Assembly: GCA_039704465.1 (NCBI GenBank)
Contig: JASFAU010000008.1
Coordinates: 62,001 to 126,000, forward strand
Direction: 5' to 3'
From: Plasmodiophora brassicae
Lineage: Eukaryota; Endomyxa; Phytomyxea; Plasmodiophorida; Plasmodiophoridae
DNA: 64,000 nucleotides
In this document: positions 1 to 64,000 of the stretch, piece after piece
Layout of the letters: each line of letters starts with the position of its first letter
How positions within the stretch are numbered: position 1 is the stretch's first letter
Notes under the pieces: generated by a model
Told to the model about the DNA's origin: nothing
The model's database searches: none
What the model saw: the letters and a program-made list of their open reading frames with translations, nothing else
Program-made: the position numbers and the translations under genes

Positions 1-270
1 ATATGGAGCGATGCCGCTGGGAACATTCCAACGTCGTCTGCTCTCGGGTTCGCATTGTCAAGTCCGATGGAACCTGTTCCTGTCCGCATTCGGTTCCGGT
101 ACAAGCCCCATCCGCTTATCGTGGCCAGTTTTGGGCGAAGGGACGGTGACGGGCTTTTGGTGGCGGGTTGTTGGACGCCGCGGGGGGCACACGGCCACGG
201 GGGGAGGTGACCGTGACGCAACGCGTCCCATTTCGCGGCGGGGGCGTCGGGCTTCGTTGGTAACGACGCC

Positions 271-3200
271 ATGCATCGCCTGATGGCCGTGTCGTCGGCC
301 ATGCCTGCCCGCGCCGCAGGGCGTTGTCTGGTGTCGCGCCGTCACCTGTCGGCGATATCCATGTCGGAGTCGTTCCTGCCGCTGGATACGTTCGTCAACC
401 GGCACTGCGGGTCGTCGCCGGACGAGATCCAGACGATGCTCGACGTTGTCGGCGTCAACCATCTCGAGGGGCTCTCCGAGCAATGCGTCCCGAAGGATAT
501 CTACCTGCAGCGACTCCTGAAGGTCTGGCCCGGGCGATTTGGCGCTTGCCCATCATGTACGCTGATCGTGTCGTGGGTGGTGTGCCGTCCAGGTCCCGCC
601 CGCCAAAGGCGAAACCGAGGCGCTGGCACAACTGCATCGGATCATGTCCAGGAATCAGGTCCTCCGGAGCCATATCGGATGCGGATACTATGGCACCGTC
701 ACGCCCGGTACCATGCGTGGCGCCGTCTCTCTGCCCTGACGCGCGCCTCGCTCATCACGCCGTGCAGGTGTCATCCTGCGGAACATCCTCGAAAACCCGG
801 CTTGGTACACGCCCTACACGCCGTACCAGGCGGAGATCTCGCAGGTGACGTCGCACCTGGCGCACAGGGCGCGCGCGTTCCCCTGGTGACGGTTGTCCTG
901 CAGGGTCGCCTGGAGATGCTCCTGAACTTCCAGACGATGGTCTGTGACCTGACCGGCCTGCCTGTCGCCAACGCCAGCCTTCTCGACGAGGGTACGGCCG
1001 CTGCCGAAGCCATGCTCCTGGCGTACAACGCGTGCAACAAGCAGGCGCATAAGCTTCTGGTACGCCTGGCCCGCCATGTCCGGTTCGGGCTCTGATCTGT
1101 CGCCTGTTAGGTGTCTCCCAAGCTGCACCCGCAGACGCTGGCAGTGATCAAGACGCGGGCGGCGCCGTTCGGTATCGAAGTCATCGCCACGAAGCCATCG
1201 ACCTGGCCGAGAATCCTGGAACGCGGTTCGGTGTTCGGCGCCATCGTCCAGTACCCGTCGACGGACGGCGTCCTGAAGGACTGGTCGGAGGAGTGCGACC
1301 TGGTCCATAAGAGCGGCGGCCTGTTCGTCGTCGCCAGCGATCTGCTGGCGCTGACCGTCGTGAAACCGCCCGGCGAGTGGGGCGCCGACGTCGTCGTCGG
1401 AAGTTCGCAGCGGTTTGGCGTCCCGATGGGGTACGGCGGCCCGCATGCCGCCTTCTTCGCCTGCCGCGATGAACTGAAACGCCGCGCGCCTGGACGTATC
1501 ATCGGCGTTTCCCGCGACGCACGAGGACAGCGCGCGCTTCGTATGGCCATCCAGACGCGGGAACAGCACATCCGCCGCGACAAAGCCACCAGCAACATTT
1601 GTACTGCCCAGGTCAGTAGGCACAAGTGTGTTTACATGTTCGCGCGTCGACGTTGCTGACGTCATGTCCATCAGGCGCTGCTGGCGAACGTTGCGGCCGC
1701 GTATGCCATGTACCATGGGCCGAAAGGCCTTCGCGCCATTGCCAATCGGGCCATGCGAGCGGCGCAAGTCGCCCGCCTGGGCCTCGAGAAGCTGTCCTAC
1801 AAATGTTACGGCGAGTTCGGCAGCACGTTCGACACGGTCACGTTCGGTGTCAGCGATGCGAAAGCGTTCGCTGAGGTCGGTATCGACCACGGGTTCAACT
1901 GTCGCATCGTGTCCGACCGCGTTGCGTCGCTGTCGTTCGACGAGACGGTGCAACTGGGCGACCTGCAGGAGATCTACAAGGCGATCGGGAAAGTGAAGGA
2001 CACGGCGCTCGACTTCACTGCTGCCGACATGGCCGAGGTCCTGGAGATCGATGCACCCGAGGCATGCGACAAGCTGTATCCCGAGGTACGCCCTGATGGT
2101 GCGGTTGTTCCATACTTCTCCTGATGGCTGGCGCGCCGACGTAGTTTGTTCGTAAGACACCGATCCTGTCCCACCCTGTGTTCAACACGTATTGCAATTC
2201 GGAGACCCAGATGCTCCGGTACCTGTACCAGCTTCAGATGAAGGTTAGAGACGTTCTCCAGGGCGTTTACAGCGTCAGTGACGGACGGCTCATCGCTGGC
2301 AACAGGATTTGTCTCTGGCCAGCGCCATGATTCCGTTGGGGTCCTGCACGATGAAGCTGAATGCAACAAGGTACAACTGAATGGTTCCGACGTCGTTCGT
2401 GTGATGACGTTGCCGACAGCGAAATGGCGCCGATTACATGGCCCAATGTCAACAGCCTGCATCCCTTTGCGCCAAAGTCGCAGGCCGCCGGTTATGAGAA
2501 GATGCTGACGACACTGAAACAGTGGCTCTGCGAGATCACCGGATTTGCGGCCGTATCGCTGCAGCCGAACTCTGGCGCTCAAGGAGAGTACGCCGGCCTT
2601 CTCGCTATCCAGGCGTATCACAAATCTCGAGGCGGTACCTATCGGCTCACACCATCGCAGGTTCGTTAAGTCTGAAGCTCTCCGTTAGAGGCTCAGAGGC
2701 ATGTTTGCCTGATCCCGACGTCGGCACATGGTACAAACCCTGCGTCAGCGGCGCTGGCAGGCTTGAGCATCGTCGTTGTGAAATGTGATGCGAATGGCAA
2801 CGTTGACCTCGAGGACCTTGGCTCCAAGGCCAAGGAACACGCGAAGAATTTGTCGTGCTTCATGATTACGTACCCGTCGACGCATGGCGTGTTCGAGTCC
2901 ACGATCAAGAAGTGCTGCGCGATCATCCACGAGAATGGCGGGCAAGTGTATCTTGACGGCGCCAACATGAACGCCCAGGTACCGCGTTGTCTTCATCGGT
3001 TGGTTGCGGTTCTCCGACGTACTCACGATGCTGAATAGGTTGGGCTGTGCCGTCCTGGCGACTACGGTGCCGATGTATGCCACCTGAACCTGCACAAGAC
3101 GTTCTGTATCCCGCATGGCGGTGGCGGACCTGGCATGGGTCCCATTGCCGTTGCTGGGCACCTTGCTGAGTTCCTGCCTGCGCCTGAAGGATCCGGGTCG

Positions 3201-3957
3201 CCGGTCGCCTCCGCCCCTTTCTCATCGGCGTCCATTCTGCCCATACCCTGGATGTACATTCGGATGATGGGCCCGGATGGCCTCCGGCTGGCCACCCAGA
3301 TGGCAATCTTGAACGCGAACTACATGGCGACCCGCCTGTCGAAGCACTACCCGATCCTGTATCGGGGCGAGAACGGTCGTGTCGCTCACGAGTTCATCAT
3401 TGACCTGCGTCCTTTCAAAGAGCATGGCGTCACCGAGGAGGACGTCGCCAAGCGCCTCATGGATTATTCATTCCATGGGCCCACGATGTATCTCCATGCT
3501 TTGGCGTCGCATGACGGGCCTTCCCTCGCAGCTGACATGTGGTACATAGGTCCTTCCCAGTTCCTGGCACGCTGATGATTGAGCCGACGGAAAGCGAGCC
3601 GCTCAGCGAACTGGATCGTTTCTGCGAGGCCATGATCTCGATTCGTCAGGAAATTGAGGATGTCATATCCGGTCGAGTTGTCGCGGAGGAAAGCGTCCTG
3701 AAGGGTGCCCCGCACACGATGGACGTTGTCGCATCCGACAACTGGAACCGCAAGTACTCTAGAGAGACGGCGGCGTATCCGGTGAAGTCCCTGCGTCAGA
3801 ACAAGTTCTGGCCCAGCGTCGCCCGTATCGACAACGTATTCGGTGATAGGAACGGTCCGTCCAGCATGCGTTGTGGTTCACGATCTCAACCGTCTGACTG
3901 ATGATGCTCGTCGATACAGTTATTTGCCAGTGCCCTCCCGTCAGCAGTTACCAATAG
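271..3957 (+). CDS. GLDC: Glycine dehydrogenase (decarboxylating), P-protein, mitochondrial
   Basis: PLP-dependent P-protein of the mitochondrial glycine cleavage system. It decarboxylates glycine and passes the aminomethyl group to the H-protein lipoyl arm. The gene is split by about a dozen short introns. Clear ones are 3488-3549 and 3855-3919, and splicing the latter restores the conserved C-terminus (GDRN followed by ICQCPPV) and a stop at 3955-3957. Visible family blocks include [16 protein letters not shown] near 780, [19 protein letters not shown] near 1555, [10 protein letters not shown] near 2335, YPSTHGVFE near 2870, and the PLP-lysine segment [20 protein letters not shown] near 3080. 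The start at 271 gives an Arg/Ala/Ser-rich, acid-poor leader typical of a mitochondrial presequence. Both halves of the fused eukaryotic-type P-protein are present, and I see no disabling lesion once introns are removed. Exact borders of the early introns (about 557-593, 708-768, 844-903) are my reading of the sequence. Confidence 0.95.
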
Positions 3958-3986
3958 GATCCCCAGACGAGACCTGTGCGCACTCA

Positions 3987-3992
3987 AATAAA
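3987..3992 (+). terminator. AATAAA polyadenylation signal of GLDC
   Basis: A canonical AATAAA hexamer lies 30 bases after the GLDC stop codon, the right place for a eukaryotic poly(A) signal. Confidence 0.6.
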
Positions 3993-4203
3993 GTAGCAGA
4001 AGGCCTACATAGTGTGCACCCGCAGGTGTGAGGACCAGACTGCCCTGTTTGTCTGACGTCTTCTCGGCAACGGTTCTTTTATGGGAACAGCGTTTCTCGC
4101 AGCATCGCGTGTGTTGTCGTTAACGAACATTGGCGCCGTAGCATTGTCACCGGCCGGCAACCCTGGAATCAACTTGGGCGAAACGCCCGTATGTACTTTG
4201 GCG

Positions 4204-7200
4204 TCATGTGGACGTTGCGAAGCTTGCCCACCCGTCCATGTCGATGTGATCAAACTCGGCAGTAGATTCGACCGTTGGTGATGACTCAGCCGTTTGCGAC
4301 GACTCAGCAGTTGCAAAGGAGACGGTCGACAGCTGGATAGGGGCAGAACCTGTACCCAGCAGTCAGATTCGGACAGGCGCGAAGTACAGCATGGGACTGA
4401 AACCCTTCAGGAACCCTCGGACGATTTCATTGTCAATCGAGGAGAGCGCTTTTGTCAGCGTCTCACTGGACCGCACATGCAGAACTGAAAAACGACGATG
4501 TTATGGGCAGAACCCACACGAAGACACGAGAGCGTACGAAAGGTATCGGCAATCGGAGGGTGCTCGAGAGCGGTTCCAATGGCATCGACGATAGCAGGAA
4601 GATCACTAGCCGAGGACGTCGCCATTGCAGTTAACGAGGCCAAGCAGGCTGCGACCAGCGATATCAGACGACTCTGACTTGATTGGCAACGAACAATGGG
4701 GACCTTCTCGATGAGAATGAAACCAGGAGAGCAGAACTCTGCGTTTCAAGCTGGCAGTGCTGTCGGGTAGTCGAGCGATGACCGAAATAGTGGGTAGGGA
4801 CGGTGCAACGCCTCGCAGCAGGGATGCCAGTGCTTGCTGATGAGATGGCCCGCAATCGGACCGGGTGGCGACGCGCTCGACAAGCAGGACAATATCGTCA
4901 TCGGGCCAATGGTGAATTTGGGCGCTGAGTAGCATCCACGACAGAAGCTGCTCCGTCGACGTGAACGACGACGACATTGCCATATCGACCGCACGAGAAA
5001 CCTGTCAACAAGTCAGGCGCAAGCGATTACGAAACGACGCGAAAAGGACCTTTTCGCCATCGTTCTTCACGAGAAGAACCGCACCTTGGCTGACATGATC
5101 TGCCAGTTCGACAATGTCGTGCGGAGGCGTCGATCGAACAAGAAGGCTGAACAGCGCAGGATTCGACACGGCCAGAGACGGGAACAGCTCATAGCTTCGA
5201 CGTACAAGGATGCTGCATGCAGAGTTAAGAAATCATTCGCGATCTCACCGCCACCAAACGCACAACCTGGTATGGACTGGGCATGTGGCCCGGCACACGG
5301 CAATGTCGGCATCAATCGTTTGCTGGGCATTAGCCAATGCAGCACTGTACAGATCCGCCTGTTCGGGATGCCTCTCGACCCAGTCCAGCAGGTGAAATCC
5401 AAGCTGTGGCTCTGCGGTACGCATAAGAGCCAGCAGAGCCGGGCTGCCTCTGAGAGACAATGTCGGCCACAGGGTGGGGATCCTGGCGATACGATACAGA
5501 TCACCTTGTAGCGTCAAAGACCGCGGCCAACAAAATCGACGCATGGAACTCGCCTTTACAGAACTCAGTCGATAACAGTTCCATGAAGGACGCGCAGATC
5601 TAGACGGGCAAACGCCATCTCTCTCAGCACGGGTGAAGCGCCGCACAGCTCTGCAGGGTACCTGTTTCAGCGCGTCGCTATTTGATTCGGCCGTGGAACT
5701 GAACAGCAGAATGGCGTTGGCTGCATTGGTCGCCAACGGCACGGCGGACAGCTTCGATTGGCCAGCTCCATCGCCGTGAAGGCTGACAAAGAGAGTGGAA
5801 AACGGCTCCTTCAGCGAGACAGGGAGCCGTCGTAGCACACGAGCAAGCAGAGACTGCGTCGGTTCTGTCGACGGCACGCGAGCCAACTTGGTCTGCACCC
5901 CATGCTTTCAGCCTACCGTGCTCCGTCTCGACAGCACGACACGACATACGGGCGGTGATCCAGATAATGGCGGCGAGCTTGCTGCCCTTTTGAGATTGGG
6001 CGGTGTACCGCTTGTCGCTCCAAACGCTTGCGGAAACATCGAGGGCAGTGAAGCGCGCAGCTGAGGTGTCAGCTGTGACGCAGGTTATCGATCAATGGTA
6101 TAGGTACTCGTAACGGAAACGAACCATCAGGGAAGACAGTGATGCGATCCCGGCGTTTGCGCTTCCTTGAACAAACGCAGCATCAATGGACGACCGTATC
6201 TGAGAGCGCATAGCTATCGTTGAACGATTAAAATGGTATCATAGCGCGAGCGACACATGGGGCTTACACGAAGGGCTCCACTTCTGGGCGCAGTCCAGCA
6301 GTGTATCCAGCAGCACTTGTGCAATCTCCTGTGCATAGGCAACTGTCAGGGCAAAACCGATTCAGAATAGCGACCGCGTACAGTATATCGGGTGGTGGAA
6401 TTCATCATGAGCAGAAGGGCACACTCAATCCGCTGAACGCTGGTCTCGTTGTTGAAGAATAGCCAGTCGTAAAGGGCGGCCCGGCACAACTGGGGCGCAA
6501 TCGGAGAGTGCATATGAGTCTGTTGCTAGGCAGTCAGAACGTTTGAAACTGCAAAGCAACAGGACGCGGGAAGACCTTTATGCACCATCCGAGTAGGACC
6601 CACGGGGGCACCGCCTTGCTGGCCGGACTCGACGCGGGTGGTCGCTGGACCGCACAGCAAAGGTACCGAATGAGGTCGAGGAGGAGGGTCTCGGATCCTT
6701 TAACGAACTTCATCGCAAACCAGGACACGTATCGCTGTTGCACGCCAAGAGGAACCTAACCGGACTTGAATCAGCCGAGTGGAACGACATTCTTCGAACG
6801 GGACACGTGTAAACCTGGTTCAGAATGAAGGAGATTTTCACCTCCATATCCGGTGTCAAACGCGACTGTAGCATGTCACTGGTCGTTTGTCGCTGATACA
6901 CGGACACAGGCAGGGACTCGAATATCGCTTTCAGCGACGCATGCTGTGCAATAGATGGCTGCAGGACGCGAGCAACGTCGCGTCCGATAGCATGAAGCTC
7001 GCCAGGCGTCGCAGCAACCAATCCGGAAAGGAACGGGACACATTCGGCCTGAAGCTTGGCATCAAGATCAGGAAGGACCCTGATGAACGTATACAGGAAG
7101 CGCTGTAAGACGGCCGTCCGCTGCTGCACGTAGCTGGGCGCCAGCGTCTCAGATCGCGACAACGTGTTGGACGAATGGCATGCTCACCTTTGATTAGATT

Positions 7201-7774
7201 TGACGACAGCGAGAACGCTGGCGGCAACCGACACGTTCCTTGCCGATGAGCTCCCGCTGGCGATTTGCCCCAGCAGGGCAGTCAGGATGGGTTCGCATGC
7301 GTCAACATCCATCTTGAGCATGTCATCTACCAACCTGAACAGCTACGAAGCCGCTGTTAGCGGCACGCAGGCATACAACAGGTGTGCATGCGCAGGAAGT
7401 TACCCGTTTGGAGCAGTGCGGAACGAGGACCGGGAACTTCCTATGGCACAGTTCCTGAAGGACGCCGCTGAATGCAGCATACCCATCGAGCGTGCAATTG
7501 ACAAGGTGGCGGAAGACCTAGCCGACCGGCAGTTTGTCAACCACGCAGGCGTACACCCTGGGGGGTCGATACGGGCTACCTTATCGGAGTTGTCCTTGTC
7601 GACAAGGACGCCGTACAGGAATCCGGGTGCGGCATCGGCGGCGGCCACGCCCTGCAGGGCCGCCTGCACCTCCAGGTCGTTCCTCTTCGCGAACGTCGCC
7701 GCCAGGCGCTCGTAGCTGTGCCGGGCCGCCTCCTCGAACGCGTCCGGCGCGTCGAGCTCCCGCCGGCGGAACAT
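4204..7774 (-). CDS. INTS3: Integrator complex subunit 3 homolog
   Basis: Helical-repeat subunit of Integrator, the nuclear complex that cleaves snRNA and attenuated nascent transcripts. The gene has many exons. In order they show LYGVLVDKDNSDK (near 7590), a segment DMLKMDVDACEPILTALLGQ (near 7300), LQSRLTPDMEVKISFILNQ (near 6850, matching the SRLTPDMETKLLFM block of human INTS3), LLLDLIRYLCCAVQ (6680-6640), VPPWVLLGWCIK, ALYDWLFFNNE, and EPQLGFHLLDWVERHPEQAD near 5370. The C-terminus reads EFDHIDMDGWASFATST and stops at 4204-4206 after a 57-bp intron that starts GTTTCAG near 4410. I start at the Met at 7774, but an in-frame Met at 7858 is also possible. Order and spacing match the family over its whole length. 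Some exon borders between 5.9 and 6.3 kb remain unresolved. A partial copy lies at 12043-12408. Confidence 0.82.
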
Positions 7775-7924
7775 GGGCTTGTTCAGCGGCGCGCGCCGGA
7801 TCCCATTTGTGCCGGCGGCGCCGCCCCACTGTCCAAACCCGCAACTGCACGCGGACACCGCCTTTTGCGACCGGTGCCACTGTCGTCGGGGAAGAAGCGC
7901 TGAGCACGATATTTACTATTCTGA

Positions 7925-7948
7925 ACACACACACGCACACACACACAA
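7925..7948. repeat. (AC)n microsatellite
   Basis: A short run of AC dinucleotides with one G interruption, upstream of INTS3 and beyond the 3' end of the GNAT gene. A second short run, (GA)n near 8158-8174, lies in the last intron of the GNAT gene. Confidence 0.8.
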
Positions 7949-8027
7949 TATACAAACAGCGCCACTAAGCAGCAGACCCTGCACGATCCGGTTGGTCGGA
8001 TAAATATTTAACAGGAACCAGGTTCGA

Positions 8028-8982
8028 TCAGCTGGTGGCCGCGTCCGCCTGGTTGTTCGAGCAGCGATCGCGCAACGAGTCGAGCAGGCGGGCCTTGTGG
8101 GCGCCCCAGTCCTCGGACGACAGCATGAAGTTGTACATGTTTGGGAACCCTGCCAGACGAGAGAGAGAGAGAGAGCGTCAGCAGACATGTCGCACGTGTG
8201 CCCGAATGCCACGAGGCGCACCGGCACGGCCGACGCTGACCAGTTGCCAGTCGAACCGCTCGAAGAAGGCCCTGGGCGGTCGATGTTGCCGGTCAACGCC
8301 ACACAATACGCGTTGGAGACGGAGCTGCTCGAAGCCGTACTCAAGCACGGCCAGGAACATGTCCTCGACGCCGCCGTCGTCCCACCAGTCACTCAGTGCG
8401 GTCACGTCCATCTCGCCTGAGCACGTCACCGCGTCCAGTCGGACGAACCCTGCATGCATTCGGTCGGCATGGAACGGGCGGGGGCTGGATCGCCGACGTA
8501 CCAATGGTGCCAACGAGCTCGTTGCCGCGCACGACAAAGAACATCAGACATTTGCATTCGGACTGCTGTGTGGACATGGTCCTCGTCCGGATGTGGATCT
8601 CGCGGGGCGTCAGCAGAGGCAGGCTGCGCAGGTGGACCAGCGACGATTTCGGCCGGTGCAGCAATTCGTGCAGCTGCTGCAAATGGGCGGACGTGACCTC
8701 GGCCGTCGATACCATCGTGCATCCCAACGACGTCGTTAGCAGCAGACGCCGGGGGATGTCGAAATCGGCCGACGTGGCCGACTGGGCCTTGGGCGGCGAC
8801 GACGCCTTCTGCGTCGGCGTGCCGCCCGCCGACGACAGGTACCGACGGAACAGGAACGCCAGCAGCCACCGTCGCAGACGCCACAGGCAGGACGCGCCGA
8901 CGCCGACGGCCACTAGCGACGTCAGCAGGCGGTGCCTGCGGATGCACGACACGATGCGAGGCATGACGACGTCGTCACGCAT
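8028..8982 (-). CDS. GNAT-family N-acetyltransferase with N-terminal membrane anchor
   Basis: Probable acetyl-CoA-dependent N-acetyltransferase. Three exons (8982-8502, 8449-8222, 8149-8028) splice to a 276-residue protein whose reading frame closes exactly, with introns beginning GTACGT and GTGCGC. The N-terminus carries a hydrophobic stretch (LLTSLVAVGVGASCLW) flanked by arginines, suggesting a signal anchor. The GNAT core is seen as CLMFFVVRGNELVGTIG (beta strands), then WWDDGGVEDMFLAVLEYGF, LQRVLCGVDRQHRP and FFERFDWQLVSVG, which follow the usual motif A/B order of an acetyl-CoA fold. The substrate is unknown. The C-terminal tail (FPNMYNFMLSSEDW) is also seen in acyltransferase relatives. 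Confidence 0.72.
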
Positions 8983-9215
8983 TTCACGGGCGCCGCGTCA
9001 CAAAACCCATCTGGACCCGGGGACGGGCCCGTCCATCCGCGCCCGAAGGAAGGTGAATCGCCAGGCGCAGGTGGCCGATCGTGTAACCCGCCTGATGTCC
9101 CATACGGGGATGTCGACGTGCTACGTGACCGAGTCGCTGCACTTGTTTGTATTATATAGGCCCGGCGGAGGCGGCGGCGGCCAGGACCCCTGCGTGGTAC
9201 AGACAGGGAACGCAT

Positions 9216-9567
9216 TCAGTGATCCCATGGATGGCGCAGGCCCTGACAGCGTCGCGTCAGTGGAGAGAATGCGCAGCGTTTCGACAGCAATACGCCCTAA
9301 CCAGAACAACAGGCCCGTCATGCTTGGCGCGGTCTACACGCGAAAGTCAGATCGGGCGTTGACCGCTCAGGACGGCGCCCACGGACAGAGGATCCAGAAG
9401 ACGGCCGTGCCGCCCATCATTCTCGCCAGGTAGACCTTCCAGGGATCCGGCGGCGGAATGTGGATCCCGTACTCGGCGATCTCCTTCTGCCGCTGGCTCT
9501 CCGACACGTGCGACCCGAATCGACGTCCGGTGCGGAGCAGGCGGCGCGCGCGACAGCCCAACATCAC
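9216..9567 (-). CDS. NDUFB2: NADH dehydrogenase 1 beta subcomplex subunit 2 (complex I AGGG subunit)
   Basis: Small accessory subunit of the membrane arm of respiratory complex I. Three exons (9567-9387, 9333-9302, 9242-9216) join in frame to give 79 residues. Two introns of 53 and 59 bp (9334-9386, 9243-9301) separate very small exons of 32 and 27 bases. The single membrane segment and tail read GGTAVFWILYRAKHDGPVVL followed by GLRHPWDH. This closely resembles the plant-type NDUFB2 signature of FWILYRAKQDGPVV followed by a GWRHPW ending. The Arg-rich N-terminus fits mitochondrial import. Without splicing, the frame ends in an unrelated tail, so the gene is easily missed. Confidence 0.85.
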
Positions 9568-9754
9568 GGGCAGCCCTGGACGGAGGATCGTGCGGCGCCC
9601 GCTTCCCGGGAACGAACAAAATCAAACAAACAGGCACGTCGTTCCCGTTTTTCCCAGCGGGGGTCCCCATCAGCTCGGCAGGGCAAAAAAACGCCGAACG
9701 ACTGGCCGCAAAAAGCCGCTCGCGCGCGACGGAGCGTCGTTGGCCACGCACCGC

Positions 9755-10096
9755 ATGCAGCCGCCGCCGCCGACAGCACCCGCCCCGCCACGATCGGATA
9801 CGTTCCGATGGGATTCCTGGGGCAGCATGGCGTTCGTCGCCATCCTGGCGATGGTGGGAGGCGCCGTTGTTGGCGCCCGGTACAGGAGCGGTGTTTTCGC
9901 GGTGTCTGACCTGGCCAGGTACGCAGCGTCGCTGGTCGTAGTGCTGGCGGGTGGCCGCAAGCTTGACTCGCTTGCCTGTGCACAGGGCCACGGCCCCGCA
10001 CACCGAAGCATTCGTCCGCGCGGCGAAATCGACGGATCCAAAGGTCCCATCGTCACGGTTGTGAGTTCCAGCGGGCCGACGGGTATAGCCTTGTAG
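9755..10096 (+). CDS. Hypothetical small membrane protein
   Basis: An open frame of 113 codons from an ATG at 9755. It starts Pro-rich, then has one hydrophobic segment (MAFVAILAMVGGAVVGARY) and a second apolar stretch (AASLVVVLAGG). It lies head-to-head with NDUFB2 across about 190 bases. I recognise no family, and the opposite strand is also open here, so this may not be a gene. Confidence 0.25.
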   Translation: MQPPPPTAPAPPRSDTFRWDSWGSMAFVAILAMVGGAVVGARYRSGVFAVSDLARYAASLVVVLAGGRKLDSLACAQGHGPAHRSIRPRGEIDGSKGPIVTVVSSSGPTGIAL

Positions 10097-11075
10097 TTAT
10101 GACTAAAGTTGCAGCTCAGAGCAGCAGGTGTGGGATGCGTCTTTAGGAATCATGGACAGGTAGGAACGTCTGCAGGAACGTCCAAATTGCACTCAGGGAA
10201 GGTAGCTGGCGGTGATCCTCGTGAAGTGATGCCTGTTGGGCGTGCGGAATTACGGTGCAGAAACAACACTTCGAGGATCATTGCCACCTGTCTTCTCCAG
10301 CAGGCACAGGTCGATGACTAGCCGGTTGATGTATAAAAATCGGCGGCCACGATGACGGAATCTCTAGTCGTTAATTACAGCATGCAGCAGGGCGTAGCCT
10401 ACAGGGAATTTCAGCGGAGACGCATTGGATGATTCGACGAGCGTCACCTTGTCGCCTGCACTACATATTGTATGCAGCAGAACGATGGACCGGTCCGCCC
10501 AGATGGATGTCCGTCAGGCGGCCACTCGGGCGCCGTTGCACGACCGACACAATATGGATGTCCCGGCATCGCGTCTCCACGACCGCAGGGAGATGCCGAC
10601 GGGTACGACGGTTCTAGTAGCGGATCCCGTCTCACGGGACGAGTTTCGTAGGTGGATTCTGGAGGACGTACCGATCTGTGACACGTGCACTCGTCTTGCG
10701 AGGTCTCCGATGATTTTCATAGGCGGTCGGCTCTATTTGTCGGTGGAGTCGGTCGCCCGAGCCCGCACCGTTGGGGTTTTCAAATCGTCGTTGAACGGGC
10801 AGCTGCAGGACCTCGCGGTCCACTGGAGGGACTGTCTCCTTGGCGGCGGTATGGGACTGATCTGCTGTTCCTGCATATCGTAACCTGGCGATTTGAGCAT
10901 AAGGATCACCGCTGGAGCGGAGCGGGTCGGCGTCGTGGAGGACCAACGGCGTTCTAGTTGCCGGGGAGGTGCTCCGAGATGAACGGTTTGGGCAACTGGT
11001 GTCCTGCCTAGTCGGGATATATTGGGATGGCACATTAACCAGACCTCAGCCCTGAGCAAGCGAGCAGGCCAAGGG
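10097..11075. other. No confident gene
   Basis: A plus-strand frame is open from about 10427 to 10883 (it contains RDEFRRWILEDVPICDTC) but begins at a non-ATG codon and matches nothing I know. It may be an exon or relic. Otherwise I see nothing supportable. Confidence 0.3.
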
Positions 11076-11915
11076 TCTTGGTCTGTCGCTCAAAGAGAAA
11101 GCGGACCTGCTACTGCAGGTGAAGGATGGTTAGCAAATGGTTAATTATCCGGCTCTCCGGGGACGTCGAATCGCAAACGTTGGAACGTTGCGTTCTTCTT
11201 CGGTCGAGAAACGGTCCCGTTCCCCATGGCGAATGGGATCGCATCTCTAGCAGGATGAGCTCGGCTCCAAGTACCTCGCGTTTCCCGTTGCAATTTCCTG
11301 AAGCGCTGGAGAACAACGGTGGCGGCGACGTGTTCGTCGATCTGTATAACACGGTCTGGGGATGGTTGCGATCAGCAACGGGCTGGAAGCGTGAAGGGAC
11401 ATCAAGCGAGCGACGATGAGCGACAATGAGTAATGTTCGAATGCACTCTACGTACTGGACACAGAATTGCTGGTTGATCATTCATACAACCCGCAATTCT
11501 GTGTCCAGTACGTAGAGTGCATGCGAGCATTACCCATCGTCGCTTGATGTCCCTTCACGCTTCCAGCCCGTTGCTCGCAACCATCCCCAGAACGTGTCAT
11601 ACAGGTCGACGAGCACGTCGCCGCCACCGTTGTTTTCCAGCGCTTCTGGCCAGAAGCGCTGCTATACCAGCTGGTATAGTGGCGCCTGAGTAAAGAATTG
11701 CAACGGGAAACGCGAGGTACTTGGAGCCGGGTTCATCCTGCTAGAGATGCGATCAGAGTCGCCATGGGGAACGGGACCGTTTCTCGACCGAAGAAGAACG
11801 CCACCTTCCAACGTTTGCGATTCGACGTCCCCGGAGAGCAGGATAATTAACCATTTGCTAACCATCCTTCACCTGCAGTAGCAGGTCCGCTTTCTCTTTG
11901 AGCGACAGACCAAGA
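11076..11915. repeat. Foldback element: about 400-bp near-perfect inverted repeat
   Basis: The left arm (11076-11470) and right arm (11493-11915) are reverse complements apart from scattered changes and a 22-base spacer. The transcript of either strand would form a hairpin of about 400 bp. The right arm carries an extra stretch of about 45 bases (11647-11694). Together with the arm bases just before it, this makes two perfect palindromes, 24 bases at 11638-11661 and 18 bases at 11662-11679. The left arm has a small extra repeat near 11410. The outer part of the arms contains a short possible coding patch (LGLSLKEKADLLLQ) followed by a GT, as if a gene exon and intron had been captured. It could be a foldback transposon, an inverted duplication, or a hairpin RNA locus. 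Confidence 0.85.
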
Positions 11916-12042
11916 CGCTTACCCTGCTTAAGGTTGCTTGCGTGGCGATTGCGCAGGACTGTGTCAAGGGTTGAGGTCTGGTTCTCATCACCCGTGCGTT
12001 GGGGATGTGCCACCTCAATGTCGCCTGGGCAGGGTGTCCTCC

Positions 12043-12408
12043 ACCTGATTCGGTACCTTTGCTGTGCGGTCCAGCGACCACCCGCGTCGATCGAGTCCGG
12101 CCAGCAAGGCGGTGCCCCCGTAGGTCCTACTCGGATGGTGCATAAAGGTCTTCCCGCGTCCTGTTGCTTTGCAGTTTCAGACGTTCTGACAGTCTGGCAA
12201 CAGACTCGTATGCACTCTCCGATTGCCCCATAGTTGTCCCGGGCCGCCCTTTACGATTGGCTATTCTTCAACAATCAGACCACCGTTCATGTGGATTGAG
12301 TGTGCTCTTCTACTCATGATGAATTCCACCACCCGATATACTGTACGCGGTCGCTATTCTGAATCGGTTTTGCCCTGACAGTCGACCATGCACAGGAGAT
12401 TGCACAAG
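12043..12408 (+). pseudogene. Intron-bearing partial copy of INTS3
   Basis: This stretch is nearly identical to the reverse complement of 6317-6674, inside INTS3. It includes the exon coding DLIRYLCCAVQRPP and the exon coding LCRAALYDWLFFNN (changed here), and also both intron sequences, so it arose by DNA duplication rather than from mRNA. It carries a 4-base insertion (CGATCGAG for CGAG) that breaks the frame, and several substitutions. It starts and ends mid-exon and lies directly beside the foldback element. Not expected to be functional. Confidence 0.85.
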
Positions 12409-12889
12409 CTCGGCGTTTAGTCCCAGCGCAGCACAAGTGCAAAACGTTCCTCGCCGGGCAGACTCGCACCCTGTGGCGGCGCAGTGCGCGGCGGAGTCCG
12501 TGACGCCAATCCGTGGGCGGCATCCCAGACCATTGTGCAAGCAGCCGTTGCCGCAGGTCAGTCTTGGTGGTATGTTTCGTATCAGGTTGCACATGCCCTG
12601 TCGAATGCTCGCCAGTGTCGGCTGCTGCATCTGCAGCGTTCGGCAATGATCTAGTTGAGTATTTGGACGGGCTCTATGGAGGTCTTCTCCATTCGTGCAA
12701 ACATCAACAGTATTTTACACTGAGGGCCTCGAGTCAGCGGCGCTTCCGGCCTCTGGTCGCCCATTGGCCTGTACCCATGGAGCATACCTGTGTTAGAGAG
12801 GCTGTGCATGCACTCCGTTTCTTCGTTCTGTTTAAACTGTAACGTGCTGCACAACAGATGGACTGAAATGATTGCTTTGTATAGGCTCA
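12409..12889. other. Spacer without a confident gene
   Basis: Both strands have open patches but none resembles a known protein. I see nothing else supportable. Confidence 0.4.
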
Positions 12890-13225
12890 ATGGGGAGGCC
12901 CCAGGCTCGAAAGGGCAATCCCGCCAAGAACAAGGCCTACAAAAAGGCGAAGCGCACGCGGCATCGTGCCAAAGATGTGGACCAGATTCAAGACGAAATC
13001 AAGCTGCACTCTGTTGGCAAACTGACAACCGTGCTGGACCCGGACCTCCCGGCAATGGGCCAGATCGCCTGCCTGCCCTGCGCGCGATACTTTGTTTCGG
13101 AAGCCGTCCTCCGAGAGCATTGCAGGGCCAAGGACCATAAGAAGCGATTGAAGACCGTCGCACAGCCACAGTACACCCAGGACGAAGCGGATCGGGCTGC
13201 CGGCATGGGTTCATTTCCCGTTTAA
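12890..13225 (+). CDS. ZNF593: ZNF593/Bud20-type zinc finger protein
   Basis: Nucleolar C2H2 zinc-finger shuttling factor, which in yeast (Bud20) helps export the pre-60S ribosomal subunit. The 111-residue frame starts at ATG 12890 with a basic N-terminus (MGRPQARKGN, then AYKKAKRTRHRAKDVDQIQD). It then has the family block LDPDLPAMGQIACLPCARYF and a C2H2 finger (CLPCARYF, then HCRAKDHKKRLK), ending with TQDEADRAAGMGSFPV, the family C-terminal motif. Length equals the usual 110-130 residues. No intron is needed. Confidence 0.92.
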   Translation: MGRPQARKGNPAKNKAYKKAKRTRHRAKDVDQIQDEIKLHSVGKLTTVLDPDLPAMGQIACLPCARYFVSEAVLREHCRAKDHKKRLKTVAQPQYTQDEADRAAGMGSFPV

Positions 13226-13273
13226 GTTTCCCTATTGTATATAAAGTATTAACCAACAGCAGCACCGATGGAT

Positions 13274-14839
13274 CTATCGTTGCTGCTGCTCATACATTGC
13301 ACGGAACCCGTCATCATTGTCAGGCAAGTGCCGTTGGATATCGTCGATGAACGCGAGGCGTTCGTCAATCTGGGCGCGGACGTGACGATTCGCCAGCTTG
13401 GTCGTGGCAACCTGGAATGGGCGGCTTCCCGACCGAGCTACAACGTACGTTCGCACATGGTCGGACACCTCGGGAGGCGCCCGGTCGTCGTCCGAGATCG
13501 CCAGTGCCGTTTCCAGATCCCGTCCAGTCATGCGGCTGAACGCACTGACTCGACGGGCGTGGTTGTCATCGTCGTCCCCCGCACAGGTCGTCAGGACGTA
13601 CCGAGGTATGTTACCGAACGCGTCGATGCGAGCGTCGATGCACTTCGGGTCGAGCAGGACCGACATGCCCCCGGATGAGCACTCGCGAACGACGTGCGCC
13701 ATGGCGTGCAACTGTGGCGCCGGTGGGCACGGCATGTAGAACGTCGTCGGCCGCGCTCGTCGACAGAATTCCAATCGCGCCGACTGTACCGGCACCTTCG
13801 TGATGGAGCGCGCCCTGCTAAAGACGGGCGCGTTCCTTGCCAGGTACGCGTACTGTTCGAACAGGACGAGGACACCGGGCCGGTCCAGCACGCTCATCGG
13901 CAGGCTGTTGGGGTCGCGCGCGTGGAACTTGATCACGGCGCCCGTCGCCAGGGAGTACAGGTTGACGTGCACGCCGATTTGCGGCAGGTCGACAATACGG
14001 GCGACCGTGTCGAACGACGACGGCCATTGCGGTCGGGTAAGGGACGCGCCGGTGCCGGACGAGTCCGCCCAGGTGCCCAGGAGCCTGTCCCGGGCGATCA
14101 GGCAGACCAGCAGCGCGCACAGGTTAATGGATCGGCCGACGCCGGCGTTGCCGTGGAGCAGGACGCGCGGGTTCGGGCACGACAGCATTTCGGCGTTCAA
14201 GCGGTAGTGGTCCTCGCTGGCGAACAGGACGTTCGGGCACAGCACGGGTGCAATGCCTGGCACGGGAACGGGCAGCCGAATGCAGTCGAGGTAGGCCGGG
14301 CACGTCTTCGCGAACGCCGCATCAGCAGGCCTGTCGTCGTTGTCACCTGTGCAACGCACACCGGTCAGGGACGCAGGCAGGCGACGACGACGCCGACTGG
14401 GCGGGATGTCACCAGGCTGTAACGGGTACCGGTACACGACCATCGCGTCTGGTCGGGCGTCCTTCAACCGTGCGACCGAGTCGGCCACGACCAGGTCCGC
14501 CTGGCGTATGGCCTGGACCCAGTCCTGTTCCTCGCGATTCGACTGCGGGTCGTAGCCAGCCAGGGCGTCGTACAGGGCGGCGTCATCGGCGCCGACGCCC
14601 GCGGGCAACGCGCTCAGCGGCTCGGCCGACGACGCTGGCCGGCGCTGCACCATCGGCGTCGGCGCGCGACCAGCACAGACGACCGCACGATCGAATCGCA
14701 CGAACGGGCGCAGCCGTCGCACCCACATCGATCGGCACTCGTCAACCTCGCTGCGGTGCGCCGGCGCGTTCTCGGCAATCCCCGCGGCTGGGCGCGCGAC
14801 GTGCTGGCGTGGCTGGCAGCCAGGTCCGTTGCAGGACAT
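13274..14839 (-). CDS. P-loop NTPase-like protein of unknown function
   Basis: Single-exon frame of 521 residues. Near residue 230 it has VLLHGNAGVGRSINLCALL, a Walker A-like loop in which the usual Lys is Arg, preceded by a segment with several conserved-looking prolines. About 100 residues later comes GVLVLFEQYAYLARNAP, in the position of a Walker B region. A region near residue 105 reads DWVQAIRQADLVVADSVARL. The layout recalls ATPases of the crinkler and trypanosome retrotransposon-hot-spot families, but I cannot confirm kinship and the loop may be inactive. It has no signal peptide or membrane segment and no introns, unlike most neighbours, which is common for multicopy, mobile-associated families. 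Confidence 0.6.
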   Translation of the reverse strand: MSCNGPGCQPRQHVARPAAGIAENAPAHRSEVDECRSMWVRRLRPFVRFDRAVVCAGRAPTPMVQRRPASSAEPLSALPAGVGADDAALYDALAGYDPQSNREEQDWVQAIRQADLVVADSVARLKDARPDAMVVYRYPLQPGDIPPSRRRRRLPASLTGVRCTGDNDDRPADAAFAKTCPAYLDCIRLPVPVPGIAPVLCPNVLFASEDHYRLNAEMLSCPNPRVLLHGNAGVGRSINLCALLVCLIARDRLLGTWADSSGTGASLTRPQWPSSFDTVARIVDLPQIGVHVNLYSLATGAVIKFHARDPNSLPMSVLDRPGVLVLFEQYAYLARNAPVFSRARSITKVPVQSARLEFCRRARPTTFYMPCPPAPQLHAMAHVVRECSSGGMSVLLDPKCIDARIDAFGNIPRYVLTTCAGDDDDNHARRVSAFSRMTGRDLETALAISDDDRAPPEVSDHVRTYVVARSGSRPFQVATTKLANRHVRAQIDERLAFIDDIQRHLPDNDDGFRAMYEQQQR

Positions 14840-15257
14840 TGGCGATGTCAGACGGCCCGTCTGGCAATGGTGAAGTTACGCGTCACCAGCATCCGACCTA
14901 GACGGTCGTTCTTCGCAGCGAACCTGCCGACCATACGATTAGGAGCAGGAGCAGCCGTCGGCGACCAGGAATGCCCTGCGCGCGTAGCCGATGACCGCGA
15001 CGTTCGCAGTCACATCCTCTTTGCTGACACGTGCGTCGTTGTTGTCCTCTCAGTAAACAGCGCGGCGTCTGGGCCAGGTCCGATCGCGGCGCCCATCACA
15101 GCCCGCGGCGACGAGGCTTTCCGTGTCGTTCCAAGCAGAACCACTTGTGATCGGCAGGCTCGATACTTGAACGGCGCTCTACGAGTGCCTGTAGCCGGCC
15201 CTCCCCGGTCATTCTAGTGTACACAATGGGACTGCATAGATTTATAGCGACCGAAAA
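14840..15257. other. Spacer without a confident gene
   Basis: A plus-strand open frame from about 14756 overlaps the P-loop gene and looks like a shadow. I see nothing else. Confidence 0.4.
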
Positions 15258-15450
15258 GTGTCGCCAAGACGGCTTGGGCGTATGCAACGTTTCGGATATA
15301 GAACCGCGCCCTGTTCAATGCCCTTGGCGATCGATGCCGACGTCCTGCGAGTTGAATTCTGACATGGTTCGCCGGAGCACGGTCGCCGAGGGCATTGAAG
15401 AGAGCGCGGTTCTTGATTCGTCGTCTGTCGAGCGCCTGCAAAGGCATGGC
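15258..15450. pseudogene. Head-to-head fragments of the RAP/37-residue repeat gene
   Basis: Plus strand 15258-15335 resembles one repeat unit of the gene at 20.3 kb (gtgtcgccaagacggcttgg beside gtgtcgccaatacggcatgg, then the stretch coding NRALFNALG). Immediately after it, 15366-15450 on the minus strand codes RRRIKNRALFNALGDRA, matching the first unit of that gene (KRRIKKRVLFNALGNRA). The two pieces face opposite ways, so this is a rearranged relic and not a gene. Confidence 0.75.
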
Positions 15451-16662
15451 CGCATGTCTGACCGCGTTGCGCCCGACACTGTAGCGTTCACGACCAACGC
15501 GTTCTTGTGCAGCAGCAGCAACGGCCTCGGAAGCCCCATCTGAAGTCACTCGTCTAGAATAGGCAACGGCGACGCGTGACCAATCGGCACAATCTACATC
15601 CTTCGTCAGATCCCGTGGGACGCGATACGTCTCGCGACGATCGGCACGAGCGTGGCCTATGTGGTGTCATGCTGGACGCATGGGAACGCGAACACCTTGT
15701 GGTACCTCAACGGGAAGTATGCCGGGCAGGCGCTCGGGTCTGTACGTTGAGCATGACAGTTATGATCATTCTCCAGCCGCATTTACGCCGCTGACGACGA
15801 CAACAAGGAGAAGGGCGAACGAAGCCATGATGGGCGTGCGATTTCCATCGCTGCCTGGCGACGGGGGTGTTGGGTGGCGGCGATGGTTACCGCAGCAGAC
15901 GCATCGGCATCGGCGTTGGACGACGTCAAACCCAATGACACCCAGGACACCTGCCTCAGGAACAGACACGACCGCCATCGCCGATCGAGGGTCCGTGACC
16001 TCACGCAGAATGGACGCTTGGGAAACTGCGCGGTTCCAACGCCGACCGTTCGTTGATGGAGACGTCAGGTTTAGGTAGGCAGTCCGTCGTGGCATCCCGT
16101 TATTAAATCTTCCGAGTACTTCTTTTCTGCTTCAGCACCCGCTACAAACTTTGTTGCGCCATCAGCCGTGGGCTCGTGGTTCGTGCGTTTTCCGCTAGGC
16201 AACACGGTACGAGTACAAGCACTGCCGCTATTGAGGTATCGATTTATAAAATGTTGCTACGATCCATGAGCATCCGCCTGCTCGTACGGGGGCTTGGAGT
16301 GTACGGCGGGATAGAAGTAGGGAAGTTCATCCTAAGGGCGTATTGGCTGGTGGGTCCGCAGCAGCGGGGGCGACCCTGAGATACCTAATCGAAGCGCACG
16401 TTCCTGGACTGTCCCAGAGTGCTATCCAGGGGTGCGTATACCAGACGTCCATCGACGGGCGAAAGTTTGCGAACTTGTTTCGTGGGCACGGTCAGCTGAG
16501 CCACACAGCGGTTTCGTGTTGGCCTGTTGGCGTGTCGGGATGTATTTATTTCCAGCTGAAAACGAGAGAACCGCACCGTTGTGGGACCGGGGCGATTGTA
16601 CAGGACGTCGGCGCGTCAGTGTGTGTGTGTCAACCTTCCGTACGTCGCCATAGTCGGGTGCG
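15451..16662. other. Spacer, with a secretion-signal-like fragment near 15766-15828 on the minus strand
   Basis: A minus-strand ATG at 15828 opens a short, very hydrophobic leader (ASFALLLVVV, then SGVNAAGE) that stops at 15766, so it is at best the first exon or a relic of a secreted protein. From 15829 to 16662 I see no gene I can support. Confidence 0.35.
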
Positions 16663-18285
16663 TCACGGGTACGCGCCCGACGACGGCACCTCATCGTCGC
16701 TACCCGCGCTCTCCTCGAAATTCTCGAACCGGCTGTAGTCGATGGTGCCGGGCCGTGGCGACGACGTCGTCGTCGGCTTGGGGAACCAGGGCTTCACGGC
16801 CGACGTCGTGTCGACATGGATGATCAGGTCGAACTGTTCGCCCATGCGGCAGTACGCGTAGTGCGACTGGCGCTCCGTCCGCTTGATGTACTGCACGCCG
16901 ACGAACCGCTCCAGGCGCTCGGCGCAGAGCGCGTCGCGGGCCGCCTGCTGCTCGTCGGACAGCGGGTGCTCCCGATCGTTCGTCCTCGTCAGGACCGCGA
17001 AGTCGTTCGTCTTGGCGCGCTGTGCGGCCCGGTGCAGCAGGGCGCCGGCGCTCAACGGCAGCGACTCGTTCAGGTCCATGACGAAGTCCTTGCCGTTCCA
17101 CTGGCGGGCGGCGCGCACCGTCCCCGTGTACGTCGAGAAGCCGATGATGAACGAATCGTCGTACCCGAACTGCTGGCGGACCAGGCGCCCGATGTTGTGC
17201 TGGCGCTGCTCGTGGTGCTCGGTGGCCATGGCGTCGCCCACGTGGCTGTTGTGCGCCCAGACGAGGACGCGCGCCGGCCGACCTTCGCCCTTGTCCTCCT
17301 GGAACGCCAGCGTCTCCGCAATCATCTTCACCATGGCGCTGTCGCGAATGTTCCACGTCACGTTCCCGCCCATGTAGCTGTTCCGGTAGTACTCCTCGGC
17401 CTCGCCGACGACCCGCGCGTTCTACGTAGAGTCAGCACGTTGGTGGTACACATCGGCGCGTGCCGCACATCGTTGCTCACCTGCAGGGCGGCGAAGTATT
17501 CGTCGCCGTCACCGGGCACGTCCAGGCACTTCATGCGGTTCTCGTACAGGGTGGCGAGCATGCGCGCGACCTGCGGCGCCTGGCTGGCGATCTTGCCGGT
17601 GTAGATGGCGCGGCAGTAGTCGGCCGCCTCGGGGCGGAACGTCCCCAGGGCGCCGTACTGCCTGCGGGCCATGTTGCCCAGGTCGGTGTCGACCTGGTCC
17701 AGGTAGGCGATGACTTCGTGCGCCGAGTCGAACATGCTGTAGATGTCCAGGCCCAGGAGCATGACGGGGCGGGACCCGGCGGGGCGCTCGGCGTTGTGCT
17801 GGCGCATCCATTCGGCCAGGCCCTTCAGGACGTGGTTGCGCCACATCCACACGGGGAACCGCGCCTTCAGCTTCTCCATCGCCTGTTCGATCGTGGGCCC
17901 CTCCTTCTCCGACATCTGCTTATGCAGGTCGCGGAACGGCGGGGCGCCGCCCACGAACCGGTTCAGCTCGTAGAACGCGGGGAAATCGGCTGCGCGCGAT
18001 GGTCAGAACAAGGGCGGCGTGTGGTGCAACGAGGAAGGTACCTTCGCAGAGGACCGCCGTGAACCCTTCCCGCTCGATGAGGGCCTTGGTCAGGTCGGAG
18101 CGCAACTTGTAGAACTCCTCGGTGCCGTGCGTCTCCTCGCCCATGAGGACGACGCGCGCCTGGCCGATCGCCTGGCGCACCAGGGCAAAGTCGTCGCGGC
18201 GCAGGTCCTGCAACGGGATGGCGGCCTTGGCGACGCGGTCGACGTCGACGCCCGCCAGGTCGGACGAGATCACGGATCTGTACAT
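16663..18285 (-). CDS. Erythromycin esterase-like hydrolase
   Basis: Member of the erythromycin-esterase (EreA) superfamily, a bacterial-type hydrolase fold whose eukaryotic substrates are not known. Three exons (18285-18042, 17989-17481, 17421-16663) join in frame to 503 residues, with introns of 52 and 59 bp. Family motifs seen are VVLMGEETHGTEEFYKLR with the Glu-His pair near residue 50, then DFPAFYELNRFVGG, a WMWRN segment, GLDIYSM, VVGEAEEYYRNSY, and VLVWAHNSHVGDA with the second His. The tail is acidic, Ser-rich and low in complexity. An upstream in-frame Met at 18372 would add 29 residues rich in Arg and Ala, which could be a mitochondrial leader, so the start is uncertain. Confidence 0.85.
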
Positions 18286-20142
18286 GTCGGGCAGCGTTAG
18301 GAATGCTCGTCGGGCGGAGGACCTGCGTCCAATGCGGCGGCAAGCGGCTCGCGCGGGCAACTGCGCCAGCATTCACCGGAACGGCATGAAGAAATGGGGC
18401 CCGCCCTGTGGGGTCGGCTCGGACCCGGACCGGACCCCGCGCCGCAGGAACCTTCCATGTTCTTGGTACACACGACCAGGAGGACCACGTACAGCGGGAA
18501 GCTGTCGCTCGCCGCGGCCTCCGATCAGATGCAGCGCGACGCGTCGAACCGGGACAGCGACGTCCGGGTCCAGGCGCGTCGACGGCGGCCAGCAAGTCAC
18601 CTGGCCCGAGACATCGTCCATGTCGGCGCTTGTCAAACATCAAGGCAAAGTGCTCGCCAGGTGCAGCCTGGACTTCGACCCCACCACGTTCGTTAGCCGG
18701 TGGCCCGCCGCGAAATGGCATACCCTGAACGGCATCGTGTGCAGATGTCGCGTTCGGTTCCGAGGGGAGCGCCAGCCTGGACGACCTGCAGACCCAGACG
18801 GCGTTCGCCATGCGAACGTCTGTGCCCGGATGCGCGTGTGCCACATACTCGTAGGCAGCAGCAACGGTTGCCCTAGCCGCCCACCATGGCAAGGTCGACC
18901 GCGTCCCCCACAGCAATATCCGACGAGAATGCGTCTGGCGTTCGACCCTCCGATGGACAGCTGCGCAGCGCTCAGCGGCGGCTTCTCGCGCTTGGTTGCC
19001 CACACGGCTTTGTCGGCGTTCGAATAGGCTCAGGAGGCTATCGACGGTCACGCGTCGATCACGCACAGGTCGCCGCGTCAGCATCCAAGCGCTTGCATCA
19101 GCTTGGAGCCGGCGGTCGCGTTGCCGGTAACGTTGGAGCGTATACCAACCGGGAGATCACACCGTCGTATCCTGGTGATGCCGATGTGGATCGTGGCCAC
19201 GCGGGCATGTTAATTAGCTCAATCTGTCAGCGCGCGGAACGATACCCCGCAGAAGGAAAGTCGCGATACCCAGATGCGCGGGTCAGGGCACCGTTTCGGA
19301 CGGATCCCATCTGACGATGTGGATGCAGGGCGACCGCATCGCCTCGCGTCCAGATATTGAAGGGCCGTGACACAGGCCGGTCCGAGGCATACCCGGATCA
19401 TGACCGCCAACTGAAGCAGCTGACGGTCAGGCAGGGCGTGCAATTCCTGGCCAAAGCAGGCCCACGACAGCATCTTTATTGCGACCCAGGGGTCCTGGCA
19501 TGAGGCCGCGAGCATGCTGTCACTCCGCGTACCTTGTTGTACACTGGCACGGAAAAGGTGCAAGTCTTCCGTAACGGGTCGCAATGAAGCTGTGCAAATG
19601 TCCTCTGTCGCTTCGGGTCTGTGTGGGAGTAGGGGCACCACGGTGCCCTGCAATGACATGCCGGTGCTTGCAACGGCGCGAGATCGAGATCTGTCGCCGA
19701 CGAACTGCCGCATCTGCTCTGCTCCTACCGCCCGCCACCGTCGCCCGGCGTTCACTGAGGCCACCATCCACCGAGGTAGGGCCGTACTCACGACGAACAC
19801 TCGGTCTAATTTCGGTACTTGCGTCAACGGACATTCGCGTGTGGGGCGAACAGGCGCGCAGTGTCCGAGGGCCCGCTCCGCGCGACTTCCCGGTCTCGCG
19901 ACTAGCGGTGGTGCCTGGTGTTGCCAATTGCAAATTTCGTTCGTATCATGAAGGTTGCCTCTGTTTCATCCACATGCGCTGTCATCGCAACGCGTGCTGA
20001 CTTGCCGGAGACCTCTGGGGTGTCGTTGGGTTTGCCCAAAACCGATGTCAAGGCGTCTGCTGTGGGCGTAGGCAACCATCGTCGTGGCTCCTGTCCGTCC
20101 ATACACTCCAGCGTCTGCCAGCGACGGAGGTCGCCGCCGACC
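18286..20142. other. About 1.9 kb without a confident gene
   Basis: A minus-strand frame is open across 19219-19827. It contains the plausible helical stretch MLSWACFGQELHALPDRQLL, but has no recognisable domain and could be an exon of an unknown gene or chance. A long minus frame at 17963-19084 mostly shadows the esterase gene. No RNA gene was seen. Confidence 0.35.
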
Positions 20143-20376
20143 ATGACGTCGTTCGCTCTTGTCCTGCCAGTCCTTGTCATGGCGGCAACCATCACCGCGA
20201 TGCCCGTCCATCGCCGCGCGCCCCGCCACTCCAGAACATCCAACGTCACTTGCAACCAATCCGTTGTGGCACCGCATGGAACTGACGTAGATTGCACAGG
20301 TGGTGAACCCGACTCCGCTACATGTTCTAGACGGCAGTCTTCGGGACGGGTGGCGTCCGAGTCCAAGCGACGTTGA
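20143..20376 (+). other. Secretion-signal-like ORF overlapping the repeat gene
   Basis: ATG at 20143 opens MTSFALVLPVLVMAATITAM, a good signal-peptide shape, followed by basic and Cys-containing residues. The frame runs into the next gene in another register and ends at 20376. It may be the first exon of a secreted protein or a relic. No homology is known to me. Confidence 0.3.
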
Positions 20377-22669
20377 CCGTGCGAGAAGCTATCTGATTCA
20401 GGACCGCCTTCATGACCAGGATTTTAATGTACTGCCGCACCTGGCGAATAAGCTTGCGAAGTACAATGCACATGATGGTTGGTCGCTCCCATTCGCGTTG
20501 CTCCTGATAGCCGTGGCTGAGGAAGAATTTAATGGGCATACAGGGGTGCTCAGCGCCATTGCTGATGCTCTGCAACGTCATCAAGAACGCGTTAACCGCT
20601 ACAATTCCAGAGAAATGACAATGCTGTTGCATTCGCTTGCCAAGCGTCGCATCAAGAAGCGCGTCCTGTTCAATGCCCTCGGCAATCGTGCTCTGGAGAT
20701 GATGCCCGGATTCTACCCACAGTGTGTCGCCAATACGGCATGGGCGTTCGCGAAATTGTCGATCCAGAACCGCGCCCTGTTCAATGCCCTCGGCAGACGT
20801 GCTCTGGAGATCATATCAGGATTCAACCCACAGGGTGTCGCCAATACGGCATGGGCATTCGCGGCATTGTCAATCAAGGACCGCGCCCTGTTCAAAGCCC
20901 TCGGCAATCGCGCTCTGGCGATTATCGCCGATTTCAACCCACAGGAGGTCGCCAATACGGCATGGGCATTCGCGACATTGTCGATCCAGAACCGCCCCCT
21001 GTTCAATGCCCTCGGCAGACGTGCTCTGGAGATCATATCAGGATTCAAGCCGCAGGAGGTCGCCAATACGGCATGGGCATTCGCGACATTGTCGATCCAG
21101 AACCGCGCCCTGTTCAATGCCCTCAGCAGTCGTGCTCTGGAGATCATATCAGGATCCAACCCACAGAATGTCGCCAATACGGCATGGGCATTCGCGGCAT
21201 TGTCAATCAAGGACCGCGCCCTGTTCAAAGCCCTCGGCAATCGCGCTCTGGCGATTATCGCCGATTTCAACCCACAGGAGGTCGCCAATACGGCATGGGC
21301 ATTCGCGACATTGTCGATCCAGAACCGCCCCCTGTTCAATGCCCTCGGCAGTCGTGCTCTGGAGATCATATCAGGATTCAAGCCGCAGGAGGTCGCCAAT
21401 ACGGCATGGGCATTCGCGACATTGTCGATCCAGAACCGCGCCCTGTTCAATGCCCTCAGCAGTCGTGCTCTGGAGATCATATCAGGATCCAACCCATCAG
21501 GATCCAACCCACAGAATGTCGCCAATACGGCATGGGCATTCGCGGCATTGTCAATCAAGGACCGCGCCCTGTTCAAAGCCCTCGGCAATCGCGCTCTGGC
21601 GATTATCGCCGATTTCAACGCACAGAATGTCGCCAATACGGCATGGGCATTCGCGACATTGTCGATCGAGAACCGCCCCCTGTTCAATGCCCTCGGCAAT
21701 CGAGTTTTGGCGATGATGGCCGAATTCAACCCACAGCAGGTCGCCAATACGGCATGGGCATTCGCGACATCGTCGATCCAGAACCGCGCCCTGTTCAATG
21801 CCCTCGGCAATCGTGCTCTGGAGATCATGGCCGATTTCAACCCACAGGGTATCGCCAATACGGCATGGGCATTCGCGACATTGTCGATCCAGAACCGCGC
21901 CCTGTTCAATGCCCTCGGCCGTCGTGCTCTGGAGATCATATCAGGATTCAAGCCGCAGGGTGTCGCCAGTACGGCATGGGCATTCGCGACAGTGTCGGTC
22001 GAGAACCTCGCCCTATTCAATGCCCTCGCCAACCGTGGTGTGGAAACCATATCTAAGTTCCACCCGCAGGACGTCGCCAATACGATGTGGGCATTCTCTG
22101 CTGTTCGGTACTACCCCGATGACAGGATCGTTGAAGCCATGGTCGGCCGCACGTGCTTCTTCTATTCAGATGGTTCCTTTTCCGATCAGCACCTTGTTCA
22201 GCTGCATTTATGGCGACTCTTCGTTGGGGAGAGCCGTTTTGAATCTATTGTCGATCGCGTATGCCACGTGAAGACGGACGTGATGGTGAGCAGTTTCAGG
22301 GATGCGATGTCCCGCACTATGCAACATGCATCGCGGATGGAGCATGAAGTCGTCGATGCTCTTTCGCGAATGTACCAACCAGGATATGTTGTTTCCGGAG
22401 ACATTTGCCCTGGTACTGGTTACTCTATTGACGCAGCGTTGCCTCAGGAGCGCATTGCTGTCGAAGTGAATGGCCCAACGCACTTCCTCCGAGATTACCT
22501 CTCCAATCGTGTCAGGTCGATGAATGGGGCTTCCCGGTTGAAGCGCTACTTACTTGAACGATACGGCTGGAGAATTGTCGACGTGAATTTCGAAGATTGG
22601 GACAAGACGCGCGGGGACCGTGAACAGCAACAGGAATTACTGCAGCAGCTACTCGCTCCATTTTCATAA
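20300..22669 (+). CDS. RAP-domain protein with thirteen 37-residue helical repeats
   Basis: Likely organellar RNA-binding protein. Thirteen tandem units of about 37 residues follow the pattern NPQ-VANTAWAFATL-SIQNRALFNAL (20640-22110), the alpha-helical repeat type (OPR/heptatricopeptide-like) found with RAP domains in algae, apicomplexans and other protists. The C-terminus is a RAP domain: SIDAALPQERIAVEVNGPTH, then SRLKRYLLERYGWRIVDVNF (residues 700-780), a restriction-endonuclease-like fold thought to act on RNA. The N-terminal part (LPHLANKLAKYNAHDG) matches the paralog at 38 kb. The frame begins with GTG right after a CACAG acceptor-like site, so the ATG is almost certainly in an unresolved upstream exon. 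Units are almost identical in DNA, pointing to recent expansion or gene conversion. By family, it would act on mitochondrial rRNA or mRNA. Confidence 0.88.
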   Translation: MVNPTPLHVLDGSLRDGWRPSPSDVDRARSYLIQDRLHDQDFNVLPHLANKLAKYNAHDGWSLPFALLLIAVAEEEFNGHTGVLSAIADALQRHQERVNRYNSREMTMLLHSLAKRRIKKRVLFNALGNRALEMMPGFYPQCVANTAWAFAKLSIQNRALFNALGRRALEIISGFNPQGVANTAWAFAALSIKDRALFKALGNRALAIIADFNPQEVANTAWAFATLSIQNRPLFNALGRRALEIISGFKPQEVANTAWAFATLSIQNRALFNALSSRALEIISGSNPQNVANTAWAFAALSIKDRALFKALGNRALAIIADFNPQEVANTAWAFATLSIQNRPLFNALGSRALEIISGFKPQEVANTAWAFATLSIQNRALFNALSSRALEIISGSNPSGSNPQNVANTAWAFAALSIKDRALFKALGNRALAIIADFNAQNVANTAWAFATLSIENRPLFNALGNRVLAMMAEFNPQQVANTAWAFATSSIQNRALFNALGNRALEIMADFNPQGIANTAWAFATLSIQNRALFNALGRRALEIISGFKPQGVASTAWAFATVSVENLALFNALANRGVETISKFHPQDVANTMWAFSAVRYYPDDRIVEAMVGRTCFFYSDGSFSDQHLVQLHLWRLFVGESRFESIVDRVCHVKTDVMVSSFRDAMSRTMQHASRMEHEVVDALSRMYQPGYVVSGDICPGTGYSIDAALPQERIAVEVNGPTHFLRDYLSNRVRSMNGASRLKRYLLERYGWRIVDVNFEDWDKTRGDREQQQELLQQLLAPFS
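20870..21550 (+). repeat. Higher-order 333-bp repeat within the RAP gene
   Basis: Three consecutive 111-bp units starting at 20870 are duplicated almost exactly at 21203. The second copy carries an extra 15 bases (a tandem duplication coding five residues) near 21490, so the next unit starts at 21551. This is a two-copy higher-order array inside a coding sequence. Confidence 0.9.
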
Positions 22670-24011
22670 TAGGTTCCCGTTGCCCCATTCGTTCTGAAGA
22701 TCTATATCTCGAGGCGTAGGCCCAAAGCTTGCATCAATACAGACACGGTTGCATTCGTTATCGCTACCTTACGTTTAAGGCTTTCGTCTGTGGTTGTATT
22801 TGTGGAGAAACAACGCTAGGCGGCGCCTAGTGCGACAGGAGAGTCGACCCGGGCCGGCCGCGATGCCAGTCACCCGAGCAGAGTGACGGTGCACAGTGCG
22901 CGACCACTCAGCTATAATGCAGTGCTCAGCGTCACCAGTCTGCATAGACATATGGGACACAATCAGATGCAGGCTGGGAGGCATTTTCAAAACTCCTGTT
23001 GTCGCCGGTTGAATTGTATGCGTTTCTGAGAGGCGTTTCGTTTCAAGGCGATGAATTGAGCTCCAACAGGCGCTTGGAGCACAATCGGTCCCAGGGGATT
23101 GAAGCTAGCGCCTTCGCTGGAATGTCGTCCACGTTTGTAGTCTACGCACAGTAGACGGGAAGCTGAATCCTTTTCACAGATATCTGGGACATCATCAGAT
23201 TCGCACTGTTCAAGGTGACGCATTCACCGGGTTGCCTGAACTGAACCGATTGTGGGCTATGGTCCATCTTGTTGCGTCGCTTACTGGTTATGTTTGCCGG
23301 GCGCACGCAGGGAACCCAATATGTCGTTCGCCTGCTGTGATGCAGGCGACGTCGTCGGAGCCGAACCGTTCGTTGTGAAGGGACGGGGTGCATGTCGAAT
23401 GCTGAGACCCACGAGAGTGTCGTGAAAAGGTGACATGTGCTGGAATACATCTCATGATTTGTTGAAGCGAGCCTGCTGCTTTCTGGCCAAGCGTCGCCCG
23501 TCGAACGATCCGCAATGCTTGCGCTGGTACCTAGCCGCGTTCCAGCGGACGTTGAACGACGTCTGAGACTCCTGCGATATACGTACGGCAGGGGGGTTTC
23601 CCTAAACAATAACGAACCTACCCACGTTGGCCAGGGGTATAGCCACGTCGTGTAAACGAAATCGCATTGGCGGAACGAGCAACGGATCCGGTTTCCCCGA
23701 ACTTCTTGATCCAACGCCGCCTTATTGTCGAAGGGAATTCGGCGAAGATCTCGGCAAGACGAGTCCAGCTGGTCAGACCAACCACAGGATAGGCGTACCT
23801 CGCGTACAACTTGGTGTTCGCAAAGGCATGCTACCGATTGATCCCTCCCGGCCGAGATGGGCGCAACGAGCACGTGGCACGTTTCCGCTACAATCGCCAT
23901 ACGCTGGGCGCTTCACAAATACTTTTATCAATATAAATACTTAGAGACGTACGTCGACGTACACAGGGGCGACGTTGCGCGTGTCGCACATGGCGCTGGT
24001 GTACCTGGTAC
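22670..24011. other. Spacer with a possible helix-turn-helix transposase relic near 23618-23809 (minus)
   Basis: On the minus strand the stretch TRLAEIFAEFPSTIRRRWIK followed by KFGETGSVARS looks like the N-terminal helix-turn-helix of a Tc1/mariner or IS630-type transposase. I see no continuing catalytic domain, so it would be a relic. The rest of the spacer shows nothing supportable. Confidence 0.35.
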
Positions 24012-26360
24012 CTAGTTCCAGGCCTCGAACATGTAGTCGCCATCGCGGATCTTGTCCTGCATGACCTGCAACGCCGTACTGGGCGACAGGTCATCGCCAC
24101 ACAGTACGTCGTTCGTCAGACACTCGAATACGGCGTTGGCCATCTGCGGACGACACATCAGCGGCCTGGCAAACGGAGGTCGGATCCCGATGCAGCGGGG
24201 GGCGTACAGCGATACTGCCACAGACGTAGAATTTGGCACTGGACCGCAGCAGACCTCGCAGCTCCACAGCGTGATCGCGCAGGGCGTCCTGCACATAACG
24301 ATACGGGTACTCGCCATGATCGTGTCGCGAAAAGGCGACTTCGAGCCGCGTGATGGCACCGGTCCCGTGAAACCGGGCCCATTCCCGACGGTACAGGTAC
24401 TCGTCGTCGTCGTCGCGGAACCCCATAAACACGAACACGCTGGTCGATCCTGCAGCACCAGCAGCAGCAGCAGCAGGCCGCATCAGACGCAGGCGGCAAA
24501 CGCGGACGTTCGCCCGTACCATGCGGGATGTGTTGCAGGAACGACCGGAACGGGGCGACGCCGACACCGCACCCGATCATGACCAGGTTGGGCAGCCTGA
24601 GGAAGGGCCGCCGCCCACGATGTCACAGGCACGACACGCATAGGCCTATCGATGGGCAATGTACCGTTCGGCCGGCAGGCGCAGTTGCTGAGAGCGACAG
24701 ACGAGCACGGGGATGGCAACCTCCTGGCCCAGATGGGCATGGAACCGCTCCGAGCACAGCTCCAGCCACTGTGTGCACAACCCCTGGAACGGCGTGCACA
24801 TCGGCCCACCCGTGCAGGCGTCCTCGGAGACGGCCACGACGATGTGTGCCGTCGACGGGTGCGACCGAGGCGACGACGCGATCGAGTAGCATCGGGTGCT
24901 CAGGGGCGACAGCGCCGACACCAGGCCGGAGGCGGACGGGCGCACGGACGCGTACCGGTCCAGGAGGTGCACCACGTTCGTGTACGAGTGCTGCAGGTCG
25001 GGCAGCGATAGGCCTCGCAGGCGTTCGGCATCGGCCGGGTCCGTCGCGAGCCGTGCGAGGCGGTCCACCAGGTCCCTGGTCGGGCAGGCCGATAGGTCCA
25101 GCGCGTACGTCAGCGCCCATCGAAGGGTGGAGGACGGCTCCTCGAGAAACTCGACCTGCGACAACGACCGCCCCTCATTACGACGACGACAACGACATCG
25201 GGCAGGGGTCAATGCCAAACCTGGACGACCTCGTCCCCCGACAGGCCGGTCACGCGGAGCATGGCGTCCACCGCGGCGGGCGAGTTCGCGCAAGGAACAG
25301 CGAGGCAATCGCCGGGGTCGTACGCGACATCGGGCGGCAGGTCGAATTCCAGGTGCAGGACGCGTCGCCGCGGCTTCTTGGACAGGTACTCGGCGGCCCG
25401 CAGCGTCGCCTTGACCACATCGGCACCATGGATGCGCCGGGCGGCGTCGAACCGGTACACCAGGTCGGCCTGAAACGCGTCAACGTCGGCCGGCTCCGGA
25501 GGCGTTGCCGGAAACGCGCCGGGCACGAACGCACATTGCACCGCGCAGCACTCGGCACTCGTAGCGGTGCACGGTTCACGACGACGGGACGCGCCCTGCG
25601 CACACACCATTGGACACTTCTGCACGAACGACAACGTAAACCGCATGCGAAACACGGGAGGGCATTGTGCGGCGAATGGATCGTGTGTGTGCAACCCCAA
25701 CGTGAGCAAACGGAAACGATACTGACAGCTTCCTCGATGTCGCTCGTCGTGACCCGCGGTACAACGATGCGGACCAGCTGGTCGATCCAGTCGTCGATGT
25801 CGGCGTCGCGTTTGGGTTCGTCCGCGGAATCGCCGTCGAGGCGTTCGACGAGGCGACGCGCGCCGAGCTCCTGCAGGCGCGCGTCGATCTTGCGGGTGAA
25901 CGCACAGAACGACGGCCACTGCGAATTGCCAATGCCGAGCACGGCGAACGACATCCACGACACGTCGTCCGGCGTCGGGTCGTCGAGGAACTCGTTGAAC
26001 TTGGCGGCGTTGAGCGGCGCGGCGCCAACCAGGAACGTGCTGGACACGATGACGACGACGCGAGGACGACGCGACAGAAAGAATTTGTACTGGTTCAGGC
26101 AGCAGCAATTGGACGAGACACCGGCCGCCTTCAGGCGCTCACAGAGCTGACGTGCGATGCCTGTGGGGAATGCCGTCCACCAGTCAGACACATGAGCGGC
26201 GCGTCCACGCGACTGATGCGGGCCACTAACGCAGCGCAACGCCGGTCTGCGACCCGAACAGAACGAGAACAGCGTCGTCGCGCGTACACGCCGGCGCGGA
26301 CGTCGACTCGCGTTGCGATGCAGGCCACGATCGCGTAGAACGCTGCACAGTCGTCGTCAT
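24012..26360 (-). CDS. Diflavin NADPH oxidoreductase (CPR/NDOR1 type)
   Basis: Electron-transfer flavoprotein with FMN-flavodoxin, FAD and NADPH modules. Exons in order: VLVLFGSQTG (FMN phosphate loop, near 26260), then FAVLGIGNSQWPSFCAFTRK and LGARRLVERLDGDSADE of the flavodoxin, YDPGDCLAVPCANSPAAVD and CYSIASSPR of the FAD domain (the family RxYSIASS block), LVMIGCGVGVAPFRSFLQH (NADPH binding, near 24560), KFYVCGS, and a C-terminus ending GDYMFEAWN at 24012. The aromatic near the end normally stacks on FAD. No N-terminal membrane anchor is seen, which favours a soluble NDOR1/Tah18- or methionine-synthase-reductase-like enzyme over a microsomal P450 reductase. Introns lie near 25200, 25680, 26200 and elsewhere, and their exact borders are not fixed. 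Start set at Met 26360. Confidence 0.8.
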
Positions 26361-26820
26361 GGCACGAACGCGGTCGGTCGGGCCCGACCCTGTCGCGCGA
26401 CTCGCGCACTTTTCAGGCGCTGCCGTCGCACCATCGCACAAAGGGCGCGCGGCACCGCCCATTTACCGTTCGCAGAGCGGCGTGCCCAGGCCCAGACACG
26501 GCGCCGGCCTCAGGTCGTCGCTCGATCCAACCCATACCAACTCGTTCGAGCACGCAAGACTCTACAAACGTAGGTACGGATGCGTGGATCCTCGGAAAGC
26601 GTCCATCGATGCGGACGTCAGCCCGCTGGGGGTGCCGGGAGTCACGAACCGATGTCCCACCCGGGAGCCGGGTGGTACCCCTACTGGCGTGGCCTGTGGC
26701 GCTGCGTCGCCGCCACCGTGTACTACTGGGCGGAATGGGCGCGGGTGCGCGACGGAGTTCGGAGTTGGCGCGCGTTGGGGTCGTCGTCCGCCCCATTCTT
26801 ATTTGTCCCTCGGCGTGTCC

Positions 26821-27244
26821 ATGGCACCAATGGCGACGACGCGCGCGGCCGTGCTGTTCATCGGCGCCATCCTGCTCGTGTCGATGATGTGCGTCGCTGA
26901 CGCCGCCAAGAACCACGCCGCCGGCGACAAGGCGTCCGGCGGAGAGTCCAAGGTCAAGCAGCAGTCGGCGCCCAAGAAGTCGCTCATTGATGCGAGCCAT
27001 TTCGACGTGGCGCGCCTGAAGGCGCAGCTGTTTGCATTGTCCACGGAAGTTAAAGTATGGCCACCCGGTGCGCACGTCCCGCAGCAGCACTAATCTGTCG
27101 ATACAGGACCTGCACACCAAGTCGCCGCACGTCGTCTACACGCTCGTGTTCGCCGGCGTTGTCATCGGCCTGCTTGCCGCCAGCCTCCTCGGCGGCAAGC
27201 AACGCAGCCGTGGCCCGAAGCTCGCCAAGCGGAAGCTGAAGTAA
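26821..27244 (+). CDS. Small secretory-pathway membrane protein, unknown family
   Basis: Two exons (26821-27054, 27107-27244) with a 52-bp GTATGG...ACAG intron give 123 residues. The N-terminus AAVLFIGAILLVSMMCVADA is a clear signal peptide. A charged Lys/Ser-rich stalk follows, then HTKSPHVVYTLVFAGVVIGLL, one membrane segment, and a basic tail (KLAKRKLK), giving a type I topology. The Lys-rich tail (KXKXX-like) hints at ER residence. I do not recognise the family. It lies between the diflavin reductase and the RING ligase, with no evident functional link. Confidence 0.65.
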
Positions 27245-27587
27245 CCCGTCGTCGTCATCCACCCAGCACGAATCCCGCCCGGTACGACTCCGCATTCGCC
27301 TATATTCGCCCAATACAGAACCGATTGCCTCCTCGGTGACGAATGCTTTCCTGCGGGGAGGTGCGAGCGTGTCGTCCACGCGGGAACGACATGTCGCTGT
27401 CGCCGTCCGCGTGTAGAGTGCAGTCCGCCGGGGCGACGTCGAAGCTAATCGCGGAGCGGATCCGCACTTGCAGTCGGGTATAGCGCGCTGCCGCACATCA
27501 CAGGCGTGCCAGGGTGGCCCTCGACGCAGTCGTGACGCGGGGCGGCCGACTCGTCGTCCGGGTACGTGGCCGCGCCCTGCCGCGGAC

Positions 27588-28165
27588 ATGAACCATCGCG
27601 CCCACGAACCCACCTACTTCTGCCACACGTGCAACGTCGAGGTTCGGCTCGGCGCGCGTCGGCCTGCGCGACGCGTCCTGACGGGCGTTTCGCTGTACAG
27701 ATCCGAAACGCGATCCGGGTCGACGACCAGTTCGAATGCCCCGTGTGCGGCCAGCATTTCGTGGAGATCGCCGAACACGGGCGGCGTCAGGCGTCGCCGC
27801 GCGTCGTGCACCTGACGACCAGCGTGCAGCTGTCGCCGCTCGTGACGGAATTCCCGTTCGTGCACATGCTGCCGCCCGCCCTGGACATCAACCAGATGAT
27901 GTCGGCGTTCGTCGCCCAGCTGTCCGCTGGGCAGTTCGCGCCGCCGCCTCGAGGCATCGACGTCGCGACCCTGGAGACGGCGACGATCACCGAGGCCGAC
28001 CTGGACCAACTCGTGTCCCGCGACTGCGCCGTCTGCCAATCCGAATTCGTCGCCGGCGACCACCTCACCAGCCTGCCCTGCGGCCACTCGTATCACCAGC
28101 ACTGCATCACGCCCTGGTTCGAGACGCACGACACCTGCCCGGTCTGTCGCGCGCGCGTGTCATAG
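27588..28165 (+). CDS. RNF126/RNF115-like RING-H2 E3 ubiquitin ligase
   Basis: Two exons (27588-27641, 27701-28165) give 172 residues. The N-terminal zinc finger of the RNF126/115 family is rebuilt by splicing: YFCHTCNVE before the intron, and VDDQFECPVCGQHFVEI after it. The C-terminal RING-H2 domain reads CAVCQSEFVAGDHLTSLPCG, then HSYHQHC and HDTCPVC with the expected C3H2C3 order. In animals such ligases handle cytosolic misfolded or BAG6-bound proteins. The protein is shorter than the human one (about 310 residues). An AATAAA lies at 28184. Confidence 0.9.
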
Positions 28166-28183
28166 CCCGGACGTCGCCCGTCG

Positions 28184-28189
28184 AATAAA
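28184..28189 (+). terminator. AATAAA polyadenylation signal
   Basis: Canonical hexamer 19 bases after the stop of the RING ligase. The following Era gene reads toward it on the other strand. Confidence 0.55.
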
Positions 28190-28241
28190 ATAGGCCTAAG
28201 TATATCCCACGGGAGCGCCTGTGCCCGCACAGGACGTTGCC

Positions 28242-29673
28242 CTATTCGAGTACGCGGTCGGGCGCCACGTCGCGCTCCATGGCTTGCATCTGTCTGCTGG
28301 TGCGGACGCGGACGCGGATCTTCACGATGCAGGCGCTGCCGAGCAGCGCCTCGATGTCCTGCTTGGCCCGGTCGGTGATCCACTGGATTGTGAGGCCTTT
28401 GGCGCCCACTATCATCTGCTGGTGGCGTTCGTTCGGGACGAAGACCGCGATCTCGAGGCGCACGAGGCCCTTGGGCGTGCGGGACAGGCTCTCGGTGCGG
28501 ATCAGGGCCTGGTACGGGATCTCCTGGTTCATGCGACCGTACATCTTCTCGCGGACGACCTCGCAGATGCGTTCCTGGATCGGCATGTCGGTGACAGCGT
28601 CGTTAGGGAACGCCCAGTCGCCCGGCTGGCTGGACTGGAGCAGGTACCGTTTGATGTCGTCAACGCCGTCGTTGTCGGCGGCCGACACCATGAACGTCTT
28701 GTCGAACGGGACCATCTCGTTCAGCCGGGCGGTCAACGGCAGCAGCTTGCGCTTCGGCCTCACCAGGTCGACTTTGTTCAGCACGAGCGACAGCTGCGAC
28801 CCGCAAGGCAGCCCTGCCCCCTCCTTCTTCTTCTTCAGCTCCGTCAGCAGATGCTCCTCCACGTTGCTGATCTTCTTCGCCGCATCAATCATCACCTATG
28901 GCAGCACGATCAGCAGCAGTCGCCGGACGGCCAGGACGACGATTAGGTAGGTACGAGGGTAACGTCCGCCTGCTGGATGGCGTCCCACGCGCTGGTAACC
29001 ATCTCCCGGAAGTACTTGGCCGAGTCGGCCAGCGGGACGATGCCGGGCGTGTCCAGAAACACGAGCTGGGTGAGGCCCTTGGAGTAGACGCCCTGGGCGA
29101 GCATTCGAGCAAACGTTAGCGAGCAGCAAAGGCGGAACGGCAGCCGGTCGTGGCGCGTCTTACGGCAACGTTGCGTCGCGTGGTGTTGGATTTACGGGAG
29201 ACCGCAGAGACCCTGTTGTTGATCAGCAGGTTCATGAGGGTGCTCTTGCCGGCGTTGGCGGATCCGATGATGGCGACGGTAGCGGAGCGCGGCTCGAGGC
29301 GCCGTGCAGTTGGGATCCGGTACACCCGACGAATGATCTCCTCCTTCGTGGGCAGCCTGGGCTCCGTCAGCGAACGCTCCGTCTCCGCATCGACGAACGC
29401 GTCGTCCCGAACCGGCACCACGCCGTCCTTTGCCATCATCGCTTCCAGTTTCGCAATCATGTCGTCCACCGTGATCTTCGGGTCGGCCAGCATCTTTTCT
29501 AGAAAATTGCCTTCTTCGTCGTCGTCGTCGTCGTTACGGACGTCATCCTCAGCGGGTGCCCATCGAGCCGTGGCGGATGGCCTGGCACCAGACAGCCACC
29601 TCCTCCTTCTGCAGGCATGGCGGCAGTCGACGCTAGGCCCGCGCAGACGGCCGGCGATGCGTCGGACAAGCAT
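28242..29673 (-). CDS. ERAL1: Era-type GTPase, mitochondrial (ERAL1-like)
   Basis: Ribosome-assembly GTPase that binds small-subunit rRNA. Three exons (29673-29164, 29092-28955, 28895-28242) join in frame to 433 residues, with introns of 71 and 59 bp. Motifs: G1 IIGSANAGKSTLMN, G2 KSNTTRRNVAGVYS (across intron 1), G3 LVFLDTPGI, G4 LVLNKVDLV, G5-like FMVSAAD. A C-terminal KH domain reads IVGAKGLTIQWITDRAKQDI. The Arg-rich N-terminus (MLVRRIAGRLRG) fits a mitochondrial presequence. The 100-residue acidic linker before G1 is longer than in bacterial Era. A farther in-frame Met at 29757 is less likely. Confidence 0.92.
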
Positions 29674-30121
29674 GGATGATGATGAGGAGGAGGAGCGCCC
29701 AGCGCAGGTCGTGTCGACGGCGTCGCGTGCAGCTCCGCACTTGCCGCACCTGCTCAACGATGCCGCGCGGCCCCGTCAGTATGTTCTTGTCGACGCGCGC
29801 ATTCCTACACGTACAGAGGCGTTACCCGCTCCGTGTGGACAACGTCGTGCATGGCACCACCGTCGTCGGTGGTCTGCAGCATTGCTGTCTCTGGCCACGA
29901 GCGCGCGTGGCCACTAGCGAGAGATGGAAATGACGGTCGAGCGTGTCAGGCGAAGCAGTGTTGGCACACGGGTAGGTGTACAGTGTACATTGAGCCAGCG
30001 GGCCTGCACTGCACAGTGCACACCTGCCCTGCAGCGGCGGAAACGTTCGTCACAAAATCGCGGAGGCACGCCGGAGCCAGAGCGCGCATTTCCGGGGAAG
30101 TCAACCGATTCGACGGGCGCG

Positions 30122-30301
30122 ATGGACGCCGAGGACCAGGTCGGGCGACGCCGGCCAGCGTGTCGGGTTGTGGACGGCGGCCGGACCACTGACGGGTGCA
30201 TTGCGCAGATGATGATGTTCGTCAACTACTTTGGCATCGGCTGCTTCATGATGATCGTCATGTACCACTTCGTGTCGGCCGCGTCCCGCAACAACTGGTG
30301 A
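30122..30301 (+). CDS. OST4: Oligosaccharyltransferase subunit OST4
   Basis: Minimal 36-residue membrane subunit of the ER N-glycosylation enzyme, made from an 18-base exon (30122-30139, MDAEDQ) and a 93-base exon (30209-30301) around a 69-bp intron. The spliced product shows MMMFVNYFGIGCFMMIVMYH then FVSAASRNNW. This matches the OST4 pattern of a short acidic start, one helix with F-N-G, and a YH followed by V near the C-terminal side. Length equals yeast OST4. Such genes are usually overlooked because of size and the tiny first exon. Confidence 0.85.
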   Translation: MDAEDQVGRRRPACRVVDGGRTTDGCIAQMMMFVNYFGIGCFMMIVMYHFVSAASRNNW

Positions 30302-30426
30302 TTGTCGATGGTGATCCAGGGCGTCCCCATCCACCGTAAATGTAAATGGGAAATTCGAACCAGTGTACCGAATTGAATGCTGTTCATTCAGGAATAATAA
30401 TATAGCGTCCGACTGGACGTGGCGTG

Positions 30427-31179
30427 TCAGTTGAGCATGTGCGATTCGTAGGTCGGGATCATGTACTTGATGTTGATGAAGGCGTCGTCGCCGCCGTGTA
30501 CCTCGAACAGCTCGAGGGTCTCCTCGATCAGGTCGCTGACGTTGTCGTGGTTCCGCTGCCCGTAGTCCATCTGGTCGCTGTTGCCGCGGTTCCTGTCCTT
30601 GAACATGTTGAACACGGGCAGGATTTGCCTGTAGTACGGTACCAGGGCCTGGCCGACCATGGCCGCCGACGTCACCAGCTGCTGCAGCACGCCAATGATC
30701 CTGCACATGATCTCCTTGTCGCGCGTGTTCAGCGCCGTCTTGATCGGGATGATCAGCTGCGGGATGACGGGCAGGATCTTGCTGCCGCCCTTGGCCAGCA
30801 GGTCCTTGGTGCCCTGCAACGCCAGGAACTTGTACGGCTCCTGCTTCTCGCGTAGGCCATCGAAGAAGATGGGCAGGTAATGGTGGTAGTCCAGCTTCTC
30901 GATGTCCTTGACCTTCCAAAGCACTTTCCGGGTGGCGCCGTCGAACGACACCTGCAGGGGCAGGTCGCCGCGGTCGTAGAACCGGCGGAACTCGGTCGGC
31001 GTCCTGTTGTCGCGGACGCGCAGCGGGTTCGTCTTGGGCGGCGGCGCCGGCACCCGCACCTTGGGTTTCGCCAGGCTCGAGCACGCGCCGCCCTTGCCGA
31101 TCAGCATCTGGTAGTACCCGCGGCGCGGGTGCTTCAGCAACTCCTCCGCCTGCTTCTGGTGGATCTGCAGCGTCGTCAT
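30427..31179 (-). CDS. PACRG: Parkin co-regulated gene protein, axonemal inner junction
   Basis: PACRG is a microtubule-associated helical-repeat protein at the A/B tubule inner junction of flagellar doublets. The single-exon 250-residue frame contains [74 protein letters not shown] and the C-terminus [20 protein letters not shown]. All are conserved family blocks in the right order, and length matches. Presence of this gene is strong evidence for a motile flagellum in the life cycle. Confidence 0.96.
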
Positions 31180-31452
31180 GTTGGCGTCCGCCCACCCAAT
31201 GCCGCCGCCGCCTATCTGCGTCTACACTAATGACACACTGGCGATCGGTACCGCGACGGCTGGCTTAACGGGCAGCGCTATGTGTATAGGTAGTTCTAGC
31301 AGGTACCGACTTTGTACCAGCACACGAGAGCGGGCAGCGCCTCGACAGGCGCTCGTACGACCGTACCCGACCAAACGCAGGTTCCATTACAACGGAGCGT
31401 CTGTACTTTATTATTGATGGGTTCCGGGGCCAGCACGCGCGCTCTCTCCTAT

Positions 31453-33657
31453 TTACAGTTGGTGGTCGTCGTCCGCAACGGCAGCTGCAGCAGCGGGCTT
31501 GCCGTCGTCCGTCGTGTGCAGTTCGGCGCGGGACCGGCGCAGAACCTGTTGCATTCGATCGTAGCGGCGGCGGCTGCCCTCGGAGACGGACGGCTGGATG
31601 CGATCCAGGGCGTCGTCGAAGTGCGCTCGCGCGACGACCGCGGTGCCGTCGAACCGGTCAACGTCCGGGTGCACGCTCAGGTACGCCTTCAGGGCGCAGA
31701 GCGACGCTTCTCGCGCCAGCGACGCCAGGTCGGCGCCGCTGAACCCGTCGCATCTGGCGTCGGCGGCGATGTCGGCCACGTTGACGTCGGCGTCCAGCGG
31801 GACGCGTCGCAGGTGCCGGGACAGGATGGCGGCCCGGTCCGACGCGGACGGCAACGGCACGTACAGGATCTTGTCGAGCCGCCCGGGGCGAAGCATGGCC
31901 GGGTCGATCATGTCGGGGCGGTTCGTCGCGGCGACGACGAACACGTTGCGGCGCGTGTCCAGGCCGTCCATCTCGGTCAGCAACGTGTTCACGACGCGTT
32001 CGCTGACGCCCTCGCCGGAGGACCGCCCGGTGCCCCGCCGGGGGCACAGCGCGTCCAGCTCGTCGAAGAAGATGACGGAGGGCGCGCTGGCGCGCGCCCG
32101 CTCGAACACCTGCCGAACGGCGCGCTCCGACTCGCCGACGAACTTGTTCAGCAATTCCGGGCCCTTGATCGAGATGAAGCTGGCGCCGCTGTCGTTGGCG
32201 ACCGCCTTGGCGACGAGCGTCTTGCCGCACCCGGGTGGGCCGTACAGCAGGACGCCGGTGGCCACGTCCAGGGCGAACGACGCGAACAGGGCCGGGCGCG
32301 TGATCGGCAGGACGATCGCCAGGCGCAGGTCGTCGCGCAGGCGATCCAGGGCGCCGATGTCGTCCCAGGTCACGTCGGGCGTCGTGGCGAACCCTTCGCG
32401 CTTGGCGGACGGCTGGACGACGGCGAGCGCCGACTCGAAGTCGGACGCGCTGATGGCCAGCCCGGCCAGCTGCTCGTCGGTCAGCGGCGCCCGCTGCGCC
32501 CGCAACGAGTCGCTGGCGTCCGCCCGGGGCACCTGGTCGCCAAAGACGCGCGTGACGGCCACCAGGGCGGCTTCCTTGCACAGGGACGCCAGGTCGGCGC
32601 CGACGTACCCGGCCGTACGTCGAGCCAGCGCCTGCAGGTCCACAGCGTCGGCCAGGCGCATCGGCGCCGTCAGGACGCGCAGGATGCCGAACCGGGCCGC
32701 GTCGTTGGGGATCCCGATGGCGATCTCGCGATCGAAGCGCCCGGCTCGCCGCAGAGCCGAGTCCAGCGCGTCCGGCCGGTTCGTGGCGCCGATAACGATG
32801 ACGGGGCGCGTCGACGACGCCGACAGCGTCGCCATCGACGTCAGCAACTGGGCGACGATGCGCCGCTCCATGTCCTTGCCGACCTGGTCGCGCTTCGGCG
32901 TGATCGAGTCGACTTCGTCGATGAAGACCACGCAGGGCGCCAGGCGGGCGGCCTCGCCGAACAAGGCCCGGATCTTGGATTCCGACTCGCCCGACACGCC
33001 GGCGACGAGCTCGGGCCCGGATACGGACAGGAACGGGACGTCGAGTTCGCCGGCGATGGCATGGGCCAGCAGGGTCTTGCCGGTGCCCGGCGGTCCGTGC
33101 AGCAGGACGCCGCTGGGCGGCCGAATCCCGAGGTGCTCAAAGATCTCGGGATGCAACAACGCCGGCTCGACGATCTCCCGAAGTTGCTGGAGGACGTCGT
33201 CCAAGCCGCCGACGTCGGCGTAGGATGACGCCGACTGTACGACGTAGGAGGCGGCGGCGGCGGGGGACGCCACCTTGGCACGTTTCCTGCCTGATGCGGC
33301 TTTCCCGTAGACCGACCGCATCGACGCGTTCACCGCGTTCGTGTCCCGATAGTCGACAGGGTCGACGACGTCAAGCATGGCGCAGTCGTCCTGGGCGTCA
33401 TCTGACAGGGCGCGCTTGCCGCCGGTGTTGCCTGTCAGCGTGTTCCAGACGTCGGCGACCGCTTTCGAGAAAGGTGCGGGTTTCAGGCGCGCGTACGCGG
33501 GGAACCGTTCGCACAGGTACGCGATGGCGTCATCGCAGGTTGGCGATGGCGAGTCGTCATTGGCGGCATCCTCTTGAGCGACCTCGAACCATTCGGCGAC
33601 GCGGGCATAGAGTTCGCCTTCTAGGCGTCCGCGTCGGTCGGAACGGTGCCGCACCAT
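31453..33657 (-). CDS. NVL/RIX7-type AAA ATPase, ribosome biogenesis
   Basis: Tandem AAA ATPase of the NVL/Rix7 group, which extracts proteins from pre-60S particles in the nucleolus. D1: LHGPPGTGKTLLAHAIAGEL, VVFIDEVDSI, IGATNRPDALDSALRRAGRF. D2: YGPPGCGKTLVAKAVAND, VIFFDELDALCPRRG, AATNRPDMIDPAMLRPGRLD. Both Walker A, Walker B and second-region-of-homology arginines are present. A basic nuclear-type segment (GRKRAKV) precedes D1. The chosen start (33657) gives about 734 residues. The frame stays open upstream to 34071, but that stretch looks non-conserved, so the longer start is unlikely. No intron is needed. Confidence 0.9.
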   Translation of the reverse strand: MVRHRSDRRGRLEGELYARVAEWFEVAQEDAANDDSPSPTCDDAIAYLCERFPAYARLKPAPFSKAVADVWNTLTGNTGGKRALSDDAQDDCAMLDVVDPVDYRDTNAVNASMRSVYGKAASGRKRAKVASPAAAASYVVQSASSYADVGGLDDVLQQLREIVEPALLHPEIFEHLGIRPPSGVLLHGPPGTGKTLLAHAIAGELDVPFLSVSGPELVAGVSGESESKIRALFGEAARLAPCVVFIDEVDSITPKRDQVGKDMERRIVAQLLTSMATLSASSTRPVIVIGATNRPDALDSALRRAGRFDREIAIGIPNDAARFGILRVLTAPMRLADAVDLQALARRTAGYVGADLASLCKEAALVAVTRVFGDQVPRADASDSLRAQRAPLTDEQLAGLAISASDFESALAVVQPSAKREGFATTPDVTWDDIGALDRLRDDLRLAIVLPITRPALFASFALDVATGVLLYGPPGCGKTLVAKAVANDSGASFISIKGPELLNKFVGESERAVRQVFERARASAPSVIFFDELDALCPRRGTGRSSGEGVSERVVNTLLTEMDGLDTRRNVFVVAATNRPDMIDPAMLRPGRLDKILYVPLPSASDRAAILSRHLRRVPLDADVNVADIAADARCDGFSGADLASLAREASLCALKAYLSVHPDVDRFDGTAVVARAHFDDALDRIQPSVSEGSRRRYDRMQQVLRRSRAELHTTDDGKPAAAAAVADDDHQL

Positions 33658-34300
33658 CCGAAGTACCCTCTGGTAAGCGATCAGCGCGGCGGACTCCGTG
33701 GCGGACTCCGTACGAACGCAGTGGAGCACCGGTACAACGGTAGTAGAAGCTGGGGATTGGCTAGTGTGGGTGCCTTTGAAGGGATCATGAAACACCCTGG
33801 ACTCAACGCGGTCCCGTCGAAAGGGTCGTTTCGGAGCATAATTACTCTTCCTGAGGCGAATGGAACCCCCAGGAATGACATCATTGTAAATAGCCAGCGG
33901 GACGTTGTTAACTGATGACTGATCAGTGCCACTCAGAGGTCTGCACCGAGGCATATTCTGTGAGACCATACCCGGCCCGTACCCGTCGCCCATACCGTTG
34001 GCGCATCCATCACCCGTCGTCTCATCAGGTTGCCCACCCGTACCCGTCCAGGCCGCGCCGTAGCGTTCCACCCGATACTCACCCGAGTTTATTAGCTACG
34101 ACGTCGGCAGCTTTCGCAAACACTGGAACGGAGAAACTAATTGTCGTTAACCGTAACTGGTTTCAGCTGCAAACTGCGTTTCGTCACCAGGTGGCCAGCG
34201 TCAGAGAAATTGCACTCTGACGTTGAACTTGACGCGGCGATGCATAGGACATGCCGGAAACAAGGTGGACGCCATTGATGTCAATGTTTTCTGGATAATA
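33658..34300. other. Spacer, frame open but not convincing
   Basis: The NVL frame continues open upstream here and the plus strand has short open patches. I see no promoter element or gene I can name. Confidence 0.4.
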
Positions 34301-35315
34301 CTTTCATGCCTTGATCGGGGGCTATTCGTCAGTCATCGTTCTGCAGAACGACTATCCAGACCATCCGCCGGGTGTGGATATTGACTTGATATGTATGTAT
34401 TCATCGCTGTCCGGGTTAACCTGGTAACCGTTTCCACATTACAGTGCTGTACTTGGATTGGCGCACGTACGAGCGCGGTGTGACGGTCATCGCCCTGACG
34501 GCTCTGCGCTTCTCGATACCAACGGCAACATTTCGAAGCTGAAGGCACCTGGGCCGATCTTATGAACATCAACCAGCTGCGCGCAGCGGCGATCCACGGC
34601 AAGTACGACCATCGCGGCGCCTACAAGGTTTGCCAACAGTGCCTGGCGGAACTGAATGCCGATGCATCGAACCAGAACGGCTGTCATGGTAACCTGGCAG
34701 TCTGGGTAGACGGCAATACCGAGAAACATGAAAAGGCTCCTCTGATGACCTGGGCATGCCGGGATTCGATGTCATTCGGCATCTGCTGGTACACTTTGCG
34801 GCGAACAAGTTGGAATCGGGAATTATCTCGCGCCCCGAATCGAACCAGTTCTTGCAAGGGAAAATTCCAACTTGTTCGCCGCAATGTGTGCCAGCAGGTG
34901 CCGAATGATTGCCCTTCCAGATCATCACAAGAGCCTTCATGTTTCCCGGTGTTGCCGTCTACTGTGATTGCCAGGTTACCGGCATGGTGAAGACCGCCGT
35001 TCCGGTTCGATGCATCGGCATTCAGTTCCGCCAGGTATTATTGGCAAACGTCCTTGTACGAATCGCGACGTGGATCGCCGTAATAGCTGCACGAAGCTGG
35101 TTGATGTTCATAGGATCAGCCCAGGTGCCTTCAGCTTTGGCAACATCGCCGTCCGTATCAAGGAGCGCAGAGCCGTCAGGGCGATACGGTAGATCGTCAC
35201 ACCGCGCTCGTTCGTGCGCCAATCCAAGTACGGCACTGTAATGTGGAATCAGGACCAGGTTATGCAGAGTGATGATCGACGAATAGTCCCCGATCAAGGC
35301 AAGAAAGTAGTACAG
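34301..35315. repeat. Decayed inverted repeat carrying recombinase-like coding
   Basis: Left arm (about 34301-34816) and right arm (about 34865-35315, reverse complement) share long stretches, for example around the coding segment ADPMNINQLRAA, and TNCWH-like and LRRTSWN segments, with insertions in the left arm. The centre is a spacer of about 48 bases. On the minus strand the right arm continues into an open frame (35537-35022) with FVSSNTKMAYEKRFRCLYYF, which resembles the N-terminal core-binding region of tyrosine recombinases such as Crypton elements. Neither arm is intact. The family call is tentative. Confidence 0.6.
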
Positions 35316-36234
35316 GCAACGAAAGCGCTTCTCGTACGCCATCTTGGTGTTCGACGATACGAAACGATCAGCAATGCGACTCTGCTCGCTTTCGAGCCGT
35401 TGCTTGGGGCGCAATCCAAGCTCCTGTGTGTGTCGCTTCACAAGGGCGCCGACGTCCTGCCGACGACGACGGTTCAGCTTGTAGAACCGAGCAACATGAC
35501 GCTGTGCAGGCAGTTCGCCCTGCACGACGTGTCCCATCGCGTCGTCAGATGATCGGTCCCGCCCCTGACGTCTGCACCGTGATGCCTCCCTTGATGCGAC
35601 TGGTGCACTGAGGTTAAATTCGCAGCATGCTTCACGTGCAAACGCCAGTAATCCTACAGATCATCAAATGGGATCAAGACATAGCTTGATCATGCGTCCC
35701 CAAGGTCGGTTAGGGTCACGACAATGCGCACATTTGCGTTCTCAACGCGCGTCCTGCCGTCACCCTCGAACACGCTGAACGGATGCAAGTGATCGCTGCT
35801 TGAAGAACACGGACGTCCTTCTGCATGGACTTAGGTTGCGCTTTCGCGAACGCGAATGCGTGCGTTGATGTGACCTCCTGTGTAACCGCCTTTGGCACAC
35901 GGGATCAAGCAACGTCTGGGCCCCATTTGACGACCTATAGCTCCAAGCTCACGGAACGCCTGCGACGATACCGAACTTCTCCCACACGGCAGGTTTGACG
36001 TTGGTTTCGAGGTTGCCGACGGCGAGGTTCTTCTCGCCTTGATTTGGCCGATCTGCTTCGCCGAGACACGGTCGTCCGTCCGACAAGAATCCCACCCGGT
36101 CCGACAGTACGGCTTCCCCCGACCAGTGTGCTGAGCTATGCGGTATATCGACATGGAGCAGTGGTTCATTACGAGAATGAAAATCGCGAACAGGGACACA
36201 GGGCGCGATGAACGAAGCGGTCCACGCCCGGGGA
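35316..36234. other. Spacer with unresolved minus-strand frames
   Basis: Minus-strand open patches (for example PNQGEKNLAVGNLETNV near 36000) could be exons of an unknown gene. I find no domain and cannot place splice sites. Confidence 0.3.
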
Positions 36235-37067
36235 TCATGAGCTCGCGCTAGATGCTGAAGCGGGCGGCGTAGCACCGTGCGTCCAATAGCGGTATGCGCG
36301 CTGAGCAGACTTCGTGATGGCCGCCAGGCACAGCAGGAACAACAGGAAGCACGTCAGAGAGAAGACGAACGCCATCGCAATGGTCATCAGCACCGCGGTG
36401 GCCACCGATAGCCAGAATGCCGCTGTTAGCAACACAACAGCAACGATGATGGCCGCCAGCAGCAGGAGCGGCCATGAGAGGCAGAACGCCACCATGACCA
36501 GGATGCTCTGCAACGATGCGATACATCAGACGATGAGCAGCACACGAGTCAGAACGCGTTGACCAGTTTCGGATTGTCCATGGCTTTCTGGGCGGCGGAA
36601 CGGGACATTGCTTGCGCTTGGACAAGCAGTGTGTGCATCAATGTCTTGGCACGATACGGGTGCACAGCAGCACGTTGACAGGCCACAGAGTCCGTCGCTG
36701 AAACGGCATCGGCGGATGTTGACGGTTCGTCTTCCACGTCGTCGGCCTTGTCAGCACTCCTCGCACCCACGTCGGTAACCGCCGCTGAAGCAGCGGGTTC
36801 GCCTTCATCCCCGGCCTTCTCGACGTTACCGGGGTCCTTGTCGTCCGGTTTGGGTTCGATCAGGCCGCCGCTGCCCTCCTCGGCGTCCGACCGCGCCAGG
36901 CCTTCGCCCGGCACCCCGGCGACCTTGTCATCCGTCCCCGCCGGTGTCCTCACGACGTCGCCCCCGTCCGCGCCAAACTTGCCGTCAGGTACCGACGCTG
37001 CAGAGCTGCTGTCCACCGACGCGGCAGTGCTGTCCACCAGCGCCGTCGTCGTCGTCGTCGTCGTCAT
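36235..37067 (-). CDS. Membrane-hairpin protein, possibly promethin/LDAF1-like
   Basis: Two exons. Start at Met 37067 with a Thr/Ser/Asp/Glu-rich, disordered region of about 130 residues. An intron starting GTCAACGCG near 36560 (about 60 bp) joins AQKAMDNPKL to SILVMVAFCLSWPLLLL and further hydrophobic segments (AVVLLTAAFWLSVATAVLM, VFSLTCFLLFLLCLA), then a short Ala/Ser tail. A long hydrophobic stretch after an amphipathic segment recalls promethin/LDAF1, the seipin partner at lipid droplets, but that is inference from shape. It could be any small multi-pass protein. Confidence 0.5.
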
Positions 37068-37343
37068 CGTGCTACTACGTCGGGCTGCAGCTGCTTCGGG
37101 CCCAGCACGAACCTGCGGCACCTTCGCGAATAATTTAGTGCGGCGGCCCCACGCAACGGCACCATCGGGCGGGCCCCGCTCGGGCGACCCAACGGCCGCG
37201 GGCCCACGGGCCACGCCAAAAATGGCGCACTTGCCCGGGCGTCACACGTCGTTCGTCGCCAGCGTTCACCCTCCGGAAATACAATCATGGTTGCCCGATA
37301 GGGCGACCCCCACCAGCGCCTGCTGTGACAGTCGTAGCGTCTA

Positions 37344-37709
37344 TTATCCCCATGCATCGGCGCGGCAGTAGTGGACGGGAAGTTCGTTGTTGACGGCGAA
37401 GCAGTCGAACAGGTCGCCGACGACGGCATCGGGCGTCGGGCAGAACGCCGCGGAGCAGTACACGAAGAGGTTGTCCTTCGGTTCCAGGTGCAGCAGCGAC
37501 CGCAGCAACCGCTGGACGACGCTGAACGGCGCCGACCGGTCGACCTGGTACTTGGCCTTCCTCAGGATGTCGGCGTTGGGCCCAGCGCGTAAATGTATGA
37601 CCACTATGGCAGAGGCGCTCGTCAGCGGGTGTGACACCCCGCCCCCTATGCGGACAATGCTGTTCCTGGCCGTACCTTTGCCAGGTGCACTGCCGCTGCT
37701 GCTCTCCAT
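37344..37709 (-). CDS. ATG12: Autophagy ubiquitin-like protein ATG12
   Basis: Ubiquitin-like modifier conjugated to ATG5 to build the autophagosome-lipidating E3. Single exon, 121 residues from ATG 37709. It shows IVVIHLRAGPNADILRKAKY, LEPKDNLFVYCSAAFCPTPD, VVGDLFDCFAVNNEL and ends ...HYCRADAWG. The C-terminal Trp-Gly is the diagnostic conjugation end. The N-terminal 30 residues are disordered, as in the family. The neighbour upstream is the repeat protein at 38 kb in divergent orientation. Confidence 0.93.
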   Translation of the reverse strand: MESSSGSAPGKGTARNSIVRIGGGVSHPLTSASAIVVIHLRAGPNADILRKAKYQVDRSAPFSVVQRLLRSLLHLEPKDNLFVYCSAAFCPTPDAVVGDLFDCFAVNNELPVHYCRADAWG

Positions 37710-37999
37710 TACAATGTGGCGACTGACGCAGTCCGCGGCTGCCCCAGTCGCGCACACATTCGTTCGCCACTGCACTGGACGGCACCGACGTCTTATCGCC
37801 CGTCGGGACGTAACGGGACAGCGTTGCAGACGAGCACGTTCGTGGCCATTGCCAAACGCACACGCACATCCGAGAGTTGGGCCACGGTCGTGATCCGGGA
37901 ATCGCGTCCGGGGGCAGGGCAGGCAACCACGCCAACCCCCCTTGCCTGGCATCCCGCAACAACAACCAGCCGGACGTCTTATTTGGGCGTCAGCAGTCG

Positions 38000-39805
38000 A
38001 TGCTGGTACGCCAGGGCGTCGACGCTCTTGGACGGCGCTGGGCGATATGCGGTCACGTCTGTGCTGGGTGGCAATGCCGGTCTGTGTCGGGGAGGCCCCA
38101 GGTGACGCTTCGTGACTGCGACCGCGTCCTGGCGCAGGTCCTGGCCCGCCCGGGTCCCATCGACTACCGGCTGCGGGTCGACCTGGACGAGGTCGACCGG
38201 AACCTGTCGCTGTTGCTGCTGTACCCGGACCATGGCTCCAACTTCCGGTTCCTGCCCCACATCGCATCGAAACTGGCTCGCGTGCCACGCGACCTGCTCC
38301 GTACTGAGGGCCACAGCGTCGCCTCCGCCCTGGCCGCCGACTGAATTCTCGCGTCAGGGGCCGATCGCGTCCAGGAATTGCAACGCGTGATCGGGCGCGT
38401 GTTCGGCACCATGCTGGACAGCTACCGGGGGCGCGACACCATCACGCTGGCGCACGCGTTCGCCAAGGCGGGAACGCGCGACGCCGACCTGTTCGACGCG
38501 ATCGCCGCGCGCCTCCTGTCGGGCCAGGACCGATCCGATGGCCTGATGCCGCTCTCGGTCAAGGGCGACGCGATCGACCTGCGCCCCAGCATGGGCCTGC
38601 TCGACGCGCGCCTGCTCGCCAACTGCGCCTGGGCCTTCGCCAAGGTCAACGTCGGCCACGTCGCCCTGTTCACCGAGATCGCCCGGCGCGCCGCCGTCCT
38701 CATGCCCACGTTTGCCGCGCAACACGTCGCCAACACGGTCTGGGCGTTCGCCCGCGTCCACGTCGACAGCGCGGACCTGTTCGAGGCGGCCGCCCTGCAC
38801 GCCGTCACCACGATCGACGCGTTCCAGGCGCAGGAGGTCGCCAACTCGGCCTGGGCGTTCGCCGTCCTGTCCCACGCGCACCCTTACCTGTTCAGCGCCA
38901 TCGCCGGCCGCGCTCAGGTCGTCATGCCCACGCTCCTGCCGAAGCACGTCGCGATCCTGGCTTGGGCGTTCGCCACGGTCCGACTGTCGGACGACGCCCT
39001 GTTCCAGGCGCTGGCCGACCGCGCTGCGTCCCTGATCGACGCGTTCGTCGCCGTCGACCTGTCGATGATGGCCTGGGCGTTCGCACGCGCCGCCATCAAC
39101 GACCAGGACCTGTTCGCGGGGATCGGGCGCGCCACCATCGCCCAGATCGAGTCGTTCGGCGAACAGGAACTGTCGAACCTGGCCTGGGCGTTCGCCACGC
39201 TGGCGAACGTCGACGACGACCTGTTCCGGGCGATCGCGCAGGCGTCGCTCGACAAGATGGACGCGTTCCGGGCGCAGGGCCTGGCCAACCTGGCCTGGTC
39301 GTACGCCACGCTGGCGATCCCGAACGACGCCCTGCTGCGGGCGATCGCCCGGCGCGCCATGGCCGTCATCGACACGTTCAACCCGCAGAACGTCGCCAAC
39401 CTGGCCTGGGCGTTCGCCAGGCTGAACGTGCACGTCGACGGCCTGTTCGACGCGATCGCGCGGCGCTCGCTGGCGGTGGTGGGCGCGTTCTCGGCGACGG
39501 AACTGACGATGCTGGCGAGCGCGTTCTCGGCCATGTCGCCCGGGATGCACGACGACCTGTACATGGCGATCAAGCACCGGGCGGTGGCCGTCCTCGAGAC
39601 GTTCGACGACCACCAGCGCACGTTGCTGAGCAACGCCCTCATGCGCCTGACCGTTCGCCACGATTCGCCGTTCCAGCGCATGCCCGTCCTCGGGTCCCGG
39701 CAGGAACTCGCCGACCAGCAACGGGCGAACGCCCGACGCGACCTACGAATACGCCAGGCCGTCGCCGCACGATACCAGGCGCACCGGGCGACGCACGACG
39801 CCTAG
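38000..39805 (+). CDS. 37-residue-repeat protein without RAP domain (paralog of 20.3 kb gene)
   Basis: Helical-repeat protein, probably binding organellar RNA. Proposed exons: 38000-38005 (ATGCTG), 38102-38300 and 38358-39805, totalling 550 codons in frame. The intron 38301-38357 (GTACTG...GTCAG, 57 bp) removes an in-frame TGA at 38342. Conserved N-terminus: FRFLPHIASKLA, like LPHLANKLA in the paralog. About ten divergent repeats follow with the same core (VANTVWAFARV, VANSAWAFAVL, LSNLAWAFATL, VANLAWAFARL). The C-terminus lacks RAP and ends in a basic Arg/Gln-rich tail. The first exon is the least certain part. Confidence 0.78.
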
Positions 39806-39879
39806 CAGCAGTACATGGATGACGACTCTCTGCATGTGTACACCTAGTGGGATCAATTCACGACGACGACGACGACGCG

Positions 39880-41796
39880 TTACGGGTCCTGGATCGACGC
39901 GCTCAGCGCCTCCTCCTGGCGCAGGTCGCGCTGGAACTCGGCGAGTTGCGCCCTGAGCGCGGCGACGGCGTCGTGCTTCCGCTGCAGGAGCGCGTCCAGC
40001 ACGGCGACGTACTCGTCGACGTTGCAGTCGAGCGCGTTGAACCGGGCGATCAGGGCGACCTCGTCGTGGACCACGCTGAGCGTCGCCTCGACCTGGCGGC
40101 GGTGCCCCATGATGACGTCGTCCTCGCGCTCGAGGATCCCCGACACCAGCGAGTCGTGCGCCTCCCGTAGTTGCCTCTGCAGGCGGTCCTCGTCGTCGAA
40201 CAGGTCGATCGGGGCGGGCGCTGCCGCCCGGGGCGCCCTGGGCGCGGGAGCGGCGGCGACGGCGACCTGCTGCGGGGCCAGGACGACCGCCGGCGTGCTG
40301 ACCCGATGCGGCATGTAGGCGTCACGTGCGGGGGCGGCGCGCGCGCCCGGCTTCTTCAGCTCCTTGACGCGGTCGGCGTACCGGAGCGTGTTGAGCGTGT
40401 GCTCGCACGAGCCCGAGTTCGGCGAGATGTTGGCGACCATGATCGTGCGGCAGTTGCCGACGAACGAGTCCTTCAGGACCTGGGTCAGCTTCGACCCGCG
40501 GAACGGCGTGTGCTTGTGGTTCTGGTCCTGCGCCCGGATGCACTCCTTCAGCGCCAGCAGCGACTTGTTGATCTCGGCGCCCTCGATCCGCGTCCGCCGG
40601 TCCTGGTTGACCGTGTCGACGCCGCGCTCGCTGCCGGCCAGGTCGATGAACGACAGGCGGCCGAACAGGCGCCCGTTCGTCGTGCGCGTCTTGGTCGTGC
40701 ACAACGAGATCTGCAGGATGGCGTGCGACCGCGACGAGTCGATGTTGGCGCCCGTGCTGCCCGTCGACCGCAGCGCCGTCCCGCTCTCGATGATCTGCAG
40801 CAGCGACGTCACCGACGAGCACTGGCGCTCCTGCAGGCCGACGATGCAGACGTTCTGCCGGCGATCCTCCCTGGCCACCAGCTGCCGCCTGCCGTTCAGC
40901 AGGTCGAACAGCTTGCCGCCGTAGATCTCGAAGAAGGACACGAAGACGCCCAGGTCGGCCCTGGGCTGCTGGGCGAGCATCGCGAAGATGTCCTCGGCGG
41001 CCAGCGCGTACAGGCCGCGCTCGGGCGCCGGGCCGCCGTCGCCGGCGACGGCGGCCTGCCGATCCGGGCCCATCATCGTGTGCGTCTTGCCGCTGCCCGT
41101 CTGCCCGTACGCGAAGCAGGTCGCCTTGGCGCCCTCGAAGACGGCGGCGACGAGCGGCTGGGCGGTGGTCGCGTACAGCTCCGCGTTGGTGACGTCGTCG
41201 CCGAACACGTCGTCGAACAGGAACTCGTGACGCTCGATGTACTTCGTCAGGTCGACCTTGACCTTGGGCTCGTGGACCATGACGAGGCTGGCGGAGCGGT
41301 CGGCGACGACGACGTCCGTCTCGTCGCGGGCCGCCTCGCGCTTGTTCAGCGGGCGCTTCCGGACGACGACCCGGATGCGGGCCTTGGATCGTGTCGCGGC
41401 CGACGACGCCGGACGTGGGAGCGGCGGGCGCGACAATGGCGACAGCTCGTTCTCGGAACCTTCGACGTCGTCAGCGTCGTCGTCGACGGCGCCGGTGTCG
41501 TCGTCGCCGTCGATAATGGAGTGGACCTCGAAGCCATCCGGGGCGCTGCGCGGGGAGACGGACGTGGCCTTGGGCGGCGGCGTCGGCGCCATGCGCGATG
41601 CGATCAGGTCGCGTTTGACGTTCTGGATCAGCTTGAACAGCCTCTGGCGATGCGTCGGGTTCTGGACGCCGAGCGCCGCGAAATCATGGATGGCCAGCTG
41701 CGCGAAATTCACCTCGGTGACGCCGCGGTCGACCAGCTGGCCGTGGTACTCGGCCAGGCCGACCGATTCCAGCCAGCCGAACAGCTTGGCGGCCAT
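39880..41796 (-). CDS. Kinesin-13 microtubule depolymerase with N-terminal SAM domain
   Basis: Internal-motor-type kinesin that removes tubulin from microtubule ends, controlling spindle and flagellum length. From Met 41796 (638 residues) a SAM-like domain ([40 protein letters not shown]) is followed by an acidic linker, then the motor: [14 protein letters not shown], the kinesin-13 KVD finger ([10 protein letters not shown]), P-loop [26 protein letters not shown] (switch I), [10 protein letters not shown] (switch II). A coiled-coil-prone tail follows ([20 protein letters not shown]). All nucleotide motifs are intact. The frame is open to 42033, but that N-terminus is Ala/CAG-repeat and less likely. 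Confidence 0.93.
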
Positions 41797-41910
41797 CCCC
41801 CACTGCGACGTTGCCGTCGTCCCGCAGCGAGCCCGCCGACGTTGCCGGGTGGTGGTGGCGGGGTGGTCACGATCCGCAGCAGATGCCGATGTTAAACCCG
41901 CGGCGGCGGC

Positions 41911-41914
<4 letters not shown>

Positions 41915-41946
<32 letters not shown>
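41915..41946. repeat. (CAG)n trinucleotide run
   Basis: About ten CAG triplets beside GCG-rich sequence upstream of the kinesin start. Read on the minus strand it would code Ala/Leu runs only. Confidence 0.8.
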
Positions 41947-41947
<1 letters not shown>

Positions 41948-42769
41948 CCCCCCAGTTGCAACTGTCGCCCCGCCGATTGTGCCTCAGGTGCGCCGGGGCC
42001 CGGCGCCCCAAAAAAATCGGCCAGGAAGACCACACACCCACACAGACGACCCTGCGCGCATCATGCCGGACCTTCGTGTTTTGGGGCGCGCCGCACCGCT
42101 GTCCAGGGCGGACGCGGACACTGCAACGCTCCCGATGACCAGTCCCGTTTATTAATAACAAGGCGCCGTCTATCAATCGGCGCGACCCGATCTGCATCGG
42201 CACGGCGCTCATGGCCTCTTTATCACGGTTCACGTACTCATGTTTCGCGCTGGCCTACAGTGGACGCGCTATGCACAGCGCGTTCCGGGTGGCCATGTTC
42301 AAGCCACGATCGGTCCGATTGCGACCGGTGCGGCGAAACGACCTCCAGCGCGTCGCCGCCTGTAGAGCAAGACGAATGCGCCATCGGGATCGCAGCACGC
42401 GACTCCTGCTGGCGATCACGTCGTGTCGAACAAGGCCGCCGCCGCGCCGTCCCGAACCCCGAAGTGGTACGCTGTGCCACTGGCTGCAACGTCCGGTTGG
42501 TGAACCACTCACGAGGGTCACAATACGCAGCCGCATACGTATGGCTGTTCGCGTTGCGCCAGCGTCGGCGCATTACAATGGGGGCGCATCTAATCAGTAA
42601 AATGATGAGAGCGAACTCTCGAAGCATCGCTATAGATGGGCCATAGTCGCTGCAGTGTCGCGCCGATTATCCTTTATCGGACGAGGCCAATGCGTTTCGA
42701 CGTGACGCACCAGATGGCAACCAGTCTGGTGGTTGTCATTGCCGCCTCGGCAAGCTAGGGAATGCGATC
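41947..42769. other. Spacer without a gene
   Basis: Open patches on both strands, nothing recognised. Confidence 0.4.
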
Positions 42770-42850
42770 ACGATTGGACGCAACTTGGGCGTTCCCAGGT
42801 GCCAGACGCGGGTACGGATTACCAGGTCAAACCACTTGTGCCTAATTGTT
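42770..42850 (+). pseudogene. Short decayed copy of the adjacent membrane-protein gene
   Basis: The stretch gcgatcacgattggacgcaa followed by tgggcgttcc and, after a gap, attaccaggtcaaaccact resembles 43731-43833 inside the next gene (IGRNWAF, then RITRSYRW). The reading frame is lost. It could be a tandem-duplication relic. Confidence 0.5.
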
Positions 42851-43086
42851 CTATATGCAATGCTGCCCGTCGAGGAATTCTCGATTCAAATAACGACACG
42901 GCCGAAATGGGATTGCGGGCTGGGAGACGCCCTGCCCACCAGGCATACGTTGGCGGCAGTCTCTGGACTCGGCTCGGGTTGGACACGTCATTGTTGTCTG
43001 AAAATAGGTTTCTGTTCCGCTTGTCGAAACCACCGATCGCGGCACCTTGTACGTGCAGCCGCCCCTGTGCCGTGGGCGTCACATAG

Positions 43087-44250
43087 ATGACTCGTGGCAC
43101 CTTGCGCCAACGCTGTTACGGTCAGCGTCACGCAGCGCTCACGCTCAGCGTGGTCGTTGCGTTCGCCGCCCTCATCGCCATCGTCATTGCTGTTGGGGTT
43201 CGCTGGCGTTTCATCGATGAAGGCGTTGTCGTGTTCTCCTCCGTCGGCAATGTATACATGGCGAAGCAGTTCGATAGCAAGGGACGCTTACTGATGACAT
43301 GTACTGCCGGCCAATGCACAAAAGGGGCAAGCTCCGGTGATGTTGTCGGTCGAGCTACGCGCGGGGCATCATTGGGCCAGAGTGCCGAGTACACGCGTGC
43401 CTCTGACAAGGTCGCCTGGGTCGCTCACGCCAGCCGAGACGACCGTAAACTGTTCTTCATTCCATGCCCGACCCCGGATGGCGGATATCCTGAGCGGATA
43501 TCTTTCGAGGTGAACACGGCCCAGGGGACGGCCGCCTTTCCACCGATAACCCCAGGCATCACAATGAAGCGCGGCGCTGATGAACCTGGGACATGGCGCG
43601 TTAAATATGACGCTAAGGAGATGCCGTTGGGTATGTCGGTCGACGCGGTTCTCAGCTTTGTGGTCCGTTTCGACGTGTCATACAAGATGTCAACTATGTG
43701 GTGGTCGGCATCTCCACCTTGGCAAGGGGATGCGATCAGAATCGGTCGGAACTGGGCGTTCCAAGAGGTCGTTCGCGATCAGGCGACTGGAAAGACGATG
43801 GGACGCATTACCAGGTCATACCGCTGGGGTCCAATTCCGTCATTGTTGGAGATGCGCAAGATCAGGATCGATTCCGTTGAGGACGGTCGTCGAATTGCTC
43901 ACCTGCAACACACGTTCTCGCTCACCCGTGTGTACCAACACGATAAGGAGTTGGAACGGTGCGATGACAGGCGTTACTTTGACAAGTCTCAAACGATCTT
44001 GGTCAGCATCTGCCATAAGGCGTCCACCCCTGTCGACCCAGCTAACACTACTGTGATCGTATTTCATGGCCTCAAGACGCGAGGCACCGATGGCGGATAT
44101 GCTGCTGATATCGTGAACGACAGCGGCGACGTCATTGCGCATTTCTCCCGCACCGAGGGAACAATCGTTATACATGGGAGGGGCGTCACGCTGCCGCTCC
44201 TGGCCACTCTCATCAAGCTTGCCACCTCAGAGCGGCTCCAATTCGCGTAA
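43087..44250 (+). CDS. Single-pass membrane protein of unknown family
   Basis: Single-exon frame of 387 residues starting at ATG 43087. The N-terminus has a basic segment followed by LTLSVVVAFAALIAIVIAVG, a signal anchor, so the rest (about 350 residues) is probably lumenal or extracellular. The ectodomain is beta-strand-rich in appearance with few cysteines (about six) and repeated Gly/Arg motifs, for example GRITRSYRWGPIPSLLEMRK and GTIVIHGRGVTLPLLATLIK. I recognise no domain. A decayed partial copy lies upstream, suggesting a multicopy, fast-evolving family. Confidence 0.7.
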   Translation: MTRGTLRQRCYGQRHAALTLSVVVAFAALIAIVIAVGVRWRFIDEGVVVFSSVGNVYMAKQFDSKGRLLMTCTAGQCTKGASSGDVVGRATRGASLGQSAEYTRASDKVAWVAHASRDDRKLFFIPCPTPDGGYPERISFEVNTAQGTAAFPPITPGITMKRGADEPGTWRVKYDAKEMPLGMSVDAVLSFVVRFDVSYKMSTMWWSASPPWQGDAIRIGRNWAFQEVVRDQATGKTMGRITRSYRWGPIPSLLEMRKIRIDSVEDGRRIAHLQHTFSLTRVYQHDKELERCDDRRYFDKSQTILVSICHKASTPVDPANTTVIVFHGLKTRGTDGGYAADIVNDSGDVIAHFSRTEGTIVIHGRGVTLPLLATLIKLATSERLQFA

Positions 44251-44969
44251 ATACATGAACGCGTTGTTCTCATCCGCTATCTTTCGCTTAATGCGACACA
44301 GTAATTATTCAGTTTGTGGTTCTCTGCGCGCCTGTGCGACGTCTATACTGGTGTAACTTGTCGTTCGGTCATCTCACGAGAGAGTCTTTGGGACACGCGT
44401 CGATTCCGATACGGTTTCGGCGTCCTGACGTAAACATGCAAAGCCGTTTACAGAGGCGAATTTTACCAGGCGTTCAATCCTGCTCGCCCAGACTTCGCGG
44501 TTTAGAGGGCGTTTTCTCCGCTGAGGGGAGCTTCGACCGGAAGACCTTTTCTGAATGCTGCCGCAAGCTTGCTTTGAGCAACAGTGATGTTCGAACGTCC
44601 TGGCCGTTTTTTCAGTAATATGGATAGTGGATGGGGCGAGGATTCATTGCCAGCGTCACGAGCGCGCAACTCAGTGCGGAACAGTGCGGCGGCGACGGAC
44701 AAAGCTGCCTCGGCGCGTGAAGCCGCAGGCGACCGTCTGCCATGGTCGGCGATTGCCTGCGCGTCCAGATGCGACCTCGCTGCTGATATATGTATATGCT
44801 GCTGGATAGGACAAGAACGACGATGCTGCTAGGACGGTGGAGGACGAGGTCGTCGACGACGCCGTCCCCGATACCGACAAGTTCTATGCCGGTACGTGCC
44901 GCCCGTCGGGCAATGCCCTGTTCGCGCACCTGAAGCGCGGTCTCAGACGCGTCGTCTGCCCCGACCGAT
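44251..44969. other. Spacer, possibly holding 5' exons of FIP1
   Basis: A stretch near 44838-44889 codes EDEVVDDAVPDTDKFYA and ends at a GT. If spliced to 44950 it would continue in frame into FIP1, so the FIP1 gene may begin earlier than annotated. No other gene is evident. Confidence 0.35.
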
Positions 44970-46396
44970 ATGTCCGATGGAGACCTGTTCGCCGAACTGT
45001 ACGGCCATCAGGACAAGGAGCGAGATACGGCCGCGCGCCCCGAGCAGCCTCCTGCACAACCGCCACCAGGTCGCGCCGTGGGAGCCCAGTCTTCCTTCTG
45101 ACCCGCTAAACGATAATTGTATGCAGGCGAGCTCGAGACGGCGCCGGCTTCCGCAGAGGAATTGAGCAACGTGGGGGCGGAATCGCAACCTGAACCAGAA
45201 GGGAACGGCAGCGACGACGATGAGACCGAAGGCAGTACGGACGACAGCGACGACGACAGCGAACAGGACGTGAAAATCGTCCTGATCGGCAACAACGACC
45301 TGTCGCGAGCGCCCACGCAAACGGTTCGCGTGGCACCCAACAAGTACGTTCGTGCCGTGTCTGAACAGGCGGACGCTGCTGCTGCTGCTGCCGTTGCCGC
45401 ACCTGCGCCCGCCGCACCGACCGATACGCTGACGAACGAACTGGAAGTCGAGGCACCCGTCGTGGCGAAACGTAAGCGGCTGCCGCTGTTGCACCTGAAC
45501 GATTTGTCTGACATTGTCGCGTCGGCGTGTCAGCCGAGAAGCCGGACATCGCGACGTTGATCCCGCCGGAACCGGCCCCGATTGACCGTCTGACTGGACG
45601 GCCGATCACGTTCCCGTCCGTCTACGACGTTGACATTGACGCGCTGCCCGAGAAGCCATGGAAGCACCACCTGGCCGACCTGTCCGACTGGTATACGGGT
45701 CGACGATGCGCGCGCGCCGGGTGCTCCGTTCTGACGCCGCTGTACAGGTTCAACTACGGGTTCGACGAGAACTCGTGGCGCACGTACTGCCAGCGCCAGG
45801 TCCAGATGCGCTTGACCGTATCGAAGCAGGTGAAGCCGAGGTCGTCGCAAGGAGGCCATGCGGGGCGCCACGCGGGGCATCGTGGCGGGCCGCCCTCGTA
45901 CCCGCCCATGGCGCAACGACCAGAGGAGCACAACGTCGCGCCGGGCATGCGGGAACCCGCCCCCGAGCATCGCGTCCTGACGCGACGTGGCTCCCCGCCC
46001 AGGCCTCGCGACGAGCAGCAGCACCCGCCAAGGCAGCATGACCGTGAGCGTGACCATCGGGAATCGCGGCCGTCTCGGGAGCCGTCCAGGTCTCGGGAGC
46101 CGTCCCGTCGTCGCGAATCACCGCGCCCGCGAGGCGCGTCCCGCCCGAGAGACGCCGGCCATGACAGGTCGGCACGCGACAGGGACCGCGACATGTCGAG
46201 GGACCGGGACCGGGACAAGCGCCTCGGCAGGTCGTCGTCGCGCGACCGCGACCGGGATCGCGACCCGTCCCGCCACTCGCGTCACGACCCGCCCCGCCCC
46301 GACCACCATCGCGGCCGGGACGACCCGTCCCGTTCGAAACGCGGCCGGTCGCCTCCTCGTTCGCCACGCGACCACGACGCGAAACGCCGCCGCTGA
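44970..46396 (+). CDS. FIP1: Pre-mRNA 3'-end-processing factor FIP1
   Basis: CPSF/CPF subunit that recruits poly(A) polymerase. Three exons (44970-45069, 45127-45471, 45534-46396) join in frame to 435 residues. An acidic N-terminus (DDDETEGSTDDSDDDSEQDV followed by KIVLIG) precedes the diagnostic Fip1 motif: LPEKPWKHHLADLSDWYTG, then YRFNYGFDENSWRTYC. The C-terminal half is an Arg/Asp/Ser-rich array (SRDRDRDRD-like) as in vertebrate FIP1L1, probably for RNA binding. The Fip1 motif has an insertion between the LADLSDWY part and FNYGF compared with the usual DYFNYGF. Additional upstream coding exons are possible. Confidence 0.88.
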
Positions 46397-46641
46397 CCGC
46401 CGTGTCACCGCCAGTTGCCAGTACAATTCCAGCCGTTCCCGTTACACGCGTCGGGCCGGGTCGGCGCCTCGGTCCGGCCCGCGCGGATCTGCGTGCAGCT
46501 CACGTCAGCGATCTCCGGGGCTGCAGGTGGGCCCGTGACAGCTCCCCACTGGGTCGGCACGTACCGGGTACCACGAATAGAAACGCGTCTACGGGGCAAT
46601 TTTGTTGCAACGTGCAGCGGGTGAGGGGCCCGGCGGCGGCG

Positions 46642-47727
46642 ATGCTCGATGCCGTGCTTGCACTGGAATCGTCCAGTGGCGCGCTCCGGGACGCGGTCGG
46701 TCGGTGCCAGTGGGCGACGGCCGGTGATGACGCCGCCCATCGTCGTCGTCGTTGCCGGGCGGCGACGCCGGACGAGATGGCGATCATTGAGGATGGGGCG
46801 CCGTCGTCACGCGCGCCCGCCCCGGACCTGCCGGATCCGGACGCGATGACCATGGGCGATGTTCTCGATGAGCTCGACGAGGATCGCGACGACGAGGTCG
46901 AGCGTATCGCGTCGCAGTGGCGATCTGTACAGACGTACCTCATGGAATCGCGTCGCGGTGACGAACCCGACGCGGCGTTCATCGAGCGGACCGTCCAGCA
47001 ACGGATGAACGCGTTCGTCGAGGAGCAGGAACGCGAAATCGATCGCCTCCAAGCGGAATGGCATGCAGCGAATGACGCACTCGCCGCCGCCAGATCGGAA
47101 TCGAGCGCGCTCAGCGAACAGCGTCGCCTGATGGGACAGCAGCAGCAGCCCGGTATGGAGGATGTCGATGAAGGCGACGAGGACGACGACGACGATGGGG
47201 AGATCGTGCGACTCGGTGCGAAACTCGATGCGTTGAAAGAGGAGCGACGCGTGCTGCTGCTGTGCGAACTCGAGGAACGTGACCAACAAGAACCTGTTCG
47301 TTTGCAGGACGACGTGGAGCAGAGTCGACGGAACGACGACGCTGATGTTGTCAGGTTTGGTCTACCATGTACTATCTGCTGTCGTTGGCGTCGTATCTGA
47401 CGCGGCGTGCATAGGCGCGCGCTGACGGCTGCCGTTGCGCGTAAGGCTGATCAGGGTATCGCCCATGCGGTTGGGCTTGGCGTCCTGATGGCCCATGGCG
47501 GGTCGTTGCCGCTGGAGGAGTTTAAGTCCCAGGTACGGTTGTCGTCCGCGCGGGTCCCACTGGTCTGACTCGCCGGTGTGCCCGCGCCACAGCTTGGCTC
47601 GAGGTTGGGATCGTCGTCCGTTATCCAGACACTGTACGGCATGCTCGGGCAGAACCTGATCGGTATTGACCGCTCCGCCGGTGTCGTCACCAGTCGCCTA
47701 TCAGGCCTGGGTTATGACGATCACTGA
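46642..47727 (+). CDS. Coiled-coil protein of unknown function
   Basis: Three exons (46642-47354, 47415-47532, 47593-47727) with introns of 60 bp each give 321 residues in frame. The middle is a charged coiled coil (RMNAFVEEQEREIDRLQAEW) with an acidic patch (DEGDEDDDDDGE). The C-terminal 70 residues look folded: AVGLGVLMAHGGSLPLEEFK, then SVIQTLYGMLGQNLIGIDRS and VVTSRLSGLGYDDH, perhaps a winged-helix-like module. Not recognised. Confidence 0.65.
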
Positions 47728-48160
47728 TAATACATGCCCATCTTTCTTGCACGTTCCACGGCCCCAATAGCGTTTCCAGCGTCCGGGCGTCCGTCGTGTC
47801 AGCACCGCTGCTGGATTGTTATCGCCTTCGGTTATGCTGTAAGCGCCCCACAACACCGATACGGCGCTTTCGCCGTTGGCGCGCGCTCTGTTCCGCCTGC
47901 CGCTGGAACGGTGCGATCTGTTGCCGCGCGAAGGATCCGTCAGGATCGTCACCCACGCCGGTCTGCTGAGCACAGGTGGCCCATTTCCTGGGCACGGGTC
48001 CTGCATCGGGGGCCGTACTGCGGGTCATAGGACCCTTGCGATGATATTACAGTGCGCTATCGTCGGGTAGCGGGGTCGGCAAGGGTACCCTCGGATCGTG
48101 CACCGCCCCAGCGATCACCCGAGCTCGCTTATTTGCAACACAGGCGTCGACGCGGGAGCC
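47728..48160. other. Spacer before the KPTTR cluster
   Basis: No gene seen. An open plus-strand frame runs into the repeat gene but lacks the signal peptide. Confidence 0.4.
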
Positions 48161-49077
48161 ATGCGGCCATCTTCCGGCGCCGTGCTCATCGCCCTTCTCG
48201 GTACGCAGGCAGCGACTGCTCTCGGTTGTCCCCGTCCCTGCTGACCACCGACCGCGTCTCAGTAATTGCTGTATCCGTGTACACCGCCTCGTCCACAGCC
48301 ACGACGCTCAGGCCAACGACTCGTAAGCCGACGACGCGCAAGCCGACGACGCGCACGCCGACCACTCGTAAGCCGACCACTCGTAAGCCGACCACTCGTA
48401 AGCCGACGACGCGCAAGCCGACGACTCGCAAGCCGACGACGCGCAAGCCGACCACTCGTAAGCCGACCACTCGTAAGCCGACGACGCGCAAGCCAACTAC
48501 TCGCAAGCCAACTACTCGGAAGCCGACAACACGCAAGCCGACGACTCGGAAGCCGACGACGCGCAAGCCGACGACGCGGAAGCCAACGACGCGGAAGCCG
48601 ACGACACGAAAGCCAACAACTCGGAAGCCGACGACGCGCAGGCCAACGACGCGGAAGCCGACGACACGCAAGCCGACGACGCGCAAGCCAACGACGCGCA
48701 AGCCAACAACTCGGAGGCCAACGACGCGCAAGCCAACAACCCGGAAGCCGACGACGCGCAAGCCGACGACGCGCAAGCCGACGACGCGCAAGCCCACAAC
48801 TCGGAAGCCAACGACGCGGAAGCCCACAACTCGCAAGCCCACAACCCGGAAGGTGCTGACTACGCGGAGGCCCACGAACAAGCCGACGACGATGAGACGT
48901 CTGACGACGCATAAGGCGACAACGCAGGTGGCGCGGAAGCAGGTCACGACCGGGCAGAACCGCCTCTGGATGCACCTGCACGAGGCCAAGAACGAGGCCG
49001 ATTCGGTCGACACCGTCTACGAAAGCGTCGGCACGGTGGTCGTCCCCGACCACGACCTACCGACCCTGGAACCCTGA
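48161..49077 (+). CDS. Secreted KPTTR-repeat protein 1
   Basis: Two exons (48161-48200, 48263-49077) joined by a 62-bp GTACGC...TCTCAG intron give 284 residues. Splicing creates a signal peptide (MRPSSGAVLIALL, then VIAVSVYTASSTA) absent from the unspliced frame. The mature protein is about 36 tandem pentapeptides of Lys-Pro-Thr-Thr-Arg (48314-48855), an extreme low-complexity, basic, potentially heavily O-glycosylated stalk. The C-terminal domain of about 45 residues reads NRLWMHLHEAKNEADSVDTV, then YESVGT...PTLEP, and is shared with the next two genes. AATAAA at 49148. Role unknown: wall, adhesion or host-facing protein are possibilities. Confidence 0.8.
48314..48855 (+). repeat. 15-bp tandem repeat coding Lys-Pro-Thr-Thr-Arg
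   Basis: About 36 copies of a 15-bp unit, ACGACGCGCAAGCCG and variants, differing mostly at third positions. This pattern indicates amino-acid-level selection. Confidence 0.95.
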
Positions 49078-49147
49078 TCCCGCCGTGCCTCGCCAGTGCA
49101 CAACAAACGTTCGGAGCCGCTGCTCGTCTACCTACTGACTGTGTATC

Positions 49148-49153
49148 AATAAA
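49148..49153 (+). terminator. AATAAA polyadenylation signal
   Basis: Canonical hexamer 71 bases after the stop of KPTTR protein 1. Confidence 0.5.
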
Positions 49154-49352
49154 CGCCTGTACACGTTCCAGTGAAGGCATGGCGCCCCCTGCCACATATA
49201 GGACCCGCGTCGATCGAGGTGCGACGTCTTCGACGCGCGTGTTGCAACGTGCCTGCCCCCAAGTCCCGTTGGTACCGTGGAGCGATCCACGGGCGGCAGC
49301 ATGGCGTACCTCGAGTCGAACCTCCTATCATTCGCAACGCCACAATATCCGC

Positions 49353-49787
49353 ATGTCGCCCACGACGATGCGTTCGCTGCTCATCGCCGCCCTACTTGTG
49401 GCCATGATGTCGATGGCGATCGTCGACGCGACAGCAACGACACATAAGAAGACGACGCGAAAGCCGACGACGCGGAAGCCCACGACGCGAAAGCCGACGA
49501 CGCGGATGCTGACGACGCGGAAGCTGACAACGCGGAAGCCGACGACGCGGAAGGTGGTGACGACACGAAGACCGACGACCCGAAAGCCGAAGACGACGAG
49601 CCGGAAGGCGACGCATCGGAAGACGACGACGGCGACGGGGGCGGCGAAGGTGCCGACGGCGCTGCCGAACCACTTCTGGTCGCACCTGACGGAGTCGGTG
49701 ACCAAGGACGAAACCCTGGACACGACGTACGAAAGCTATTCCAGCAACATGATCAGCCCGCCGCCGTTGCCGCTCCTGCAGCCCTGA
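49353..49787 (+). CDS. Secreted KPTTR-repeat protein 2
   Basis: Single exon, 144 residues from ATG 49353 (a second Met at 49368 is also usable). Signal peptide RSLLIAALLVAMMSMAIVDA, then about eight imperfect KPTTR units and a Lys/Arg/Thr-rich stretch, then the shared C-terminal domain: NHFWSHLTESVTKDETLDTT, YESYSSN and a Pro-rich end PPPLPLLQP. It lacks the signal-peptide intron seen in genes 1 and 3. AATAAA at 49824. Confidence 0.82.
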   Translation: MSPTTMRSLLIAALLVAMMSMAIVDATATTHKKTTRKPTTRKPTTRKPTTRMLTTRKLTTRKPTTRKVVTTRRPTTRKPKTTSRKATHRKTTTATGAAKVPTALPNHFWSHLTESVTKDETLDTTYESYSSNMISPPPLPLLQP

Positions 49788-49823
49788 TCGGGGGGTATCA
49801 ACCGCTGTCTTGTTGCACCATTC

Positions 49824-49829
49824 AATAAA
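49824..49829 (+). terminator. AATAAA polyadenylation signal
   Basis: Canonical hexamer 37 bases after the stop of KPTTR protein 2. Confidence 0.5.
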
Positions 49830-49973
49830 CCGTGTCTGATGTCGTGCCCTCACATGCTGTAGGCGGATCGGGGAGCGCTGTTGCAGGCAGGCGCGTGTAA
49901 GCGACGCGGGTGGCGGGGGGCGATAGTACGCTGGGGATCACACGTGGTACCTTCGCCTATCGATCTAGTTGCC

Positions 49974-50422
49974 ATGTCGGCCGCACGGCCAGGTGTTGCC
50001 CTTCGCGTCCTGGTGGCCGCCGTCATCAGTAACGCGCTCCGCTTGCACGGCACGTCCAGGAATCGCTTGTCTGACACCTGGACCGCACAGTCGCCGTCAT
50101 CATCAACGTGGTCGCTGCCAGCGCTGCCGCATCGACACGAAAGCCGACGACACGGAAGCCGACGACACGAAAGCGGACGACCAACAAACTATCCTCAAGG
50201 AGGCTTGTACTGACGACCAGGCGCCCGTCGACGCGTAAAATGACGACGCATCGCCCGACGACGCGCCGACCGACGAGCCATAAACCGTCGACGGCGCACC
50301 CGTTCCAGTACTGGTTCCGCCTGACGGAATCCAAGACGCTGTCGGAGACGATCCAGTCGACGTACGAGAGCGATGGCAACGTGAACTGGGCGCCGCCGCA
50401 GCTCCCGCAGATCAACCCCTGA
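49974..50422 (+). CDS. Secreted KPTTR-repeat protein 3
   Basis: Two exons (49974-50028, 50091-50422) around a 62-bp intron give 128 residues in frame. Splicing builds the signal peptide LRVLVAAVIIAVIINVVAAS. The repeat stalk is short and degenerate (STRKPTTRKPTTRKRTTNK). The C-terminal domain FQYWFRLTESKTLSETIQST, YESDGN and PPQLPQINP aligns with the other two. The intron sits in the same part of the protein as in gene 1, and its length is identical. Confidence 0.8.
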
Positions 50423-50575
50423 GACCCGCTGATGCGACCGGCGCCACTGACGCAGTTTCCTGCACAGAGAGCTACAGCGGCGACGGGCCACGGCGCCCGC
50501 ACTATCATCAATGAACATTCGTCAATGTCCGGGACTGGCGCGCGTCGCCTCTGTGTGTGTATCGCTGTGCGGACG

Positions 50576-51085
50576 TTACAGGGCGGGCGGGTGCGACGCC
50601 TGCCGGCGACAGGCATCCCTGGTCTGCCGGTTGAATCGGATCTGGTCGACCAGGACGCTGCTGGGCATGGGCGGGTACGCCAGCTTCGCCTGGCTCTGCG
50701 CGTACTTCATCTCCCGGCTGCTGAACTGCCGGTCGACCTCCCATTTCTTCAGCAGCGTGTCGTGGACGGATGCAGGCGGCTGTGTGGCTGGACGTCGCAG
50801 TGTGCCCGCGATCGGGGCCGACATGCGTTCCGATGTCGTGGTGAAACACGCACGAACGTCTGTCGCGCCGAGGTGCTCAAACAGCAAGCGCCGTTCGAGG
50901 CCCTCGCGGACGTCGACCTGTGTGAACGGCTCTGTCGGGCAAATCCAGGCGGGTGCCTTCGGTCCCGCACCCGATTCCACGGCCGGCGTGCGGGCCGGCC
51001 ACTGGTACGCGCCCCGCGATTCCGTCACGAACCGGTCCCGGTCATCGGTGTGCTGAGCGCGCTGTCCCAGGGCACGTCCCGTCAT
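50576..51085 (-). CDS. Small protein of unknown function, possibly axonemal
   Basis: Open frame of about 169 residues from Met 51085, with VTESRGAYQWPARTP, QVDVREGLERRLLFEHLGAT, RACFTTTSERM and HDTLLKKWEVDRQFSSREMK. Short, Tyr/Trp/Pro-punctuated motifs like these are common in microtubule inner proteins of flagella, and a CFAP141 gene lies nearby, but I cannot name a family. The C-terminal residues may be cut by an intron. Confidence 0.45.
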   Translation of the reverse strand: MTGRALGQRAQHTDDRDRFVTESRGAYQWPARTPAVESGAGPKAPAWICPTEPFTQVDVREGLERRLLFEHLGATDVRACFTTTSERMSAPIAGTLRRPATQPPASVHDTLLKKWEVDRQFSSREMKYAQSQAKLAYPPMPSSVLVDQIRFNRQTRDACRRQASHPPAL

Positions 51086-51398
51086 CACAGCGCAACGCCG
51101 TTTGACCAACGTGCCCTACCGATCGCACAGATATGTGCCCCTGTGCGAATCTTCATGGGGGTGACTCATGGGCGTTCGTACCAGTGATCAGGAGATTTGC
51201 ACGCCTGGGACCTCTGCCGCAACGGTGGTTGTATTAACGGGCTTCTATTTGGCAGGCGCTGGCAATGGTCTTCGAACAGCTGTCCTGGCGTGGCGCGTGA
51301 TGCCGAAGGTTTCCTGGAGCAGCAGAGCGCGTATCTTCGCGGTGCGGACGTGATCATCGCCAGAGGCCATCTGCTTCTCCCATCCAAAGTCGAACGGG

Positions 51399-52864
51399 TC
51401 AACGTGGATGTTCGCCGGAGCAGCGCTCCTCGTCTAAGAGTTTCAAATTAGAACGCGCACTGTTACGCCTCAGGCCGGGCGCACTGACGGAAACGTCGTT
51501 CAGAAACGGGTGCCCCAGCGCTTCACAGGCCGTAATGCGTTCATGGGGAGTAACCTTCAGCATGGCGCCTGCATGGAGTAGACCTGCAGGTGAGTACCCA
51601 TGTGCTGAACCAACGGCGACCGGCAAGCAAACGTACGTAGGAGGTCAAGGCCCTGCTCGTTGCGAAGTACGGCGGAGAACGTGGCGAGACGTGAGCGGCA
51701 GGGTGCCACGTTTCCGATATTCTCGAGTGAACCCAGGAAGCTCTTGGTCGCCGGGTCAGCATTATACGCGGTCATCAGCTTGCGGATGTCAGGCCAGCCG
51801 AATTCCTGCGACTCATCGTCAGGGTCGTGCTTTCCTCCCAGGAAACGATACCGCTTTCATCGTCACCTTACGGATCCGTTCCAGCACCATAGCCTCGTTG
51901 TTGCAGTCGAACAGCGGCTCGCGAACCACCATCTCGTAGAATATGCAGCCGACAGACCACCTGTGCACCGGCAGGGCCGTTTAGCACAGCACGAAACCCA
52001 CCGGATGATCGTGGGGGGACGCTCGTTACATGTCAACGGGGTACCCGTACGGCAGGCGGCAGAGAACCTCAGGAGCCCGGTACCAGCGCGTCACCACGTA
52101 CGCGGTCATCACGTCGGGCTCGTCGGCGTCGGCGTTGACAGCGCGTGCCAGGCCCAGATCGGCAACCTTGACGCGGTTGTCACGGTCCAGCAGCACGTTC
52201 GACGGTTTCTGCAGCCGCCATACCCCCCATATGGTGAGACCGCCGCAAAGGGTACGAGACCCGTCAAACGCGACGCACCAGATCGCGATGGATGATCCGC
52301 GCGTTATGCAAATGCTGAACGCCGTTGAGGATCTGGACGAGGATCGATTTGATCCGGTGGATGGCGTCCTGGGATACAGGGGCCGCACATCGGTGGCGGT
52401 GCGCTCGTGACGCCTCCGGGTAAATCACGTGGTACAGATCCTTGTCCATGCACTCAAAGACCAGGTTCAGCGACGTGAAGCTGGCGTAGTTCTGCGGATC
52501 CTCGATGTCCAGCAGGCGGATGATGTTTTCGTGGCGCAGGTGGCGCAGGATCTTGATCTCTCGAAGAACGCGCAACCCCGTCTCCTGTTCGCATACGGGC
52601 TCTCAGCGAAGCGATACCAAGGCGGACGGTCGCTCGGTTACGGACGTGCTGAAACAGGTCCGTGATGAACTTGACGGCGACCCGGTCACCAGTGCACTTG
52701 TCGAACGCGGAGAAGACGATCCCGTAGGAGCCGTATCCCAGGATCTCGATGGGCGGCCTGTACCAGGTGCGCACAATGATGTCCCGCTTCGTCGTCACCT
52801 GCCTGCTGGCGTCTCTCTCCCACTTCTCGAGTACCACCTGGTCAGGCGGCGACCGGAGCGACAT
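51399..52864 (-). CDS. MAPK-type protein kinase with a TAY activation motif
   Basis: CMGC serine/threonine kinase. Several exons. Glycine loop [14 protein letters not shown], lysine VAVKF, then spliced to [20 protein letters not shown] (alpha-C Glu), hinge [15 protein letters not shown], catalytic [14 protein letters not shown] (across an intron), metal loop VKVADLGLA (DLG), activation lip [17 protein letters not shown] with the T-x-Y dual-phosphorylation pattern of MAP kinases, then [11 protein letters not shown]. The last exons carry [19 protein letters not shown], the end of the kinase fold. The x residue in TxY is Ala instead of the usual Glu, Gly, Pro or Asp. The tail is short, with no extended C-terminal domain. 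Confidence 0.85.
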
Positions 52865-53031
52865 TCTCCTACTCCTCTGTCAAAGTGGCAGTCGGCCGAT
52901 CGACGCCTGCCGTATCCAGGCACAGTCGGCCAAACGTGCGCGACTGCAAGCTACCGTCAAACTGCGCCGCAGCGGCAAAAACTTTGGCCAGCTGTGTTTT
53001 GAGCATCCACGGCGAATCTGCAGCGCTCTAT

Positions 53032-53425
53032 TCAGTGCAGGTCGTTGCGGACGATGGCCAGCCCCATGTCGCCGAGTTCTTTCTCGAGGGCGGCGTGCTC
53101 GGCCTCGAGCAGGTCGCGAAGGTTGGCCCGTCGCACCAGCAGCAGTTCCTTGTTGGCGCAGGCGAGCTCGTCCTTGATCCAGGCCTTCCGGTTCGTTTCT
53201 TGCTTGTGGTGATACGCCTTGTTGTTCCCTTGCCAGACGGCCCACGCGTCCAGCCGTCGCTGCCTAACGCGAGGGCGTTAACGTTGGCCGTCCCCGATCC
53301 CGTTGCGATCGGCCCACCGACATTTGAACGCTTTGGGCCGCCTCCCGGAGGCGCGTGTCTTCGAGGATGCGCGCATGGATGTTGGCGGCCGACCCCGAGT
53401 AGTGCCTGCCTCCCGGAAGCGCCAT
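53032..53425 (-). CDS. CFAP141: CFAP141-like flagellar doublet inner protein
   Basis: Two exons around a 58-bp intron (53264-53321, GTCGGT...GTTAG) splice in frame to 111 residues. The core LACANKELLLVRRANLRDLL then EAEHAALEKELGDMGLAI resembles CFAP141 (C1orf189), a small microtubule inner protein. It has the same Leu/Ala/Lys start, a VRR-A-L segment, an acidic E-H core and ELxxMG followed by a hydrophobic end. Length equals the human protein (about 101 residues). With PACRG it supports a motile flagellum. Confidence 0.72.
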
Positions 53426-53694
53426 GACAAGCGACGCCACAATCGTCGATCGAACTGGTACGCTTGGAATCACCGATCGCAGGGCCCGAATTCTAAGCTC
53501 GTGGCACGGCCGCCTGTGGGGTCTGGTCAAGCGTCCTGACGTCGCCTAGAGTACGCTCCTCTACGGCCGGGCGGACCGGGCCTCGCTGCTCTCGCCGAGG
53601 ATGACGGCACAGACGCCACCAGTGCCAGAACGCTGCTGTGACCTGCAAGAGCGGTGCTCGCAGCGCGCGCAGCGAGTGAGTGTATCAGACATAT

Positions 53695-54894
53695 TCAGTT
53701 CGTGAGTTCGGCAGCGCGTTTCGCCATCTCGAGGGCTCCTTCGCGTGTCTTGTTGCCGCCAATGAAACCGGACATGTGCACGAACACACCGCCGGGTACG
53801 CCGGTCGCCTTGGACAGGTCGTCGTCACGTAGGCCACGCCAGGCGGCCGGCAGTGGGCACCTGGACTCGAACGAACCCGACTCAACGGGAACCGCCTGAA
53901 CACGCCAGGAGGCGCCCGTCGAGTCCTCGTACACGATGTAGAGGACCGGAGACGAAACGCCCATCGTCTCCTCCAATGCGTGCAGATGATCTTTCCAGGG
54001 GCAGAACTGGTTCAGGACCACGACCCGGCCGGACGGATCGTGCTTGAGCCGGTCCGAGAGCGCATCGGCAACAATCTGCCGCCCGGGAAGCCAGATGGTC
54101 GCCATCTCGCGGACGCGATCGGCGAGTTCGGCGCCCACCATCTGCATGGCGGCGTGGAATCGTTTCAGTTGACCTTCGTCAGTAAACGTTTCGTTCCAGG
54201 GCGTGTTCAGGCGGCCGACACGCGACGACAGGTCCGTGTTGATGGAATACAGGCGCGTCAGGCCGCCCGTGTACGACGGGTCGCTCGCACGGTACTGCTC
54301 CACGCCATTATCAATACCGTCGAGTCCTTCGATGAACCCTGGCCGCACTTTAACGTTAGAAATGTGGCACAATAACATGCACGACGATACGCTGCCAGCT
54401 CACCTGTGTAGATCTTCTGGTACAGGGTCTCCAGGTCGTCATCAGACAGCGCCACCGGCTTGGACAGCGAGCGAATGACATCCTTGCCGAAGTGCTTGTA
54501 GATAAGGCCAGCACTCGACAGTTTCGTCGTGTGCTTCGCGGAGAACGTCTCGAAGAAGCCTTTCTGGTGATGATCAAACCGCAGTCGATCCGGATCGTAG
54601 ACCTGTGGTACGGGAGGAGACGTTCAACACACCCCGATACGTCGAAATCTATTCCAACCATGCGTACGTCGCCGACGTCGACAATAATGGTCAGACGATC
54701 CAGAACGTCGCGATCACGGGTGCGCGTGATCTCCGCGTCTTTGAACTGATCCAGCGTCTTCAGCATGAAACACGCCAGAGCCTGTGCGGATCCCACGACT
54801 CACGAAACGGAGACGCGCAGCCAAGCCCGCCGCCGCCCCATACCTCATCGCAGTGGAACGCGCCATTGTGCGTACCGATCGTGGCGGCCGACAT
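53695..54894 (-). CDS. MYG1: MYG1 exonuclease (UPF0160 family)
   Basis: DHH-like 3'-5' exonuclease with nuclear and mitochondrial RNA roles. Exons splice to IGTHNGAFHCDEALACFMLK (N-terminal metal motif, near 54870-54770), RTRDRDVLDRLTIIVDVGD, YDPDRLRFDHHQKGFFETF (DHH), TKLSSAGLIYKHFG, FIEGLDGIDNGVEQY, and the C-terminal block ESGSFESRCPLPAAWRGLRD, FVHMSGFIGGNKTREGALEM. Introns occur after CDE, after VDVGD and after QKIYT. The start is Met 54894. All metal-binding and catalytic blocks are present. Confidence 0.93.
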
Positions 54895-55202
54895 CACACC
54901 CTGACGACAGACCCGTTTCGCAGCCTGCATGAAGTGCGCGTCTTGGCGTTCCGCAGTTGCGTGGCGCGCACTCGTACCTGCAGCTTCGCGACTACAGCGG
55001 GCAGGCGCCTATCCGTAGCCCTTCCACAGCCGCGACGACAAAGGCGATATGCGGCCCACTGACTCCGGTGCGCGAAGGCACACGATGGAACAATGTAGTA
55101 CGAGGTGCTGCCCGTCGTGTAACACGACCACCGTGTTGGGGAGGTGCAGTCGTGCAGCAGCGCTGCGGACTTTCCGATCGGGGTGCAGTCACGCAGATTG
55201 CA

Positions 55203-56288
55203 ATGTCGACGGCGATGGCGATTGGCAGTCGCGCCGGATGGGATCAGGTGCGGGCGGCCTGCCACGCAGATGGCACGCCGCTGGCCGTCCTGTTCTACGC
55301 GACCTGGCACGAACCGTCCATGCAGATGCGCGTCGTCGTCGATGAACTTGGCGCCGAGCACCCGTCCATTCGCTGCGTCTCTGTATGGGTGCTCCTGTTG
55401 CTGTCGTACAACGGCGTTTGATGTCGAACTAGGTTGATGCCGACGCTGTTGCCGATGTCGCCAGTGAACTGCGTGTGCAGGCCGTCCCTACGGTTGTCAC
55501 GTTCCTTGGCGACGCAGAGACCGGACGCGTTGAGGGCGCTAACGTGCCGGACGTCGTCCAGCTCGTTAGCGACGCGTCCAGGCAATCGTCACCGGCGCCT
55601 GCTGCCTGTCAACCCAATACCGACTTGGAGCAGCTCGTACGGCGCCATCGCGTCATGCTGTTTATGAAAGGTTCGCCAGCCGCGCCGCAATGCGGGTTCA
55701 GCCGGTCGATCGTCGACCTGCTGAACTCGAAACGGTGCCCGTATGGGCACTTTGATATCCTGAAGGACGATGATGTCCGTCAGGGACTGAAGGCGTTCGC
55801 CAATTGGCAGACGTACCCGCAGCTCTGGGTCGATGGCCAGGTACGCCAGAGAGTCTCGCTCGCCAGCCGGCCCACATGTTGCTGATCGGCTCTGATGACA
55901 GTTGGTCGGCGGCCTGGACGTCGTCAGGGAAATGGATGCGGACGGCGACCTCGACGCTCTGCTGCGCGAGGCACCGGCCAAGTCGTTGAACGATCGCCTG
56001 AAATCGCTGATCGCGTCCTCGCCGGTGATGCTGTTCATGAAGGGGTCGCCGACGGAGCCCCGATGCGGTTTCAGCAAGCGCATCGTGGACGTCCTCACCG
56101 AGCGGCGTTGCCCGTTCGGGCACTTTGACATCCTGCAGGACAACGACGTGCGCGAAGGCCTGAAGGCGTACTCGAACTGGCCGACCTACCCGCAGCTGTA
56201 CGTCAACGGCGCGCTTCTGGGCGGCCTCGACATCGTCACCGAGCTTGCCGACAGCGGCGAGCTCGACGATGCGCTGTCTGCCGCATGA
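55203..56288 (+). CDS. GLRX3: Multi-domain glutaredoxin PICOT (GLRX3-like)
   Basis: Iron-sulfur trafficking monothiol glutaredoxin: one thioredoxin-like and two Grx domains. Three exons (55203-55382, 55433-55840, 55902-56288; introns 50 and 61 bp) give 324 residues in frame. The Trx-like domain is FYATWHEPSMQM, with the usual WCxxC cysteines missing as in the family's degenerate domains. Both Grx domains carry the CGFS motif: VMLFMKGSPAAPQCGFSRSI and VMLFMKGSPTEPRCGFSKRI, with YGHFDIL and TYPQLYVNG following. Cytosolic and nuclear PICOT binds BolA and [2Fe-2S] clusters. The upstream neighbour MYG1 is divergent, with about 300 bases between. Confidence 0.92.
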
Positions 56289-56411
56289 CCAAACGGGAAT
56301 ACAGCACTGCGAATGCGCCCAGGTCAGTGGGATACTGCATAGATCGCGAACAGGTACCTGCGGGGGGTGCCTACCTACGTGTGACATTAACGGGGCGAGC
56401 CTCTCCACATC

Positions 56412-58958
56412 ATGGCGGCCCCGGCCAAGTACGTCATCCCAGGGGCCATCGCCGAGGAGCCCAGCGACTGCGAGGAAAGCCACGATGACGTCGGGTTCGC
56501 TCTACCGATGGCGTCGTCGTCACCCCGGCAGGCCCATCATCCACGCCAGCGCCCGTCCATGTACGCCTTCTCGTACCGGACCATGTTCCTGGCCTGCCTG
56601 GCCAACAACGAGCCCGAGAAGGCGGTCGACATCGTCACGATCGCGCACGGCGCCGAATGGAACTTCCTGTACCAGGAGACGGGCCTGTCGCCGCTCTGTG
56701 CGGTCGTCGACCCGGCGGCATCGGAGCTCGACCCGCGCGCCATGCACGCCGTCGTCGACGCGCTCGTTGCACACGGCGCCCGACTCGACTGGCCGCCCTC
56801 GTCGCCGTCCCTGCAGGCGTCCCGATTCCACATTGCATTCGTCGCCGTACGCGCCCCGCTCGTTCGTTCAAACGTGGCCGCCTCGAGTCTAACAGCAGCG
56901 CCAGGCGTCCTATGGGATCCGCGACGTCGTCGAGCTCGTCCTGGACCTGGGGTACCCGGTCAACGCCACGTCGCCGGTCCCCGTTGACGACACGGCGCCG
57001 AACCTGTTCGCCACGCTGGCCCATGCGGCGGCCAGCTCCGGGTCCATCCAGTGCATCGGTACGTGTCGACATCGCTGATGGTGGATCCCTCTGACCCGAT
57101 CGCGGCACGGGCAGAGCTCCTGCTGCACCGGGGCGCCGACTTCACCGCCGCCGACGGGTACGGCCGGACGCCATTGCACACGATGCTGTACACGGCGCCG
57201 GACGACTCGATCGGCGACGTCCTGCTGCAGTGCGGGAACGACGCGTTCCAGGTGGACCACCTGGGGAACTCGGCGTTCGCCATGGCCGTTGCCGTCTGCC
57301 CCGACCTGGCGCGGTCCATGCTGACGGCGCGCAGCATGTACCAGAAGCAGGCGGGGTCGGGTGCCATCTGGAAGCACGACTTCCGCCGCCTGTTCGTCGA
57401 CGAGAACGCACAGCCGCTCACGTTCCGCGTGTTTGGCCCGGAGCGCAGCGAAGCGACGTCCAGGGCAGGCGCTGCTGTCCAACCGGTGCCCCTGTCGTCG
57501 GCGGGCGCCGTCGTGGCCCCTCCTCCCGGGCAGCGCCTGTCCGCCCTGGCGCTGATCCTGCGTCACGACCAGAAGGATCTACTGGCGACGCCCATCGTCA
57601 AGTCGTACCTGCACGAGGGATGGGGCTTTGTGGCCCGCCGGATCTGGGTCAGCGAGGTCGTCGAGTACACCGTCTTCGTGCTCAGCTTCGTCGCGCAATG
57701 CCACACGTGGCCCACCGTTGCCGACCTTGCCGCCGGTGCCGCCCTCCAGTGGTACTCGTACGTCCTGTACTTCCTCAGTAAGGGGCGCCGTGGTCCGGTC
57801 CGGGGGATCCCATCGTTCACTGACGCGCCTGCGGTCGTGGCACAGCCCTGATTCTGTCGGTGCGATCGAACAGCAGGACGGTGCGCACCGTGCTGGTGTT
57901 GGGCCTGCGAACCTGGATCCGCTCGATCTGGAACGTCGCCGCCCTGCTGCTGCAGTCGTCCCTGGCGTTCGTCCTGATCGCCCAGCTGGTCGTCATCTGC
58001 GGCCGGGCGTCGGCCTGGACCGCCTACTGGGTCAACGCCACCGCCGTCGTGCAGGTCCTGTTCGGCGTCCGGTTCCTGCGGTTCGCCTGCATCCCGAAGA
58101 TGACGGGCGCGCTGGTCGCCATGGTCGTCATCATGCTGGACGACGTCGCCCGGTTCTTCGCGTTCTTCCTGGCGTTCTACGTGCCGTTCACGAACGCCTA
58201 CTTCCTGCTCTTCCGGGAGAACGTCACCATCGAGTACCACAACGTGGCCATGCTGCTCTTCCGATGGATATTTGGAGGTCGGGGGTCAACGCTGCGCCGT
58301 TCACTGTGGGTATCGTTGACGCTCATTGCGTCTATGCAGGCGCCGATTACTCCATATTCAAGGACAACCTAGCGCCCGGCAATGTTGCCATGGCGCAGTC
58401 CATGTTCATTCTGTACCTGGTCACCGTTGTCATCGTCCTGATCAATATCCTGGTCGGTGCCGGTCGGTCGTGCGTGCCCGTTGCGCTGACCGACCGCGAT
58501 GGCAGGCCGCTCTGCTGACCAACACGTTCAACGCGGTCGTCGAGTCGTCCGACCTCGAGTACATGAAGGCGTTCGCTAGTGCGTTCCTGGAGCTGTCCTG
58601 CCTCGCGCCGCGAACATCGATCGGCCTGTTCCATCGGCACCTGCTGGACAGCAACCTGAAGCCGATCTTCGCCGACAAGCCCAGCGCCGGCGAATCGAAC
58701 TGGGCGCGCCTCGTCAAGTCGCGCCTGGACCGGATGCTCTCCCAGCAGAGCGAGCTCGCAACGTCCATCAAGCAACTTCGTATACGGGGCCCTGCCCAGT
58801 GTAGCCGGACGCCCAACGCTGGACAAGTCGTCCACCGTTATATAACAAACAAATGCTTCCGGCGTACCCGATTGCAGGGCCCTCTGGTGCGGACGTCTGG
58901 CTCGTGGGTCGTTTCACATGAGGTGGCAGGCAGCAGCCGTCGGTGTCCAAATATGTAA
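56412..58958 (+). CDS. Ankyrin/TRP-type cation channel
   Basis: Putative TRP-like channel, most like TRPV/ankyrin channels. Exons in order: N-terminal ankyrin-type repeats (GIRDVVELVLDLGYPVNATS, LLLHRGADFTAADGYGRTPL, FQVDHLGNSAFAMAVAV), then membrane region (SEVVEYTVFVLSFVAQC; RSIWNVAALLLQSSLAFVLI; WVNATAVVQVLFGVRFLR; GALVAMVVIMLDDVARFF), a pore-like region rebuilt by splicing (YHNVAMLLFRWIFGGADYSI), and MFILYLVTVVIVLINIL, then LLTNTFNAVVESSDLEYMKA as the C-terminal TRP-box-like helix. Introns lie near 56860, 57060, 57780, 58280 and 58450. The last residues may contain another intron, so the 3' end is uncertain. Confidence 0.78.
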
Positions 58959-59935
58959 GGGGGCGTCCTGGCTTCCTCCGAACGGCGAACCCGGGACACA
59001 TCATGAGTCGTGTGCTCGTGTCGTGCGGTTTCCGATGTCTGAGGAAGGTGTCCCAACCGTCAGGGGTTACAGCCCCTCTTCAGTGAACGGAGGGGGCTGC
59101 CCCAGTGACCTGGTTGGTCAAGCAAGCAGTCGTGGAACCGCAAGGTCCACAACTCGAGGCACGAACTCTCTATGGAAATTCGTGGAGCAAGCAGTGAACT
59201 GGTTGGTCAAGCAAGCAGTCGAGGAACCGCAAGGTCCACAGTTCGAGGCACGAACTCTCTATGGAAATTCGTGGAGCAAGCAGTCGTGGAACCGCAAGGT
59301 CCACAGTTCGAGGCACGAACTCTCCAAAAAAATATGTCCGGTACCCAACAGCCGCGAGTGTTGAAGGGGTGATCTACTGATCAGGCAGCCCAAAGTGCCA
59401 GAGCAATAAGGGTCTCGATTGAGCGTCTGGGGAGGTAAACGAACGGCGCGCAACTCAAGGTATGTCGGCATCCCGGATCCCGGCATAGACGGTATGGCGA
59501 CGAAGTTCGACAACGTGCAGTTGACAAGTCCGAGCGAATCACGTCCCGTTCTGATATCGTCCAGGCGCGAAGAACCCAGTACAAAGATGATGGGCCGGCA
59601 CTGCCAGGCCGGGGGACGCTGGCGTTCTGCTGGCTGAACCTTCGGTCCTCGGACATGAGACCGAGGCGCCTGCGTGAAAAGCGCGAAGCACAAATAAACT
59701 AAACTAACTAAACTAACTCGGACGTTTAGGCGTGCCTCACAGTGCACAAAGCAGAGAGTCACTACCGTCACGCGATCGATCCACGAAGTCAGGTAGTGGT
59801 AGCCCACAAGGGGCCATTGTCCCGCGTGACATGCGACCGGACGGGAAGACGGATTGTTGTATCGAACTGAAAAGCCCGAGAGAGTGGTGGCCTGACGATG
59901 ACGACAAGCGATGGTGTGCGGGTGACCGAGGAGAA
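58959..59935. other. Spacer with a tandem repeat
   Basis: Nothing coding that I can support, apart from the repeat described separately. Confidence 0.4.
59107..59330 (+). repeat. Three-copy tandem repeat, 72-90 bp
   Basis: Three successive copies of a segment containing caagcagtcgtggaaccgca and cgaggcacgaactctctatg, with small changes and length variants. Open in one plus frame but low in complexity, and no function is evident. Confidence 0.8.
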
Positions 59936-61312
59936 TCATCGCCGGGCAATGAAGCCATTGTCCGCAGCATTCTGCTGGAACTCATTGTGCAAGTCGACCA
60001 GGAATTCGTGGACGCTCGGCGATACGATGCGTTGGGCGGGCTCCGGTGCCGACATGTTGTGCGCTATCATCTCCAGGTGGCAAAGAACGTCGTCGAACTT
60101 GTGGGGAACGTCAGGGCGCCTCCACACCTCGTCCTGAGCACAGGACAGGAAATACGCCGCTGTACGACCCAGGCTCCACATGTCGGAGGCCGCCGAATAG
60201 ACGCCGGCGTCCAGCGCTTCCGGCGCGATGTACCCTTGGGTACCGGCGCCGGGTCGCATCTCCACGCCCGTCTGCGGGTCGTCCACACGGCACGCCAGAT
60301 CGAAATCGGTCACCCGCCAACCTTGCACGGCGACGCTGTACATGATGTTGTTCGGGTTAATGTCGCGGTGGACAATGCCGGCGCGAGATAACGTGCCGAG
60401 TGCGGCCAAGCCGTCGATAAAGAAGCGCACAAGCACCAAGCCGATGTCGTTAACTGACAACTGCCCGAAATCGACGTCTTCGAGGCGCTCTTCAACAAGA
60501 ACAACGCCGCCGCCGTTGCTGCGCGGCAAGGCGATGGACCCGAACAGGCGTGCGACGCCGTCGCCCTGCGAGTCCCGCATGAGCGCGGGCTCTTCGGCGG
60601 CGCTGCCCATCTTGTGTTTGACGGCGAGGTCATCGACGAGTGCGACAGACGCAGCTTGGCGAGTACGACTTGGTCCGTCGGAGCGTCCGCGTTTGCGCGG
60701 TGGACGACCAGAAGAACTGGTGCGCGGACTCCCTGACTTTGTCGACGGCGTCCGCTGCGAATGCGGTCGCTTCGCCGTGGATGGCCGCGATGACGGTGGG
60801 GGGCCAAACGATGTCGGGTACGGAAACACGTCCTCGACGTCGCCATGCGACAGCATCGCGTGGTAGACACTGGCCTGACGACGCACGGCGTCGCAAAAGG
60901 AGGACAATGAGCGGAGCCGGTTCAGGACGTCGGCTTGTTGCGGCGCCGGATCAGGAGGGGGTCTTGTGCGAGCGACTGCAGCGGCGGCCGATGCGACGCG
61001 ATGCGCCAACTCCGTGAGGAACGCCTCATTGTCGCGGTCCAACGACTGCGGCGCCTCAATGTCGCTGTAGACACCCTGGAGCTGCACTGCTTCATGCGAA
61101 GGCGTCCGTACGAAGGATCGCCAGGTCGGGTCGCAGCGAGCAACGAACGACACACGGCCCGCATCGTGGTCGTTATCAAAAATCGGAATCATGACAACTG
61201 GCTGGAATTGAAACGCGCCGACAAGCAGCCCGAACTGGCGCAAGCTGCTCCGTTCGCCGACAGGACGACGTCGAACAGAACCGATGCGTGCAAGCAGCGT
61301 CACCGCCATCAT
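59936..61312 (-). CDS. FunK1-like protein kinase, 5' part missing
   Basis: Kinase with the FunK1 style of conserved residues: RAGIVHRDINPNNIMYSV, DFDLACRV (DFD replaces DFG), AGTQGYIAPEALDAG. It also carries an N-terminal region of about 150 residues, disordered and Arg/Ser-rich in the middle. From Met 61312 it gives 458 residues, but the frame stays coding-like farther upstream (TLLLVEVSAHAVGNEEDHKD up to about 61440), so this Met is not the true start. FunK1 kinases have an N-terminal region that contains such hydrophobic-Glu strands. The Ty3/gypsy element begins about 60 bases beyond. Confidence 0.72.
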   Translation of the reverse strand: MMAVTLLARIGSVRRRPVGERSSLRQFGLLVGAFQFQPVVMIPIFDNDHDAGRVSFVARCDPTWRSFVRTPSHEAVQLQGVYSDIEAPQSLDRDNEAFLTELAHRVASAAAAVARTRPPPDPAPQQADVLNRLRSLSSFCDAVRRQASVYHAMLSHGDVEDVFPYPTSFGPPPSSRPSTAKRPHSQRTPSTKSGSPRTSSSGRPPRKRGRSDGPSRTRQAASVALVDDLAVKHKMGSAAEEPALMRDSQGDGVARLFGSIALPRSNGGGVVLVEERLEDVDFGQLSVNDIGLVLVRFFIDGLAALGTLSRAGIVHRDINPNNIMYSVAVQGWRVTDFDLACRVDDPQTGVEMRPGAGTQGYIAPEALDAGVYSAASDMWSLGRTAAYFLSCAQDEVWRRPDVPHKFDDVLCHLEMIAHNMSAPEPAQRIVSPSVHEFLVDLHNEFQQNAADNGFIARR

Positions 61313-61502
61313 GACGAGCAATTTGCGGAAATCCTTATGATCTTCTTCGTTCCCGACGGCGTGCGCCGATACTTCGACCAGAAGCAGAGTGTGATGACTG
61401 AATAAATCCCGAACCCCGCGACGGACTTCGCCAGTCCGTCAAAGCGTTCGTTGCATCAGCTTGCCTGATCGTGACATTTTGACGGACTAACCAACGGTCA
61501 CC

Positions 61503-61600
61503 GCCGTCCCGCCCGCCCCGTTCCGCCCGCTCCGTTCCGCCCGCTCCGTTCCGCCCGCTCCGTTCCGCCCGCTCCGTTCCGCCCGCTCCGTTCCTGCCGT
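61503..61600. repeat. 15-bp minisatellite
   Basis: About five to six copies of ccgctccgttccgcc lie between the kinase and the retroelement. Confidence 0.85.
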
Positions 61601-61624
61601 CCCGTTTCCTGTCCGTCTACCGGT

Positions 61625-62548
61625 GTGTTCGCACCTCTGGCGGCCAACGTTCCCACCCATCTAGTCGACGCCGAACCGTTCCTGGACGCACTCATGGACG
61701 ACGCTCAGTGCTACCTCATCCATTATACGTGGACCGAGGACACCGAGTCAGAGCAGACGAAGATACCTGAAAAATACCAGGATTTTGCCGACGTGTTCGA
61801 CGAGGCCACCGCCACATCCTTACCGCCGCACCGCGCCTCTGACTGCTCGATCGACCTGAAACCGGGGACGGAGCCTCCATTCTGTCGCCTCTACGGCTTG
61901 TCTCCCCGCGAACAGGTAGCCCTCAAGAAGTATTTGGAAGATAACCTCCAGTCGAACTTCATACGGCCGTCGCGTTCATCTGCCGGCGCGCCGATCCTTT
62001 TCGCGAAGAAGAAGGATGGTTCGTTACGGCTTTGCGTTGATTACCGAGGCCTGAACTCGGTCACCGTGAAGAACCGTTACCCACTTCCGCTCATCGACCA
62101 GCTGCTTTCGACACTCGGTCAAGCAACGGTCTTCTCCAAGATCGACCTTCGAAGTGCGTACAACCAGATCCGCATTCGCGAAGGTGACGAATGGAAGACA
62201 GCATTCCGGACACCGTACGGATTGTTCGAGTACCTGGTTATGCCCTTCGGGCTTGCCAACGCCCCGGCATCCTTTCAAGCCTTCATGAACGAGACATTCA
62301 GCGACTTCATTGACCGTTTCGTTGTTGTTTACCTTGACGACATCTTGATTTTCTCCAAGAATGCTGAGGAACATGAACAGCACGTGCGTTTGGTGCTCGA
62401 GCGTCTACGCTCCGCGCGCCTGACGGCCAAACTGTCTAAGTGCTTGTTCGACGCACCGGAGGTCGAATTCCTCGGCTACTTAGTGTCCAAGGACGGCCTC
62501 CGGTTGGATCCCAGCCGAGACACAATACTCGCGTGGGCCGCCGCGTGA
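61625..62548 (+). pseudogene. Retrotransposon reverse transcriptase, frameshifted
   Basis: Reverse transcriptase open frame with [53 protein letters not shown] and the catalytic YLDD box near 62330. It ends at a stop near 62548, where the sequence shifts frame. Confidence 0.9.
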
Positions 62549-63071
62549 CCTCCACGGGCTGCAAGTCTTCCTTGGGTTCGCCAACTTCTACCGAAAGTTC
62601 ATCCCGCATTTCGCGGAGATCGCACTTCCCTTGACGAACCTTACTCGCGGGGAAACCGAATTTATCTGGAACGAGACTGCTTCGACCGCCTTCGCAACTC
62701 TGAAGAGCGCGTTCACACGCGCTCCGGTCCTCGCCCACTTCGATCCTAGCGTGCCGTGCGAGATTGAAACGGATGCCTCCGACTTCGCCATTGCCATGGT
62801 CCTCTCACAACGGGGCCGTGACGGGGACTTACACCCTCTGGCGTTCTTTTCGAGGAAACTGGACCCCGCTGAGATCCGATATGCGGTCTACGACAAAGAG
62901 CTCCTGGCCGTTGTTGCGTCCTTCGAGAAATGGCGCCAGTTCCTGGATTCGGATGAACATCAGACACTTGTGCACAGCGACCACCGCAACCTCAAGTACT
63001 TCATGACGACCCACAAGCTTAATCCGCGCCAAATCGATGGTCCCAACTGCTTAGCGGCTTCGACTTCATGA
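62549..63071 (+). pseudogene. Retrotransposon RNase H region, frameshifted
   Basis: RNase H motifs IETDASDFAIAMVLSQ, RYAVYDKELLAVVASFEKW and LVHSDHRNLKYF are present. The frame breaks before the integrase at about 63050. Confidence 0.88.
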
Positions 63072-63870
63072 TTCAGCACCGACCGGGCCGCTTGCACGGT
63101 AAACCTGACGCCTTGACGCGCCGCCCGGAGTACGTCCCGACGGCGTCTGAAGAAGGCATCCTGCAACAATCTCTCCAACTGCTCCCGCTTCATCGCCTAG
63201 TTCCGTCCCCCGTGGTGGACGCGTTCACCGTCCACGCGGAGGCGGCTCCGTCCGAGCCTCTCCTAGACCGTATCCGACGACACCAAGCGAGTGATCCGTT
63301 CGTCGCCAAGATTGCCGGTCTGCTCGACCGACCTCAAGGTAGGAAGTATTGCCTGAGAGACGGCCTCCTGTACAAAGGACGCTCCTTGGTCGTCTCCGGA
63401 GACGAATGCAAGATCGAGATCCTCCGGCAACTCCACGATAATAGGGCCTCTGGTCACTTTGGTATCCGCAAAACGCTTGGGCTTGTCCAGCGTGAATTTT
63501 GGTGGCCTGGCATGAGGGCCTTCGTCAAACTGTACGTCTCATCCTGCGACATTTGTCAGAGAAGCAAGTCTCCGCGCCACAAACCGTCCGGGCTCCTGCT
63601 GCCTCTTCCCTTGCCGAGTTCTCTGTGGTCATCGATCTCAATGGATCTGATTGTCAAGCTTCCAGTTTCCGACGGCTACGATTCGGTCCTCGTCGTCGTC
63701 GACCGGTTTTCGAAAATGGCCCACTTCATTCCGTGCAAGGAGACCCTCACAGCGGTCGAGCTGTCCGACCTGTTTTTGCAGCAGATATTCCGCCTGCATG
63801 GCCTACCGGACGACATCGTCTCCGACCGGGGGCCCCAGTTCGTGTCGGCCTTCTGGAAGCACTTACTCGT
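63068..63870 (+). pseudogene. Retrotransposon integrase, truncated
   Basis: HHCC zinc region (NRASGHFGIRKTLGLVQREF, CDICQRSKSP) and the first two catalytic aspartates (SISMDLIVKLP; VSDRGPQFVS) are visible. Sequence after FWKHLLVL diverges, so the third acidic residue and the C-terminal part are missing. Confidence 0.88.
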
Positions 63871-64000
63871 GCTCTGGCGACACGATCCTCATCGTTGTTA
63901 TCCGGAGCCAGCATGCACGCGTAGTCAGCGAACTGCGGGGAGTACCCCTCAATCACGCCGGCCATAGACAGCTCCAACACCGACGTCAACAGCGGTTTGG
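63871..64000 (-). CDS. Partial open frame beyond the retroelement, possible 5' part of the FunK1-like gene
   Basis: On the minus strand the frame LTSVLELSMAGVIEGYSPQF then ADYACMLAPDNNDED is open and coding-like, runs off the window end, and stops matching where the integrase begins. It lies on the same strand as the kinase at 61.3 kb. I cannot show they belong to the same gene. Confidence 0.4.

Follow-up and report, generated by a model that had tools for sequence, protein, structure and literature searches.

Three neighbouring genes, each with a Lys-Pro-Thr-Thr-Arg (KPTTR) stalk followed by a short C-terminal tail, raise the question of whether the repeat or the tail makes their products a family, and of what such proteins might do. 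The genes lie in a window of 64,000 nucleotides (C8:62001-126000), which has a GC content of about 62% and belongs to a genome of 25,344,181 bases in 21 contigs. A sequence-only reading of the window had placed three adjacent genes of one orientation here, and the coordinates it gave stand (Table 1). The same-strand trio is flanked by ordinary eukaryotic genes.

Table 1. Features of the KPTTR cluster, of the genes around it in the window, and of related genes on other contigs
Feature	Position	Strand	Details and basis
Fip1-motif frame	45512-46393		upstream of cluster
Gene 1	48161..49077	+	284 aa; exon 1 48161-48200, exon 2 48263-49077; GT-AG enumeration and translation
Gene 1 predicted intron	48201-48262	+	62 bp, phase 1, GTACGC..CTCAG
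Gene 1 stalk	48310..48849	+	36 xPTTR units, 15 bp each; TRF: 36.3 copies at 48297-48839
Gene 1 C-terminal module	48955..49074	+	40 residues; alignments
Gene 1 AATAAA, possible poly(A) signal	49148..49153	+	starts 71 bases past stop
Gene 2	49353..49787	+	single exon, 144 aa
Gene 2 signal peptide	~49353-49430	+	cleavage site by eye
Gene 2 stalk and linker, degenerate	49431..49664	+	5 PTTR, 9 TTR; TRF array 49451-49595
Gene 2 C-terminal module	49665..49784	+	40 residues; alignments, genome search
Gene 2 AATAAA, possible poly(A) signal	49824..49829	+	starts 37 bases past stop
Gene 3	49974..50422	+	128 aa; exon 1 49974-50028, exon 2 50091-50422
Gene 3 predicted intron	50029-50090	+	62 bp, phase 1, GTAACG..CACAG
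Gene 3 C-terminal module	50297..50419	+	41 residues; alignments, genome search
Protein kinase exon	52264-52575		downstream of cluster
MYG1 homologue	53695-54399		downstream of cluster
Member 4	C16, L018 1349-1620		71 residues, no stalk; second-contig copy found by tail search
C12 stalk gene	L009 (G000:C12:867001-877000) 7012-9309	-	GPI-like end by eye
C12 stalk gene	L009 3904-5268	-	GPI-like end by eye
C12 stalk gene	L009 1413-2207	+	GPI-like end by eye

Tandem repetition is also seen elsewhere in the window. A RAP-domain protein (20291-22669, with DUF1601 and FAST_1 matches) has a middle part in which a 111-bp unit is repeated in tandem about 13 times with 84% matches, and a more diverged array of the same period (3.6 copies) lies at 39069-39464. 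At the end of the window, frames that carry reverse transcriptase and integrase domains give the stretch 61475-63964 the look of a retroelement.

The tail answers the first part of the question. Over their closing 40-41 residues the three proteins share an invariant W, L-x-E, YES and LP and end in P; the L-x-E, the YES and the Pro/Leu end had been recognized before, and the position described as W or F is in fact always W. When the last 44 residues of all four proteins that we assign to the family are aligned locally in pairs, z-scores range from 11.8 to 21.2, and none of 2000 shuffles reaches the score in any of the six pairs, so the similarity proposed from the letters holds in a proper alignment. 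Whole-genome searches with one tail each retrieved the other members at E-values from 5.5e-7 to 0.025, at these four places only: the tails of gene 2 and member 4 found all four, and those of gene 1 and gene 3 found three places each, each missing the other. These searches score the best candidates only, which gives a family of at least four. The further copy that the sequence-only reading advised looking for is thus a fourth, stalkless member on another contig, C16; with it the invariant set becomes W, L, E, Y, E, L, P, P. By tail score gene 1 is closest to member 4 and gene 2 to gene 3, so that the tandem arrangement alone does not give the course of duplication. The tail, which ends exactly at the stop codon in every case, is the sole part common to all four members. 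The family is defined by the tail and not by the stalk, because member 4 has the tail without a stalk, and the stalk recurs without a detected tail.

Nothing that we searched offers this module a relative. No Pfam family scored above the cut-off with the tail, PDB sequences gave nothing convincing (one match, E 1.6), viral contigs, queried with record P0002 only, gave none, and the gene 2 tail found no relative in the protein database. There the four-member alignment yielded two matches out of 135 candidates, namely gene 1 itself (P0001) and the second exon of member 4 (P0002). The database search requires common words of five residues, so that distant relatives of a 40-residue tail could escape it. 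As a control, the MYG1 homologue has its nearest non-self protein at 56% identity, among 120 listed of 1104 matches; the protein database is therefore without a close relative of this organism, and the negative result for the tail is weak. A literature search found nothing on KPTTR as a repeat, and searches with the strings KPTTR, PTTRKPTTR, TTRKP and RPTTR gave, by title, nothing on such a repeat. The statement that no described family has this build agrees with the Pfam and PDB results, and as a conserved module the tail is undescribed and has been seen to date in one organism only. AlphaFold, given the four sequences, produced a single helix of low confidence, placed where the tail begins (mean pLDDT 61, pTM 0.21); the tail may be flexible, or an alignment of four sequences may be too shallow.

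The stalk is a different matter. In gene 1 it consists of 36 in-register xPTTR units (32 KPTTR, 3 RPTTR and 1 TPTTR), and in the window the pattern for a pair of adjoining KPTTR units is matched 31 times, in any of 100 dinucleotide shuffles not once. The stalks of genes 2 and 3 are more degenerate; gene 3 has three PTTR and four TTR. PTTR units thus number 36, 5, 3 and, in member 4, 0. The earlier count of about 36, eight and few agrees for the outer two genes, the eight of gene 2 being reached only if degenerate units are included; that copy number differs between the genes was seen correctly. Across the 36 units of gene 1, first and second codon positions are invariant save for one site (Lys 32, Arg 3, Thr 1), and third positions vary in four of the five codons (Pro 22:11:3, Thr 22:7:5:2, Thr 17:14:3:2, Arg 18:11:6:1). 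Variation so biased to third positions points to selection acting on the peptide of the KPTTR frame rather than on the DNA itself or the long antisense reading frame. As had been noted, the stalk is very basic and rich in Thr and Pro: mature proteins 1 to 3 have a calculated pI of 11.7 to 12.0, and their last 45 residues are net acidic. Cysteine is absent from all four family proteins.

All four members begin with a hydrophobic segment (best 11-residue Kyte-Doolittle mean 3.0 to 3.9) followed by a plausible cleavage site, and from hydropathy and the cleavage-site pattern, judged by eye, we infer that the proteins are exported. A signal peptide in each gene of the trio, as originally claimed, is likely, although in genes 1 and 3 it is split by a predicted 62-bp intron that had been missed. 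In gene 1 signal peptide and stalk lie in different frames and are joined by removal of the predicted intron; in gene 3 the signal peptide likewise becomes complete only after such removal; the frame of gene 2 is open throughout its signal peptide. Together with a predicted intron in the signal peptide of member 4, this makes three of four members with introns of 62, 62 and 56 bp, all of phase 1, the first exons measuring 40 (gene 1), 55 (gene 3) and 46 bases (member 4). These introns were picked from 13, 17 and 5 frame-keeping GT-AG pairs, respectively, by the quality of donor (GTACG or GTAACG) and acceptor (TCAG or ACAG) and by mutual agreement. In human secreted genes, introns of phase 1 often lie close to the place where the signal peptide is cleaved (PMC7259759), so that on their own such introns are weak evidence.

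Past the stop, gene 3 has no AATAAA, only AATGAA at 88 bases, and member 4 has AGTAAA at 62. The four 150-base upstream stretches share two 7-mers, each in three of the four, and no 8- or 9-mer in three; a common promoter motif was accordingly rejected.

After its putative signal peptide (cleavage by eye) member 4 retains about 43 residues, nearly all tail, with a pI of 8.5 and one N-x-T site. Record P0002 (source lgn) is identical to it from the second exon onward and has a different upstream open frame, which we read as a one-base length difference inside the predicted intron, possibly a sequencing error. About 185 bases upstream of member 4, on the same strand, lies a frame with a tyrosinase domain (L023 896-3013, C16; Pfam E 5e-34), which is open through its own signal peptide, without an intron, and whose product is probably secreted; segments resembling CUB and EGF domains were seen in it by eye, without Pfam match. 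The genome search listed five tyrosinase-like places; this frame is one of them, and none of the five is on C8, the cluster contig. Downstream of member 4 a leucine-rich-repeat-like gene (L023 3711-6266) is apparently split by many short introns; it has a transmembrane-like segment, both features judged by eye, and its last frame is without Pfam match.

As a family mark the KPTTR stalk stands for three genes of the family only, being absent from member 4 and present far beyond the cluster. A genome search with the stalk pattern gave 64 matches, five in the cluster and 59 at ten other sites spread over seven contigs (C1, C2, C8, C12, C16, C17 and C20), and single-tail genome searches matched the family tail at none of these ten. 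The other (K/R)PTTR proteins (at loci L009, L010, L011, L013, L015 and L016) carry a pentad of the same kind as the cluster, but their C-termini are unlike the cluster tail: GPI-like, transmembrane (by eye, in the C1 and C2 proteins), or with a GPS motif in L011. The last of these (L011 1150-6798, G000:C16) is a 1883-residue frame with stalk-type compositional matches, its GPS motif lying near the end (Pfam E 1.8e-06). At L009 two near-identical gene copies differ greatly in stalk length (frames of 765 and 454 residues), and for the globular segment of one L009 gene Pfam gave nothing at E 0.1.

Introns of phase 1 are predicted in the signal peptides of the three C12 genes too (56, 59 and 56 bp, the donor of one being a weak GTCGCC), and the stalk genes of L013 and L015 have N-termini that are equally hydrophobic unspliced. 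In comparisons of N-terminal segments, genes 2 and 3 each score z 5.1 against the plus-strand C12 gene, and the outsider from L013 scores 6.5 against gene 1; member 4 gives a non-significant 0.8 to 2.4 when compared with genes 1 to 3 and with the three from C12, and the N-terminus of the tyrosinase frame, taken as a control, -0.4 to 2.1 against all nine others. The N-terminal segments are moderately alike, but signal peptides by nature resemble one another. A common cassette of split signal peptide and stalk, used by different genes across the genome, is plausible.

What, then, might these proteins do? We consider it an evenly balanced proposition that they are secreted cationic, probably O-glycosylated components of a coat or adhesive, with a tail that assembles or anchors them. 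They would be modular small extracellular proteins made of a signal peptide, 0 to 36 cationic Thr/Pro pentads and the 40-41-residue tail at the stop. The stalk would be disordered, with probable O-glycosylation of its Thr pairs, and would bind anionic surfaces or polysaccharides through Lys and Arg; the tail would associate with partners or hold the protein in the coat or adhesive, an assembly role that is only a guess, because AlphaFold yields one low-confidence helix. Repeat expansion would tune stalk length, and tandem and dispersed duplicates would supply the long, the short and the stalkless parts of a single secretion. Of the functions suggested by the sequence-only reading, surface coat or adhesin is the most likely kind, and interaction with a host found no support, as nothing in the analysis marked the organism as a parasite.

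The main rival, which we regard as unlikely though deserving serious attention, is a secreted signalling peptide precursor, from which the tail or a piece of it would be cut off as a pheromone or hormone, the stalk being a dispensable basic pro-region. A tail that alone unites the four members and always ends at the stop, a member 4 that is almost only tail after its signal peptide, and a cysteine-free, possibly unstructured tail would all suit such a precursor; the strong codon-level constraint on the 36-unit stalk of gene 1 would be needless for a dispensable region, and the same stalk occurs on GPI-like surface proteins. That last kind of observation also counts against cationic antimicrobial or defence proteins, whose polybasic Pro/Thr stalk would bind and damage microbial surfaces: other proteins encoded in the genome commonly carry the stalk, which is polar and lacks a hydrophobic face, and the stalkless member 4 has a pI of 8.5, so that this reading, suggested by the extreme pI of mature proteins 1 to 3, seems improbable to us.

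A further rival is a basic protein of DNA-binding or histone-like kind, for which the gene 1 frame matches the histone H1-like Pfam family HC2 (PF07382) at 70.5 bits against a cut-off of 40. The match sits on the stalk and is compositional, however; genes 2 and 3, at 29.8 and 17.7 bits, do not reach the cut-off, stalk proteins whose ends are unrelated (L009, L011, L013 and L016) exceed it, and all four members have the hydrophobic N-terminus and plausible cleavage site. We rejected the histone-like protein on the placement of the HC2 match and hold it to be very improbable. Scarcely credible is a non-genic origin, by which a drifting microsatellite would have thrown up chance reading frames; the DNA is of low complexity, but chance frames were rejected on the third-position pattern of the gene 1 stalk, and a tail kept across contigs and a common intron phase speak against them too.

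Among known systems, extensins and other hydroxyproline-rich wall proteins are also secreted and basic, with Pro-rich tandem repeats. Extensins are defined by Ser-Pro4 blocks, and the proteins described here have none; against Extensin_1 (PF02095) the gene 1 frame scores 94.8 bits, where the cut-off is 105, and the gene 3 exon-2 frame 17.6, gene 2 being unlisted. With a score below the Pfam cut-off, extensin identity was rejected. Mussel foot proteins are secreted adhesives with cationic repeats rich in Lys, Pro and Thr; the stalk units here, in contrast, are without tyrosine, and Tyr is conserved at a single place, within the tail.

The closest layout is that of the Drosophila salivary glue genes. 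According to three reports (PMC6352337, PMC9409817, PMC10835880), the signal peptides of Sgs1, Sgs3, Sgs7 and Sgs8 are split by a short intron of phase 1, and repeats occur in some paralogues only, Sgs3 having KPTTT repeats and a conserved C-terminal segment of about 50 amino acids, and Sgs7 and Sgs8 being repeat-free proteins of 74 amino acids. Each of these features recurs here: the short phase-1 signal-peptide intron, predicted in all members except gene 2; Thr/Pro/Lys repeats that are long in one paralogue, short in two and missing from the fourth; a conserved C-terminal segment; and genes that are partly clustered. However, the fly C-terminal domain carries a cysteine motif, IRXC[L/V]C, in the cited part of PMC10835880, and this is absent from all four proteins here, which makes the family an analogue of Sgs3/7/8 and not a member. 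The likeness is read from gene layout rather than from aligned fly proteins, and the family belongs to a eukaryote with a 25-Mb genome; convergence is apparently at work, with no homology expected, and we infer that the working principle may be shared with the fly glue genes.

A bolder version of the coat or adhesive reading would have a unicellular eukaryote independently evolve a fly-glue-like adhesive, its long, short and stalkless proteins sharing a split-signal-peptide cassette, a cationic mucin stalk of tunable length and the tail. In it the invariant Tyr of the tail would be the substrate of a secreted tyrosinase, the one encoded directly upstream of member 4, and the resulting quinone would cross-link to stalk lysines. 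Literature on tyrosinase, adhesive protein and protist together gave an animal review only, and we treat this version as a long shot. If the proteins do form a coat or adhesive, a microbial eukaryote and an insect would have reached the same layout, that is, a split signal peptide, a Lys-Pro-Thr repeat, a tail and a repeat-free paralogue, and the family would be a small model in which one could test how repeat stalks arise, disappear and come to be shared by secreted and by membrane-anchored proteins.
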